A stretch of 64,000 nucleotides of DNA from positions 248,001 to 312,000 of the forward strand of contig JAIVFI010000012.1 in the NCBI GenBank assembly GCA_025558095.1, read 5' to 3'. The notes under the pieces were generated by a model that did no database searches, was not told the DNA's origin, and saw nothing but the letters and a program-made list of their open reading frames with translations. The position numbers and the translations under genes were made by a program. The first letter of the stretch is position 1, and each line of letters starts with the position of its first letter. Shown in pieces: positions 1 to 64,000 of the stretch. The stretch comes from Hyaloraphidium curvatum (taxonomy: Eukaryota; Monoblepharomycota; Hyaloraphidiomycetes; Hyaloraphidiales; Hyaloraphidiaceae).

Positions 1-110
1 TCGAAACCCACCTGACGCGGAGTCCGAGCACCCGCCGAAACGGAATTAGAAATCCGCGGCCTTCAATGGCGCAGCGAACGAGATTCCATCCCGTTCGTGT
101 GCCTGGAGGT

Positions 111-548
111 CTATGAGCCGACCGGCCGCTCCCCGAGCGCCTCGGCGAGCCGGAGCAGGTACCCGTCCGGATCCTGCACCAGGAGCTGTCGCTGCCCCCT
201 CTCGACCTTTCCCGTACGGTACCATTTCTCCTCCGGCTCCATGAACAACGGCCAGCCCGCGGCGGCGAGGCGCTCCAGCACCGGCCCGACCGCGGGGACA
301 AAGATCTGCAGGTTGACCCCGCGCCCCAGGGGCGGCTCCAGGGGTCCCGTCACCCAGTTCCTTCTGTCGGAGCTGCGCGCCTCCAGCATCACCTGCGCGC
401 CGGCGAGGTCCAGGAACGCGAAGCCATCCTCGCGGCGGTCGTACAGCACTTCGAAGCCGACCAGGTCGCGCCAGAAGGCGAGGCTGCGCGCCAGGTCCGA
501 CACGAGGAGCTCGGGGACGAGCGGGGCCAGCGCGATGCCCGCGGGCAT
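111..548 (-). CDS. VOC (glyoxalase/bleomycin-resistance fold) protein
   Basis: A 145-residue single-domain protein. Near the C-terminus it has the segment LLVQDPDGYLLRLAE, the usual VOC closing strand with its metal/substrate-facing region. Near the start, the SLAFWRDLVGFEVLYDR stretch matches the first beta-alpha-beta module of glyoxalase/bleomycin-resistance-like proteins. The ATG at 548 was chosen because the protein then begins just before the first VOC strand; the open frame extends upstream to 845 but that part is low-complexity Arg/Pro. There is no intron and the length fits bacterial-type VOC proteins, so horizontal acquisition is possible (inference). Substrate unknown; VOC members include dioxygenases, glyoxalases and resistance proteins. 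Domain call firm, function open. Confidence 0.8.
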   Translation of the reverse strand: MPAGIALAPLVPELLVSDLARSLAFWRDLVGFEVLYDRREDGFAFLDLAGAQVMLEARSSDRRNWVTGPLEPPLGRGVNLQIFVPAVGPVLERLAAAGWPLFMEPEEKWYRTGKVERGQRQLLVQDPDGYLLRLAEALGERPVGS

Positions 549-867
549 TGCTCGAGGGAGGCGTTGGAACGAAAGGAATCGCGGGGAGCGCGCGAGGGCC
601 GTCCCGGCTCGAGGCCAATCGCAGCAGTTCGCCGGCGGTGGCTCAACTCGGCCTCGCACGGGTGGCAGGAGGAAACAAAAGACGCGTTCAGCTCGCGCGG
701 CAAGAGGCAGCGGACGCGATGGGGCCGGTCGTCGGGACGGAAGACGGGAACGCGGCCTGCTTCGCCACCAGTCAGCTGCGATGGAATGACCTTCGGATCC
801 CGACGAAAACGCCCCCGAGATCCGCATTCGGCCGTCGACATTCATTCATTGTACAGGAACACGCCCG

Positions 868-1829
868 TTAGTCGTAGGCCCCCTGCTTGTGATCCCCCAG
901 CAGCCTCCTCTGCCTCGGGTTCGCGTGCTCCACGACGTGCGGCGCAAACTGCCACCGCATGTACGGGCTGAACTGCTGCGCGACCACGCGGCGGCCGTAG
1001 TGGTTCTGCAGGAGGTAGCGCACGCCCTCGGAGGTGTTGATGCCGCCGCTGTGCCAGAGCTCGGAGCGGAAGAAGAGCACGTCGCCGGCCTTGACGAGGA
1101 CGGGTTCGAGGCCTGGGGCGGCGGGCGGCGGTCAGTGCCCGCGCATGGGTGGACGGCGGCCCGAGCAGACCAACCTCTGCCCCGCCAGGTGATCGGCTTC
1201 TCGAACCGCTCCCTGACGCGGTAATCCCGCCCCGGAACCAAGGAGCGCCCGCTCTTGTGGGAACCGGGAATGACGTACGTCGGCGCCTGTGCCTCGCTGT
1301 CCACATCCGACAGGTAAAAGTGCGCCGTGCACAGCATCACGGGCAGCTTCACCCTCCCCGCCACGAGCAGCTCCTCCGGCGCCCCCTCCCCCGCCGCGGA
1401 ATCGAAGAACACGCGGTCCGTGTGCGGGTTCGCGCCGTCGTGGCCCTTCCGGCTGCGCCAGGCCGATTGGCCGATGGCGTGGCAGTCGGATCCCATCGCG
1501 GCTTCGGCGAGGGAGACGACGGGCTCGCGGTCGAGGAGGTCGAGGAAGACGCGGTCCCGGTTGAAGACGCACTTGTAGTGGTCCGTCGGGCCGGTGAGAT
1601 GGCGGTCCCAGGCGAAGCCGGAGAGGCGGTCGATGGCGTCGCGCAAATCGGAGCATTCCGCGGGGGTCAGCACGCCGGGGACGAGGGCGAAGCCGTCCGC
1701 GTGGAGGGCGTCCAGCATGGCCGCGACGTCCGAGTGGTCGAATGTGCGCTGGAGGTAGCGGAACTCGCCGCCCGAGACGTGAGAGCGCACCGCGTCGAGG
1801 CGCGAAAGGGCGGGGGGGTCGCGGTCCAT
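868..1829 (-). CDS. Phytanoyl-CoA dioxygenase (PhyH)-like 2OG/Fe(II) oxygenase
   Basis: Two exons joined across a 62-bp intron (1113-1174; donor GTTGGT, acceptor CCCCAG) give 299 residues. The PhyH facial triad is visible: HTDRVFF supplies the HxD pair and LWHSGG the distal His, which lies in exon 2. The region around YVIPGSHKSGRSL is the usual PhyH strand just before the second half of the jelly roll. Without splicing the frame runs into a shadow reading lacking the second His, which supports the intron. The start is the ATG at 1829, opening MDRDPPALSRLDAV. Family members hydroxylate CoA-linked or small organic substrates using 2-oxoglutarate and iron; the substrate cannot be read from sequence. 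Confidence 0.85.
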
Positions 1830-2104
1830 CGTGACCCAGGAAGACAGGAGCGGCCCGGAATCCGAACACCCGCGATTTGGTCGATTCTCTCGCAAGTCTA
1901 GCGACGCGCCGATGAGCGAACTGTGCCTGACACCGGCGGGAGACAGGAAAGCGGGCCAACTCGAGATTCGATTTAGGGATTTCCCGCCCAACGCAAGCGC
2001 GGCTTCTCCTCGGATCAACAGGCGCCGTCGGCTTCTTGGCCCGTCAATCGGCCTTTAAAGTCCTTCTTATCCACTCTGCGCCCCGGTTGACGCGCCTACG
2101 CGGC

Positions 2105-2974
2105 ATGGCGGCGATGGACGACGACACCGCGTGCCCCGCTTGGCCGGCGCACTTCCCCTTCCGGGTCGCGCTCCGCCGCGACACCGAGGCCATGCTGACC
2201 GCGCTCACCGACGCGCTGTCGGCGCACTTTGGCCCGCGCGTGGTGGACGTCTTCGTGAAGGGCTCCGCGGTCAAGCCGTGGCGCTCGCCGGCCGACTACT
2301 GCCCCGCCGTCTCGGACCTCGACGTGCACGTGCTTCTGGACGATGCGGGCCCGCACGGCTTCGCGTCGGCGGAGGAGGCGCTTTCGGCGCAGGCGGCCGC
2401 CGAGCGCGCCTTCTTTGCCGCGGTGCCGGGCCCGGCGCACGTGCCGCGGCCGCAGGTGCTCTTCCTCGACCCGACCGTGCTCGCCGCGCCGGACTTTGTC
2501 GGGTCGCCGCCCGGCTCGGGGCGCTCGCTCAAGGGCACCAAGTATCCCGCGAGGATTCCCGAGGCCGCGGAGCTCCGCAAGATCGACGCCGCGGCGCTGC
2601 TCCTGGGAGCCCAAGTGGAGGCCGCTTTGCAGCTCAACAAGGTGTTTGCGCGCACCGGCCCGCACGCCCTCATCGTGCTCCGAGAGCTCGCATGGCGCGT
2701 CGGCCCGACCCCTTCGCGGGCCGTGTCCGTGCTGGGCGGCGATTTCGCGCTGGCGTGGGGCAGCAACCGGACGCGGCTCCTGGAGGAGCTGGATGCGCGC
2801 GGCGAGGCGGGTCTCGCCTGGGAGATCAGGGAGTTCTACGACCGGTGCTGGGAGTTCCACCTTTCGGGGGATCGGGACGGGGACGCGGGGAGGGCGGCGG
2901 TGCTGGCGGGCGTGCGGGCGATGCGGGCCGGGGCCGAGCTGGCGTCCCGCCTGGGACACCGGACGTCCCCCTGA
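2105..2974 (+). CDS. Nucleotidyltransferase-fold domain protein
   Basis: Intronless, 289 residues from the ATG at 2105; the open frame begins at 2036 but the nearby upstream TTTAAAG could be a TATA element. Residues about 45-80 contain VFVKGSAVKPW followed by SDLDVHVLL, the G-S ... D-x-D pattern of the nucleotidyltransferase superfamily active site. The rest is alpha-helical with no other recognised domain. Such minimal nucleotidyltransferases transfer NMP to small molecules, proteins or RNA; nothing shows which applies here. It is divergent from the PhyH-like gene, about 275 bp away, so they may share a promoter region. Fold moderately sure, function unknown. Confidence 0.7.
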   Translation: MAAMDDDTACPAWPAHFPFRVALRRDTEAMLTALTDALSAHFGPRVVDVFVKGSAVKPWRSPADYCPAVSDLDVHVLLDDAGPHGFASAEEALSAQAAAERAFFAAVPGPAHVPRPQVLFLDPTVLAAPDFVGSPPGSGRSLKGTKYPARIPEAAELRKIDAAALLLGAQVEAALQLNKVFARTGPHALIVLRELAWRVGPTPSRAVSVLGGDFALAWGSNRTRLLEELDARGEAGLAWEIREFYDRCWEFHLSGDRDGDAGRAAVLAGVRAMRAGAELASRLGHRTSP

Positions 2975-3053
2975 ACACTGTGTGTACTGCCGGTCGCGAA
3001 ATGCACGCTACGACGGGCACCGCAGAGCGTTCCTGCGAGGTGCCCGCGGCGCG

Positions 3054-4619
3054 TCACCCCACCGTTCCTCCGATCTCGTCCAGGCACCCCACAAACAGCC
3101 GCATCAGCAGCACCGTCTTTGCGCTCGGCTCGCAGTAGTGCGTGCAGTCGTTCCCCCACGCCCCCTTCCCCGGGTAGTACCTGTACGGATGCGCCAGATG
3201 GAGCGAATGCAGCGCGCGCGAGTACCGCATGGTCGGCACCCCCGCCGCGTCGATCCCCGGCTGCGCCGCGGCGTTGCGCCAGTGCCCCTTTGCCAGGTAA
3301 TCCTCCCACGACGCGTAGGGGTGGCACTCGACCTGCGCGTTGCCCGGCTCGGAGAGGAGGCTCCAGGCGAAGGAGCCGTTCTGGAAGTGCTGCGGGGTGG
3401 ATTCGGCCCACGCCACGCGCGGCCAGCGGCCTTCCGACTGCCGGAGGTGCTTCAGCGCGGCGAGGCCGCGGGAGAAGCGGGACATGTCCTCGGCGTAGTG
3501 TTCCGCGGTGAGCGGGGTGAAGCCCGTCGCGTTGCCCGCGCGGATCTTTTTCACGGCGTCGGGGGAGGGCTTGGCGCCCTGGTTGTACCAGATGCCGAAG
3601 TTGACGACGACGTAGTCGTAGGAGCGCGAGTCGAAGATCTCCCCCATGGAGCGGACAAAGTCCTCGCCCGGCTGGTTCTCGCGGATAAAGTCCAGCGTGA
3701 TGTTGAACCCGAACGGCGGCGGCGGGTCGACCATCCGATTGCCTGGGTGGAAGGTCTTCGTCTTGTCCTTGGGTTGCCAGACCGTCCGGGAGAGGGGGAA
3801 GAACTTGGACGTGCCCGTGAGCCACTGCGCGACGAGCGAGTCGCCGACCGCCGCGATCCGCTTGTGGCCAAACAGGGCAAACAGCCGCGGGTCCGCGGCC
3901 AGCGCGGCCGACATGCGCACCGTCTCGTCGGTCGCGCCCTCGGGGATCCGGCCGGGGGGGTAGGGCAGCTCCAGCAGCGCCTTCATATCCAGCGCGCTCG
4001 CTGCTGCGGAGGGCGCCAGTAACGGCGAATTCGACCCAAAGTACGGGTCCGGCAAGCTGCAGGTCCGCGGCCGCCAATCCGTGTGCAGCGCCCGCATGTC
4101 GGACGTGCAGTTGCTGTCCCAGAAGGACGTGTTCCAGTTGTCGAAGGCGCGCAGCAGCGGGTGAGCGGCGACGGCGCCGGCGGGCCGCGGGACCCACTCG
4201 CCGTCGTCTGCGGCGGCCGAGCACCCGCACGGCGGGAGCGCTGTTCGATCCGGGGCACGATCCGGGGCATCGGCGGTGGGAACTCCCGCGGGTGCGGCAG
4301 GCGGGGCAGGCGGGGGTCCCAGCAGCGGCTCAAAGTCGCCGCCGGTCGGGCCGCCGTCCGCCGCGCCGGCCGTGCGGAATCCCCGCGGCGGGCCGTACGC
4401 CAGCGTCGCTATCAAACCGGCAACGACGGCGAACGACGACAGCCGCGCCACCACGCCGCGGTGGCGGTGCGCGAACGCCGCGCACGGCGGCGGCACCGCG
4501 AGCCCCGTCGCGCCCACGAGCGCGGAAACCGTGCGGAACGGCGCCAGCGCGACGGCAATCGCGGAATGCAGCAGCCCCGACGGCGGCGCCGGCTTGGACC
4601 GGCTGCGCGCTCGCGCCAT
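3054..4619 (-). CDS. PC-esterase / TBL-like membrane-anchored acyltransferase-type protein
   Basis: 521 residues from the ATG at 4619 (an in-frame ATG at 4676 would add 19). The N-terminus is basic with a hydrophobic stretch (SSFAVVAGLIATLAYG), consistent with a type II signal anchor, followed by a Pro/Ala-rich stem. The luminal domain begins near WNTSFWDSNCTSDM and has the GDS motif in IAAVGDSLVAQWL and the DxxH box in WGNDCTHYCEPSA, the catalytic Ser and Asp/His of the PC-esterase (PF13839) family. Known relatives O-acetylate cell-wall or surface glycans in the Golgi. Conserved Cys pairs suggest a disulfide-stabilised lumenal enzyme. Intronless. Family call strong; acceptor glycan unknown. 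Confidence 0.85.
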   Translation of the reverse strand: MARARSRSKPAPPSGLLHSAIAVALAPFRTVSALVGATGLAVPPPCAAFAHRHRGVVARLSSFAVVAGLIATLAYGPPRGFRTAGAADGGPTGGDFEPLLGPPPAPPAAPAGVPTADAPDRAPDRTALPPCGCSAAADDGEWVPRPAGAVAAHPLLRAFDNWNTSFWDSNCTSDMRALHTDWRPRTCSLPDPYFGSNSPLLAPSAAASALDMKALLELPYPPGRIPEGATDETVRMSAALAADPRLFALFGHKRIAAVGDSLVAQWLTGTSKFFPLSRTVWQPKDKTKTFHPGNRMVDPPPPFGFNITLDFIRENQPGEDFVRSMGEIFDSRSYDYVVVNFGIWYNQGAKPSPDAVKKIRAGNATGFTPLTAEHYAEDMSRFSRGLAALKHLRQSEGRWPRVAWAESTPQHFQNGSFAWSLLSEPGNAQVECHPYASWEDYLAKGHWRNAAAQPGIDAAGVPTMRYSRALHSLHLAHPYRYYPGKGAWGNDCTHYCEPSAKTVLLMRLFVGCLDEIGGTVG

Positions 4620-4860
4620 CCCGAGGGAGGAGAATGTTGTTTCGGCGGGACGCGCGTCCACCGGCCTACAGTCCACACCGGTCTTTGACCCTCGACGATC
4701 GAAGGCAGGGAAGTGCTCTTATTGTACGGACACGTTACGTTACAGAGAACGTGCTAGTCACCACCTCGGCTGCACCTTTTCCTCCACTAGGATCACCGCA
4801 GGCCGTCCTCGTGCTCCGAGACGTCCATGGCTGTGGGCGATCTCGCCCACAGGCGTCCGC

Positions 4861-6350
4861 TCACCCGTAGCAGTACGACTCGAGCACCACGGTGATCCCC
4901 AGCCCGCGCAGGATGCCCCACAGGGCAAAGACGACCGTCAGCAGCGTGGCCACCAGCGCGCGCAGCGCCCCGTAGGTCACCTCGAACCCGAAGAACCTTG
5001 CCGGCTGCCAGCCCGCCGCGCACGCTTCCAGCCTGGCCGCGTGGCACGCCAGGGCGCCGCGCTCGGCGTCGGATCCGGATCGCAGGGCGATCGCGCGCGC
5101 GGCGTCGGCGCCCGCGCGGAGCACCCCGGCCGCGGCGCCGATCCGCGCGTTGTGCTCGCCGCGTACACGGCCAGGTTGTCCAGGGTGAACCCCAGCCACC
5201 AGGCGCCGGCGAGGAGCTCCCACAGGGGTATGCACGCCCCCGCGGCCAGGTTGAGCGCGACGGCGGGGAGCAGGGCGAGGGCGCTGACGGTCCAGGAGCG
5301 GATGCCGGCCATCAGCGACGTCTGCCAGCCGTGCCAGGTGTGCGCGAGGTGCTCGAGGATGGCGTAGACGGGGGCCCATTCGCACTCGTCCGGCGCGCCG
5401 GCCGCTGCCTGCCTGTAGCCGTCCAGCATGCGGCCGATCTCGACGGCGAGGCAGTGGCAGATGAGCCGCTGCGACAGCTGGGTCATGGGCGCCCTCGAGA
5501 AGCGGAACACCCTCGCGGCGATAAAACCGGCCCAGAACAGGATGATTGCCAGCAGTGCGGCGCCGACCAGGGCGCCCCACCACGAACTCCACAGGACCGC
5601 GGACGACACCGTGGGGGTCCAAAGCGGGCTGAAAAAAACCCCAAAACCTACGAGCACCATGCGGACAACGAAATCCCCGAGCATCCACCACCCGTTGCGG
5701 CGGCCGATGTTCCCCGCGCACGAGGGCAGCGGGCAAGGGCAGTTCGGGTCGCGTTCCTTGTGCGCGACGAGCCTTCCCCCGGTTCCGGATGGAGGTGCCG
5801 GCTGCTCTTCGTCCCCCTGCGCCTTGATGCCGCCGATCTTCCTATCGGGTGCCGGTGTCGGATCGACGAGCACTCTCCACCGCCACAGCAGGCAGAGCTG
5901 GTGCGACCGCAGATCGTTCGACGCGTCCCACGCCCGGAACAGCGCCGGCAGCGGCCAGCAGATCCCCATGCCGAAAAGCGAGACGGCCACCGACCCCACC
6001 GCGATGTTTTTCGCGCCGAAAGGCACGCTGGTCCCCGCCAAAGCGGGGTACGCTGCGAGGACGGCGACGGCGGCGGTCCAAATCGCGGGGCACACGGCGA
6101 CGAGCCAGCGCGTGCGGCCGCGCCGGGTGAGCGGCAGACAAAAGCGTGCAAACGCGCCGAGGAGGCGCGACGAGCGCGACGCGGCGTCGATCACGCCGGC
6201 GGCCGTCGGTGGTTCCGCCGCATCGAGCGACGCGAGCAGCGCGGACAGCGCGGCGTCCGCGGCGGCGTCGTCGAAGGCGCGGGCCGGCGGCGGCGCGGCA
6301 ACAAACGGCAACGCCGTGGAAAGCTCCTCTTCGCTCAGCGCGCCCGGCAT
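4861..6350 (-). pseudogene. CPC-x4-CAGN multi-spanning membrane protein, copy A (frameshifted)
   Basis: Inverted near-copy of the gene at 7210-8705. From the ATG at 6350 the frame encodes about six predicted membrane segments and the cytosolic or lumenal signature DPNCPCPLPSCAGN. Around 5149-5158 it carries two extra bases relative to copy B (ACAACG versus AACG on the coding strand), so the frame leaves the conserved sequence after NLAVYAAS and stops at 4977. The lost C-terminal third, including the last membrane helix and the ending SYCYG, is still readable in another frame down to a stop at 4861. No GT-AG intron can bridge the shift. It is a recent pseudogene, a truncated 457-residue variant, or a sequencing error. 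No known family recognised. Confidence 0.6.
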
Positions 6351-6767
6351 CGTGTCCGGCGGATCTAATCGATGAAATCGGCGGGAGGGCGCGGTCTTGG
6401 CGCGCGGACCAATCGCGTCCTTCTCGTCCTCTCTTGCTGCACATAAATTCGAGCATGTAATCACCGTGGCGCGACTAGCTACATTACTGGGTACTCCCCT
6501 GCGGATTCAAGGGTGACGAGGCGCCGACGGGCCCGGTCACATGGGATCTAGTCAATCATTTAGCCTCGGTACCACGGAGCAGCAGCGTGGGCCACGTCCG
6601 CGGGAGAACGAGCGCACAGCTCGGACGGGGGATTGTGGCCTTTGGGCCATCCGCATTCCGATCCTAGGCATCGCGGCCGTCCCTGATGGCCGCGGGATAC
6701 ACGCAGAAGGACCCAGCTTCCCCCGCTTGCAAGCGGGTAGCCTCCTCCGGGCCTCCGCGACGAAAAA
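6351..6767. other. Intergenic spacer
   Basis: 417 bp between copy A's start and the end of the small membrane protein. I see no gene. A GCTTGCAAGC palindrome lies near 6725-6734. It presumably holds the copy A promoter. Confidence 0.5.
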
Positions 6768-7121
6768 TCACAATATCCGCGCGATCCCCTTGCGGGAGTC
6801 GGAAGCGCGGCGGCGGAGAGCCCGCAGGCCAACGAGGAGCAGCCCGAGCGCGAGCGCCGCGAGCGCGATGGCGACCGGGAGGGATGACCGGGCTTCCGAA
6901 GGCGTGTCCGTCCCCGCCCCAAGTGTACCGTCGCCCGCAGACCGCTCCCCGGGTCCCTCCCGCGGGATCTCGGCGTCCGGGCCGTCCGTTTCGGGCGGGA
7001 CGAGGTGCCGCATCGCGTCCGCCCACACGTCCGCCTGGAGGCCGACGCCCGCGCTGGCCGGCGCCGCGAGGAAGAGGAGGAGAATGAGCGCGGCCTGCAT
7101 GGCCGCGGAGGGGGATCGCAT
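6768..7121 (-). CDS. Small secreted-type single-pass membrane protein
   Basis: 117 residues from a true ATG at 7121. Residues 1-24 form a signal peptide (MQAALILLLFLAAPASA core). A short Pro/Asp/Glu-rich ectodomain follows, and residues about 85-105 form a single hydrophobic helix (SLPVAIALAALALGLLLVG) followed by a basic stop-transfer tail, LRALRRRAS. This predicts a type I membrane protein with a tiny cytosolic tail. No family recognised. It sits between the two arms of the inverted duplication and is divergent from copy B with under 100 bp between start regions. The layout of signal, hydrophilic stretch, helix and basic tail is convincing, but a lineage-specific role is all that can be said. 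Confidence 0.6.
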   Translation of the reverse strand: MRSPSAAMQAALILLLFLAAPASAGVGLQADVWADAMRHLVPPETDGPDAEIPREGPGERSAGDGTLGAGTDTPSEARSSLPVAIALAALALGLLLVGLRALRRRASDSRKGIARIL

Positions 7122-7209
7122 CGCGATGGTGCGGGAGACGCGAGCGGGATTTGACCGCCTCCGGCACCCTCAGGTCTCAATCACCAACACGCTTCACGCG
7201 GGCCACGCG

Positions 7210-8705
7210 ATGCGGGCGCGCTGAGCGAAGAGGAGCTTTCCACGGCGTTGCCGTTTGTTGCCGCGCCGCCGCCGGCCCGCGCCTTCGACGACGCCGCCGC
7301 GGACGCCGCGCTGTCCGCGCTGCTCGCGTCGCTCGATGCGGCGGAACCACCGACGGCCGCCGGCGTGATCGATGCCGCGTCGCGCTCGTCCCGCCTCCTC
7401 GGCTGCTTCGCGCGCGTTTATCTGCCGCTCACCCGGCGCGGCCGCATGCGCTGGCTCGTCGCCCTGTGCCCCGCGATGTGGGCCGCCGTCGTCGCCGTGC
7501 TCGCCGCGTGGCCCGCTTTGGCCGGGTCCGGCGCGCCTTTCGGTGCGAAAAACATTGCGGCGGGGTCGTTGGCCGTCGCGCTTTTCGGCATGGGAATATG
7601 CTGGCCCCTGCCGGCGCTGTTCCGGGCGTGGGAGGCGTCGAACGATCTGCGGTCGCACCAGCTCTGCCTGCTGTGGCGGTGGAGAGTGCTCGTCGATCGG
7701 GCGGTCTCCGGAGGGGAGGCCGGTGGCGGGAAACGGCAGGGGGACGAAGAGCAGCCGGCACCTCCGTCCGGAGCCAAGGGTCGGCTCGTCGCCCACAAGG
7801 AACGGGATCCCAACTGCCCATGCTGGCTACCGTCTTGCGCGGGGAACCTCCCCCGCCGAAACGGGTGGTGGATGCTCGGGGATTTCTTGGTCCGGATGGT
7901 GATGCTGGGCTTCGGGGTCCACTTCAGCCCGCTGTGGACGCCCGTGGTTTCGTCCGCGGTCCTGTGGCGGACGTGGTGGGGCGGCCTGATTGGAGCCGCG
8001 GTGCTGGCCACGATCCTGTTCTGGGCCTTCTTTATCGCCGCGAGGGTGTTTCGCTTCTCGAGGGCGCCCATGACCCAGCTGTCGCAGCGGCTGATCTGCC
8101 GCTGCCTGACCATCGAGATCGGCCGCATGCTGGACGGCTACAGGCAGACCCCGGCCAGCCAGACGGACGGCGCACTGGACAAGCACGACTGGGCCTCCGT
8201 CTACGCCATCCTCGAGCACCTCGCGCACGCCTGGCACGGCTGGCAGACCGCGCTGATGGCCAGCACCCGCTCGTGGACCGTCAGCGCCCTCGCCCTTCTC
8301 CCCGCCGTCGCGCTCAACCTCGCCGCGGGGGCGTGCATCCCCCTGTGGGAGCTCCTCGCCGGCGCCTGGTGGCTGGGATTCACCCTGGACAACCTGGCCG
8401 TGTACGCGGCGAGCAACGCACGGATCGGCGCCGCGGCCGCGGTGCTCCGCGCGGGCGCCGACGCCGCGCGCGCGATCGCCCTGCGATCCGGATCCGACGC
8501 CGAGCGCGGCGCCCTGGCGTGCCACGCGGCCCGCCTCGAGGCGTGCGCGGCAGGCTGGCAGCCGGCGAGATTCTTTGGGTTCGAGGTGACATACGGGGCG
8601 CTGCGCGCGCTCGTTGCCACGCTGCTGACGGTCGTCTTTGCACTATGGGGGATCCTGCGCGGGCTGGGGATCACCGTGGTGCTCGAGTCGTACTGCTACG
8701 GGTGA
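7210..8705 (+). CDS. CPC-x4-CAGN multi-spanning membrane protein, copy B
   Basis: Intact partner of copy A through the C-terminus (ending SYCYG). It shows hydrophobic segments near WLVALCPAMWAAVVAVLA, IAAGSLAVALFGMGICW, the WWMLGDFLV region, IGAAVLATILFWAFFIA, a long pair around LNLAAGACIPLWELLAG, and ALRALVATLLTVVFALW. The signature DPNCPCWLPSCAGN lies between the second and third. Copy A's start codon context ATGCCGGGC reads ATGCGGGC here (7210), one base short, so the ancestral ATG now reaches a stop after four codons. The conserved frame has no other ATG until 7446, which would drop about 75 N-terminal residues before the first membrane helix. Upstream splicing could rescue it but has only a weak donor. 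Function unknown. Confidence 0.65.
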
Positions 8706-8778
8706 CTTGGACGTGGCTCGGCCGCTGCCCGCATGCAAAGCTCAAAATGTAGTTGCTGTCAATGGGTACCTCAAGCAG

Positions 8779-9807
8779 CTAAAGATCCTCGAACTCGGAG
8801 TAGTCTTCGTCCGGATCCGGGCGCTCTTCCCCTGGAGCGCCCAACGCGTCCGCCTCGCGCGGCAGCCGGCTCAACCCGCCCGGCTTGCCCAGCTCGCGCA
8901 CATCGATCGGCACGGGCACGTCGCCGGGCAGGTCGTGGGCAAACTCCTCGCCGAGCGGCACCCGGAACAGGGTCGGGTACAACCTGTCGACCTCGAGCTC
9001 CCGGTGCGACTCGGGCAGGCCGGCCGTAAGGATCATGTCGGAGCGGAGCTCGGCCAGGTGCACGCTCGTCACGGAGGGCAGCTTCTTGAGCGCCTCCATG
9101 CTCTTTTTCCCGATCGGCCCCCCGCCGGTCTTGGCGATCCGCCTGGGGCGGAAGTCGCGCCTGTTGCAGAGCCGCCGGAACGCGGCCTCGTCCGTTATGT
9201 CCCAGGCCGTCACCCGCGGGCGGACCTTGTCCGCGAGGGCGGCAGATTCGTCCAGGGAAACTTCCAGCTCCTCCAGCTCCGGGCGGCCCGCGACCATGTC
9301 CTCGAGCACCTTGCTCCCGCGCCCGAGCCGCTCCCCCCTGCACTTGACCCGGCGCAGCGCAGGCAGCTTGAAGGGCGCCGATGCGCCGGCGATGGGGCAC
9401 CTGTCGACGACCTCGAGCTCCGCGACGGAGGCGGGCAGGCTGCTGAGTACATCCCGCAGCGCCTTTTCCTCGTCGAACTCGAACGACGCCGAGACGAGCC
9501 CGGGGGCTCCGGCCAGGAGGCGCTTCACCGCCGCGACCCCGGCCAGAGCGCCGCAGTCCGTCCTCACGCGCCGCACGTGCCCGAGCCAGCCGTTGCCTTC
9601 CCAAGTGCCCACGCGCTCAGCGAGCGGCACCGACGAGGTGCGGAGGTGCACGAACTCCGCGAAGGCGAGCGGGGCGAGGAGCGCGAGTGTGGCGCGGGAT
9701 GACTGGGCGAGCTCGAGCTGCCACCGGCGCGGGAGGAACCCCGAGATGCGGTAGAGGACTTCGAGGGGGAACACGGGGTCCTCGGCGGCGGGGGCGGGGA
9801 CGGCCAT
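8779..9807 (-). CDS. F-box/LRR-like protein
   Basis: 342 residues from the ATG at 9807 (the open frame reaches 9918, but MAVPAPAAEDPVFPLEVLYR is the natural start). The N-terminal 50 residues, VFPLEVLYRISGFLPRRWQLELAQ, have the F-box pattern of LPxEvL..Is.fL....l..la. The remainder has Leu/Val-rich segments such as SVAELEVVDRCPI and LEELEVSLDESAAL that resemble degenerate leucine-rich repeats, ending in an acidic tail. F-box proteins link substrates to SCF ubiquitin ligases through Skp1. Repeats are irregular, so the substrate-binding region is only suggested. No introns. Convergent with copy B (73 bp gap). Confidence 0.55.
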   Translation of the reverse strand: MAVPAPAAEDPVFPLEVLYRISGFLPRRWQLELAQSSRATLALLAPLAFAEFVHLRTSSVPLAERVGTWEGNGWLGHVRRVRTDCGALAGVAAVKRLLAGAPGLVSASFEFDEEKALRDVLSSLPASVAELEVVDRCPIAGASAPFKLPALRRVKCRGERLGRGSKVLEDMVAGRPELEELEVSLDESAALADKVRPRVTAWDITDEAAFRRLCNRRDFRPRRIAKTGGGPIGKKSMEALKKLPSVTSVHLAELRSDMILTAGLPESHRELEVDRLYPTLFRVPLGEEFAHDLPGDVPVPIDVRELGKPGGLSRLPREADALGAPGEERPDPDEDYSEFEDL

Positions 9808-10063
9808 TGCTCGTTGGAGCGGAGTTGCGTGTCGGTCGGCCCGTGCGACGGGGAGGCTTCTCCGCGGTGTCACCCGAAGTCTGCGAAGGAGCGCCGGTCG
9901 ATGGAATAGTGGGAACAAATAGATATGTAAATGCTACGGCGGATATCCTAAGATATGCTCGGTATTCCTGTGCAACTCAGCGCGGCCAATTCAAGTCCGG
10001 GGTATCGCATCCCAGCGGCATCTCCAACGCCCCCCCCCCCCCCCCCCCCCCCCTCCCTCCTTC
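9808..10063. repeat. Intergenic spacer with 24-base poly-C tract
   Basis: The spacer contains an uninterrupted run of 24 C at 10030-10053, followed by CT-rich repeats that run into the end of the next gene. It is the longest homopolymer I saw in the window, and its true length may be unreliable in the assembly. Confidence 0.85.
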
Positions 10064-11246
10064 TCACGCGGCGCACACCACCACGCTCTTCCACTGCATC
10101 GCCCCCACTCCCTCCTCCACCCACCCAGGCTCGTTCCCCACCGGCAGCGCGATCGCCAGCCCCGCGAACCCCTCGTGCGTCAGCTTGGCCGTCTGCCCCC
10201 ACGCCGCGCCGCCCTCGGGCACCGGAAGCGTGTAGCGCGCGTACGAGTCCGCGTCCGAGTACAGGACCACGTTCGCGGGGGTGCGGAGGGAGACCGAGTG
10301 CAGGGTGACGTTGGCGGGGGGGTCCGAGGGGGAGGCGAGGGAGAGGGTGAGGAGGGTGAGGGAGGAGGAGGAGAGGTCCAGGGTCAGGGGGGGGAGGGAG
10401 AGGGAGGAAAGGGTGGTGCCGTTGCTGGAGAGGCATGGGATGAGGTCTGCGGGTCGCGGGGGGGTGAGCGGGTGCAGCGAGAGGGAGGGCAACGGGCCCA
10501 CCGATGCAGGTCTTGCCGGATAGCTGGAAGGCGGTGCAATTCGGGTTCCTGCAGGGCAGAATCGTCAGTCAGGGAAGCAAGGAGGGGTGCGGCAGGGCGG
10601 CGCACCATGTGCCGTCGTCCGGGCTGCATGCCACCAGGGTGGCCGTCTGCGTCGAAACGGAGGTTGTCGTGGTAGTCGAAGAGAACGTCGTGGTGGTGGA
10701 GAGCACGGCGGTGCTTGTGCTCGTCTCCACGACGGTCGAGGTGGAGAGAAGAGTGTCCGTTGTGGTGCTCAGAACCACCGAAGTCGAAGTGGCGAGGACC
10801 GTCGAGGTCGCGAGGACCGTCGAGGTCAACGGCACGACCGAGGTGATGACGGAGGTTGCCGTCGAAGTGGTGAGCACGGTCTGCGTCGTGGGCACGACCT
10901 TCGTCGAGGTGACGACGCTCGAAACCGTGGTGAAGACGGTCTTCTTCCTCAGGCAGAGGGTCTGCACGACGAGCACCGTCTTCCTGACTGTCTTGGTCGT
11001 CCGCGCCGTGGAGGTGACGGAGGTGGTGGAGGTGGTGAAGCGCGTGACGGTCTTGCGGACCGTCTTTGTGGTGAGGACCGTTCTGGTTTTCGTGGCCAGC
11101 TGCCGCGGGAGCAGCCTGCGGGCGGCCGGGACGTCCGGGGCGGCGTCTGCCGGGCTGACCTCCCCGACGGGGCGGCCGGGCAAGGCGGTGGCGGCGGCCA
11201 GCAGCGCCGAGAGCGCGAGGAGGAGCAGCGCGGTGCGGGGCAACAT
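10064..11246 (-). CDS. Secreted Thr/Val-rich surface protein with C-terminal Cys domain
   Basis: Three exons; introns 10549-10605 (57 bp) and 10447-10501 (55 bp) join exactly in frame to give 356 residues. A signal peptide (MLPRTALLLLALSALLAAATA) is followed by a short pro-region with a dibasic RR and PRQL, then about 150 residues of Thr/Ser/Val repeats (TTKTVRKTV, TSTVLATSTV) typical of heavily O-glycosylated fungal wall or surface proteins. The C-terminal region begins GTWNPNCTAFQLSGKTC and is beta-rich with an even Cys spacing. No GPI signal is evident. It resembles in style the protein at 20189-21263. Role in wall or adhesion is inferred from composition alone. Confidence 0.75.
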
Positions 11247-11757
11247 GGCGGCGCGGATCCGGCGCGGCCGAGGGCGGGGAGGCGGGGAAGCTGCGGTGCC
11301 GGGCGGAGCACGCGGAAGATAACACGGGGCGAGGCTCGCGGTCCGCGTCCGTGGATTTCTTCGAGTTGATTTTGGAATGTGTTAGGATCGGAGGGTCGGG
11401 CTGGGGCGGCTGGGTGGTGCCGCAACGTGACTCGCCGGCACAAACAGAGGCGAATCCCGCCTGCCGCCCGGCGGGCTATCGACCGGAGGGTCCTAAGCAC
11501 GGTCCGACCTTCGGGTTGGGGCTGCCGGCGCCATTCCGGGCGCGGGAAGGCGGATCCTGCGACACAGCCCGCTGAATCACACGAACCGTCGCGTCGGCCA
11601 GTCGGGCATTCCCCTCGCCCTTCCGCACAAACAGAACGTTCCGTTATCGCGGATCTCGCGCGCGCACCGGCTCCATATCAGCCGTCTCTCCTCCAGGCCC
11701 GCTTAAACGGCCGGGCGCTCTCCGCCGACCGAACTGCTGCCCGCGGCCGCCGCCCGA
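11247..11757. other. Divergent intergenic region
   Basis: 511 bp between the start codons of the Thr/Val-rich protein (minus) and the beta-helix protein (plus). It is a shared divergent promoter by position. I see no additional gene. Confidence 0.5.
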
Positions 11758-14021
11758 ATGCGCGGCCGGTCCTCCTTCCGAACGGCCGTCAGCGGCCGCC
11801 GCCCCCTCCTGCTCGCCCTCGCCGCGCTCCTCGCGCTGTCCGCGCTCGCCGCCGCGCAGGACGCCGAGTGGGTCGACCCGCCCGCGCCCGCCGTGCGCGT
11901 CCTGTACTTCGACGGCTGGGGCACCGCCTCGCCGAACGCGGCGGACAACACCGACATGCTCTCCGACATCGCCTGGAACTGCGCCAACATTCCCACCCCG
12001 CCGGGCCAGCCGTGCAAGGTCATCTTCCAGACCCCCGGCGTGTACAGGTTCAACAAGCCCGTGCCGGGCGTGCTGCTCCAGTTCCTGCAGGACTTTGAGC
12101 TCGACGGCGGGGGTAGCACCTTCCTCTTCGGCCGCGACGCCATTATCCAGCCCAACGGCGGCAGTCCGCCCATGTTCTTCTTTCAGAACTGTCTGAGGTG
12201 CAAGTTCCATAACTTCAAAGTGGATTGGGGTCTGTATTCGCGCGGGGCCTCTTCTTGGCACCTCCTGACCTCGCTCCGGCCTTGCCATTGCAGACTGGGA
12301 CCGCTGGCACCTCGCCTCGGTCGTCACCGTCCGCGCCGCCACCCCCCGCTCCTGGACCCTCTCCTTCGACGATTACCTTGCCGTCAACACGAGCAACCAT
12401 TACGCCTACCAGGTCCTTACGCAGCTCGACCCCGCGACCGGGAGCATGGGCGTGCGCGACGGGAACGAGTACTTCCTCTCGGGCGCGGTGGGCTCGGTGG
12501 GGATGGTGAACGCGACGCTGCCACCCGATGCCGCGGTGCCGGACGTGGGGGACGTCACGGTCGCGCCGGACGGGGAGGACAACGAGCTCGTATTCTCGCT
12601 CAACTGGTGCGAAACGCCGTGGGCTGCACCGCGTCCGACCCGTGCTTACCCGCTCATTCGCAGGGACTTCTACCCCGTCCCCGTGGTCGGCACCAAGTAC
12701 CTCCTCCGCCACCTGACCTACGAAGTTCACGGCTTCTACGGCTTCCGGTGCCGGCACTGCACGTGGTCCGACATCACCTTCCGCGGCGTTCCCGGGAAGG
12801 TCTTCGTCATCGGCGAGGGCTCCGACCACCTCAAGTTCGAGCGCATCAGCGTCGTCCGCCAGCCCTGGACCGGTGCTCCTTCCGCGACGGGCCGCACGCT
12901 CCGCCCCATCTCCTCGACCGCGGACGGCATCTTCGTCTCCATGACGGGCGGCTACATCAACGTCACGGACTACGAGTACGGCTGGGGCGGCGACGACTCG
13001 CTCAACGTGCACAACCCCACGGCGGGCAAGGGCTTCGAGGTCCTGGCCCCGCACAAGCTCCGCATAACGGGAGCTCCCGAGTGGCGCATCAAATTCAAGC
13101 TCAAGGACGAGCTGGCGTTCTACATGCCGGACTTCAGCCCCACCGGCTTCTTCGCGCGCGTCACCGACCTCTCTTTCGACGGATCGGCGAGCTACGACCT
13201 CACCCTGAACCGCGAGCTGCCGCCCAAGCTCGTGCAGCTCGCCTCGCGGATCGTCGTCGCGCCCACCCGGCCCCGCGGGAACAACCTGCTCGTGCAGAGG
13301 GCAAACGTGCACCATTCCCGCGCGAGGGGCATGCTCATACAGACCTCGGACGCCACCATCGTCGACTCGACGTTTTCGCACATCCGGCTCGCATGCATTG
13401 CCGTCCGCAGCTCGGCGTGGTGGTACGTACGCCACCTTTCCCCGCATCGCCCGCGCGCTCATGCGTACTTTTTGCAGGCAAGAGGGCTCCGGAAACTCCC
13501 GCGTGCGAATCGAGAACAATACCTTCGAAGCCTGCGGCAAGCAGGGCACCACGCCGGACTCGGGCGCCGTCCGGGTGGACGGCCAAGGAGCGGACGGCAA
13601 CCTGGGCGCCACCTGGCGCCTCAACACGGACCTCTCCGTGCGCAACAATGCGTTCTACGACGTCTCGGGGAGGCTCTTCGATTTGTCGTCGGCGTGGAGG
13701 GCCGTGTTCGAGGGCAACGCCGTGTCGCCCGGGCCGAAGAACGCGTCGCAGCCCGCGACGCCCCCAGGGGCAGGGGAGCCCCTCGGCCCGGGCCAGTCCC
13801 GCGTGGCGGTGTCCAAGGACGTCGTGTTCAGGAACAACACCTACACCCTGCGCAACGCGAGCTGGACGGAGCCGGTGGTGGTGGAGGCGGGGACGACGAG
13901 CAACGTCGCCGTGCTGGGGAACACGGTCGAGGTTTTGGCGCCGGATGCGAGGAGGGCGGCGGTGCAGACGTGGCCCGGGGCGGGGCACCTGGATGTGGGC
14001 GCGCTGTCCCTGGAGTTCTGA
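11758..14021 (+). CDS. Secreted right-handed beta-helix protein, GH110-like
   Basis: Four exons with introns 12230-12293 (64 bp), 12607-12663 (57 bp) and 13423-13477 (55 bp); spliced length 695 residues. A signal peptide (LLLALAALLALSALAAAQ) precedes a mature domain of parallel beta-helix rungs: FKVDWDWDRWHLASV, RFERISVV-type and NLLVQRANVHHSRARGMLI, DATIVDSTFSH, VRIENNTFEACG. The pairing of a catalytic-looking YGWGGDDSLNVHN segment with the VHHSRARGMLI rung resembles GH110 alpha-1,3-galactosidases within the pectate-lyase superfamily. The middle intron keeps frame if retained, so its removal is probable, not certain. Exact substrate is inference; secretion and fold are well supported. Confidence 0.75.
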
Positions 14022-14310
14022 TGATACTGCTCGGAGTTGGTCACCGCTGAGTTGGATACCTTGCCACCCTTTGCTGATGCATCCGCTAGTTGCTGGAGGA
14101 ATGGAAGATACCGAGCATATCCACTGTACCATCTATTTCTGAATACGTTCTGATTATTGGCTGCCGTCGAAGGCTACCGACTCGCATGCAGGTGACGGCC
14201 GGGCCTAGAGAGTCGACCCAGTTTGTTTCTCCGCCCCGCCGACTACCGCCCGGTTCCCCCCGAAGCTTGGACGCCACTTCTGACTCCCTCCGCTCCGGCC
14301 AATCCCGGCC
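14022..14310. other. Intergenic spacer
   Basis: 289 bp, less GC-rich than flanking genes; promoter region of the UbiB-like gene by position. Nothing else seen. Confidence 0.4.
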
Positions 14311-15966
14311 ATGGCTGCATCGGCGATGCGCCCCGCCTTCCGCGCTCTCAAGTGGACCTCGGCCCTGGCGGCCCTCGGCGTCGCCTCGGGCACCGCGGCG
14401 CTGACCGTCGAGTTCGGCCCGGATGTCGTGCCGCGGCTCGCGCGGAGCTATTCGGACGCCGTGCCGGCTTTCCTCGCGTACAGAAAGGCGCAGTTTTCCC
14501 ACGAGGACCTCCCGAAGCTGCTCGGGCGGAGCCCGGACGCCGCCGCGGCCGCCGCCGAGTACGCGCGACTGCACGCGGAATGGGCCCCCCGTATGCTGGC
14601 GGCGGCGTTCTCGCTGCGGGGGTTCTATCTGAAAGGAGCGCAGCTGGTGGCGGCCAACTACGGCAACGCCTTCCCGCCGGAGTGGCAGAAAGCTATGGAG
14701 CCTTCTCTTGACAAGATCCCTCACCGCCCCTTCTCGGAAGTCAAATCCATCGTCGAAGCCGAGCTCGGCGGCCCGCTCGAGCTCTCCTTCTCCTCCTTCG
14801 AGGAAGAGCCGTTTGCCTCGGCCTCCATCGGCCAGGTGCACCGCGCGACCCTCCGCTCCGACGGCCGCCGCGTGGCCGTCAAGGTGCAGGACCCCGCGTC
14901 CGAGGCCCAGTTCCGCGGGGACGTGGCAGTAAGCCGGGCGTTTTTCAAGGCGGCGATGCCCGAGTACGCTTCGCAGTTGGACGAGATCGAGAGGCAGTTC
15001 GCTGGCGAGTTCGACTACCGACGGGAGGCGGCGCAGCTCGACCGGGTGCGGCGTAACCTCGCGGAGGGCGGGTTCGGTCCCGAGATTGCTGTGCCGGAAC
15101 CGGTGATGGAGCTGTGCACCAAGAGGGTGCTGACGATGAAGGAGATTGTCGGGGCCGAGAAGCTCACGACGGCGCTCGAAGCCGACCTTGCGAGCTTCGC
15201 CGCCGAGAGAGGGATCACCCCCGCCCAGCTCATCGAGGAAGAGAGGCGGCTTGATGCCGAGGCGCTCGCCAGGGGGGAGCTCCGCTGCGGGCCGGACGCG
15301 GCGACCATGGACAAGCTGATCACCTATCGCCGTTGGCGCAACCGCCTCGGCTGGCTCGTCGGCCTCGCCCCCGTGCACATCCCGCTCAACCACGCGCGCC
15401 TCGTGAACGAGCTGTTCCGCATCCACGGGCACGAGATCTTCGTCGACGGGTACTTCAACGGCGACCCGCACCCGGGCAACCTCCTCGTCGTCCGCGCCCC
15501 GGACGGCGACTTCCGCCGGCTCGCCCTGGTCGACTACGGCCAGGTCAAGAGCCTTCCCCCGGCGGTGCGCACCGACCTCGCCAAGATCATTTTGGCACTC
15601 GCGCGGGCCCGCACCAAGGAGGAAGAGGACGCGGTGGGCCGGATGTTGTCGACCATGGGCCTCGCGACGGAGCGGAACGACCCCGAGGTCCTTTTTAAGC
15701 TCGCGCAGCTGTCGTTCGACAGGGACGACATGCTGGCCACGGCGGGGCGGAACATCATGGCGGTGATGGCCGACCTGGGTAAAAGAGACCCGACAAAGGC
15801 GATAAATGAGGACATGGTGATGGTCGCGAGGTGCTCGCTGATGCTCCGCGGGCTCGGGCACATGTTGGGGCAGCACCGGTCCGGGGCCAAGATGTGGGAG
15901 CCGTTTGCCGAGAGGGTGCTGCGCGAGCGGGGGGTAGAACCGGAGAAGGGCAGCGGCGGGGCGTAG
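14311..15966 (+). CDS. ABC1/UbiB (ADCK)-family atypical kinase
   Basis: 551 residues, intronless. Family hallmarks in order: the N-terminal extension helix around FYLKGAQLVAANYG (position of the KxGQ motif), the Ala-rich loop ASASIGQVHRA, the lysine in VAVKVQ, the EFDYRREA invariant segment, the catalytic loop FNGDPHPGNLLVV and the metal-binding DYGQV. Order and spacing match ADCK1/5-type members. The first 35 residues are Ala-rich and could be a mitochondrial presequence or membrane helix. UbiB proteins support coenzyme Q biosynthesis or mitochondrial lipid homeostasis. Oddity: the canonical KxGQ reads KGAQ here, replacing the motif Gly with Ala. Its end and the next gene's end are 5 bp apart, convergent. 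Confidence 0.9.
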   Translation: MAASAMRPAFRALKWTSALAALGVASGTAALTVEFGPDVVPRLARSYSDAVPAFLAYRKAQFSHEDLPKLLGRSPDAAAAAAEYARLHAEWAPRMLAAAFSLRGFYLKGAQLVAANYGNAFPPEWQKAMEPSLDKIPHRPFSEVKSIVEAELGGPLELSFSSFEEEPFASASIGQVHRATLRSDGRRVAVKVQDPASEAQFRGDVAVSRAFFKAAMPEYASQLDEIERQFAGEFDYRREAAQLDRVRRNLAEGGFGPEIAVPEPVMELCTKRVLTMKEIVGAEKLTTALEADLASFAAERGITPAQLIEEERRLDAEALARGELRCGPDAATMDKLITYRRWRNRLGWLVGLAPVHIPLNHARLVNELFRIHGHEIFVDGYFNGDPHPGNLLVVRAPDGDFRRLALVDYGQVKSLPPAVRTDLAKIILALARARTKEEEDAVGRMLSTMGLATERNDPEVLFKLAQLSFDRDDMLATAGRNIMAVMADLGKRDPTKAINEDMVMVARCSLMLRGLGHMLGQHRSGAKMWEPFAERVLRERGVEPEKGSGGA

Positions 15967-15970
15967 CGCG

Positions 15971-16721
15971 TCAATCGAGCATCTTGGTGACGTTTGCGGG
16001 CAGGATCCGCCCGTACATCCGCTTGGTCACCTTCCTAAAGTACCTCCCGCGGCCCACGAGCGTGCCGATGGTGAGGAGGATCGTCGTGTCTGCCGGGCGC
16101 GGGGCGTGAGCAAACTAAACGCGAACTGGGAAGGATGAGGAACCCACAGATGGGGAACGTGAGGCAGAGGTACGCGATCCTCCAGGTCCACGGACCGCCA
16201 AAGAACGTGCCCTCGCCGGCGATGTAGTTCACCGCCGGGCGCGTGAACTTGACGGCGGAGCTGCCCGTCACGGCAAACACGGTGAAGATGATCGCCCATT
16301 CCTTCGCCCGGGGTCAGCCGGTGCGCCAATCCGGAACCCGGCCAAAGAAAAGTACCTTCCACCAGTCCGTAGAATACCTCGGGTACTCGTTCGGATCCTT
16401 GGGCCCGCCCTGCGAGCCGGAGCCCGGCTTCTCCTCCTGAAGCGCGGGCTGGCCCTGCGGTTTCGACGACGCGGCGCGGCGTGCGGGGCCCGACATTCCC
16501 GGCGGTTTCGAGAGGAAAGATAGGGGGCGGGAATTCGGGGGGTATGCGCGGGATAAGGGCGCGGGAGAGGGTCCGAAACAGGGGACGGCGGGAGCCGCGG
16601 AAGGAGCTCGGAAGGCGGCGGGCGGGGCGCGGAGGCGGCCAAAGGCCGGCGGCTGCGCGCTGTGGAGGCCAAAAGACGCGTTGGAAAGGGCGGTTCGGAG
16701 CGCACCGAGGCCGAGTCGCAT
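15971..16721 (-). CDS. Mitochondrial-type membrane protein, DUF6787-like
   Basis: Three exons; introns 16302-16355 (54 bp, CTGAC branch) and 16090-16147 (58 bp) yield 212 residues. The first about 85 residues are Arg/Ser/Ala-rich without acids, a clear mitochondrial targeting presequence. The conserved core reads STDWWKEWAIIFTVFAVTGSS, then RPAVNYIAGEG, then two membrane helices through LCLTFPIYTTILLTIGTLVG and RYFRKVTKRM. This matches the DUF6787 pattern known from bacteria (AITGSS, GPWxYRI, PIY, GTLxGRxxYF). Reading unspliced gives an in-frame stop, so the intron is needed. Function is uncharacterised. ATG at 16721 chosen because the longer frame starts with TTG. Confidence 0.75.
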
Positions 16722-16822
16722 TTCCCGGCTCAGCGACAAATGCTGGTCGCAGGGGTTCTGAGACAAACAACCGGGCCGCTCGAAAACAACCGATCAGCGC
16801 GATCATCGGCGTCTTCGCGACG

Positions 16823-17944
16823 ATGGCCGACTCCTCCTCCTCCGGGCTCAAGGTCCTGAGCGAGAACAAGCACTTTGGCGGCGTGGTGCGCAAATATGAG
16901 CACGCGTCCGAGGCCTGCGGGTGCGCGATGAAGTTCAACGTCTTCGTCCCGCCGCAAGCCGCGTCGGGCAAGGTGCCCGTGCTGTGGTTCCTGTCGGGGT
17001 TGACGTGCACGGAGGACAACTTCTTCCAGGTTCGTAGCGGGGAGGCCGCGGAGCCGGAGTCCGTCTTTCGGAGGGCTGACGGCCGGGGCAGAAAGCGGGC
17101 GCGTTCCGCAAGGCCGCGGAGCTCGGCATCGCCATCATCGGGCCCGACACGTCACCGCGCGGCGTCAAGATTGAGGGCGACGACGCGAGCTGGGACTTTG
17201 GCGTCGGTGGGTGGCGGCCGGGTTCAGTTTGACACGTCGGGTAGTTGACACGCCATTCGCCCCCATTGTGGACAGCCGCCGGGTTCTACGTGGACGCGAC
17301 CAACCCGCCGTGGTCGTCCAACTACCGGATGTTCACCTATGTGACCCAGGAGCTCTACTCCCTCGTCTCGACGGCACCCGAGTTTGCGTCGTTCGACACC
17401 AAGAGGATGAGCATCACGGGGCACTCGATGGTCCGCTTCCTGCCTGCCGTGGACGGGCGGGAGCTGACCAATCTACGACAGGGCGGCCACGGCGCGCTGA
17501 TCTGCTACCTGAAGACCAAGGAGGCCGGAAAGTGGAAGAGCGTCAGCGCTTTTGCGGTGGGCCGCGACCCCGACCCCTCCCATCCCCTCTGACGTCGTCC
17601 CCGCGCTCCAGCCGATAGTCAACCCCTGCTCGGTCCCGTGGGGCAATAAAGCCTTCACCGGCTACCTCGGCCCCGACCAATCGGCGTGGGCGCAGTACGA
17701 CGCCACGGAGCTGGTCAAGGCCTCCAAGTCGGCCGCGGACCTGGACATCCTGATCGACCAGGGGAGCAAGGACAGCTTCATGCCCGTGAACCTGCAGCCC
17801 GAGGCGTTGGAAAAGGCGGTGACGGAAAAGGGCGGGAAGTGCACTCTGAGGATGCAGGAGGGCTACGATCACTCGTACTGGTTCATCTCGACGTTCATCG
17901 ATGACCACCTGCAGTTTGCCTACGAGAAGCTGGCAAAGCTGTAG
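16823..17944 (+). CDS. S-formylglutathione hydrolase (esterase D type)
   Basis: Five exons; introns 17030-17091, 17207-17275, 17431-17481 and 17557-17611 give 294 residues, close to the usual 280-290. The alpha/beta-hydrolase signatures are all present after splicing: [41 protein letters not shown] with the nucleophilic Ser, VNPCSVPWG, the acid in [10 protein letters not shown] and the catalytic His in EGYDHSYWF. The enzyme hydrolyses S-formylglutathione to formate and glutathione, the second step of glutathione-dependent formaldehyde detoxification, normally in the cytosol. Intron 3 splits the GHSM/GG nucleophile elbow. It is divergent from the DUF6787-like gene with only about 100 bp between start codons. 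Confidence 0.95.
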
Positions 17945-18035
17945 GAGAACCCGGCGAGCGTGGGGTCGATCGCGATGAGTGGAGGTCAGCTGAGCTCGTG
18001 CGGCGGCGCTCCCACCGAATAGACATCCATCCTAG

Positions 18036-19946
18036 ATGCTCGATCCATGCTGCTTCATCCGCGGCCGCGCTTCGGTGCCGGCGGTGAGGCGGACGGTCGT
18101 GATGACCCACCTCGAGGACCCGCGGTGCGATCGCACTGCCACAGGGCTCGGCAAACACGCCTTCTCGGATCGCGGGCCAACGAATCGGGGCCGCCACCGC
18201 GCCGGCGTGGCAATGAATTCCCCGCCAGACGCGGCATCGGGCCCGCGGGTGTCGACCGGCGGGTCCGCGGACACGGAGACGGGCGGGAGTCTGCCCGGTT
18301 CCTCGGCATCGGCCGCGACGCTCGGCCCGTATCCGGGCGGCACGGGACCGCCGCCGCTGCCGCTCAACGGACCGCCGATGGAATCGACGTTCGCCTCGGG
18401 GGACGGTGCCGGCGGGCCGGCGGAGAAGCTTTTCCAGGCGGAGGCAGCCGGCACTGCAGCCAATGGGACGGCAAACGGCCTGGCCGCACCGTTGCTCCCG
18501 GCACCCAAGCCTCCCGACGAGGATGTCGACTTTGTGCAGGAGGTCTACAACATCACCAGTGTTTCGACGGCCCACGGCGTGTGGCGCGTCTTCGACAGGA
18601 AGCGCTCCATGGCGAACCGCCTCTGCTGGGCCGTCCTTTGGCTCACGGCCGCCGGGCTGTTCATCACCTATCTCGTGCTCCAGTCGATGTACCTCGCCGA
18701 GTCACCGACGAGCACCCTCATCACCCAGGAGGTCGTCAGCCCCATGCCCTTCCCCGCCGTCTCGATCTGCCTGAGCAGCCTCAACACCTCGCTGATCCGC
18801 GCCTTCGTGCGGCCCATCCCCCCTGGGCCACCCCAGCAACAGCTGGAGACGCTGCTCAACTCGAGCGGCGTGCTGTGCTACTTTGGCTGGCGCACGCTGC
18901 GGCAGCTCTGGAACTCGGACTACTCACTGGGCACCCAGTCGTGCCGCGAGAACGCGACGCTCACCTGGGCGGACTATCCCTTCGCATCGTCGCCGACGCT
19001 CTGCATCACCACCCCGCCGGGCCTCCTGGCGGAGCAGCCCGGCGTCTCGCTGCGGTTCATCGGCCGCCTTCCCTTCCTCGAACCCTTCGACACCGTCACC
19101 TACTCGCTCCGCACCCCGGAATCGCAGATCGAGCCCCTCCTCTCGAACTTTGTCGTCTTTGGCGCCAACACCCGCGTGCGGTTCCAGACCACCATCAGCA
19201 AATCCCTCAAGGAGTGCGATCCCAACCCGGGCGGCCAGCCCGTGTGTTTCTCGCGGTTCCAGCAGCAGTGCATCGAGCGCGCTTGCGACTGCAAGTACCC
19301 CGTCATCGAGCCCGGCATGGCCGAGGAGGACCTGGCGGCGCAGCTCCCCGGTTCCTGCGCGTCCAAGAACCGCGAAGGGACGTGCACGTACCACGACCCA
19401 ATTTTCCCGTGCCCCGACTCGAAGAAGCACCGCAACTGCACCCTCCAGACCCTGTGCGGCCCCACCGAGAGCAAGAAGGCCTGCCCGCTGCCGTCGTGCG
19501 AGGAGACGGACTACCCGCAGGTCGCCTCGCTGTCGCCCATCTCCGAGACGACGTTCGAGGACGTGGCCAACGGCACCGCGGGGACGCTATTCGTGCTTTC
19601 GGTGCTGCTCGAGACGCAGACCGTGACGCTGATCGAGGAGACCGAGGCGTACACGGTGCTCAGCTACCTCGGCGCCGTGGGCGGCATGATGGGCCTGCTG
19701 CTCGGCTTTTCGGTCCTGACCATCCTGGAGTGGTTTGAGGGCTGCTTCCACATCGGGACGAAGGTGGAGGAGATCATCGAGGAGGCGGCGGAGGACGCGG
19801 GGCTGATTTCCGATTCGGACGACGAGGAGGAGGGCAAGGCCGAGGACGTGTTTGCCGGGGTCGAGATGGCCGAGAGGGCGGCGACCGACGTCCCCAAGGC
19901 CGATGAGCCTGTGACGGTGGCCGACCGAGCGGCCACGGTGGCCTGA
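18036..19946 (+). CDS. DEG/ENaC (amiloride-sensitive sodium channel) family protein
   Basis: Intronless, 636 residues from the ATG at 18036; ATGs at 18102 or 18213 are alternatives. A long Gly/Pro/Ala-rich cytosolic N-tail leads to the HG gating motif (STAHGVWRVFDR, His180-Gly181), TM1 about 197-215, then the post-TM1 box PMPFPAVSICLS equivalent to FPAVTIC. The ectodomain is Cys-rich with N-glycosylation sites and a CFSRFQQQCIERACDCKYP cluster matching the ENaC Cys-rich region. TM2 (about 539-565) reads LGAVGGMMGLLLGFSVLTIL with GFS at the G/S-x-S selectivity filter and the conserved Glu after it, then an acidic C-tail. Relatives are trimeric Na+ channels, essentially animal and scattered protist proteins, so a fungal copy is unusual. 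Confidence 0.9.
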   Translation: MLDPCCFIRGRASVPAVRRTVVMTHLEDPRCDRTATGLGKHAFSDRGPTNRGRHRAGVAMNSPPDAASGPRVSTGGSADTETGGSLPGSSASAATLGPYPGGTGPPPLPLNGPPMESTFASGDGAGGPAEKLFQAEAAGTAANGTANGLAAPLLPAPKPPDEDVDFVQEVYNITSVSTAHGVWRVFDRKRSMANRLCWAVLWLTAAGLFITYLVLQSMYLAESPTSTLITQEVVSPMPFPAVSICLSSLNTSLIRAFVRPIPPGPPQQQLETLLNSSGVLCYFGWRTLRQLWNSDYSLGTQSCRENATLTWADYPFASSPTLCITTPPGLLAEQPGVSLRFIGRLPFLEPFDTVTYSLRTPESQIEPLLSNFVVFGANTRVRFQTTISKSLKECDPNPGGQPVCFSRFQQQCIERACDCKYPVIEPGMAEEDLAAQLPGSCASKNREGTCTYHDPIFPCPDSKKHRNCTLQTLCGPTESKKACPLPSCEETDYPQVASLSPISETTFEDVANGTAGTLFVLSVLLETQTVTLIEETEAYTVLSYLGAVGGMMGLLLGFSVLTILEWFEGCFHIGTKVEEIIEEAAEDAGLISDSDDEEEGKAEDVFAGVEMAERAATDVPKADEPVTVADRAATVA

Positions 19947-20188
19947 GTTGCGGATCTGGCGACGGCCGATCGGGCGGGCACCGCGGCCTGAAGTGCCATT
20001 TCTTTATGGGGATGATGCAAATGCTATTTCTTTGTCTTTCTTGGCATTCGGTAGTTGTTTTGCGGGCAGATTCGGATTCAGGGGGTTTGTCGGGCTGCCG
20101 CATGCTTGACTCGAACCGTCCGCGGAGCGCCTCAGCAGCCATTCACCGCCCGAGGCAACCGGCACCAGCGCTCGTAGCGGACGAGAGC

Positions 20189-21263
20189 ATGAAGTCCATT
20201 TCGGCTTTCGCGACGTGCCTCCTGTTCTTGGCGTTCTCCGCCACGCTTCTTGGCGCGCCCAAGGCCCAAGCCCAGCAGGACCAGTGCTTCCCGGACCGCT
20301 TTCAATGCCAGTTCCCTCCTTCGGGCCCCAGCGCTACTTGCGTCTGTAACGGAGTGACCCTCACGACCCGCACTCTCGTTCAGGTATGTCTCCGGGCTCG
20401 ACCGACAGCATGCGGCCTGCGCTCAGAGGTGGCTTTCGCAGACCGTCTTCGTCTCCAGCACCGCTACTACCGCCTTTTGTACCCTCGTCGTCCCCGTGAC
20501 ATCTTTTGAGACTTCCATTTCAACCATAACGAGCACCTCGACGGCCGTAGTCGACCCCTCGGGGAGCGCAGTAGTGAGTGAAGTGAACCTGCCCTGAGTC
20601 ATCGGTCGCCGATCTCCTCGCGAACGACGGCATGGCCCGCGGGCACTCCTTTTGCTCACTGCTGATACAATTGCCGCTCCAGGTTGTTTCCACGAGCACG
20701 GTTTACCTCCCGAGCACGATTCCGATCACCACGACGGTCGTCGCCCTCCAGAGCACGCTCGTCTGCAACCCGAGCTACGTCTTCACTGTAAAGTGCCGCT
20801 CGAACTCCTTTTCCTATTGCTGATCCTGGTTTCCGCAGTCCACCATCACCAACACGGCCTCCCTTACCTCGTACACAACGCTTTCCCTCGCGACGCTGCC
20901 CAACCAGCCGCCCGTCCTTGTTTCGGGCACCTTGAGCCTCCTCTACACCTCGATCTCGGTGGTCTACGTCACGCAGACGGTGCGTGCCGGCGCGGCAGCA
21001 ACTTTCAGGGTGGTTTCCGTGCTCACAGCGGTCTGCAGGTCCCCACCAACGCACCGACGGCGACGATCACGGTCCCGACCATCATAACGCAGTACATCAC
21101 GGTGACCTCGGCGACGACAACGACTGCCCCGCCGACCTCGCCGACCGGGACGGCAAGCCGGGCCTTCTTCAAGCGCGATTCCGCCCCCGTGGATGGTGCG
21201 AAGGACGGGAACGGGGAGGAGCCGCTCAAGAAGAAGTTCGTCAGGCTTTTCGGGGTCCATTGA
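20189..21263 (+). CDS. Secreted Thr/Ser-rich protein with Cys-rich N-terminal segment
   Basis: Five exons with introns 20384-20441, 20574-20682 (109 bp), 20788-20838 and 20980-21038; all are phase 0 and give 265 residues. The signal peptide MKSISAFATCLLFLAFSATL ends near AQAQ. A compact Cys segment (QCFPDRFQCQFPP ... CVCNG) follows, then Thr/Ser/Val-rich repeats (TAVVDPSGSAV, VVSTSTVYLPSTIP) likely to be O-glycosylated. A dibasic FFKRD site near the C-terminus resembles a Kex2 cleavage point and the tail is Lys-rich. It resembles in composition the protein at 10064-11246 but I cannot show homology. Secretion is well supported; function unknown. The second donor could also be three bases upstream (GTAGTG). 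Confidence 0.7.
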
Positions 21264-21303
21264 TGGCCACATTGCCCGGATCTGCCTAGCACTTTCGTGC
21301 GAC

Positions 21304-22560
21304 TCATGTACTATCTTTCCCGCTGTAATCGACTTGTTTCTTTTGCTTCGGTGGCCCGGAGGGGAAGCCGTGGAGGCGGAATATTTCGCGAAGGAAGAGC
21401 CGAGCGGTGTCGTCGGCGGAGAAGTCCTTCCGCGCGCCAGCGAAATGAGCCTGCTTGGTCGACCGATCGGCCACGACGAGCACGGCGTCGAATCCCTCGG
21501 ACTGGGGCAGGTCCGTGACGAAGTCCATACTGATCGAACGCCAAGGTCCGTCCGGAATTGGAAGTGGCTGGAGAAGGCCGTGCGGGGCATGGCGCGGGGC
21601 CTTGGTTCGCGTGCACGTCTCGCAGCTCCGAATGTAGCGGGCGACGGTGTCCCAAACACGCGGCCACCAAAAATCTCGCAATATGAGCTCCACAGTCTTG
21701 CGAATTCCGAAGTGGCCGGCAGTAACGGCATCGTGGCGGGTTCGGAGAAGCTCCGTCCGAGACTTGCCGGCCGGCACGAAGATGAGACTGTTGCGGTAGA
21801 GAACGCCATCGAGAAGATGGAAACGAGAAACGGACGCGTCGTGAGCCTCCAGAAGAGCGATAATGCGACGGGCGAATGGGTCCTTGGCCGTATCGCGACG
21901 GATCATGTCCAGGAAATCCAACGAAGTCGCGTGGAGCGCGGCGACCAGGTGCGGCCCGAGGAGCGTGACGCGCTGTTGCGTAGAGACATCGTCGAAGTTG
22001 CCCGGAACGTAGTCGGAGCGGCGAGAAAGCGCGTCGGCGACGACTTGATCGGTGCCGGGTCGATGCTTCAAAACAAAGTCGTAGCCCGCGAGGGTCATGG
22101 CCCATCGAGCCTGACGGCGATTGAGCATCTGCTGCTTCATGAAGAACTCCAGGTTCTTGTGATCCGTGAAGACGTCGACTTTATGTGGGCTACCCTCGAG
22201 GTATCGCCGCCACGCCTTGAACGCGTCGACAACTGCGAGTAGCTCCTTGTCTTAGATCGGGTAGTTGATCTCCGCCGGCTGGAACTTCCGGGAAAGAAAC
22301 GCCACGGGATGCATAAGCCCGTCGTCGGGGGCGGGCTGCGACAGCACGGCTCCGAGGGCGAAGTCGGAAGCATCTGCCTCGACTGTGTACGGAACGGCTG
22401 GATCGGCGTTACGCAGGAACGGAGCCGAAGTGAAAGCGGATTTGAGCGCATCGAAGGCTGCGCGAGCTTCCGGCGTGAAACGGAACGGATCGCCCGGCTT
22501 GAGCTTAGTGAGGTCCGTGAGCGGAATCGCGGGGTGGCAAAGTTCGCGGCACAGCCCGGC
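21304..22560 (-). mobile_element. Truncated Ty3/gypsy retrotransposon fragment (RT tail-RNase H-integrase)
   Basis: On the minus strand a single frame reads from the RT/RNase H junction (IPLTDLTK near 22520, then EADASDFALGAVLSQ) through RNase H, the DALSRRSDY linker, the HH-CC zinc finger (HFGIRKTVEL, RSCETCTRTK) and the start of the integrase core (SMDFVTDLPQ, FDAVLVVADRSTKQ). It stops abruptly after FRLHGFP. One in-frame TAA at 22252-22254 interrupts the RNase H region just after NYPI, where chromoviral elements normally have a sense codon. No gag, protease, catalytic RT core, complete integrase or LTRs are visible, so this is a dead, truncated copy. Codon bias is weaker than in neighbouring host genes, in keeping with insertion. 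Confidence 0.85.
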
Positions 22561-22700
22561 CGGCGGGGTTTGGACGGGTGCCGACGGCCGCAACAACCTG
22601 GGCTTGCCGCAGGGAGACACAGCTCGTGCTGTGGGAGCCACCCGCGTGCGAGTGACCACCGGACGCTTCGCCAGGCGCACTAGGGCGCGTTCGGGTTGCG

Positions 22701-24543
22701 ATGGCCCGGCCTTCGCGGGATTCGGCCCGCGCCAGGTCTGCGCGGTCCGCCGGAGTCGCATTGGTCGTCTTTTCCACCTTCTTGAGCCTCCTCGCCTCGC
22801 GCGCGCACGGAAACGAAATCGTTTGCGGGCTGAAGTACAAGCTGACGACAATCAAAGGTCTCGTCGAAGCGGACAAGAGCGTCGCGCTGTTCCCGGACTC
22901 CATGGTCCGCCCGGCGAGGTCGAATCCCCCCAATCCCCTCAACTGGTTCGGCAAGCCGACGACTCTCGGCAGAGGACAGTTCGGGGTCGTGCGCCTCGCC
23001 GCGTTGAAGGGCTCGGTGGCATCGGACTACGACAAAGAGCTGGCCGGACCGGACCAACCTGCGCCAAAAGAGAGGCTGTTCGTGATCAAGCGTTCCTCCT
23101 ACGAGGCAGAAAAGGTCAACATGCCGGCCATGCAGCGGATCGAATGGGAGAGGGTCACGGCACCTCGGATTATTGAGGCGGTCAATGGCGGGCCGTTCAT
23201 CATCAAGACCTGGGCGACGTGGACGTGGCCGGTGAAGCCGAAACAAGGTTTCAAATTCATTGACATCAACTACGAGCTCTACGCGGCCGTAACGCCTGGA
23301 ACCGGAGACTTGGTCGCCGAAATTGAGGGCAAGGGCAAGTGGTTCCAAACCGGCCAGACCCCCGCGATTCCGCTGGCCAAGGCGCGGGAGCTCATCGCCA
23401 AGCTGGCTCTGGCAATCGGCTACATCCACGGGAAGGGCATCGTCCACAGGGACATCAAGCCGGACAACATTATCATGTCGTTGACCGGGGAGCCGATGCT
23501 TGCGGACTTCGGATCTGCCATTCACGGAAGCGTAGGCGGCTTTGGGTGCCCCGGTCCGCCTATCGTAATTGCGGGTTTGCTCCCTCAATAGGACCTTGCC
23601 AAGTGGACTCGCCAGACCATTATGATCGCGGCTGGCGGGGACCGCCGGTTCACGGCCCCAGAGGTCCGCAGATTCGACTGCACGGGAGGGAGCGCAGCGA
23701 CCGAAAGGAAAGCGCCATGTGGGAACACCGATCTCGGTTGTTGAACGAATCTCTTACTGGCGGATGTCTGCTCCAGATGGGCGAGGTAGCGACTGGTGGT
23801 CCCTCGGAAGTACGTTGTTGGGAGATTCGGTGTTGCCACCCACCAATCTGACCACCGGCGTCCCCTTCAGTCGTCGCCTACTTCATCCTCATTGGCGAGG
23901 CCCCGGGCAAGTTTGTGCCCTACGACAACTTCCCGTTTATCGAGGAGATTGTCTCAAACAAGAACGACGTTGGGGGGTCCTTTTGCTCGGTACGTTCTCT
24001 GCTCTCGTGATGCTGCTCGGAATGCTCATGGCCATACACATAGTGGAGTCCCAAGTATCTGGACGAGACCAAGCTGGCCAAGATCGGGAACGCCAACGCA
24101 ATCGATTTCGTCCGGCGGCTGCTCGTTGCTGACCCGAAAAAGCGGCTCGGCCGCTATTCGTCAAACAAGCTTGTAGTTCAGGGTACGTCATTTTGTCAAG
24201 GTGTTCTATGCTCCCTGATTGAGCTAACTGGCCTCCGTTGCATGGTACGACAGGATACCAGCAGGTCCTGTGCCACCCGTTCCTGAAATCCGTCTCCAAG
24301 AAGCTCCTCCTCCAAACCGGCCTGCGGTTCGCGGAAGCCATCAACGAGCCCATCGCATGGCCGAGCTCGGACGCAAGCAACCCGGACGCGGACTGGGACG
24401 AGCTCGGCATCACGCCGCCGCAGCCAAGTCCGCCGAACCAGCAGCCCCCGGTGATGCAGGACAACTCCCAAGCGCAAAAGAAGAAGAACGTCGAGGACTA
24501 CTACACCACGATGCCGCCCATTCCGGGGGTCACCGATGTGTAG
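22701..24543 (+). CDS. Ser/Thr protein kinase (AGC-like core) with N-terminal signal sequence
   Basis: Six exons; introns 23532-23591, 23719-23776, 23810-23870, 23990-24055 and 24183-24253 give 508 residues. An N-terminal hydrophobic stretch (SAGVALVVFSTFLSLLASRAHG) looks like a signal peptide or anchor. The kinase core has the Gly loop LGRGQFGVVRLA, VIK lysine near 130, HRDIKPDNI near 250, ADFGSA near 268 and TAPEV, and, only after splicing, APYGRGSDWWSLG and LLVADPKKRLG, both AGC-kinase signatures. The C-terminus is a Pro/Gln-rich tail. If the signal is real the kinase would act in the secretory pathway or be membrane-anchored, unusual for this group. It begins 140 bp from the retroelement fragment. 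Confidence 0.8.
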
Positions 24544-24837
24544 TTCTATATCATGCACTTGTATCGTTCAGCTTAAGCGAAAGTCACGTCCGTTTACAGA
24601 TTCGACGACGCTTCACGGGCCCCTCCACCCCACGAACGCGCCGATGATGGCCCCTTCAGCTGCGCCCACATGCCCTCGCCTGCGGGAAGAAGCAGAGAGA
24701 ATGGCACAAGTTAAGAATTGGCGCGACAGGCAAGCACTCCTGCGGATCGCGACTGTCCTGGAACCCACCGGGAAGGCCGATCGCACGCGCAAAGAAAAGT
24801 CTATCTGTGAGTCGAAACCTCTACGGATCCGATCCCT
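24544..24837. other. Convergent intergenic spacer
   Basis: 294 bp between the ends of the kinase and esterase genes; 3' regions by position. No gene seen. Confidence 0.4.
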
Positions 24838-26628
24838 CTACCTGGCCTCCCTGTTCAGCAGGCACAGCCTCGCCACGAACTCGTGCAGCCTGTCCACGAA
24901 CTTCATCTCCCTCCCCCGCTCCTCCGTCCCGTCCGGCGCTACAAACACCCTGTCGATCCCCACCCCCCCGATCCCGTCCCCTCTCGCGCGCAGCCTGTCC
25001 AAGCGGCGCATCCACCTTCCCATCGCCTCCAGCGCCCTCCCCGCCTGCGCGAACCCCTCGACCAGCACGAAATCGTGGCACGCCTCGCCGTACACCTCGT
25101 GGCGCACCCATTTGCGGCCGCGGGCTGCGTTGTCGGCCGCGTACCGGTCCGCGAGGAGCACCGAGTCGTCGAGCATCTGCTCGTGCGAGGCCGACTGGAT
25201 GAGGACGGGGGGGAAGAGGGAGAGGTCCGCGGTGCGGACGCCCGAGACGAGGGGGTGGAGGATGAGGGAGAGGAGGGCGATCTCGGCGGAGAGGCGGGTG
25301 GGTTGGTGCGGGGCGGTGGTGGCGGGACCGGCCGGGCCGGCGCTCCGCGAGGGTGTCGGGGGCGGAGAAGGGAAGGAGCCGTCGCGGCCGAGACTGCTGC
25401 GGGCAGCAAGCGAGCCGTCCAAAGAGGCTTTGAGGGAAGAGGCTTCGGCGGGCGATGGGGGTGGTGTCGAAGGCACGTGCATGCTGAAAGACGATGCCCT
25501 CGTGATGAGTGGATGCCTCCTCGCCGGCCGTGGCAGGCCTCTCGTCGTATGCGGCCCCGCAACCTCTGGATCCAGCCGGGCAAGCCGCTCGCCCGCCGCG
25601 TATGCGGTCCCGAGCCTCGTCTGCCTGGGCACGCTGTCGAAGCCGTTGACGTACGCCCAAGCGCAGTTGATGCTGCCGTCGTAGATCCTGTCCAGCATGC
25701 TGTTCATGACGGTCCGCGGGACGGTGTCGATCCAGCCGTTGGTGTCCCACGACTTGTTGCAGTGCGTCAGGTCGAACCAGCCCGAGTGGAGGATCAGGCC
25801 GCCGGGCATGGCAAAGGCGGGCGTGCGGTCGGGGTTGAGGAGGAAGCTGCGGAGGTAGACGGCGGCGGCGAGGGCGATGTTGCCGCCCGCGCTGTCCCCG
25901 AAGAAGACAAGGTCCTCGGGGTCGTACACGGGGAGCTGGTGGCCCATGCCGATCCTGGCCGCCTTGAAGGCCGGGTTCGATGGGTCCGTGAGGTACAAGT
26001 ACGCGGCAAACACGTCGTGGATGGCGGCCGGCCACGGCCTCTCGGGCGGCTTCCTGTACTCGACCGTGAGCACGTCGGCCTCGGTCTCCTTGGCCATCCG
26101 CGCCGCGAACCCGCGGTACATGGAGATGGTGCAAAATGCAAAGGCCCCGCCATGCACGACGATGATGCACTTGCGCCGCTTGCCCTTCTCGACGTCCACG
26201 GCCGTGTACCACTCGGCCGTCAGCCGGTACTCGTGCTCCTCCTTCCTGGGCAGGGACGGCTTCCCCGAATCCAAGTCAAACTCGACCTCCTCGGGCACAA
26301 AGTATCCCTGGAAGCCCTCGGGGAACATGCGGCGCGTTCTCCGCTCGTGCGAAAGTAGGGATGCCACGTCGACAGTCCACTCGATGCCCAGCACGCGCAG
26401 GCCGTCCTTCTCGGCGGCGGCGATCCTGCCCGCGGCGGCGTCGACGAGCCGCTCGATGCGCCGCACCTTCGGCACGGTGTGTTTGCGCTTCACGTCGAGC
26501 GCGCACTTTGTTGCGGCGACGGTGAGCGCGTACGACAGCGTCCACGACGGCAGCGGCGGGCCGCGCACCGCGAACCGGAACAGCGCGCCGAGCACCGTGC
26601 ACGTGAGCGCGTATAGCAGCTCGAGCAT
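24838..26628 (-). CDS. Alpha/beta-hydrolase esterase/lipase, HSL type
   Basis: 596 residues, intronless, ATG at 26628. The N-terminus is hydrophobic (LLYALTCTVLGALFRFAVRG), a probable membrane anchor. The hydrolase core shows the oxyanion HGGAF box, the nucleophile elbow FFGDSAGGNIAL, and later LIQSASHEQMLDDS for the acid and YGEACHDFVLVEG for the His, all in hormone-sensitive-lipase order. Between residues about 330 and 430 lies a long Ser/Pro/Ala-rich insertion absent from typical family members. Relatives deacylate small esters, sterol esters or neutral lipids at ER or lipid droplets. Substrate unknown; catalytic machinery appears complete. Confidence 0.88.
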   Translation of the reverse strand: MLELLYALTCTVLGALFRFAVRGPPLPSWTLSYALTVAATKCALDVKRKHTVPKVRRIERLVDAAAGRIAAAEKDGLRVLGIEWTVDVASLLSHERRTRRMFPEGFQGYFVPEEVEFDLDSGKPSLPRKEEHEYRLTAEWYTAVDVEKGKRRKCIIVVHGGAFAFCTISMYRGFAARMAKETEADVLTVEYRKPPERPWPAAIHDVFAAYLYLTDPSNPAFKAARIGMGHQLPVYDPEDLVFFGDSAGGNIALAAAVYLRSFLLNPDRTPAFAMPGGLILHSGWFDLTHCNKSWDTNGWIDTVPRTVMNSMLDRIYDGSINCAWAYVNGFDSVPRQTRLGTAYAAGERLARLDPEVAGPHTTRGLPRPARRHPLITRASSFSMHVPSTPPPSPAEASSLKASLDGSLAARSSLGRDGSFPSPPPTPSRSAGPAGPATTAPHQPTRLSAEIALLSLILHPLVSGVRTADLSLFPPVLIQSASHEQMLDDSVLLADRYAADNAARGRKWVRHEVYGEACHDFVLVEGFAQAGRALEAMGRWMRRLDRLRARGDGIGGVGIDRVFVAPDGTEERGREMKFVDRLHEFVARLCLLNREAR

Positions 26629-27487
26629 TGCACCGACAGCGGGGCGGGAACGCCGCGGGGAGGCCGCCGCGGTGGCGCCATGGTTCGAGCGCGACGGTGT
26701 TTTGGAGACGCGTCGGTTGCCGTTTCCAAGCCAAACTCCGCCGACGTTTCAGCTAAGGCCTCCCTTTCGTAGCGGTGACCTTCAATAGAAATGCGTTGGC
26801 ACGGTCCTTGTCTTGCGACGGTGTGGATTCCTCGTTGGGGCCCGTCCGTCCCGTCCTCCCGCGAGCCTGATCTCCATCCGGGCGTCGGCCGACACCCCGC
26901 GCTCTGACGGTCTGTCGCTTTCTGTGAATGCACTTGCCTGCACCTTGCGGGTGCACTTGCTACCATCTACGTCGTCCGATCTTGGCTCCGTCCGTCGGTT
27001 TCCGCGACTTGCCGTTTCGGCCAAATGACAGGGGTTCCGTGAGGATCCCCTAGTATGACGACGCCAATTGAGCAATTGAGGGACATCAAACGCTCACCTC
27101 CGCTGTCCCCTTCAGCCAGCCCTGCCCATCGCCTTCTTCTTCGCCGCTTGACGCTCATACTGGTCCGTTCTTTTCCTGTTCCCCGCCCCACGGCCGTGCC
27201 GTGCGGGGGGCTTTCACGTGGCGCGACCTCGCGACCCACCTCGACAGCAGCCGGCTATGACCTCGTAACCAGAAGCCGGACAGAAATGTCCGTAGTTCAT
27301 TTTTGATCCAAGATAAACACTAGGTGAGAGAGGCGAGGAACCCTTCTTGGATGGCCGTACGCAATGCCAGGCCTTCGGGCCACATCCGAGGGCTGGTGCG
27401 TGACCGTGGGACTGCCGCCCGGCCAAGCCTTGTCTTCGGTTTCTTTGACCCGCTGAAGGTGCAACTGCTCAGTCTAGCGGACAGATT
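26629..27487. other. Divergent intergenic region
   Basis: 859 bp between the start codons of the esterase and GT14 genes, less GC-rich than the coding sequence. Only short frames without codon-use support; it presumably holds both promoters. No RNA gene recognised. Confidence 0.5.
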
Positions 27488-28666
27488 ATGCCGCGGCCTT
27501 TGTTGCCCATTGCGGGTCCCACGGCGCGGGCCCTAGCGGCAGCCAGTGCGCTGCTGGCAGTCAGTGCCCTGCTGTTATCTTTGGCTTCCTGGGACCTCTT
27601 GTGGCGATGGTCTTTCCGGAGCGACCGCGCCAACGGAGCCGTTTCGCGTGCGTTGCCGTCGCATCAAGCTTCTTCCGCCGCCTCAATCGACGCCGGCCAA
27701 CCGCGCGTCACCCCGCGGTTCGCGTACCTGATCCAGGCCGCACGGAGCAACATCGGCCACGTACCGCGACTGCTGCGGGCCATACACCGGCCGGAACACA
27801 CGTACGCCGTGCACGTGGACCGCAAGGCTACCGACATGCCCGAGTACGCGGCCGTGCTGGACCTGGTTTCGCGGGCCCCGTACCGGGACAACGTGCACCT
27901 CATGCCGTCGACCTTGGTGACATACACGGGCATATCGCAGATCCTCAACACCATTGAAGCGATAGAGTTGCTGCTCGGAAAGTCGGCGGGATGGACACAC
28001 TTTATCAACCTGAGCGGGGCCGACTACCCCCTGATTGCCCAGGAGGACTTTGCCCAGATCCTGCGGAACGAGTCTTTGGACGCGCAGGGCCGTCCGACGA
28101 ACGTCAGCTTCATACAAGTGTGGGCCAATTCCCCATCTGCGAAGAGGTGGCACGTGCTGGCCTCGGACCCCGCTCTCCTCGACCTGGACTCGGATATTGT
28201 CGTCCATCATTCGAGCAGGAACAAGCTCGTCCCCAAGCTCCCGTACCTCGTCGGCCCGGCCTGGGTGATCCTGCACCGCGAGCTTTGCGAAAGCATCGCC
28301 GGCTCGCCGGAGATGCGGAGGCTGCTCCTGGCCATGGCGAGCACGAAGGTCCCGGAGGAGGCCGTCTTTCAGAATTTCATCACTTGGACCGAGACGGGCC
28401 GGCGGTTCGCGGGGAAGGTGGCGGATGACTGCCTGCGGTACGACGAGCCCATTCCGGGGGAATCGCACACGAGGTGGCTCGTGAACGCATCGCAGGTGGA
28501 GCGGGCGGTGAGCAGGGGGGCGGTCTTTGCGCGCAAGTTCACGGCGGAGAGCTCGATGCCGGATTACGTGGATCAGCTGCAGAAAGAGAGCAGAGAGCAG
28601 ATCATGGAAGCCGTCAGACGCCGCGTGGAGAGGGCGGTCAAGCTGATGCAGGGGAAGGATGGTTAG
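27488..28666 (+). CDS. GT14 (core-2/I-branching, xylosyltransferase-type) glycosyltransferase
   Basis: 392 residues from the ATG at 27488, intronless. A short cytosolic start and a hydrophobic anchor (LAAASALLAVSALLLSLASW) make it a type II Golgi protein. The catalytic region has FAYLIQAARSNIGHVPRLLRAI, HTYAVHVDRKATD and WTHFINLSGADYPL, the central GT14 block, then HHSSRNKLVPKLPYLVGPAWVIL and the PEEAVFQNFI segment that precedes the catalytic Glu region. Family members add GlcNAc or xylose to glycans or proteins from UDP-sugars. The acceptor here is unknown. Family assignment is firm because the SGADYPL and PEExxFQ landmarks occur in order. Confidence 0.88.
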   Translation: MPRPLLPIAGPTARALAAASALLAVSALLLSLASWDLLWRWSFRSDRANGAVSRALPSHQASSAASIDAGQPRVTPRFAYLIQAARSNIGHVPRLLRAIHRPEHTYAVHVDRKATDMPEYAAVLDLVSRAPYRDNVHLMPSTLVTYTGISQILNTIEAIELLLGKSAGWTHFINLSGADYPLIAQEDFAQILRNESLDAQGRPTNVSFIQVWANSPSAKRWHVLASDPALLDLDSDIVVHHSSRNKLVPKLPYLVGPAWVILHRELCESIAGSPEMRRLLLAMASTKVPEEAVFQNFITWTETGRRFAGKVADDCLRYDEPIPGESHTRWLVNASQVERAVSRGAVFARKFTAESSMPDYVDQLQKESREQIMEAVRRRVERAVKLMQGKDG

Positions 28667-29480
28667 GACGTATTCATACGGCGCAGTCAGCGCTACATAC
28701 AAGCATCCATCATCGGAGCTATTCCCCCCCTGGACCTGGCGGAAGAAAGCGAGCAACGTTGCCAGGATCTTCCGCCGACACGATCTTCAACCGCTCCACC
28801 ACCGCCGGTCGACGTCACAGCGACTTCACGTAAGGTGCTCTCCGTGGAGCAAGCAGAACAAAGAGGAATGTGCTTGAGGTGAAGTGTCGGACTCCAGAAA
28901 GATGTGGAAGCACTAGACCATTGTGCACCACATCACAAGGGCAAATAAGCATAGAAGCAACAAATCGGACAATGGATGCAGCTGCGGAGGCCGAGTATGT
29001 ATTCGATAAGGCTGTCGCACCCCCGCCCGTAGCCTGGCCGCGTTCCTCGGGCAGAGGCGGAGTTCCTCCACTTCACCCTCACGAGTAATCGACCAATGCC
29101 GATGGGGAAGTGCTCGGCTGCTGTTGAGTACTGAGTTACTCCGCAGTGGTGCCGGATAGAAGCGATAGCCGGATGTACGTCGTATGTAGGGCTGGAGTTC
29201 TCAGTTGATTTCTGCGGAAACTGTCTCCCACGGCCGCCGCCCCGGTCCATTAACACGATGGCCACTCCTTTTCAGCTACACGTTCCTGATGTCATAGGAC
29301 AGTTTGTTGCTTTCTTGCCGCGGTTTTTGACGGCAGTGCTTCGCCGGCGTGGATACCCCCCCAGTCGACGCCGGCGTAACGGCGTGGCACCGTCTGCTGT
29401 TGGGGCGGACTGTTTCAGCCCGCGCAGACCGGTTGGCGCACTGCAGGATACCTAGTTTGACCATCGGCATCGGCACGGAA
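28667..29480. other. Intergenic region with a diverged repeat
   Basis: 814 bp with no gene I can support; base composition is less GC-rich than coding regions. Positions 28836-28885 contain a sequence (core GAGCAAGCAGAACAAAGAGG) that recurs diverged at about 31208-31257, so the repeat flanks the next gene on both sides. Confidence 0.5.
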
Positions 29481-30911
29481 ATGGCTCCTGATCCGCCATC
29501 GCCGACGCCGTTCCCCTTCACGGACCGCGAATGGGTTACGCTTTTCCCCGTGGCGCCGCCTGCGCTGCCGCTCGCGCCGCCGCTGCTGGACCCGGCGAAG
29601 GAACTGCGCGAAGCCGAAGCGCTGACCGCCGAGGGGCTACTGGCCGCGTTGAACGCCGCGAGCCCGCTGCGGCGCGCAACTCAGCTGCAGCTGCTCGCGG
29701 GCAAGCTGACCCGGTGGCCTCTCGCCGTGTTCTTTGTTTATGCCTGCCTCTCTGCAGCTGCGGTGGGCTGCGTCGCGCCGCTGCTCGCCGATGTCGTGGC
29801 CCCGCAGCAGCTCGCAGTCGGCGTGACCTGCGTTTTGCTTCAGTCGTTTGTCTGGCTGCCCATCGCCGCCCTGTCGGTGCGGTTCCGCGCCCGTATCCAG
29901 CAGGCCGCGAACCCGCACGAGCTTTCCGGCCACCCGCTCGCTATCGTGGCACGCTGGTTGCAGCTCGCGACCCGCCAGGAGCGCGATCTTCTGGCGCACG
30001 ATCCGGCTGACTCGCTCTGCCCGTGTGCAAAATCCGCATGTGCGGGGAACACGCCCACGAATGCGTTCCGTCTCCGCATTTTGGAGCTCGTCGGCCAGTT
30101 TTCTGTGCTTTTGACTGCCCTCATCTTCACCTACTGGACGTCATTTAGCGCCCCGGGAGCGTTTTCTGCGCAATGGTGGGTCGGCTTCACAGGAGTACTG
30201 GCTCTCGTGTGGATGTCGATGCCCATGTTCTCCAACGTTCTCGGCCGCGCGTCGGCAGGTACTCCATCCCTCTTGCTTTCCCTCCGGTTGCACCATCGCG
30301 CCGTGACGATTGTCTTGGGCGGGCTTCTGGACCGGTACCGCACCGCGCTCCAGCACGGGGGGACCGTTCCGGACGAAGCTTCGGAGCCGTATCTGGTGCT
30401 ACTCCCGGCCCTCGCTTCGACGTGGGAAACCCGCTTTCCCATCCCCGTCTCGGGCGGCCCTGCACTCTTTGGCCACGGCGTGGTCCCGCTCATGCTTGCC
30501 CTCGTCAACGCCGCCTCGGGGTCCTGCATCCCTCTCTACACGATCCTCCCCCCTGTGTACGCCTTCATCATGCTGATCCAGGATCTCGTCAACTTTTCCG
30601 TCGCCAACTCTCAGGTATCGGCCGTCGCCCGCCTTGTTTCGGACTGCCGCCGCGAAGTTCGCGCCCTCCTTGTGCTCGCCGGCCCCGATCCTTCCCCTTA
30701 CGCCGCCCGCGCCCTGGAGCGGCACCTCGATCTGCTCGCCTCGTTCGAAAACGCCGAGCCGTACCAGGCCCGATTCCTGGGCTTTCCTGTGGGGTTTGGC
30801 ATGCTCCGAACCGTGCTCGCCACCGTCTTGACGGTGTGCATCGGGATGGGGACGCTGCTGAGGAGCTCGGGGGTGAGGCTCACGACGCTGTTTGCGTGTC
30901 CGGCCGGCTGA
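29481..30911 (+). CDS. CPC-x4-CAGN multi-spanning membrane protein, third member
   Basis: 476 residues, intronless, from the ATG at 29481; the open frame extends further but begins with GTG. It is diverged from copies A and B at 5-8.7 kb yet collinear with them: a leading hydrophilic region, two membrane segments (WPLAVFFVYACLSAAAVGC and QLAVGVTCVLLQSFVWL), the signature LCPCAKSACAGN, two further segments, the block NAASGSCIPLYTILPP equal to NLAAGACIPLWELLAG, and the C-terminal YQARFLGFPVGFGMLRTVLA equal to QPARFFGFEVTYGALRALVA. Predicted six to seven helices. This shared architecture defines a family I do not recognise. No enzymatic motif beyond the Cys cluster, which could bind metal or form disulfides. 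Confidence 0.8.
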   Translation: MAPDPPSPTPFPFTDREWVTLFPVAPPALPLAPPLLDPAKELREAEALTAEGLLAALNAASPLRRATQLQLLAGKLTRWPLAVFFVYACLSAAAVGCVAPLLADVVAPQQLAVGVTCVLLQSFVWLPIAALSVRFRARIQQAANPHELSGHPLAIVARWLQLATRQERDLLAHDPADSLCPCAKSACAGNTPTNAFRLRILELVGQFSVLLTALIFTYWTSFSAPGAFSAQWWVGFTGVLALVWMSMPMFSNVLGRASAGTPSLLLSLRLHHRAVTIVLGGLLDRYRTALQHGGTVPDEASEPYLVLLPALASTWETRFPIPVSGGPALFGHGVVPLMLALVNAASGSCIPLYTILPPVYAFIMLIQDLVNFSVANSQVSAVARLVSDCRREVRALLVLAGPDPSPYAARALERHLDLLASFENAEPYQARFLGFPVGFGMLRTVLATVLTVCIGMGTLLRSSGVRLTTLFACPAG

Positions 30912-31382
30912 ATGGTTGGGCGGGGTTGTATGGGGCTTGGAAGCGCATTTAGGGACCTGGTGCTTCTCTTGGTATACGTCTAGTTTTGAAGATGCACTAG
31001 TTTGCTGTATGCATCTAAGATGCGAAGATCTGAGCCTCCTAGCTCTTGAACGTCCATCCATCAACGAGCGCATCCATTCCATACACGCGCGAACGAAGAG
31101 CCCAAACAACACCGAGGCTATTCCTCTTCAACTTGAAGGCATTCGTTTGTGCCGGACGTGCGGATGTCGAGGAAAGCGGTTCCGCTCAAGTTCGCATCCT
31201 CACGCAATGCTCTCCATGAAGCAAGCGGAACAAGAGGAGGGCATTTTCGGTGAAGCGCACACTTCGCGCACACCGGCTGTGGCCGCGCCATTCGAACAGA
31301 TCAAAATTCGTCAATTAGATCCCGTTACATGGGATTCCATTCGAGTGATGGACATAGTCTAGATGTTAATAAGGATATTCCC
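30912..31382. other. Intergenic region with a diverged repeat
   Basis: 471 bp between convergent gene ends. Contains the second copy of the repeat described at 28836-28885 (about 31208-31257). No gene seen. Confidence 0.45.
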
Positions 31383-33923
31383 TCACCGCTCCCCGCTGAA
31401 CCCGCGCACCTTCACCGTCTTGGTCGCCCTGTCGCTCCTCCCGCACGCGTCGCGCACGACCAGGTCGATCTGGTAGAAGTAGTACTGCTCCGCCGTCGGC
31501 GCATGGTCCCCAACCACGAACGACCCCTGCCGCCCGCGCAGCCCGTCCACCTCCGAGTGCTGGTGGCAAAGGTACCCCTGGCAGTGCACCAGGACCACGT
31601 TCCACTCGAAGCTCGCGGCGGCGGTGATCTCGGTGCCGTCCCAGTTGGTCGCGCGGCCGGAGAACTGCACCGTCTGGCCGATGGCGGCCTCGGGGGCGCC
31701 GGTGGGGGCGGTGATCTGCACGTCCGGGAGGTAGGGCGCCTCGGGCCCGCAGTAGAGCCTCGCCGAGGCCCAGTCCAGGTGCGCGTTGTCGAAATCGAAC
31801 GGGTACCGCGCGGGATCGGGCCGGTTACCCACGAGGCGCAGGCCAGACCACCGCGTCAGGTTGGTGATCGAGATGCGCCACGCCGGGTCGCGCGCACGCA
31901 GCGGGGCCAGGCCCTGAGCCTGCCGCACGTCGGTGGTCGAGTAGAGCAGCCTGAGGCCGTTGCTCTGCCCGGTGCGCACGACGAACTCGGCCCATGCGGC
32001 CTGCTCGCCCCGCCCGATGTGGATCTCGTCGTCGATCCCCACGTCGGCCACAAACTTCCAGCACCGGCCCGCGGCGCCCAGGTTGAGGTCGATCACGCTG
32101 TAAGCCTTGGTTCCGAGCCCGGCTGTAAAGAACTCGCGGCCGACGGAGATGACCCTGCTGCGGCTGTTGGCCGAGTTGGGCGCCGGCCCGACCGAGGTGT
32201 CCATCCCGATGGGGCCCCATCCGCCGTTCATGGCCACGCTCAGGCGGGAGCGGGGGAAGTTGCCCTTGCTCAGCCACATCACCGTCTCCCACTGCTGCCC
32301 GTCGGGCTCCCTGGGCAGCGGCGAGACGCGGATGCGGTTGGGCGGGCTGCACAACGTGTTGACAGGGCCGGCGGCGCGCTTGGTCGTGGTCTGCTTGGGG
32401 CCCGACGTGATGGTCGGCGGGCGATACCCGCGCACCTCCAAGCGGCGGATGCGGCCGTTCGAGCCGCACCCGCGGCACTGCAGGACCATGTAGACATAGC
32501 CGTCAAAGGGCGAGGTGCGGAAGCTGACGATGTTGTCGGCGCCCTCGGCGAACACCTTGACGTCCCCCGGGTTGGCGGGGTTGACGGTCCACATGGTCCC
32601 GCGGGCGTAGTCGGTGAAGATGAAGTGGTTCGCCCACCCTCCCGGGAAGTAGGACGGGAGGATGACGCCGCCGATGCTGGCCGCGCTCGTGCCGTCGTGC
32701 GGGTAGACAAAGAGCACGTCTTCGAGGCGCACGCGCGGGTACCCGACGCTCTCGGCGCCCTCGTTGTAGATTCGCTGGCAGATGGGCATGTCCTGCGCGC
32801 CGTCGAGGGCGCGCGCGCGCGCCTCCCAGCAGGGGAAGCCGAGGTTGGACCCGCGGCGGATGCGCATCACCGATTCCCAAGTGAAGAAGCCGACCGTACC
32901 GCAGATGACCTCGCGCGTGGTGCCGGGCGGGTAGTGGGTGCACCGCCACGGCTGGCGCAGCCCGACGGCCCAGACCATGCTGCGGGCGCGGCGCACGCTG
33001 CCGTCGTAGAAGGGGTTGTCCGGCAGCCCGCGCAGCACGCCGTCGGGGGTGTTGGCCTCCATGCGGAGGATCTTGCCGCCGAGGAAGTTGACGTCCATGG
33101 ACAGGGCGCGGTCGGTGCGGGCGATGCCGCGCCAGTTCTCGCGCCAGTAGCTGCCTTCGAGCATCTGGCCCTCGCCGACCGAGGCCCAGAGCTTGCCGTC
33201 CGAGCCAAACCAGATGTCTCCGAGTGCGTGGGTGGTCCACACCATGGGGCTGCAGTCCTCGCCCCACCACGATTCCCTCATGAGGCTGCGCGTGCAGGCG
33301 CCAAAGACCACCCTCGGGCTGCCGACCACGACGTACGTGTCCTGCGCGGCGTCGTAGGCCAGCTCGTAGCGGTTGATCCGGTTGTACTTGATCTGGCACA
33401 TCTGGCCCAAAGATTGACAGCCCTTGTTGGGGTCGTCGACGTAGGCCACGTAGATGAACCCGCGGGCCGGGTTGCGCAGGAAGTCCGGGTGGACGGCCAT
33501 CGAAGTCAGCCCGCGGTCGCCCATTGCGGGCCGCACGCGCTCGGTGAGGTCGATGAACATGCGCCCGCGCTGGAACTGCCAGTCCCGCAGCAGCCATATG
33601 CGGCCCGACTTTGACGAGACGAGGGCGAAGCGCGGCGATATGAATTCGATGTCGGTGAGCCACGCGCCGAAGCCGGAGGCGACCTCGCGCACGGAGACGC
33701 CGGCCGGCATGCCGTACGGCCAGGCCGCGGAGGGGGCGACGAGGCTGAGCAGCGCGAGGAGCGCCAGCAGCGGCGGCGCCCAGAGGCCGACGGGTGCCGC
33801 ACGCAGGGGCAGCGCTGCCCGCTGCGGCCCATTGCCGCCGCAGGAACCGCCCGTCGGCGCCGTGTGGCAAGGGGACCGCGGGGCCGCCGGCGCCGGCGGG
33901 GCCGCCGCGCCGCCGAAACGCAT
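31383..33923 (-). CDS. Secreted glucose/sorbosone-dehydrogenase-type beta-propeller with NPCBM-like and PKD-like modules
   Basis: 846 residues, intronless, ATG at 33923 (the longer frame starts with GTG). A signal/anchor LLALLALLSLVAPSAAWPYG is followed by a propeller of the PQQ-dependent sugar dehydrogenase type: EVASGFGAWLTDIEFISP, DRGLTSMAVHPDFLRN, GDIWFGSDGKLWASVGEG, GKILRMEANTPDG, then EDVLFVYPHDGTSAASIGG. The region after about residue 545 has GWGPIGMDTSVGP and KAYSVIDLNLGAAG with VRTGQSNGLRLLYS, the pattern of NPCBM/CBM51 modules. The last 100 residues resemble a PKD-like fold. Known relatives oxidise sugars or bind them outside the cell. Its size and lack of introns suggest bacterial ancestry (inference). 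Whether PQQ-binding residues are complete is unclear. Confidence 0.8.
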   Translation of the reverse strand: MRFGGAAAPPAPAAPRSPCHTAPTGGSCGGNGPQRAALPLRAAPVGLWAPPLLALLALLSLVAPSAAWPYGMPAGVSVREVASGFGAWLTDIEFISPRFALVSSKSGRIWLLRDWQFQRGRMFIDLTERVRPAMGDRGLTSMAVHPDFLRNPARGFIYVAYVDDPNKGCQSLGQMCQIKYNRINRYELAYDAAQDTYVVVGSPRVVFGACTRSLMRESWWGEDCSPMVWTTHALGDIWFGSDGKLWASVGEGQMLEGSYWRENWRGIARTDRALSMDVNFLGGKILRMEANTPDGVLRGLPDNPFYDGSVRRARSMVWAVGLRQPWRCTHYPPGTTREVICGTVGFFTWESVMRIRRGSNLGFPCWEARARALDGAQDMPICQRIYNEGAESVGYPRVRLEDVLFVYPHDGTSAASIGGVILPSYFPGGWANHFIFTDYARGTMWTVNPANPGDVKVFAEGADNIVSFRTSPFDGYVYMVLQCRGCGSNGRIRRLEVRGYRPPTITSGPKQTTTKRAAGPVNTLCSPPNRIRVSPLPREPDGQQWETVMWLSKGNFPRSRLSVAMNGGWGPIGMDTSVGPAPNSANSRSRVISVGREFFTAGLGTKAYSVIDLNLGAAGRCWKFVADVGIDDEIHIGRGEQAAWAEFVVRTGQSNGLRLLYSTTDVRQAQGLAPLRARDPAWRISITNLTRWSGLRLVGNRPDPARYPFDFDNAHLDWASARLYCGPEAPYLPDVQITAPTGAPEAAIGQTVQFSGRATNWDGTEITAAASFEWNVVLVHCQGYLCHQHSEVDGLRGRQGSFVVGDHAPTAEQYYFYQIDLVVRDACGRSDRATKTVKVRGFSGER

Positions 33924-34307
33924 CGCGCCGTCTCGCACAGACGGGGCCCGGCCCGCCCGAGTTTAATGCGCCGGCGGGGGCCGGCTGTCGCGATGAGCGA
34001 GTCACCGGGGGTCCCGCGCCGCCGTTGACTCAAGCCGGGCAGAAACTCGCTGCGGTCGGTGAAGAAACGGGGGTTCAGGCTCGGGCTGGTGGGGGGTTCT
34101 GCGCGTCCCAAAAGAGGCGACCACTGTCACTGCGCACCGCCGGCAGCATCACCCAAGGCCGGGAGGAGCCGAATGGTCTGGACACGCTTCCTGTGACACC
34201 CAGTGTACCGTTCTGTGCATGGCGTCCCATTGAGGTCAAGACATCCGGAATCAACTGACTCATCACCCTCAAGAGCCCGAACCGAAAGAAGCACTCCAAC
34301 CAAAGAC
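33924..34307. other. Intergenic spacer
   Basis: 384 bp between the propeller gene start and the end of the frameshifted paralog. No gene or repeat recognised. Confidence 0.4.
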
Positions 34308-34948
34308 TCAATCGTGCATCTCGTGGATCACCAGGAACATGGGCTCGCAGGTCCGTCCGGTGCCGAGCACCCGCTGCTCGACCCTGGGCCTGCTAAGCCT
34401 GTCGGGGCGTCCCATCCGGGCCGGCGCCAGGGCGTCCAGGTGGAGCCGCGCCATGGCGCTCTTGAGCACCTCCTTCTCGGCGTCCGAGATGGTGACCATC
34501 TCGTTCTTGAGCAGCAGCATCGTCGTCGAACCGATGGAAGCCCCCTCGTTGCCCGTGGCGGCACCGCGCTGGTACCGGGCAGCCTCAGGACCCACGTGAA
34601 CCACTGTGTCTGGCCGTCCGGAAGGACCTGCTGAATCTCGTCGTAGACCTCGACGCCGAAGATGTCCTTGAACATGTCGTGCGGGGCGTAGAACACCTCC
34701 TCGAACTCGAGCTCCGCGTCCGGCCGCGAGAGCTCGTCCTTCAGGTACGAAAGGAACAGCCGGTCCAGGATCGCGTCGACCAGCTCGGGCGGGAAGGGGA
34801 ACTCCCAGGGCTTCCTGCGGAGAGAGACCATGCGGAGGACGCCAACTGCGCCTAGGCACTTTTCGTAGGCCGCACAGTGACGCGCTGCCTGTGCGGCGTC
34901 GACACGGAAGCCGTAAACAAGCATTCCGCCGGATGAGAAGCCGCCCAT
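34308..34948 (-). pseudogene. Frameshifted paralog of the 35070 gene (unknown family)
   Basis: From the ATG at 34948 the protein (MGGFSSGGMLVYGFRVDAAQ) aligns with the divergent neighbour at 35070 along its whole length. The frame is correct up to WVLRLPG near 34560, then the conserved sequence continues in a second frame (ATGNEGASIGSTTM ... SDAEKEVLKSAMARL) to a stop at 34308. At the join a CCC run appears one base short: restoring a base would give an LPR as in the neighbour. A 59-bp intron could also bridge the frames but would remove residues conserved in the paralog, so a one-base deletion or sequencing error is likelier. Function unknown. Confidence 0.65.
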
Positions 34949-35069
34949 TGCGGTGGCGAGGGCCTTTGAACGAGGGGGCGGCGTGGACCGTAGACGGGGG
35001 TGAGTCACACAACACCGACTCAGATCATCTTCCTCCCGCGCCGTTCGGGCCGCCCTCCCCCACGCCGCT

Positions 35070-35888
35070 ATGCAGTTCGCCCCGCACTCCTCCCTCAGCG
35101 TGCTCTACGGCTTCCGCGCCGAGTCACGGCCGCTCTGCGTGCGCCTGAAGCTGCTCTCGGACCTGACCCCGCAAATCGCGGTCCTCCGGCTGGGCCAGCG
35201 CAGCGGCAAGGGCCCCCTGGGCAAGCTGAGCCCGGACATTATCGACAACATCGTGGACCACCTCCTGGACGCGGCGCAGCGAGACGCCTTCCCCGACGAG
35301 TCGGACCTGTGGACCGAGCACCTTCCCAAGAAGTGGGACCCGGACCGCTACGGCTCCGAGGACAAGCTCGACGCCTTCATCGGGTCCCGCTTCGGCGTCG
35401 GCGTCCGCCGCATGTTCAGCGACATCGAGCCCTTCGGCATGTGGCTCGTCACGCTGCCGCGCCACGCCAACTACGGAACATGGGCGGAGGGCACGGGCTA
35501 CTCGGATCCGCAGGCGTACGTCGTGGGGTTTCCCGAGGGGTACTTTGACGTCTCGCCCGAGGAGGAGGCACGGCTGCGAACCTGCGCGAGGAGGCTCCGC
35601 GCTCCGGCGCTCGAGATCGACGGCAACGGAAGGGTGGAGACGAGGCCCGGGTGGGCGGAGCCGGGGTGGTGGATGCTGCTGAGCAACAGCGTCGGGCCGA
35701 TCGACGGGGAGGACGAGGAGGGGGAGGAGGAAGGCGGGCGGGAGGGTGAGTCGGCCGGTGGCGACGGAGATGGGTCGACAGGCGAGGGGACGACGGACGA
35801 CGACGACAGCTGGTACACGACGGATGGATCTGAAGGGGATGAGGTGGAGGAGAGGACGGAAGGGAAGGCTGGCGGCGATCAGGCGTAG
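35070..35888 (+). CDS. Unknown protein, intact member of a divergent paralog pair
   Basis: 272 residues, intronless. The first 30 residues (QFAPHSSLSVLYGFRAESR) and the central block FGMWLVTLPRHANYGTWAEG with DVSPEEEARLRTCARRL match the frameshifted partner at 34308-34948, which is transcribed the other way with 121 bp between start codons. The segment LGKLSPDIIDNIVDHLLDAA resembles an F-box-like or short helical bundle but is not diagnostic. The C-terminal 70 residues are Glu/Asp/Gly-rich and probably disordered (DEEGEEEGGREGES). No enzymatic motif or membrane segment. Likely a lineage-specific soluble protein. Confidence 0.65.
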   Translation: MQFAPHSSLSVLYGFRAESRPLCVRLKLLSDLTPQIAVLRLGQRSGKGPLGKLSPDIIDNIVDHLLDAAQRDAFPDESDLWTEHLPKKWDPDRYGSEDKLDAFIGSRFGVGVRRMFSDIEPFGMWLVTLPRHANYGTWAEGTGYSDPQAYVVGFPEGYFDVSPEEEARLRTCARRLRAPALEIDGNGRVETRPGWAEPGWWMLLSNSVGPIDGEDEEGEEEGGREGESAGGDGDGSTGEGTTDDDDSWYTTDGSEGDEVEERTEGKAGGDQA

Positions 35889-36241
35889 GGCAATCTTGGC
35901 GTGCTGCGTCACTTCACTGTTTCATGCGACGTGGAGATGTCTTTCGAGACTATTGCTCGTACCAACAGATTTGGATTCTGAATGTTACAATAGGCGAACG
36001 CTGGCAACTCCTTCCGATGGTAGCGCTCGCGACGAGTTTGTTCCGGGGGCATTCGGTGCGTCAAGTTCGCCAGGCTTTCGCAGCGTTCCTCTCTCCTACT
36101 CGGTCATTCGCTCCTGCACCGGGCGAGCTCCGCGCGGCGGCAAACCACAACAGATATTCGGCGCGTCGTCCTTCGCCAGCGCGCTCGCGCCGCTCGAAGA
36201 AGCTTGCTGGCTGCCAAAACCCCGTTCGGACATCCGGCGCC
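35889..36241. other. Intergenic spacer
   Basis: 353 bp upstream of the MYND gene, less GC-rich than its neighbours; its promoter by position. Nothing else seen. Confidence 0.4.
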
Positions 36242-37200
36242 ATGGCGGAGGGACCGGTCCGCTCCATCCCATGCCTGTCGTTGAACCTGACCGAGTACCG
36301 ACCTGACGGCACCGAGGACATTTCGTCGATAGTGCGTGCGCTCGCCGCCGCAGCGGAGAGCGACCCGGCCGTGCGCGCGGCAGTCCGCAGGTTTCACGAG
36401 CAGCTGGATGGGGCAGAACCGACCTCCGTGAAGTTGTGCCGGGCCGTCCTCGCTCATTGCGTGCGGGCAGGGCTGAAGCCGCACGACTACCGGATCGTGG
36501 CACAGGAGGTCGGAACGTTGGTCCTCTGGCGGACTTGCGACACCAAGGGAAACAACAGACGGTTGAGCAAGGAAGTTCCCGGCATGCCGGATCTGCAGTG
36601 GACGTGCGGTGGAATCCACAAGCTCGCGGGTCCGGTGCTGTCGGAACGTATTCGGCAGCTACGGATTGTCGACCCCAACCTGCCGCCCAGAATGGAGCCG
36701 GAGGACTTCGCCTTCGTGCAGTTCGCGATCCTCGTGCTCGAGAAGCAGGTGGTTCGCTATGTGCTCAGGCAGAGGGTGCTGCCTGAGAGTGATCCCCCGA
36801 CCGATCCGGCGTTGACCGGAGCCCGTGCGTTGCTTGCGGAAAGCGCACAACGAAGCTGCACACGCTCGTTTTCCATTCACCCGGTGTTGACGAAGATCTC
36901 TTTCGTATTCTCTACACCGCGGTCGCACCCGATTGCGGAAGCCCGCGCTGCTCCAAACTCGCTTCGCGGTTCCTCCACAAAGCATTTGCGGCTATATCCG
37001 AGCTGAGCCCCGCCGTCAAGCAGCGCACGTGCCGTGCATGCGCCGCGTTATTGCCAATGTCGGAGCTGCGTCGGTGCAGCAGGTGCAAGGCGGTCGTCTA
37101 CTGCTCGCCCGAGTGCCAGCGCGCGGATTGGGGCAAGCACAAGGTCAATTGTCGCCCGACGAGCAGCGCTGGTGAGCAGAGTGAAGGGAAGGCTGAGTGA
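36242..37200 (+). CDS. MYND-type zinc finger protein
   Basis: Two exons from the ATG at 36242; an intron is required near 36776-36843 because the N-terminal frame and the zinc finger are out of phase. The acceptor could instead be at 36855, giving four fewer residues, so total length is about 292-296. The C-terminus contains a complete MYND finger: TCRACAALLP, RRCSRCKAVVYCSPECQ, RADWGKHKVNC, with the CxxC, CxxC, CxxxC and HxxxC ligands in order. The N-terminal 230 residues are a conserved-looking helical region without a recognised domain. MYND fingers mediate protein-protein contacts, often in transcriptional regulation or lysine methyltransferases, but no SET domain is present. Confidence 0.75.
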
Positions 37201-37332
37201 TCATGGCCCTCCTTGCCAACAGGTGAGCGCTAGTGTGACAGTCGGCAGCTCAAACTGACGGATCTGTCGAGACAGGTCGGCACGACAGCGTAAAAGAGAT
37301 CGATATCGATTGCCACCGCGTGTAGTTCACAA

Positions 37333-38109
37333 TCAATCCTCCGTGAGGTTCTCGAGCACCTCGTTCTCTTCCTCGTCGTCCGACAGGTCCAGCTCTCCGA
37401 GCTCCTCCTCGTCGAAGAGCTCCATGTCCACGGCGACGTCGCCAGCCTCCATGAACTGCGAGTCCGAGACCGCGAGGCCCCTATTCTGCTCGAACAGCTG
37501 CTTCCCCGTGAGCTTGGCCGCGACCTTCACTTGCGCCGCGGGGAGCCACACCAAGTCCGACCTCCCTTGCGCCGCCATCTCCTTCTCGAACGCCTTTTTC
37601 CAGGCCGCGAAGGATTCCGAGGTCACCTTGGTCCCCTCCTTCCGCCTCTTCTCCTCCTCCTCCTCCCTCGCAAGCCGCTCGACGCGTTCCTGCTCCGCTG
37701 CCTCTTTCCGCGAGGTGATCAGGCCTTCCAAGCCCTCCTTGGCTGCCTCTGTCACGAAGAACACCAGCGGGGCGCCCAAGTTCTCGTCCGCCGCGGCCCG
37801 CAGCGCCGCCAGCAGCTCTGTCGCCTCGTCCTCGTCAATCCCGTCGGCATCCTCGATTTCCATCGCGGGCGGCTCCTCGGGATACCGCTCCGGGAACTCG
37901 ATCCTCAGCCAATAGTGCGCCGGCCCGTCGCCGGCCTCCTCGGGGTCCTTTGCCCGGCGCGCCTCGAGCGCACGGACGGCATCGTCGAAGCCCTCGGGCG
38001 CGATGCGGATCCGGAAGGCCGGCGGCGCGTCCGAGACGCGTTCGAACGAGTCGTAGTAGATGGACTCGAGGGCCTCGATCTCCTGCGCCTGCTCCTCGGC
38101 GTGGTCCAT
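37333..38109 (-). CDS. RWD-domain protein, RWDD1/Gir2 (DFRP2) type
   Basis: 258 residues, intronless, start at the ATG at 38109. Residues 1-115 form an RWD domain: EIEALESIYYDSFERVSDAPP then LRIEFPERYPEEPPAMEI, whose YPxxxP turn is diagnostic. A charged coiled-coil segment follows (QERVERLAREEEEEKRRKEG), then the DFRP-type block LTGKQLFEQNRGLAVSDSQF, and an acidic tail ELDLSDDEEENEVLENL. This order equals Gir2/RWDD1, the partner of the DRG2/Rbg2 GTPase and of Gcn1, acting on ribosomes during translational stress. Length and architecture match the family, so the assignment is confident; the GTPase partner is not in the window. Confidence 0.9.
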   Translation of the reverse strand: MDHAEEQAQEIEALESIYYDSFERVSDAPPAFRIRIAPEGFDDAVRALEARRAKDPEEAGDGPAHYWLRIEFPERYPEEPPAMEIEDADGIDEDEATELLAALRAAADENLGAPLVFFVTEAAKEGLEGLITSRKEAAEQERVERLAREEEEEKRRKEGTKVTSESFAAWKKAFEKEMAAQGRSDLVWLPAAQVKVAAKLTGKQLFEQNRGLAVSDSQFMEAGDVAVDMELFDEEELGELDLSDDEEENEVLENLTED

Positions 38110-38324
38110 CGCGGCGGGCAACTCGTGGGGCCCGTGAGGTCGACGACAAAGAATGCTGCTCAAGCGCGCCTCGACGGCAATTCACTGCCGAGGATGCCGG
38201 CGAATACGCGACGGGAGAGTTGAGGTCGGGCTGTAAACAAAGCGACGCCATTCGCTTGCCGCCTCGAGCAAAGGCTCTATAGTCCACGTTTCCATGCAAA
38301 AGAGCCACTCCGCCACTGCCTGCC

Positions 38325-40053
38325 CTATATCTTCTTTACCAACTTCCAACCCGTCGCCCGCATCCGCAGGATGACGATCATCAGCGAACCCACGAGCTGG
38401 GTGAAGCCGGCGTACATCATCAGAGGGATGTAGTCGAAATGCGTGGTCCCGTCCGGCAGGACGACGGCGGTCGTGGTGAGGATGGCACCAGCAATAGGTG
38501 CGCCGGCAAGGTTACCAGGGAGAGTTGCCGTGAATCTTTACATTATTGGGGAGTGAGTGAGGCTTCGCCTGGAAACCGGAAGATCGACGAGACCCACGTG
38601 GCTCCCATCCGCGCTCCGAGATTGCCCATCCCGAAGAGGGTTGCGACGATGGTCGGGAACAGCGAAATGAACCCGCCGCTGAAGAACCCGTACAGGATGG
38701 AGAAGAGGAGGAGGACGCCGAACGAGGTCGCAAAGGGCCAAATCAGCAGCACGAACAGCGGCGTGAGGGAGAGGCAGATGGTGTAGGAGTTGACGTGGCC
38801 GAGCCGGTCGGCGAATGCGCCGATGAGGATGCGGCCGACGGCGGAGGCGCCGTTGCTCAGGCCGAGGGCCAGTGATCCCTGCGTGCCGGTCATGCCCGCG
38901 TTCGTAGCGTAACTCGGAAGAAATGTGAACGGGGTGAAGAAGCCTAGCTGTTGGAAGAAGAAGGAGGCGTAGAGCTGCGTAGGAGGTGCGGTATTCAGCG
39001 CCGGTACCCAAGGAGTGCGCAAGAGCGAAATCTCACCAAGCAGAACTTGTAGTCCTTGAAGTAGTTGAGATCAAAGAACTTCTGCTTCGACTTGATCGGC
39101 GTGAACCGCGGCTTAAGGAAGAGGGCGCTCGGGAAGATGATCCCGCCCGCCACGATCCCCGTGATCCGGAGCGCCCAGTTCCACCCGTAGCGGTCGACGA
39201 GCGCCTGCGTCATTGGCCCAACCAGAAGCCCTCCGACGCCTCCCCCGGCCACGGCGACGCCAATGGCCAGCCCGCGGTGCTTGTGGAACCACTGCGCCGG
39301 CACCGTGACGACGCTGAAGTAGCAGAAGCCGGCGCCGATGCCGTAGAGCAGCCCCTGGGTGAGGAAGAGCATCCAGAGCTGCGTGGAGAAGCTGGCGAGC
39401 ACGTAGCCGACGGTGATGAAAGAGCCGCCGATGAGGCACGTTATGCGCTGGCCCAGCGTGTCTGCGAGGCGCCCGGTGAAGGGTCCAATCAAAGTCTGCG
39501 TGCCCATGGCCAGTGAGCCGATCCACGAGAGTTGGAACTGCGTGGCGCCCGGGAACACGTTGCCGTAGAAGTAGGTCCTCTGGTAGACGCCAAACCCGTA
39601 CATCAATCCGAGACCCCAGACGAAGATGAGGAAGCACGCCGTGACGACGACCCATCCGAAGTAACCGTCCGGAAAGTCCTCCGGCTTGGCATCGACCATG
39701 GTGACCCCGTGCGGCTTCTCCAGCGACTTTTTCCATGCCGCCGCGAACGACAGCTTCTCCGCAGGCGGCGGCGCTTCCATGGCATCCGCAGCGCCCTTCG
39801 CCTTGTCCGGCCCGGCGTCGTCGCCCAAGTCCACGACCGTGTCCGACTCTTCCTTCGTCGTGCCGCTGCCGCTGTCGGACGCGCCGGAAGGCTGCGGCCG
39901 GTCGGCCTCCGTGGGAGATGGCAGGGCGGCGGCTTCCAGTGTGGTGGGGAAGTCCTGCGGCGCTGCCGGCTCCGGCGCCATCCCCGCCCCAACGGACGCC
40001 CCCTGAGGCAGTTCGGGCGGCGCGGGACCCCGATCCGAGTCCGTCGAGGCCAT
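38325..40053 (-). CDS. MFS transporter, monocarboxylate transporter (MCT) type
   Basis: Three exons; introns 38975-39036 and 38536-38597 (62 bp each) give 534 residues. A long cytosolic N-tail (about 155 residues, Ser/Pro/Glu-rich) leads to the MCT entry motif DGYFGWVVVTACFLIFVWGL, then YGFGVYQRTYF and SWIGSLAMGTQTLIGPFTGRLAD. Twelve hydrophobic helices can be traced; the second half holds FFTPFTFLPSYATNAG and GNLAGAPIAGAIL, the latter only after splicing. Family members move monocarboxylates or related small acids across the plasma membrane, usually with protons. The substrate cannot be read, and fungal members are mostly uncharacterised. Topology and family are well supported. Confidence 0.88.
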
Positions 40054-40380
40054 TTCCGCGGTCGGTTGGGCGCGTGGGGTCGCGGAAACGGTCGTTGGAG
40101 CCGGCGCAACGTTCACCCGGCGGCGTCGAAGATCAAATTTGCCGCCCCCTGCGGCATCACGCAATCGAGTCGACCTGGGGACGGTGTGCGCCTGCGTGAC
40201 GCGGACATGCTATTCTTCGGACGAGATCAACGTTCGATGCGGATGCAATCACAGGGGATCGTTGCGGTGCGCCGCAATGCTCGGGGGATGCAAAGAAGTA
40301 TCTACTTCAAAGATTCCTAGACTACTTCCCAATCGCACAAGTCTTGTGAAGATGATTATCAAACTCTGTGCCACTACTGC
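40054..40380. other. Intergenic spacer
   Basis: 327 bp between the transporter start and the end of the small coiled-coil gene. No feature recognised. Confidence 0.4.
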
Positions 40381-40968
40381 TCACGGGGCGGCCTCGTTCG
40401 CCGGCAGCGCCTCCTGACCGGCGGCAGGACCGGGTTGGGCCGCAGTACCGGCGGGCGGGTACGGCAGCACGACGCCCGTGCCTTGGGCGAGGGCAGCCAC
40501 GTTTGCGTTCGTCTGCCGGACGGATCCAGGTGAGTGCCTGCGCTTGAGTCCGATGTCGTGGCGCCGACCTGGCGCAGCTCGCCTTCCAGGCGCTCCACAG
40601 CCTGCTGGAGCCTGTTCATCCAGGGCTCCAAGACCTTTAAGCGGTTTGAGCAAATGGGTTGGGGCCGTAAGCGTTGCAGGCTCACCCGGGCAACCTCGAT
40701 GCCGACCTGCTCCGCCACCTCCCGCCGCATCACCGCGAGGAACTCTTGATGCGAGCCCGCTGCAGTATTCGTGAACTTTAGCTTGAGCTTGGGGCTGGTC
40801 CGGAGGTTGCGACGGGGCGCCGACGACGCACCGCTGCCCGCCGAACCTGCGGAGGACGGCGGCTGCAGGCCCCCGGCGCCGTGAGGGTGACCATTGTGGT
40901 GCTGGCAACCGCTGTGAGCGCGTTTCCTACAGGTTCCAGGGGGCCGCGCTCACTTCGACGTTCTCCAT
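40381..40968 (-). CDS. Small coiled-coil protein built from four short exons
   Basis: No long open frame exists here; the gene appears only on splicing. Introns 40902-40953 (52 bp, donor GTGAGC), 40635-40685 (51 bp, donor GTGAGC) and 40513-40568 (56 bp) are all phase 0 and give 142 residues from the ATG at 40968. The first exon has just five codons. The protein has a Gly/Pro/Ser-rich start, then TSPKLKLKFTNTAAG, a helical block EFLAVMRREVAEQVGIEV, and a clear heptad coiled coil WMNRLQQAVERLEGELRQ, ending in an Ala/Pro/Gln tail. No family recognised; it could be a small subunit of a larger complex. All three boundaries agree in phase, which supports the model. Confidence 0.6.
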
Positions 40969-41421
40969 TCTAGTGGAAGGTTGTGCGGGAGGGAGTTGTG
41001 GAGTGATCTGGTGGTGCCGTCCCCCTTGCTGCGCCAGCTGTCCCGGACCGGGGTCCAGCTTCCTTCCCACATGAAAGCAAGACAAGGGAATGAATCCTGG
41101 ATTGTTGCATCGTGCTAATTGGGAATGCCACTGCGGGATGGATGGGGTACAATGTCTTGAAGAGGGATGGGGATGGGGGTTGCGGCCAAACGCAGCCCCG
41201 ATGAGCGGACTGCGGCCAGTATACCAGGCAGACTGCACATCAAAGCTGATTAAGTTCATCCTCCTTCTCATGCTTTTCAGATGATTGGATGCGCCTTTGC
41301 TTAATCCGGCGAAGTTAGGGGCCTGCCGTCCCACGACACCTGGCACTTTGCACCCCCTCCCCCTCCCCTTAGCACCGCCAACTGTGCTCATCCTCCCCGC
41401 ACCACGAACCCATTCGAACCA
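40969..41421. other. Divergent intergenic region
   Basis: 453 bp between the start codons of the coiled-coil and DUF5710 genes; less GC-rich, no gene seen. It is a bidirectional promoter by position. Confidence 0.45.
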
Positions 41422-42306
41422 ATGAGCGCGACCAGGCGGCGCGGCGGCGGGTCGCGCACCATCGCGCGGGGCGGCGAGCAGCAGACCCAGACCGCCGTGC
41501 AGGTCCAGACCCCCGCCACGGCGTCGGACGAGCGCGTTTACCTGGACGTGCCTTTCGAGGAAAAAGATCTTGCAAAGAGGCGCGGAGCCAAGTGGGACCC
41601 CGAGCGGCGGCAGTGGTACGTCCCGGCCGGCGTGGACCCGGCGCGGCTGGAGCACTGGTTCCCGGGCGGGCGCGGGAGGAGCCTGCGGGACGGCGACGCG
41701 GCGGACACCAACCAGGGCGGCGGCAGCAGCAGGGGGCGCGGAGGCGGCAGGGGCGGCCGGGGGCGCGGCACAAACACCGAGGGGCAGCGGGCGCCCACGC
41801 GCCGCGGCGGCTCCTCCGGCGGCGGCTCCAACGTGCACGGCTTCTCCTCGCGCGGCCCGCGCCCGCTGTTCCCCTCCTCGTCGGGCAGCGGCCGCCCTGT
41901 AGATGACGCTGAGGCGCTGCGCAACGCACGGCTGGCGCGGTTCGGCGGGCAGCAGGTGCAGCAGGAGGTGCGGGGCGACGCGGAGATGCAGGACGGGTGG
42001 GGCTCGGACGAAGAAGACGACCTCTCGGACGACGGCATGCCGGCGCCCGCGCCGCGCGGCAACCCCTCCCCTCCCTCGGCCCGCCGTCCCGCTCGCGCCG
42101 AAGCGGAGGACGACTCGGACGAGGAGCTCTCGGACGGCGTGCTCGCCCCGCGGCTTCCCCGGGGGCAGCACCCCTCCCCCTCGAGCAAGGCGGCCGACAG
42201 CAAGGGCAAGGGCAAGGGCAAGGCGGAGGAGGCGATCGAGGTCGACGAGGGTTCGGACAGCGACCTCTCCGAATCGGCGCTGGCGCCCAGGCCGAGGAGG
42301 CGTTGA
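41422..42306 (+). CDS. DUF5710-domain protein with RGG and acidic tail
   Basis: 294 residues, intronless. Residues 38-80 form a DUF5710 module: RVYLDVPFEEKDLAKRRGAK, then WDPERRQWYVPAGVD and HWF, the pattern seen in bacterial plasmid or phage replication and helicase proteins. The rest is low complexity: an RGG/RG-rich stretch (SSRGRGGGRGGRGRG) that would bind RNA or be arginine-methylated, then Ser/Asp/Glu-rich segments with SDEEDDLSDD-type CK2 sites and a Lys-rich patch. The combination of a bacterial-type module with a eukaryote-type RGG/acidic tail suggests a transferred domain adapted to a nuclear or RNA role (inference). Start ATG fits the domain border. Confidence 0.75.
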   Translation: MSATRRRGGGSRTIARGGEQQTQTAVQVQTPATASDERVYLDVPFEEKDLAKRRGAKWDPERRQWYVPAGVDPARLEHWFPGGRGRSLRDGDAADTNQGGGSSRGRGGGRGGRGRGTNTEGQRAPTRRGGSSGGGSNVHGFSSRGPRPLFPSSSGSGRPVDDAEALRNARLARFGGQQVQQEVRGDAEMQDGWGSDEEDDLSDDGMPAPAPRGNPSPPSARRPARAEAEDDSDEELSDGVLAPRLPRGQHPSPSSKAADSKGKGKGKAEEAIEVDEGSDSDLSESALAPRPRRR

Positions 42307-42529
42307 AGGATCTTCGGGGAGCGGACACTTTTGCGGCGAGATCGATCCCGGCATGGTAGCGGGGCATTCATTCATCCTGTAGGCATACATCTTTGGCGAT
42401 TTTCATTGAGCGAGCGAGTCAGCATGTGCGTGGCAAATGGCGGCCAGCGCGTCCCGGAAGTTGGCGCTCCGCCGCACGTCCAACTCTCCACCGCCCGCGC
42501 AGTGAATCCACCGTCCGACCGCCGCAACC

Positions 42530-44049
42530 ATGGCCAAGGAACTGCCCGTCACCGTCCTGCACCTGGAGAAAGGTTCGCGTCCTCTCCGGCCTTCCCCGGC
42601 GCCGCGTCTGACCTGTCTCCCACACCCGCCAAAGGCTTCGAGAAGGTCAAGGACACGTTCCTGAAGAACTTCGAGGACGACGGCGAGCTCGGCGCCGGTC
42701 TGTGCATCTACGTCGAGGGCAAGGTGGGCATCTTGTCGCCCGGTACGGACATACGCTCACCTCCTCTCCCTGGACCGCCGACAGCCGGTCGTGGAGATGT
42801 ACGCCGGCTGGGCCGACGAGGCCAAAACCAAGCCGTACACCAAGGATAACCTCACGATCATTCATTCTTCGGGGAAGGCGATCATGTCCATGACCATCGC
42901 CCACCTGGTCGGCAAGGGCCTTCTCTCCTATTCCGACAAGGTCTCCAAAGTCTGGCCCGAGTTCGCCGCGGGCGGCAAGGGCGACGTCACCCTCGGCGAG
43001 CTGTGCGCGCACTCGGGCGGCGTGTCGTGGGTCGACGAGGAGTACCTGCCGACGATCGAGGAGGCGCAGATGGGCAACGAGGACGCGCTGGAGGCGAAGA
43101 TCGCGGGGCAGCCGCACAACCACGGGGGGGAGCTGACGAAGAGCTATCATGCGATCTCGAGGGGGTGGTACCGTGGGTTGCTCCGCACGGCGCGGTGCGG
43201 ATTGGGGCTGATCCCGGTCCGTGACAGTCAACGCTCTCATCCGTCGCGTGCACCCCGAGAAGAAGACGCACGGGGCGATCTTCCGCGACGTAATCAACAA
43301 GCAGCTCGGCGTGGAGGTGTACTGCGGGCTCCCTAAGGAGCTGCACTCGCGCGTGTCGACGGTGCACGAGGAGCCCATGCTCCAGGCGCAGATGGACGTC
43401 ATGCTGGGGGAAACCTCGCTGCCCATCTACAAGTCGCTCATGACGATACCCAAGGGCGCCAAGAAGCAGTCCGTGGACTCGGCGCTCTCCTCCAACGACC
43501 CCAAGATGTGGACCACCGAGACGTCGGCGGCCTACACCTTCACCAACGCGAGCTCGCTCGGCCGGCTCGCGGCGCTCATGTCCATGGGCGGCTCCCTGGA
43601 CGGGTTCGAGTACATCGCCCCCAAGGCGTGGGAGGAGTCGGTCGCGCTGCACGAGGGGGTCAAGGACCTCGTTGACCTGTGCCTGGGCACCCCGGTCCCG
43701 TACACAAACGGAGGCTGGGCAATCTCGCTGCCCATCGCTTCGGTTCCCCAAGTTCTGTTCGACGCCACTGTGCAGCCTCCCAAGCCGTTGTACACCCCTG
43801 GTATGGGTCCCAAGCCCGGCGTCTCGTGGACCGGATGGTGGGTTCCCCGCCCTCCATTTGCCTGCCATCCTGGTTCTCACCCCTGCCCGATCCAGGTTCG
43901 GATACGGCGGCTCGACGCTGCAGTGGGACGCCGGGCGCAAGGTCGGCGTGGGATACCTTCCTAACAAGCTCCGCGCCGGCGTGCTCGGGGACATGCGGTC
44001 CGCGCTCATCTACGAGGCCCTCAACGAGGCGCTGGAGGCGAAGAAGTGA
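42530..44049 (+). CDS. Beta-lactamase-type serine hydrolase (class C/LACTB-like)
   Basis: Five exons with introns 42573-42634, 42724-42784, 43173-43227 and 43838-43895, giving 427 residues. The S-x-x-K nucleophile is in TIIHSSGKAIMSMTIAHL, the Tyr motif likely in SYHAISRGWYLNALI, and the third element in the C-terminal WFGYGGSTLQWD. ELCAHSGGVSW is the usual family block after the nucleophile helix. Such eukaryotic proteins act as esterases, peptidases or structural homologues; there is no signal peptide, so it is probably cytosolic. The substrate cannot be deduced. All introns carry GT-AG ends and restore conserved blocks, so the model is firm. Confidence 0.85.
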
Positions 44050-44290
44050 GCACTGCTGGGGAAGGACACGACGGATTGGATTCTGGGCATCGTTGGTTTT
44101 GGATGCGGCGCGGAGCCAGCCTGAAGAGGTTGCTGTTGCGTTATCTTAATGGATTATTCGATTGCATCAACACGTTCGCTGAGTCGTCCTTGGACAGAGC
44201 GGCTCTGTGCACGATTGATGAGTCCCATAAGCTATGTTCGGCCAGCGCATCGCTAAGTATATCGCACTCTCCTCCAACATATGAGCCGCT

Positions 44291-45561
44291 TCAAGGCCTC
44301 GAGCAACCCGACTTGGCCGTCAGCGCCGCCGGGCAGACCACCTGCTGGTACCTCACGTTCGGGTTGTCCGCCCCCATGAACCAGCCGAACCTCCAATGGC
44401 ATCCCGGCTGCAGCACGCTGGGCAGCACCGAGCACTGCGAGTCGGACGACACCCCGCCGTACCGTGCGCCCCAGGTGTTTGCGTCCACGCCGAACTGCGC
44501 CGAGCAGCCGTCGAAGATGCCGAGGCCGCCGCCGGGCATCATGAGGTCGAACTGCCCGCTGCCGACGTCGCCGCCGGAGTTGGTGATCTGCACGACGAGG
44601 GTCTTGCCGACGACGGGGCCGCTCGTGAACTGGGAAGCGGAGGTGTGAGCGACGATCTTTGCGGACAACAAGGTTCATCTCACCGAAAGAGCAAAGCATG
44701 CGCAGCATCCCTGGTTCAAGGGAAACGATGCGGCGGCGAATCCGTACGCCAACGTGTCCGAAACCGCCCACGGCTGCTGATCGATGCAGGTGTACGACTT
44801 GCCATCCTCCGGCCCGACCGAGCCCCCGCCGCCGCAAGCATTGACGACGTTCTGGTCGCTCAGGGTGAAGCCGGACTTGGTGCACGAGCGGGAGCCGATC
44901 CCGAGGCCGGTGTTCCCGGGCCAGGCGCAGCTGGGCTTGCAGCAGTCCCAGTAGCGGGTCGTCCAGCCGTTGCCCGAGAATCCGCCCGGAACCGGGGTCA
45001 GGCCGGCGGGAGGAGGAGGAGTCGGCGGCGGGGCAGGGGCCTTGGTTGTCGTGGTCCTGGTCCTGGTTCGGGTGGTCGTAGGGCTGCGGACGGTGCCCGG
45101 CTTTGTCGTGGTGCGGCCCCTGGTGGTAGTAGAGGTCTTCTTCGCCGCCGTCGCCGAAGTCGTGGTCTTCACGGGGTTCGTCGTAGGCAGGCATTGCGAG
45201 TAGTAGTCATTCGAGACGACGCAGGTGCTTCCGTCCGCGCAGCAGGTCGGGCCCGTCCACCCGGTTCCGCCGCATTGCCCCCAGACCGATGAGCAGCCGG
45301 TCGTCGCGCCCGGAGAAGACGACTGCAGGCACTGGAGGAAGCGGTTAGCAATCACGGACTCCGAGCCTGCAGAGCTGCGGTCACCTGGCTGTAGTACGCG
45401 TTTTGAACCTTGCATGCCCACCCCGACGGGCAGCACGTCGGGCCGGTGAAACCGATGCCTCCGCATTGTCCCCACTGCGCGGCACATTGCGCGCCCACAT
45501 TAGCGGCAAGGGACAGCCACAGGGCAGCCGCGAACAGCACGGACGCAGCGAGAGGAGCCAT
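44291..45561 (-). CDS. Secreted endoglucanase: CBM1-CBM1-linker-GH45
   Basis: Three exons; introns 45332-45384 (53 bp) and 44630-44683 (54 bp) give 387 residues. A signal peptide ([20 protein letters not shown]) is followed by two fungal cellulose-binding modules: [20 protein letters not shown] and [20 protein letters not shown], each with the CBM1 Cys pattern. A Thr/Arg/Pro linker leads to the GH45 catalytic domain with [16 protein letters not shown] carrying the first catalytic Asp, [17 protein letters not shown], and [11 protein letters not shown] with the second. The C-terminal block holds further conserved Cys. The enzyme cleaves internal beta-1,4-glucan bonds of cellulose outside the cell. 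Two consecutive CBM1 modules are unusual. It is the clearest fungal marker in the window. Confidence 0.95.
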
Positions 45562-46427
45562 GTCGTGTCGAGGGCCTGCCGCACGGGCTGTGTACGTCGC
45601 GAGAGTCGCAGAAGAGCTCGAGGAACCGAAGACTTCCCAGAGTGGGGGTCTGGCACCTCGAGCACATCGAGACGGAGGTATTTAAGCCCCCGTCGGGCGG
45701 GATTTGGCCTCGTGGCGTCGCGAGAGTTTGCCCCTGCACCGCCACGGGGACGCACTGCCCCGGACCCGTCGATGCCCCGAACGACGACCACCAACTCCGC
45801 CCGGCCTCAGCGGGCTCAGCGAAAGCACAGCCTCCGAGCATGCCGAGCGTGCAGCATGGTGCCCAGCACGATTCGCCCCTCGGTTTGCAGCCGACTGTGT
45901 GCGAGGTGCGACTTTGACAACGGTGAGCCCGGCACAGTTATCTCCTGGGGAAGATGACATATTGCTCGTTCCTCCATCCCGCCGATACTCCCTATCCTTC
46001 GTTTGGATCGGTGGATTCTGATTCAGGTGTGGATCGACGCTTCAGGGGAACGACCGGGTATACTAGGGGTGGCATCGGATACCCCAAGAAAGACCCGGCC
46101 ACGTGCTCGGCGGTATACTGTGGTCGACAAGGCACACAACGCGCTCGTGGGGACGAAGAGCCCGCGTGATAGGTGCTCAACCATAGCCGCTGTTGCCGAC
46201 ATTCAAAACTGTCCCCAAGTGCCGCAATCCATCCATGTGCAGATCGGGGTCGTGTTGGCTTTTCTAGTACATTTGTAACTCAACGATTTCGGCCGATCGC
46301 GGTGTGAGCTGGGCGGCGCCTTTGGCGGATAGGCGGTTAGGCGGGAGTACGGGCTTTGCGATTTGCCGCACCCGCCTGCCTTTGCGTTCTCTGTGTCTCC
46401 CCATCCCTCTCGGTCCCCAAGCGAGCG
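45562..46427. other. Divergent intergenic region
   Basis: 866 bp between the cellulase (minus) and FATP (plus) start codons. A TTTAAG/CTTAAATA element near 45680 lies about 120 bp from the cellulase ATG and could be a TATA box. No further gene seen. Confidence 0.45.
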
Positions 46428-48734
46428 ATGGCGCTCCCGATAATCGGCGCTGCCGCCGGCGGTGTGCTTGCGGCGGGCCTTCTGGACCGCCGGATGTCGC
46501 TGTCGCACGACATTAGGACCATCAAGGTCCTGCTCGGCATGATGAAGGAGCTCGCGGCCCGCGCTGAGCAGAACAAGAGCTCCGTCGTCGAGCTGTTCCT
46601 CGACGCCGCCGACGAACAGCCCGACAAGGAGTGCTTCGTCTGGTCTTCGGGCGGGAGGGCAAAGTCGTCGTGGACATTCCGTGAGATGGACGAACGTGGG
46701 TGGCCTTCCCGGAACGAATCGTGGCCGCTGGTGACCCGCTGCCCGGCGGTACAGTCACGAACAAGCTCTCTCGCTGGCTCGCCGAGGAACACGGCGTGGG
46801 CAAGGAAACCGTTGTCGCCCTGCTCTTCGAAAACTCCCCGGAGATCTACTTCCTTGAGATTGCCCTCCTCAAGCTCGGAGCCGTCCCGTGCTACATCAAC
46901 GCCAACCTGCGCTCCACCAGCTTGATCCACTGTGCCAACATCTCCGGGGCCAACCTCTTCATCGTCGAGGGACCGCTGAGCCGCGAGGCCGCCGTGCCGA
47001 TCCTCAATGACCTGCGGCCCGGCATGAAGGTGTATGCTTGGGGCAGTGACACTGGCGACTCGAGGATCAACGTCCTGGGCGAGCACACGTTTGCGCACTT
47101 GGACGGAAAGACGCGCCTGGGGGCCGAGGCGAGGAAGACCGTCACCATGAAAGACCCCGCCGCGATCATCTACACGGTGAGAACCTTGCGGCAACGACAC
47201 TATATCCTGCTCATAGTTGCTCCTTAGTCGGGAACAACTGGTCTTCCCAAGGCTGCTGTTGTATCTCATCAGGCGAGGAAATGGTTCGTCGACGCACGAG
47301 CATCCGTCTGACCTGGCGTCCTTTGGCAGAAAATCGCGGGCTCCGCAACGGCTACGAGGTTCGAGTACAGCCCCGCGGATCGGTACTACCAATGCCTTCC
47401 GCTTTTCCATTCCTCGGGACAGATCGGCGTCACGATCGCGTGGTAGGTGTCGTCGTTGCCTTGGCAAACGAGCAGACGGGCTAAGACAAAGAACAGGTAC
47501 CACAAGACCACCCTCATCGTCTCGCGCAAGTTCTCGGCGTCCAAATTCTTCGTCGAGTGCGCCGCTACCAACGCGACCTGCTTCCAGTATATTGGCGAGC
47601 TGTGCCGCTACCTGCTCACCCCGCCGCCGAACCCCGCGGTCGACCGCGGCCACAAGGCCACAAAGGCCCTCGGAAACGGGCTGAGGCCCGACGTCTGGCT
47701 GGAGTTCAGGAATCGCTTCGGGATCGAAACCATCATCGAATTCTACGGAGCCACGGACACGAACGCCTCTCTCATCAATGTCTCCAAGGACGATAGCGGT
47801 GTCGGTGTCGTTGGTATTCAAGGCCCACTGATGCGACGCTTGCTCGGAAGCCCAGTCATTGTCAAATTCGATGTGGAGACGGAGATGCCGGTTCGCGGGA
47901 AGAATGGCTTCTGCATCGAGGCAGACTACGGTGAACCTGGCGAGATGCTCGGCCGCGTGGTGAGCTCTGCCTTCCTCGGCTCTTTCAGGCACTGCCTGAT
48001 CTTCTCTCGCAGCCCGACTACACGCCCGACGCCAAGGTCTTCCCCGGCTACTTCGAAGGGTACCACGGCGACGAGAAGGCGAACCAGAAAAAGCTCCTTC
48101 GCGACGTGTTCGTCAAGGGCGATCTGTGGGTCCGCACGGGCGATCTCCTCAAGCGGGAGAGGAACGGGTGAGCCGAGCTGCTTGCGCTTCCCTCCACGGA
48201 GGCTGACAGTGCCCATCGCAGAGTTGTTCGGTTTGTCGACCGCATCGGAGACACCTTTCGTTGGAAGGGGTAAGTGGCGCGTTGCTAGAGCAGCCCGAGT
48301 GTTTTCGATGGTCTCGTCTTCACAGGGAGAACGTGGCTACTACCGAGGTTGCGAACGTGGTCGGCGAGCACCCTGCCGTCGCGGAGGCCAATGTCTACGG
48401 CGTCAAGGTCGCGAACCAGGACGGACGGGCCGGAATGGCTGCGATCGTGCTGGAACCCTCGTTCCAGGACAAGCTGGCTGAAACAATGGAGGACATCGGC
48501 AAGTGGACGGCTGAGCGGCTGCCAGCCTACGCGGTGCCCAAGTTCGTCAGGATCACCAAGGAGATGGAGATCACTGCGACCCTCAAGAGTCGCAAAGTCG
48601 AATACCAGAAGGCCGGCTTCGACCCAGCCCAGGTGAATGAGCCCATGTACTTCTTCGACTCCGACAAGGGGACGTACGCTCCATTTGGGGAGAAGGAATA
48701 CCGGAAGGTGATGGCGGGGCAAGCCAGGCTCTGA
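46428..48734 (+). CDS. FATP/very-long-chain acyl-CoA synthetase
   Basis: Eight exons; introns 46696-46754, 47177-47227, 47288-47329 (42 bp, least certain), 47443-47496, 47960-48012, 48168-48221 and 48270-48325 give 645 residues. An N-terminal hydrophobic anchor precedes the adenylation domain: AIIYTSGTTGLPKAAVVSHQ (AMP-binding), CLPLFHSSGQIG, IIEFYGATDTNASL, FVKGDLWVRTGDLL, RFVDRIGDTFRWKGENVATT and the C-terminal TLKSRKVEYQKAGF. This block order matches SLC27/FATP and yeast Fat1. The enzyme activates long or very long fatty acids to acyl-CoA and may couple activation to uptake, at plasma membrane, ER or peroxisome. All domains appear complete. Confidence 0.9.
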
Positions 48735-48783
48735 GTCCTCGTATAGTTTGTACTATACGATAGCTACCGCGCTCCAATTGGTA

Positions 48784-49569
48784 TTACGATCCCTCTTCCA
48801 GCAGCTTCAGTTGTCGCTCCAAGGCCGCTATCTTCGACTCCGTGCTGGCGTTGGCCAGCTTCGCGTTCGTCTTCAGCTGGACCCTCGGCGGCTCGCGTTC
48901 CCCGGTCCCGCGGAGCGCGCCCCGCCCACGGCCACGGTCCCCAGATCCACCGTAGCCCCTCGGGTTCAAGCCTCTGTAGGAACCGCCGCCGGAACCCGAG
49001 GAAGTGTAGGAGCTGAACCGGGGCTCCTTCCTAGGGCCATCGCCGCGGCCCAGGGCCGATCTGGGACCGTAAGGCGCCGCCCCTATCGATGTCCGAGAAT
49101 TGAAACCGGCAGACAGTGGAATATTGATCTCCGAGACGTCGCCCGAGTCCGCAGTCGCCGAGGGATCAATCGAAAACGACACCACCAACGGCCGGTTGTG
49201 GTGCGGCTTGGTCTGCCCTTTGCCCTGCTTCGGCGGCGGCACGGCGAGCTTCTTGCCGTTCAGCTTGGCAATGGCGTGGACTGCAGACTCGCTGTCCGCG
49301 AATTCCACAAAGGCGTAGCCCTTCGGAAGGCCCACGAGAGGTCCGCTCCGGTGGAAGATGTACTCGAGCTGCGTGATCTTCCCGAACGGCTCGAACAGCT
49401 TCACGAGGGCGTACTCCGAAAGAGTCTGGGGCAGGTTGCCCACAAACAGGCGGTTCGCGTTGGTCCTTGGGCCGGGAGGAGGGCTTCCTCTCCGCGCAGC
49501 AGGCGTGTCCGTCGTCCCCGAACCGGTCCGAGGCGAGTCCTCGGCAACGGCAGGTCCTTCGTCTGCCAT
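48784..49569 (-). CDS. RNA-binding protein, RBM18-like RRM
   Basis: 261 residues, intronless, ATG at 49569. One RRM: RNP2 NRLFVGNLPQTLSEYALVKL, RNP1 GYAFVEFADSESAVHAI, with the RBM18-like sequence YIFHRSGPLVGLPKG between them and the NGKKLAVPPPKQGKG loop. The C-terminal half is Arg/Gly/Ser-rich (YGGSGDRGRGRGALRG) and ends in a short coiled coil SKIAALERQLKLLEEGS. RRM proteins of this type bind RNA in the nucleus; its precise role is unstudied. Start and domain boundaries are clear. Confidence 0.85.
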   Translation of the reverse strand: MADEGPAVAEDSPRTGSGTTDTPAARRGSPPPGPRTNANRLFVGNLPQTLSEYALVKLFEPFGKITQLEYIFHRSGPLVGLPKGYAFVEFADSESAVHAIAKLNGKKLAVPPPKQGKGQTKPHHNRPLVVSFSIDPSATADSGDVSEINIPLSAGFNSRTSIGAAPYGPRSALGRGDGPRKEPRFSSYTSSGSGGGSYRGLNPRGYGGSGDRGRGRGALRGTGEREPPRVQLKTNAKLANASTESKIAALERQLKLLEEGS

Positions 49570-49806
49570 TTCCGCAAACGACAGCGGGAGCGGCCCTTCC
49601 CTGGCCTCGCGAGGACTCGCCCACGAGTCGTGCAGTGTTTGGCGTTTCGTTAGCGCTTTTTCTATCGGCGGCTGCGCGTTCCCGATCGGACTCCGCCCGC
49701 CAATCGACGTGGGAGAAGCTCGCGGAATCGCCCACGACTGGGCTCATTGCGGGCAGTGAACCGCCGCAGACACAGTCATCTGCCCGAGCCGCCCTCCGAA
49801 AACGAG

Positions 49807-51791
49807 ATGGTGTTCAAATCCCGCTTCCCGGCGGTCCAGATTCCGGACCTGCCTATTCCCAACTTTGTCTTCGACGAGAACCCGATCATGGGGTACAATG
49901 ACGTTCCCTCCTTCGTGGACGGCATCTCTGGGCGGGCGATCACGTTCGGACAGCAGAAGAGCTACGTGGAGCAGCTCGGCTCGACCCTGGCGAACCCCTC
50001 CGCCGCCGGTTTCAAGCTCCAGCCCGTGAAGGAGGGCGTCGTCGTCGGCATCGTGTCGCCCAACCACGTTCTCTACCCGACGGCGCTCTGGGGCATCCTC
50101 AGGGCGGGAGGCACTGCGACCACGGCCAACGCGGCCTACACGGTGGACGAGCTGATCCACCAGCTCTCCGACTCGGGGGCCAAGCTGCTCATCACCCACC
50201 CGCAAGTCATCGGGGTCGCGCTCGAGGCCGCAAAGAAAGTCGGGATCCCGGAGAGCTCGGTCATGGTGTTTGAGCACGACGAGGCGACCAAGAAGGCCGG
50301 TTATCCGACCGTCGACGACCTGATTTCGGCCGGAGCCAAGCTGGCCCCCCTGCCCAAGCTCTCCTTCAAGCCCGGCGAAGCCGCGAAGCGCGTGGCCTTC
50401 CTCTGCTACTCTTCTGGCACTACGGGCCGCGCGAAGGGCGTGATGATCTCTCACAAGGTACGGCGAGTTTCTTTGCTCCGTCGTCCCCTGATGTTAACCA
50501 ACTCCTTTCCCAGAACGTGGTCTCGAACGTGTGCCAATTCCGTGGTTTCGATGGTGACAGCCTCCAGCCCGGTATCGACAAGCTGATGGGAGTGCTCCCG
50601 ATGTGAGTTCCGCCTTTTGCCGCTTCGAACCATACTGACAGAGGGCTCCGGTAGGTACCACATCTACGCCTTGATTCTTCTCGTGCACATCGCGACGGTG
50701 TGTTGCCTTCGGACTTTGGCAGTCGTTTGGGCTAACGGGCGCCGCAGTTCTCCAAGGTCACGACGGTCGTGCTGCCCCGGTTCGAGCCGCAGCTCTTCCT
50801 CGACACCATCGAGAAGTACAAGATCACCATCATGCACCTCGTTCCCCCCATCATCGTGGCCCTCGCCAAGATGCCCCTCGTGGAGAACTACACCCTCGCC
50901 TCGGTCAGGGACATCTTCTCCGGCGCCGCGCCCCTCGGCAAGGAAGTCAGCGACGAGCTCGTCGAGCGGCTGATGAAGCTGAGGAAGAAAGTCGGCAGCA
51001 CCGAGCACGTCGTCCTCCGGCAGGGCTGGGGCATGACCGAGACCTCGACCGTCGTCACAGCGAACCCGCTCCAGGGCGGCAAGCCGGGCTCGGTGGGCCT
51101 GCTCCTGCCCAACCTCGAAGCCCGCGTCGTGGACCCCGACACGGGCAAGGACTGCGCCGTGGGCCAGGAGGGCGAGATCTGGGTTCGCGGGCCGAACGTC
51201 GTGATTGGTGGGTTGCCGCGGCCGTCACGCGTGTTTCGGGCCTGATGGCGACACTTTTTCCTAGGATATCTCAACAACGAGAAGGCCAATGCCGAGACCT
51301 TCGACAACGAGGGCTACATCCATACCGGCGACGTCGTGACAGTTGACGAGGACGGCTACTTCACGATCCGCGACCGGATCAAGGAGCTTATCAAGGGTAG
51401 GTTGCCGATCGCGGTCCCCACGTTGTCCCGACGTTGCTGACCATTACGACGCCTTTCAGTCAAGGGCCTGCAGGTCGCTCCCGCAGAGCTCGAGGCCCTG
51501 CTTCTCACGCACCCCCTCGTCGCCGACTCGGCCGTCATCCCCGTGCCCGACGAGCGCGCCGGCGAGCTTCCCAAGGCCTTCTGCGTGCTCAAGACGCCCG
51601 CCAAGGACGCGACCGAGAGGGCCAAGGTCGCCGCCGACATCGCCAAGTTCATCGAGGGCAAGGTCGCCCGGCACAAGTGGCTCGCCGGCGGCATCGACTT
51701 TGTGGACGTGATCCCCAAGAGTCCGTCCGGCAAGATCCTGCGCCGGTTGCTGCGCGACGCCGAGAGGGAGAAGCTCAAGGCCAAGCTCTGA
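49807..51791 (+). CDS. 4-coumarate-CoA ligase-type acyl-CoA synthetase
   Basis: Six exons, introns 50458-50513, 50603-50654, 50698-50747, 51208-51264 and 51397-51459; 568 residues from the ATG at 49807 (the frame extends upstream without conserved sequence). Adenylate-forming signatures are intact: [91 protein letters not shown] and the final [15 protein letters not shown] lysine motif. It is close to plant 4CL, firefly luciferase and fungal peroxisomal acyl-CoA ligases. It likely activates aromatic or medium-chain acids to CoA esters; the C-terminal KAKL is PTS1-like but not a canonical SKL. Complete gene. Confidence 0.9.
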
Positions 51792-51944
51792 GTGCTCGCG
51801 ATCGGCGCCGTGCTATCTGCGCGAGCTTCGGGGCTCGCGATCAGTTCCGTTGTTCGATTTCGACCCTGGGCCCCCGGAGGTGTATTGTACGACATAAGAG
51901 AGTCGCTTGCTATTGATCGGAAGCAGTTCCGAGGCCCTGAGGCC

Positions 51945-53094
51945 ATGGAATCGCCATTGTTGATCCCCCAGGCTGCACTCAGTGGCGAAAGGGACCCGCG
52001 CGAGACGTTTTCTCTTCCAAACCCCGTCTCCCTCTTTCCCGCCGCCAATTCCGCCGGTCGGCCCGCTGCAACCCCTGCAGCGATGATGGCTGTTCCGCGG
52101 CTCGCCCAGGCGCCGGCTGACGAGGGCGTCGCAGCGGACGCGGCCGCCCTGGCGGACACGCGGCCTCCCCTGGCCGCGGTGGTTGGAGTCGAGCTCGGCG
52201 CGGCGATAACGGCCTCCGCCGCCATGTCGCCCGTGGTCTACGTGATCGACAAGGCCGTGGTGTCGAACGCTTCGGGCCGCATGAAGCTGCTCGAGTGCCT
52301 GCGGACGGAGATAGCGCAGCTCCTGACGCGGCCGGGCATCTTCTTCCGGAGCCACGGGTTCCGCTGGATCTGGACCGTCTAGTGAGCATTCCCGGGCCCT
52401 CCGGGCCGGCGATCGTGCGCAGGGCGGGCGTCTAACAGGATCCGCCCCGCGGCGCGCAGCGCGGGCACCTACTCGGCCGCCAACGTCGCGCGGGCAATGT
52501 GCGAGCGGTACGGCCGCAACTGGCAGTTCCCGACCTTCGTCGCCGGCAGCGCGGCCAACATGTCCCTGTCGATCCTCAAGGTGCGCCGAAACCGGCCCCG
52601 TTGGAAGTGCGGGCCCTCTGATCCCCTTATCGCCGCAGGACAAGACCTTTGCCCGCCTCTACGGCACCCCCGGCGCCCTCCCCGCGCGCGTGCCCGCAAT
52701 GACCTACCTCCTCTTCACCGCGCGCGACCTGGCCACCGTCGCGTGCTCCTTCAACGCCCCCCCCGTGCTGGCGGACTACATGCGCCATTCCGACGACGGC
52801 CGCATCCCCGCCATCCTGAAGCGCGACCCCGACACGAGCGCGCAGCTGCTCGTCCCGACGCTGCTGCAGTTCTTTTCCACGCCCGTGCACCTTCTCGCGC
52901 TGGACTACTACAACCGGCAGCCGGCGGCGGAGAACCCCGTGCCTTTTGCGTCGCGCGCGGGGAGGGTGGCGGCCGAGTACAGGGTGTCGACGGTGGCGAG
53001 GATGGCGAGGGTGGGGAGCTCCTTCGGGATCGGCGGGGTGCTGAACGCGAGGTTGCGGGCGTGGGGGAGGAGGGTCGGCTTGGGCATGGAGTGA
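51945..53094 (+). CDS. Conserved fungal membrane protein of unknown function
   Basis: Three exons, introns 52382-52459 (78 bp) and 52581-52638 (58 bp); 337 residues. The N-terminal 75 residues are Pro/Ala-rich, then the conserved core: VVGVELGAAITASAAMSP, FRWIWTVYAGTYSAANVARA, FVAGSAANMSLSILKDKTFAR, RVPAMTYLLFTARDLATVACSF and QLLVPTLLQFFSTPVHLLAL. The first splice restores WTVYAGTY, otherwise a stop follows the WTV. The motif set (RW-x5-YxGTY-xxAN, FxxxSxANxxLSxLKD, ARDxxTxxxSF) recurs in fungal proteins that I remember as mitochondrial-type but without a settled function. Several amphipathic or membrane segments are likely. Localisation uncertain. Confidence 0.75.
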
Positions 53095-53791
53095 TGCGGT
53101 GCGGACGGACGGGGATCGCCCGGACGCGGCCTTTTCGGACATTCGGCCGGTGCGGCGACGGGGCTCGGGGGGACTGCGACGGTTCGCTGATGGAACATGG
53201 AGCTGCTGGGTGCGTGGTTGGAGGGTCTAAGGAGCTGGGACTTGAACACTGGGGTGGCCTTGGCGGCCGGGGAAAAAGCGTGGATCCGCGCTGGCGCCGG
53301 CCTGTATGCCGGCGCCCTGCCATATTCTATTGATGTGCTGGCGTCTTGGAATGCACGGATGAGACCTTATGCTACGTGATCCTCGCAAGGTCCACATCGG
53401 CACAGAACGTGAAAGCGGCCCAAGATCGTTGCGGACGAGCCGATCCACTCGAGCGCTCACCTCTGGCGAGCAGGAGGAGCACCGCTCAAAGATTCGACCG
53501 TCGAGACAGGCACGGATGGATGACCCCAAGTCTCGGGCACTTCAGGAAGAAAGCACGTGTCAGGTTGACTCCTCCACTTTTCCTTTCCCAATTCGCGAAG
53601 GGGAGGACAGGGACGGCAGCAGCAGATCAAGGACCCGCGCTCGCGCGGCAATCTATCAACACATCGCCCATGATGACGTCTGTACATCAGATACGTAGAC
53701 CCAGCTACCTCTATAAGATCAACCACCCAGCGCAAGTCCAACGTGTCCACAAGAGTCCGTGCCCATCCGGGCTTTTGGCGCCCGGTGGGGC
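53095..53791. other. Intergenic region
   Basis: 697 bp between convergent genes, less GC-rich (about 53400-53760). Only short frames with no codon-use support. No RNA gene recognised. Confidence 0.5.
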
Positions 53792-54712
53792 TTACTGCGC
53801 GGCCACGGCCGGGGCAGCCTGCTCGCCGACGATGAACGAGTTGACGTAGGTGGGCACGACCTTCTCGAGGTTGTACTTCTTGTACACGTCGACGGCCTGC
53901 TTCTGCAGCACCGCGGCGCGCTCCTGGACCTTGTAGTCGGTCAGGAGCTTCTGCACGCGCTCCTGGTAGGGCGCGACGTAGGGGGTGAGCTGGTCGAGGA
54001 GCTTCTGGCCGAACTGTGGGAGGGAGGGAGCGGTCATCAGCGACTGATCCGGCGGCGGGGCGGGCGGATCCGTGCGAACCTTGACGAGCTCGGCCGAGTT
54101 GTACTTGGCCAGGTCGATCTTGGGCAGCTCGAAGGCCGGCAGCTTGGGCAGCGACTCGAGGACCTTGCCGATCGAGCCGCGGATGCGCTCGACCTGCTCC
54201 TCGGGCAGCTTGATCTCGGAAAGCGAGGCGGGCAGCGAGGCGCGCAGCTTGGCAACAGCGGCCTTGAGGTTTGCCAGCTGCTCCTCGCCGGCGGCGCGCA
54301 GGCCGGCCAGCGAAGTCGGCACGGCGGGGATGTACGAGCGGCCGGCGGCGACCTTTGCCTTGACGAACTCGTCCGCCTCGGCGACCTTTGCCTTGACGTA
54401 CTCGTCGGCCTCTGCGGCCTTTGCCTTGAGGAAGTCGGGGCTGCGCCGCAGCTGCTCGGCGGCCGTGCGCACGCTCTCGGCCGTGTCGAGGAAGCGCGTC
54501 TGCACGGTGCCGGCGGCGGCGTCGGCGCTCTCGAGCAGCGACGCCGAGAACGACGACGCCTGCGCGGCGGCGCCCTCGAGCCGCTCGACCAGCTCGTGCG
54601 GCAGCCCGGCCTTGGCGCGCTCGACGACCGGCGACACCGCGGAGAGGATCGGCGCAGCGGCCTCGTACGCCTGCTTGGCGACCGTGGAGACGACGTGCTC
54701 GGAGGCGGCCAT
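53792..54712 (-). CDS. Amphipathic 11-mer repeat protein (lipid-droplet/perilipin-like)
   Basis: 306 residues, intronless, ATG at 54712. It begins with a helix (MAASEHVVSTVAKQAYEAAA) and continues as nearly uninterrupted amphipathic helix with repeats of about 11 residues such as AEADEYVKAKVAEADEFVKA. A hydrophobic segment LPKLPAFELPKIDL lies mid-protein, and the C-terminus has a conserved-looking QKLLDQLTPYVAPYQERVQ and VVPTYVNSFIVGEQ. Such 11-mer amphipathic helices are typical of perilipins, apolipoproteins and lipid-droplet-coat proteins. No enzymatic motif or signal peptide. Assignment rests on composition and periodicity, so a general membrane-binding or stress protein is an alternative. 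Confidence 0.6.
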   Translation of the reverse strand: MAASEHVVSTVAKQAYEAAAPILSAVSPVVERAKAGLPHELVERLEGAAAQASSFSASLLESADAAAGTVQTRFLDTAESVRTAAEQLRRSPDFLKAKAAEADEYVKAKVAEADEFVKAKVAAGRSYIPAVPTSLAGLRAAGEEQLANLKAAVAKLRASLPASLSEIKLPEEQVERIRGSIGKVLESLPKLPAFELPKIDLAKYNSAELVKVRTDPPAPPPDQSLMTAPSLPQFGQKLLDQLTPYVAPYQERVQKLLTDYKVQERAAVLQKQAVDVYKKYNLEKVVPTYVNSFIVGEQAAPAVAAQ

Positions 54713-55499
54713 TGCGGTTGGGTGCGATGTGGCGGGGGGAGGTTCGAATGAAGTGTGCTTTGCGTGGAGTCGGCGAGGGAAGGGTGGGAGTTGAAATAGT
54801 CGGAGCCGAACGGGGCGGAGTGCCCTTTCACGTGAGACATGTGATACTGGTTCACGTCCGCAGCTTCCCAACTTCTCGCGCCCAGTTCCCCAACGATCTC
54901 AAAATCAGACTGCGTATGACTTGTATCGCTCGATCCGGGATGAAATTTGGGTATCAGCTCCCCGACGACAAGGTCAGTGGCGCCGAGAAGCCGCGACCAG
55001 CACGCCATTCAGCTCGATCGCGCCCCCGGATCCTCCCATCAGATGCCATCAGAGTCTATTCTATCTGCATTTTACGGGGAAGGCACAGTTTTGGGCCTCG
55101 CGGGCGCTTTCGATCGCGCTGGGTTGCGGGCCGCGTTGGCCTGTGACGGCGGCCCAAGTCGCGCCGCTGCCGACCGTCGGCCTCTCCGCCCCGGCGATTT
55201 GGAAATTTCACTGGCTTTCGCAGCGACTTCGCGAGGCCCGGTGAACCCGCGCCTGCCGGGACCGGTTGCCGCGGACCCTGGGCACGCAGACTCCTTGTGG
55301 GGGACGGAAACGAGTCCGATAGACGCGGTGCAGTCAGCCCCTCGTGTTGGCACTCCGGACGGGGAAGCGGCCGGAGGTGCCGACCACCCGCCCTGACTGC
55401 TTCGCTGGTGCCCGGCCCGCAAGCGCTCCCTCTCCCGCACACCGTCCATCTCGCCGCCGTCCGCGCCCCGGGAGACAACCTGCCGCGGTCCTCGGTGCC
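54713..55499. other. Intergenic region, possible decayed sequence
   Basis: About 790 bp with no gene I can support, upstream of the pseudogene fragment. It may be the decayed 5' part of the partial duplication described next, but matches there are too weak to state. Confidence 0.35.
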
Positions 55500-55810
55500 G
55501 CAGCCGACTGCGATGCGATCATGGTCTGCGCGAGGTCCTTTGTCGCCGAGTCGGTCGGGGGCAGCTTCACGCAGAGGACGTGCACCAGTGAGGGCTTGGT
55601 GGTGGCTTAATCGGCCCGCGAGAGACGTTGCCAGCAGTCTTCATTCAACATGCTTTGTCTGATGTTCATCGTTCAGTTACCATACTTTGTCGTTCTGGGA
55701 GTCTGGGGTCCTTGTTTCGATCGCCATCCTTTGTCGTGCGGGAGCCTTTCGGAAGACACGGTGCTCCGCCCTGGTGGAGCCGGGCAACACCTCGGTAGGC
55801 CCGTGGGCGT
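55500..55810 (+). pseudogene. Decayed partial copy of the 3' end of the EGF-like gene
   Basis: Around 55522-55600 a stretch encodes VCARSFVAESVGGSFTQRTC, clearly the counterpart of VCARYFVVSATGTFVQRAC in the last exon of the 56492-57587 gene. Further downstream, 55740-55790 matches 57661-57710 just past that gene's stop. The offset is about 1,912-1,921 bp in both places, so this is a tandem duplication of roughly 1.9 kb whose upstream copy has lost its frame and upstream exons. The earlier exons cannot be recognised. Confidence 0.65.
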
Positions 55811-56491
55811 CGAGCTTCTTCTTTCATTTCGAGACTCTTCTCTTCTGAAACACAGTGTGCCTCCCTTCCGGCGGGTCCGCCGCGCCGCCGCGCGGATGAA
55901 TACGTCAGCCGCAAGCGCCTCTGAGGCGGCGCAGCGGATGCGCCCGCCTACTATTTGGCGAGGACACGGACGGCTAGGTCCGGAGCGCTCCGCTGTTCTC
56001 GAGGCCCTCGCGGCAGTCCGGTCTGCCCGTCCCTGCCGTCGCCGACGCGGAGCTCGGAGCGCCGGCCGTCCGACGAGCCTGGACCGCTGGACCGGCCGCC
56101 GCTGCGCCCACCGGAGAGACGGATGGATCGGCGCGCCGGGGGCCACGGAGCAGCCGGAAACACGCGCCCTGGGGACGAGGCGGTGCCGAGGATGGACATT
56201 CCGGGCCGCGATCCGCGACGATACGAGAAAAACGCCCGTTTTCTCCACGGCGGTGGGTTTTGATCTGGCTGGGCACAAGCGGCACGCATTCGGCGGACGG
56301 ACATCGACCGCACCATCCCAGCGGCGCGGCTGCTGTGGCGGACGCGTCTTCCGCCGCCGTTGCCGGCATGATCCGGGGCTTCCTTGCGTCTGCGGAGCAC
56401 GGCGGCCCAATTGCTGGACCCACGAAAAAATGCAGGTGGGTGCCGGCGCCCTTCCTGCGCACGAAACTCGCCAAACCACCACGGACCGCCC
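55811..56491. other. Intergenic region upstream of the EGF gene
   Basis: About 680 bp, GC-rich, with several open frames that look like antisense noise. No conserved sequence seen. Promoter of the EGF gene by position. Confidence 0.4.
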
Positions 56492-57587
56492 ATGCCCGCC
56501 ACCCGCCGGATCCGCCTCCTCCTCGCCGCCGCGGCGCTTGCGCTCCTCGCCGCGCGGCCCGCATCGTGGGCGCCGCGCCGCCGCCGCCGCGCGGGCACCG
56601 CTGACGCTCAGGCACCGCAGGTCGGCCCCCGCGGGCGCCGCAGGCCAGCTCCAGACAGCCGCGGCCTCGTCGCAGCTCGCCGACAAGGGCGAGAACGTGG
56701 TGTTCCGGAGGTCGTGTGCCGGCTGCCCCGAGGACTCGTACTGTGGGTTCCCGCCTTGCGCGCCCCGCCCCTGGCGCCGCTCAGCCGCGTCGGGCGGCGG
56801 CTCCGCGCGAGGCAAATAGCTGACCTGCGATCCTCGATTGGCTTTTCCTCCCTTGCGACCCGCGCGCCGACGTGCCGCCCTCGGATCCCCCCTCCCATCG
56901 TCGACAGGCGAATATGGCTACGCAGGCAGCGAAGGCGGCGTTGCTTGCGTGTCCTACCAGCTCAAGAACCACCTGTACCGCCGCTACGCGCCCCCAGACG
57001 AGGGTCCGAACTGCCAGAGAAACATCCTTGTCGGACCCGGTATCAATCCGTGCTCGAACGGGGGCACCTGCGTCAACGCCACGGGGACCGGGTTGGGCTT
57101 CACCTGCTCCTGCGCCACGGATTACACAGGGGGCCGTGCGTACCTGACAGCCGCCCCTCCGCCCCGGGAAGCTCAACCAGCCGTGCCATCGCCCCGCAGT
57201 GTGCCAGTCGACGATCAACTACTGCCTGCTCGCCACGTGCAAGAACGGCGCCACGTGCACCGTGCTCATCACCCGCCCCTTCTACTCCTGGTGGGCCTGA
57301 CCTGTACTATACGCCGGAAATACCTCTGACCTGCCCACCGCAGCCAATGCCAGCCTGCCTTCCGGGGCACCAACTGCGAGGAGCAATACTTTGTCCCCCC
57401 TTCCGGGGGAACCGGCAACTATGGCGACGCCGAGGTCTGCGCGAGGTACTTTGTCGTCTCGGCGACCGGAACCTTCGTCCAGAGGGCGTGCACCAAGTTC
57501 GGATCGACTCAATACGTCTACGACACCGTATCGCGGCGGTGCGTGGCTCCATCGATCAATACGGTGACGATGCAGGGATGCAGGTGA
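56492..57587 (+). CDS. Secreted protein with two EGF-like domains
   Basis: Five exons; introns 56566-56620 (55 bp), 56743-56907 (165 bp, least certain), 57136-57199 and 57291-57343, giving 252 residues. A signal peptide (RLLLAAAALALLAARPAS) precedes NVVFRRSCAGCPEDSYCEYG, then EGF 1: INPCSNGGTCVNATG, FTCSCATDYTGGLC, and EGF 2: NYCLLATCKNGATCTVLI, FYSCQCQPAFRGTNCEEQ. Each has six Cys in EGF spacing, and the joints are only correct after splicing. A C-terminal Cys-rich block (CARYFVVSATGTFVQRAC, VSRRCVAPSIN) ends in GCR. EGF 1 has Thr in the C-x-x-x-Y-T-G context modified by EOGT in animals. The 165-bp intron could hide an extra exon. Function: extracellular recognition (inference). Confidence 0.8.
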
Positions 57588-57789
57588 TCGCACGCGGAGG
57601 AGCGGGGTGTCACTCGGGGGAAACCACGATTCTGGGCCATCATTTCCCCATGCTTTGTCATTGCAGCCTTTGGGAAACACATTGTTGCGCCCCGGCGGGC
57701 CGGGAAAGGCGTGTATGTGCTGCGCGGCAATACACGGGTGTACCATTATGGCTAGCACGTCCGTCGGATGCGGATCGCCAGCGGAAGCA

Positions 57790-59169
57790 TCACAGCTCGC
57801 CGTGTGCGCCGCCATCCAAGCCCGGGAACACCGGATGCCCCAACACGTGGTCCACCGCGTCCCCCAGCAGCCCCAGGAACGCTTTCTCGGAGACCGCGTA
57901 GTTCCAGTACTTTTCCTCCCCCAGCCTCGCCTCGTCCGGCCCGGGCTCCTTCCGCACGATGTTCCCCGGGCCCCCCGCGGCGTACCCCAGCCCCAGCAGC
58001 CGGCTCAGGTCGCGGAAGCACCGGTCCCCGGCGTCGTACAGCTCGACGACGGCGGCCCAGGGGGGCAGGAACAGCGCGTGGGCGAGGCCGGCGCCGTGGA
58101 TGCCCGCGAGCACGTCGGCGGTGCTGGTCAGGCGGACCTGGTCCTCGAACGGCACGCGCTCGCCGAAACCGAAGCGGGCGACGAGCAGTTCCGCGCGGGG
58201 GAAGCGGCGGCGGGCGGCGGCGGCCAGGTCGGCCTCGTTGAGGAGGCGTCGCGTGGGGCCGGAGCGGGAGAGGAGCACGATCTTCAGTTTTGCGCGGGGA
58301 CGGCGGCGTTCGGCTGCGATGCGGTTGCCGAACAGCGCCGCAAGCTGGGCGCGCGAGTACGCCGGCAGGAAGCTGCCCGGGCCCGCGCGGCACCCGGACG
58401 GCACGGGCTGGTTGTAGAAAAAGGTGAACAGCGAGCGCGGCTTGACGGCAAAGACCACACGGTCGAAGCACAGCGTCCGGTTCGCGTGCTCGGAGAGGTG
58501 GATGAGCGGTTCGGTCGTGAAGAGCGCGTGCAGCGCGTCGAACGGCGAGCCCACGTAGAAGGCGTTCGGCTCGTGGTAGAGGACACGCATGGCGTCGGGG
58601 GGCTCGTCCTGCAGGCCGACGGCCCACAGCGACAGGTACAGGTTCGGGAAATCGCACAGCTTGTGGTACACGCTGGCCGGCGAGTCGCCGTGCGTGGCCA
58701 TCACGGTCTTTGAGAACAATGTGTCGCACTTTGGAGGCGGCGTGAGGCGGAACCTGCCGAGCTCCCCGACCCAGTTGCCCAGCTCGAACGGCGACCGCGT
58801 CGGCGGTGGGTAGTCCGGGTCCAGGTTGCACGCCCCGCGGGCGCCGACCGTCCCATCGCCCGAGATCCACACGTGGCGGGCGTCGCAGAGCGTCATGTCG
58901 GCGTTGCAGCGGAGCGATGTGCGGCCCTCGCGGAGGTCCCCTCTGCAGTACTCGCGTACGGCGCCCGCACGGGCCGCGGCGCCCCAGTCGCAGATGTTCC
59001 ACCACCGAGCGCCACTCGCGGGGTCGGAGCAGCGCGCGCCGGCGGCCTCCATGCCGGGCTCGGGGCCGACAAGCGGCGCGGCTGCCTCCGCCGGCAGCGC
59101 CCCCGCCGGCAGTGCCCCCGCCAGCACTGCGGCGCCCGCCAACGCCGCGGCCGCAAGGACCCGCAGCAT
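57790..59169 (-). CDS. EOGT-like GT61 glycosyltransferase (EGF O-GlcNAc transferase type)
   Basis: 459 residues, intronless, ATG at 59169 (the longer frame starts with TTG). A signal peptide (LRVLAAAALAGAAVLAGALP) makes it lumenal. The GT61/EOGT landmarks are present: SVYHKLCDFPNLYLSLWAVG, corresponding to the HFCDFxNLY block, and TADVLAGIHGAGLAHALFLP with WAAVVELYDAGDRCFRDLSR, the nucleotide-sugar binding region. The last four residues are HGEL, close to the KDEL/HDEL ER-retention signal; animal EOGT is also an ER lumenal enzyme with a KDEL-like tail. EOGT adds O-GlcNAc to EGF domains. Relatives in the same family (POMGNT2, plant xylosyltransferases) have other acceptors, so specificity is inference, supported by the adjacent EGF gene. 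Convergent with it, 203 bp apart. Confidence 0.78.
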   Translation of the reverse strand: MLRVLAAAALAGAAVLAGALPAGALPAEAAAPLVGPEPGMEAAGARCSDPASGARWWNICDWGAAARAGAVREYCRGDLREGRTSLRCNADMTLCDARHVWISGDGTVGARGACNLDPDYPPPTRSPFELGNWVGELGRFRLTPPPKCDTLFSKTVMATHGDSPASVYHKLCDFPNLYLSLWAVGLQDEPPDAMRVLYHEPNAFYVGSPFDALHALFTTEPLIHLSEHANRTLCFDRVVFAVKPRSLFTFFYNQPVPSGCRAGPGSFLPAYSRAQLAALFGNRIAAERRRPRAKLKIVLLSRSGPTRRLLNEADLAAAARRRFPRAELLVARFGFGERVPFEDQVRLTSTADVLAGIHGAGLAHALFLPPWAAVVELYDAGDRCFRDLSRLLGLGYAAGGPGNIVRKEPGPDEARLGEEKYWNYAVSEKAFLGLLGDAVDHVLGHPVFPGLDGGAHGEL

Positions 59170-59309
59170 CGCGTCCGAACTAGCTTCAAGGGTTCCGACG
59201 ATGACATGCAGGGCTCGAAGGGCCAACCACGCTGCACGGACGCGCGATCGACGTGAGTGATCGACGAGGGCGTCCCATTATTTGCTTGTGCTAGCGGGGC
59301 GGGGCCTCC

Positions 59310-61619
59310 ATGGCGCGGCCCGAGGCGTCGTCGCAGCTGCTGCTTGCGCTGCTGCTGCTGTCCGTGCTGGGGATTCTGGCCGGCGGCCTCCGCGGCGAGC
59401 CGTCGCGGCGCGTGCTCCTTCCCCTCGGCGAGCGCGGGCCGCGGTTCCGCCGTGCCGACGCGTTTCTGAACAAACTGCGCGACGACGTTGCGGCGGCGGG
59501 GGACGCGGACGACGACGGCGGCGATGGCGAAGGGGGGCCGCCCGTGGCCGCGTCGCTGGCGCCCGACGGCTCGGTGGTGCTGCGCGTCGGCGCCGGCCTG
59601 CCGCACCCGCTGTCGGCGGACGCCATTTCGCGCGCCCTGGACGCCGCCAAGGGGGAGATTGCGCGTCTGCTCGCGGGGAAGCCGGGGAACGTGGTGGTGC
59701 GGACAGAGACCAACTTTGCGTCCCAGATGGAGCTCGGCACGCCCACGCTGGAGACCGTGACCGAAGAGTGCCTGGTGTGGGTCAACGGTACGGGCATGGA
59801 AAGTGCGGAATATGTGGCCCAGGACGGCGCAGAGGGGGTGGAACCGGAAGACGGGTCCGGCTTTTGCGCGGTCTACGCGGCCCTGCGAGGTGAGGACGAG
59901 GAGGACGGCCTGCTCTACATTGGCGATTTCGAGGACGGCGCGTCCATGGAGTACGCGCCGCTGCCGGTCGCCGATCCGCCGCTGAGCATCAAGCCGGACC
60001 TGCCGTTCGGCTCGCCCTCGTGGCTGGAGCACTTCCGCGCCAAAATCCGCGAGATGTTCTTCCACGCCTTTGGCGCCTACCTGCAGCACGCCTACCCCAA
60101 GGACGAGCTGCGCCCGCTCTCGTGCGCGGGCGAGGACAACTTTGGCGGCACCCAGGCCACGCTGATCGACTCGCTCGACACCCTCGCGGTGCTCGGCGAG
60201 TGGGACCTGCTGCGCTCGTGCCTCTCGCTCGCCCGCTCGGCGAGCTTCGACGGCGACGCCGACGTCTCGGTCTTCGAAACCAACATCCGCATCCTGGGCG
60301 GCCTCCTCTCGGCGCACCTGGCCGCGCAGCGCGGCGTTCCGGGCTACTCTGGCCACCTGCTTTCCCAAGCTCACGACCTCGGCCGCCGCCTGCTCCGCGC
60401 CTTCGCCTCCAGCAGCACCGGCATGCCCTACGGCACCGTCAACCTGCGCACGGGGATCAAGCGCGGCGAGACCGAGAGCACCTGCACCGCGTGCGTGGGC
60501 ACCTACGCGCTCGAGTTTTCCTGGCTGAGCCTGCTCACGGGGGACGCCTCGTTCGAGCGGGCCTCGCGCCGCGCGGTGCGCGCGCTGGCGAGGTCGGCCA
60601 CGCCGCTGGGGCTGTACGGGGGCCACGTCAACATCACCTCGGGCGAGTGGATCCACGCCGAGGCGTCCGTGGGCGCGGATTCGGACTCGTTCTACGAGTA
60701 CCTCTTCAAGGCGCACTTTGCATTCGCGGACGAGGCCGAGTACGGTCCCATCGCCGCCGCCGCGCTGGAAGGCATCCGGACGCACCTCAAGAAGGGCGTC
60801 TGGCACTTTGACGTGCACGCCTCCAACGGGCAGACCGTCTTTCCCTGGCACCACTCGCTCGCCGCCTTCTTCCCCGGGCTCAAGGTCCTCCGCGGGGACC
60901 TCCTCGAGGCGCAGGACGAGCTCTGGTCCAGCCGCATGATCATGGACCGCTGCGGCGGCTTCCTACCCGAGCAGTTCGACCTCCGCTCCGCCTCCCCGGT
61001 CGCGGGGAGGTCGCACTACCCCCTGCGCCCCGAGTTCGCCGAGAGCGCGTGGGCGCTGCACCGCGCCACGCGCGACCCGTGGCTGCTGGACTGGGCCGCG
61101 CGGTTCGCGGCGGACCTGGACACGCGGACTAGGGTGGGCTGCGGGTTCGCGGGGCTCGCGGACGTCGGCACGGGGGAGCTGGCGGACAGGATGGACAGCT
61201 TCCTGCTCAGCGAGACGCTCAAGTACCTCTACCTGGTCTTCGACGCGGGGAACGAGTACAACGGCCCGCCCAACGGGCGCGACTGGGTGTTCACGACCGA
61301 GGCGCACCCGCTGCCCGTGACGGACAGGCGGGGCTGGCGCGGCGGGCGGTGGGTCGGGGTGGACCGGCGCAGGCGCAAAAGGCGCGCGGGCCCGGAATCC
61401 CCGCCGCCGCCGCCCGCGCCGCCGTTCAGCGACCCGGGCACGCGCACGTTCGAGAGCCCGGCCATGGTCTCGGCGATCCACGCCGAGTCGGTGGGGGCGT
61501 ACAGGGAGCGCAGCCGCGCCGCGTGGGAGGCGGGGGTGTGTTTGTACGACGAGTGGGTGGAGGCGACGCACGGAAGGATATGGGGGCGGACGGTGGGGGG
61601 AATGAGGATCAGGGGGTGA
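59310..61619 (+). CDS. GH47 EDEM-type ER mannosidase-like protein
   Basis: 769 residues, intronless, ATG at 59310. An N-terminal anchor LLLALLLLSVLGILAGGL is followed by an about 230-residue insert rich in Glu/Asp/Gly not seen in short EDEMs, then the GH47 domain: FHAFGAYLQHAYPKDELRPL, NFGGTQATLIDSLDTLAVLG, SVFETNIRILGGLLSAH, MPYGTVNLRTG, SDSFYEYLFKAHF, HPLRPEFAESAWALHRATRD (PLRPExxES) and the Thr-containing WVFTTEAHPLPVT. EDEMs trim mannose from misfolded glycoproteins for ERAD. Divergent from the EOGT-like gene with 140 bp between starts. A Pro/Arg-rich stretch precedes the C-terminus; catalytic acids appear present. The unusual long N-terminal region is real open frame with matching codon use. 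Confidence 0.9.
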   Translation: MARPEASSQLLLALLLLSVLGILAGGLRGEPSRRVLLPLGERGPRFRRADAFLNKLRDDVAAAGDADDDGGDGEGGPPVAASLAPDGSVVLRVGAGLPHPLSADAISRALDAAKGEIARLLAGKPGNVVVRTETNFASQMELGTPTLETVTEECLVWVNGTGMESAEYVAQDGAEGVEPEDGSGFCAVYAALRGEDEEDGLLYIGDFEDGASMEYAPLPVADPPLSIKPDLPFGSPSWLEHFRAKIREMFFHAFGAYLQHAYPKDELRPLSCAGEDNFGGTQATLIDSLDTLAVLGEWDLLRSCLSLARSASFDGDADVSVFETNIRILGGLLSAHLAAQRGVPGYSGHLLSQAHDLGRRLLRAFASSSTGMPYGTVNLRTGIKRGETESTCTACVGTYALEFSWLSLLTGDASFERASRRAVRALARSATPLGLYGGHVNITSGEWIHAEASVGADSDSFYEYLFKAHFAFADEAEYGPIAAAALEGIRTHLKKGVWHFDVHASNGQTVFPWHHSLAAFFPGLKVLRGDLLEAQDELWSSRMIMDRCGGFLPEQFDLRSASPVAGRSHYPLRPEFAESAWALHRATRDPWLLDWAARFAADLDTRTRVGCGFAGLADVGTGELADRMDSFLLSETLKYLYLVFDAGNEYNGPPNGRDWVFTTEAHPLPVTDRRGWRGGRWVGVDRRRRKRRAGPESPPPPPAPPFSDPGTRTFESPAMVSAIHAESVGAYRERSRAAWEAGVCLYDEWVEATHGRIWGRTVGGMRIRG

Positions 61620-61760
61620 GGCGGGGCGGGCGGTCGGGCCGAAGAGGTTGCTTGTAGGGGGAAAGCACGCCACCGTTCGGCTGATACAAGCCCGCTGACT
61701 CGGAGACGATTCCCCGCTTCTCCATGGCTTACATGGAGCAGGGGTAAGACCCACGGATAA

Positions 61761-64000
61761 TCACTCGGCCTTGGCCTCTGCCTTGGCCTCGGACCCGTTC
61801 TCCGCCTTCCGCTTCTTCTTCTTGGCTTTCTTGCCGTGCTTCCCCTTCCTGGCGACCGGCAGCGGGTGCGCCTCGGTGTTGAACACCCACTCGTCCAGCG
61901 GCAGCAGGTCGTCGTCCGCAAAGGTGAGCAGCAGGTACTTCATCGTCTCGGCGATGAAGAAGCTCTCCTGCAGGTCCACGTGCGGCAGCCCGGCGTCCGA
62001 AAAGTCCATCTCCCCCGGATCCTCCAGCTTCGCCCGCTCCTTGGTCCCGATCCGGATCCCGCCGTCGGTACTCACGTCCGACAACCCCGCGTAGCCGTCC
62101 GGGGTTGCGCACCACGTCTGGATGGCGCGCATGATCTGCCACGCCCAGTCGCGGTACCGCTGCTCGTGGGTCAGGCGCCACATGTAGAAGATGCTCTCGA
62201 CGGTCTCGGGGCGGAGGAGGTACTGCCGAGCGTACGATGAGGGGAAGGGGCGCAGATGGGGGCCGGAAAAGTCGATGACTTCCGGTCCGATGCCCGTCGC
62301 TGGCGATTGAGGACGAAATCAGCCCTTCGGAACGGCGAGCAACGGGGGAGGATGCCCACGTTGGTCCGCGTACGAATCCCGGCACGTCTTGGTGAACCCC
62401 TCCCCCCACCGGAACAGCTTCTCCTGCTCCGCCTTCCCCTTTGCGTCCTTGCCCTCCCACGTGCGCGCACCGAGCGCCAACGTCCCCCCCATGAAGCACG
62501 CCAGGTGCTCCAGCGACGAACCCCCGCCCCCTGCGGGCCCGTCGGGGAAATATGTGAGCACGCGGCCGTCCTTAGTCACGTTGCGGCCCAAGTGGGCGAC
62601 GATGGAGACGGCGGCCTCATCCCAAGCCTCGCGGAGGTGCGATTCCGAGGCGTCCTTGCCCGAGAGGAGCCACTGCTTGAGGAGGTACTCGTAGAACGAG
62701 TCGACGCCGCCCCCGATCTTGTAGTTTTCTGCGGAGGAGCGGGGATCAGAGGCAGCCGGCATTCGCACGACGGGAGCACCCACGTTCGTAAACCCACGAC
62801 GGGCTCATCCCCATCGCCGCGCTTATCCCCGGCATGATCTTGAACGGGTACAGCCCCTTGACCTTGAGCTGCTTCCTCAGCTGCATGAGCTGCGAGTTTG
62901 CCCCCTCCACCCTCGCCGAGTACTTGCGCCCCTCCTTGCCGCCCACCGCCCTCGCCAGGTACGTGAACTCGAGCTGGAACGTGCCCACCTCGGCCAGGCC
63001 GAGGCCGCCGCCCATCCACCCCAAGGGGGCCGCGGAGCCGTCGCGGAGGTTGACCTGGCCCATGGGGAGGCCGGCGCCGGACTCGGTGAAGGCGCCCGAG
63101 AGGCGGTCGGCGAGGTCGCGCGCTTTGGAGAGGAGGCCGGGGTCGGAGGTGAGGGCGTAGGCGGAGAGGAGGCCGCCGAGCTGGCGGATGGTGGTCTCGA
63201 AGAAGGAGACCAGGACGGGCTTCAAGGGCGGAATCAGCGAGGGGCAGACATGCGAGCAAAGAGGCGACCCACGGCATTGGGGTCGAAGGTGTCGACGAGT
63301 TTGCGCGCCTCCTCGTACTCGGCCTTGAGCCCGGCCAGCCAGAGCGTGTCGAGCGAGTCGATGGGCGTGTTGAGCAGCGGGTAGTTGCGCGAGTACCAGT
63401 TCCTGGGTCCCTTTTGCATCGGATACAGGTCGTCTGCGCCCTTGGCGTAGCGCATGTACGAGCCCCAGGCGTGCTTGATCATGGTGCGTGCGTAGGTGAG
63501 GTTGGCGGGGTCGCAGAGCGGGGTGTGGCAGCCCGTGGGTCCGGCGAGCTCCGGAAATTCGGAGGTGGGGTAAGGTGGGCCGCCGGCGCGGGGCTCTGTG
63601 CGCCCGGGCGCGGGGCGGGGGCCCGGAGGGGCGAAATGGGGCTGCTGCTTCGAGACCGCGGCGCCCGAGAGCCTGTCCACGATATCCTGCGCGTTCGGCA
63701 GGCCCTCGAAGATGGGCTCGGCCATCTTGATCTTGGGCGGGCCCTTGCCCTCGGCGTCTGCGCCGCCGGCCTCCTCCGCGCCGCCGGCGTGCTCGGACCC
63801 GTCTGCCTTGCCGCCGTCGCCCCCGCCGTACGCGCCGGGCTTCTTCCCCTTGCGCTCCTTCTCCGCGTTTTTCAGCTCGCTGCGGTCCTTCTTGCGGCGC
63901 GCCTCCCACTCCTTGCGCAGCGCGTCGCCCTTTCCCGGCTTTGGCGACAGGATGATGCCGTCGCGCGCGCCCCGCTCGTCGTCGCCTTTATCGGCCTTGC
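61761..64000 (-). CDS. GH47 alpha-mannosidase (partial, 5' end beyond window)
   Basis: Continuing off the right edge. Introns 63220-63272 (53 bp), 62729-62783 (55 bp) and 62300-62359 (60 bp) join four exons. The GH47 core is complete: MIKHAWGSYMRYAKGADDLY, PIDSLDTLWLAGL, VSFFETTIRQLGGLLSAYAL, LPMGQVNLRDG, VDSFYEYLLKQWLLSGKD, TGIGPEVIDF, QYLLRPETVESIFYMWRLTH and WVFNTEAHPLPV with the Ca-binding Thr. An N-terminal Lys/Glu/Asp-rich region extends to the window edge and a Lys/Ala/Glu tail ends the protein. Unlike the neighbouring EDEM-type gene, sequence blocks resemble class I ER/Golgi alpha-1,2-mannosidases. Convergent with the EDEM-type gene (141 bp gap). Confidence 0.88.

Follow-up and report, generated by a model that had tools for sequence, protein, structure and literature searches.

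An EOGT ortholog in a fungal genome that also encodes POFUT1 and POMGNT2 orthologs

Results

Genes of the locus

The window, that is, the whole stretch of 64,000 nucleotides analysed here, spans positions 248001-312000 of a 786-kb contig in a 32-Mb genome (G+C 66%). The source organism is a fungus, as a sequence-only reading of this DNA had stated: a genome search gave 96 Zn2Cys6 matches, and the window itself holds a gene for a GH45 cellulase with the fungal cellulose-binding domain CBM1 (44678-45499, minus strand). All four genes that the same reading had placed at 56492-57587, 57790-59169, 59310-61619 and from 61761 onward were recovered at these positions, and their E-values rule out chance similarity. 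The features considered below are as follows.

56492-57587, plus strand: gene for a secreted EGF protein, five exons (GT-AG splice model, Pfam EGF match, paralogs)
57012-57204, plus strand: EGF1, from C1 to C6 (sequence), interrupted by the intron at 57136-57199
57066-57068, plus strand: candidate O-fucose acceptor Thr of EGF1, C2-SNGGT-C3 (match to the POFUT1 consensus)
57126-57128, plus strand: candidate O-GlcNAc acceptor Thr of EGF1, C5-ATDY-T-G-GL-C6 (match to the consensus in PMC13123520)
57790-59169, minus strand: EOGT ortholog of family GT61 (mouse EOGT match, tree, Pfam GT61 1.1e-15)
58672-58674, minus strand: codon of Ser166, at the position of mouse Asn245, the N of the N-R-R triad (ungapped alignment around YHxxCDFxNLYL)
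59170-59309, no strand: divergent intergenic stretch of 140 bp between the start codons of EOGT and the EDEM-type GH47 gene (gene coordinates)
59310-61619, plus strand: EDEM-type GH47, 769 aa (Pfam GH47 5.5e-105)
61761-64000, minus strand: second GH47, of class I alpha-1,2-mannosidase type, intron-containing, with its 5' end past the window edge

Elsewhere in the window, at 18036-19943 on the plus strand, lies a gene whose product belongs to the ASC/ENaC/ASIC family of sodium channels (Pfam 5.8e-28; ASIC1 ~1e-12, residues 515-573), an animal-type channel in a fungal genome. A radial-spoke search of the genome was silent, and its controls were equally silent.

The GH47 gene at 59310-61619 matched EDEM1 (5.6e-67) better than mannosidase IA (5.6e-53), and the spliced model of the second matched mannosidase IA at 8.6e-82. 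By these matches both are ordinary N-glycan mannosidases of the secretory pathway, and the secretory glycan island that had been proposed for this region did not hold up. A functional island of the GH47 genes with EOGT was rejected accordingly, one being EDEM-type and the other a class I mannosidase. The 140-bp stretch upstream of EOGT is a possible shared promoter with the EDEM-type gene; since these two lie head-to-head at this short distance, they would be the likeliest co-regulated pair, if there is any. The EGF gene and EOGT are convergent with about 200 bp between them, and no sign of their co-regulation was seen.

The GT61 protein is an EOGT by descent

The GT61 gene is a single exon with its ATG at 59169 and encodes 459 aa. 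In phmmer searches, mouse EOGT (PDB 9wjk; PMC13123520) matched the protein over near its full length (residues 55-449, E=1.1e-47), with 35% identity across 382 aligned positions, whereas POMGNT2 (PDB 6xi2, 7e9j), which has the GT61 core fold and both triad Arg in common with it, matched weakly and in the core part only (3.4e-10). Like mouse EOGT, the protein has a hydrophobic N-terminus that reads as a signal sequence, and its C-terminal HGEL reads as an HDEL-type ER retrieval signal. When mouse EOGT was searched in reverse against the GT61 open frames of the genome, the window protein scored 3e-50 and the runner-up 3e-8, and the window gene was the sole EOGT found. A maximum-likelihood tree paired it with mouse EOGT (96/98). 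Within its 12 rows, which are without plant XylT and other plant or other fungal GT61 proteins, this tree is one of EOGT-type descent for the window protein and shows no grouping with unrelated GT61 clades; wider branching lies outside its sampling. Judged by E-values, reverse search, residue alignment and tree together, the gene is an EOGT ortholog by descent, in agreement with the earlier EOGT-type call. The genome holds more than 20 GT61 domains, the majority apparently neither EOGT nor POMGNT2. A scan of viral and prokaryotic contigs for EOGT relatives found none.

In the EOGT crystal, UDP is contacted by N245, H248, R372, R377, Q412 and H432, which are invariant across metazoan EOGT, and Q412 and H432, whose counterparts are absent from POMGNT2, bind uridine (PMC13123520). 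The equivalents in the window protein, by alignment with mouse EOGT, are S166, H169, R302, R307, Q344 and H364, so that five of the six contacts are kept. The sole mismatch, Asn245 to Ser, sits in an ungapped, strongly conserved stretch and had been overlooked in the sequence-only reading; by eye, the Asn of the triad is present in the POMGNT2 ortholog of the genome and in most other GT61 paralogs. Also common to both proteins are the residues of disease sites, W207 (W133 in the window protein), C135 (C75) and C187 (C114). Besides its fungal host, its limited identity and the Ser, the window protein differs from mouse EOGT in that the N-glycosylation sites N263 and N354 are missing. Single-sequence structure prediction of the window protein gave a pLDDT of 34. 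The alignment thus shows an EOGT-specific UDP pocket retained save for one residue, and the protein is, on this comparison, an EOGT by descent in which one of the published marks of an active GT61 enzyme is missing.

A neighbouring EGF protein with a candidate acceptor site

The EGF gene was modelled with four GT-AG introns (~56566-56611, 56743-56907, 57136-57199 and 57291-57343); the first has four alternatives (56566-56620, or 56621 to 56675, 56687 or 56693), and all five choices leave the frame open. The product of about 240-250 aa comprises a signal peptide, a spacer, EGF1, EGF2 and a C-terminal domain, with six Cys in each EGF domain and a Pfam EGF match (4.2e-9) in two stretches. Between its second and third Cys, EGF1 matches the POFUT1 consensus, C2-x4-[ST]-C3. 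Between the fifth and sixth it reads C-A-T-D-Y-T-G-G-L-C and fits the EOGT acceptor consensus C5-X-X-X-X-T/S-G-X-X-C6 (PMC13123520); EGF2 has Arg there and does not fit. The acceptor Thr in EGF1 and the Arg in EGF2, both noted beforehand, therefore hold in the spliced model, EGF1 meeting the published consensus.

Paralogs of the EGF gene were found on C46, C15, C31 and C40, and the acceptor Thr of EGF1 is present in those on C46 and C40 and absent from those on C15 and C31. The C46 paralog carries a CBM14 chitin-binding domain, with a match (1.2e-4) that passes the curated cut-off; the C-terminal domain of the EGF protein in the window gave no convincing family match. Because the matching domain of the C46 paralog is CBM14, that of the EGF protein in the window is probably a decayed or diverged CBM14. 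A plus-strand stretch at 55523-55587 resembles positions 57434-57495, which code for the C-terminal domain of the EGF protein. No EGF domain was seen there, and the stretch is probably either an incomplete copy of the gene or a paralog lying next to it.

Other EGF proteins and EGF-modifying enzymes in the genome

About 20 loci across the genome carry EGF domains, several with EOGT sites equal to or better than that of EGF1, for instance CASGFSGPYC on C39, CMPGYSGILC on C4, and CPSSFTGTNC and CTSGWTGPTC at C12:744 and C12:645. By hand count, T or S stands at the acceptor position in about 8 of 16 Notch-like EGF domains vs about 6 of 36 nidogen-like ones; the excess is not read as selection, because T is favoured at this position by the EGF consensus at large. 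A near-identical nidogen-like EGF repeat array (CSPNADCANAGGT...) runs in a single frame at C24:148438-151533.

Outside the window, at C44:144921-145877, lies an ortholog of POFUT1 (PDB 5ux6, 3zy2), the partner enzyme for EGF O-fucose, which belongs to the O-FucT family and not to GT61. It is a single-exon frame of 397 aa that scores 7.2e-60 with POFUT1 vs 0.87 with POFUT2 and has the full domain with the HxRxGSDW and NCVSSFTAFVKR motifs. Exons of a GDP-mannose dehydratase on C18, a set that appears near-complete with no lone exon reaching the curated cut-off, would apparently provide for GDP-fucose supply. POMGNT2 is known from animals, where it acts on O-mannosyl dystroglycan. Its ortholog, separate from the window gene, lies at C1:465950-466237 (POMGNT2 1.2e-46 vs EOGT 2.9e-5), pairs with POMGNT2 in the tree (99/99), has the shared C-terminal part, and keeps the Asn, the His and both Arg (N-R-R). 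No clear Fringe was found in the genome, partial GT31-type matches reaching 40 bits at best, and no clear POGLUT1, the best GT90 protein scoring POGLUT1 (3e-26) and POGLUT2 (5e-25) nearly alike and being without a KDEL-like tail.

Discussion

The comparisons described here establish, within one genome, EOGT orthology, EGF proteins with acceptor sites, and POFUT1 and POMGNT2 orthologs; on this basis we regard as real the finding that a fungus carries an EOGT ortholog together with those of POFUT1 and POMGNT2. We consider it probable that the GT61 protein is the ortholog of animal EOGT, is retrieved to the ER, and transfers GlcNAc to the EGF domains of several secreted proteins, alongside POFUT1. 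The gene would have been inherited vertically or acquired anciently. Its product would most likely enter the ER via the signal sequence and be retrieved via the HGEL tail, and would there use UDP-GlcNAc to place GlcNAc on a Ser or Thr that lies between Cys5 and Cys6 in folded EGF domains. Several secreted proteins would receive the sugar, with the adjacent EGF protein as one candidate; POFUT1 would O-fucosylate the same domains between Cys2 and Cys3. Localisation, activity and donor of the fungal EOGT, as well as the neighbour as its real substrate, are what we infer from sequence. The change of Asn245 to Ser, the absence of N263 and N354, and the roughly one half of Notch-like EGF domains without an acceptor speak against the proposed function.

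Predicted activity is the main uncertainty, because Asn245 is Ser166, and for the same reason catalysis by the fungal EOGT is unproven. The protein might thus be an EOGT descendant whose S-R-R triad is inactive, or whose donor or acceptor has changed, acting for example as a chaperone-like EGF binder. In mouse EOGT, N245D and N245Q abolish activity (PMC13123520), and GT61 variants with F, Y or G at this site have been discussed in the literature as functionally distinct. However, Ser is not among the described mouse mutants, the remaining UDP contacts are kept, among them Q412 and H432, which are specific to EOGT, and the catalytic candidate H248, and the frame is undamaged, with a third-position GC of 0.90 like that of the other genes in the window. 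We therefore hold loss or change of function to be a serious but rather unlikely explanation. The natural Ser at position 245 makes this protein a convenient case on which to test the N-R-R rule that has been proposed.

That EOGT and the adjoining EGF protein belong together as linked enzyme and substrate, as the sequence-only reading had it, appears unlikely to us. The adjacency is immediate and the acceptor site in EGF1 stands; with about 20 EGF loci and an assumed 10,000 genes, chance adjacency would be well below 1% for one chosen gene, an estimate that was made post hoc. The pairing is weakened on other grounds: about 20 other EGF loci exist, several with fitting sites, the two genes are convergent, and EGF2 is without an acceptor. 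The claim of an enzyme-substrate pair is thus weak, and given these other loci the neighbour is a plausible substrate of EOGT that is not unique. As POFUT1 and POMGNT2 orthologs occur together with these EGF proteins, we see in this fungus an animal-type toolkit for EGF O-glycosylation in general, and not a dedicated pair.

EOGT is described as a conserved metazoan enzyme whose evolution in early animals may have been coupled to that of EGF domains (PMC13123520), and its treatment in published work as a metazoan enzyme could suggest horizontal transfer from an animal, or contamination of the assembly, in place of inheritance from the animal-fungal ancestor. Both appear quite unlikely, given that the 786-kb contig carries fungal-type genes such as the CBM1-GH45 gene and matches locally in base composition, that identity to mouse is only 35%, and that a comparable divergence is seen in the orthologs of POFUT1 and POMGNT2, which lie on two further contigs. 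An unrelated GT61, such as a plant-like xylosyltransferase or a fungal polysaccharide enzyme with EOGT-like motifs by chance, is a highly improbable source even in a genome with so many GT61 domains, given the E-value gap and the placement in the 12-row tree without plant sequences.

POFUT relatives have been reported from fungi, and changed substrates were expected for these O-FucT subfamilies, since fungal hyphae were described as being without EGF motifs (PMC10481521); in contrast, EGF proteins are present in this genome. EOGT and EGF O-glycans are treated in the literature as animal features, with some O-glycan roots traced to holozoans. Among the open-licence literature we found no paper on a fungal EOGT; such proteins may already carry this name in databases that are annotated automatically.

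Together, EOGT, POFUT1, POMGNT2 and EGF proteins in a fungus would date the origin of EGF glycosylation to a time before animals and fungi diverged, or else uncover ancient transfers, and a fungal EOGT would offer a Notch-independent setting in which to ask what EGF O-GlcNAc does. Tentatively, and at somewhat less than even confidence, we suggest that this lineage of fungi may use a working EOGT with an S-R-R donor site, together with POFUT1, to modify secreted EGF proteins that probably bind chitin, and that Notch-style EGF glycans may predate animals and have been present already in the ancestor that animals share with fungi.
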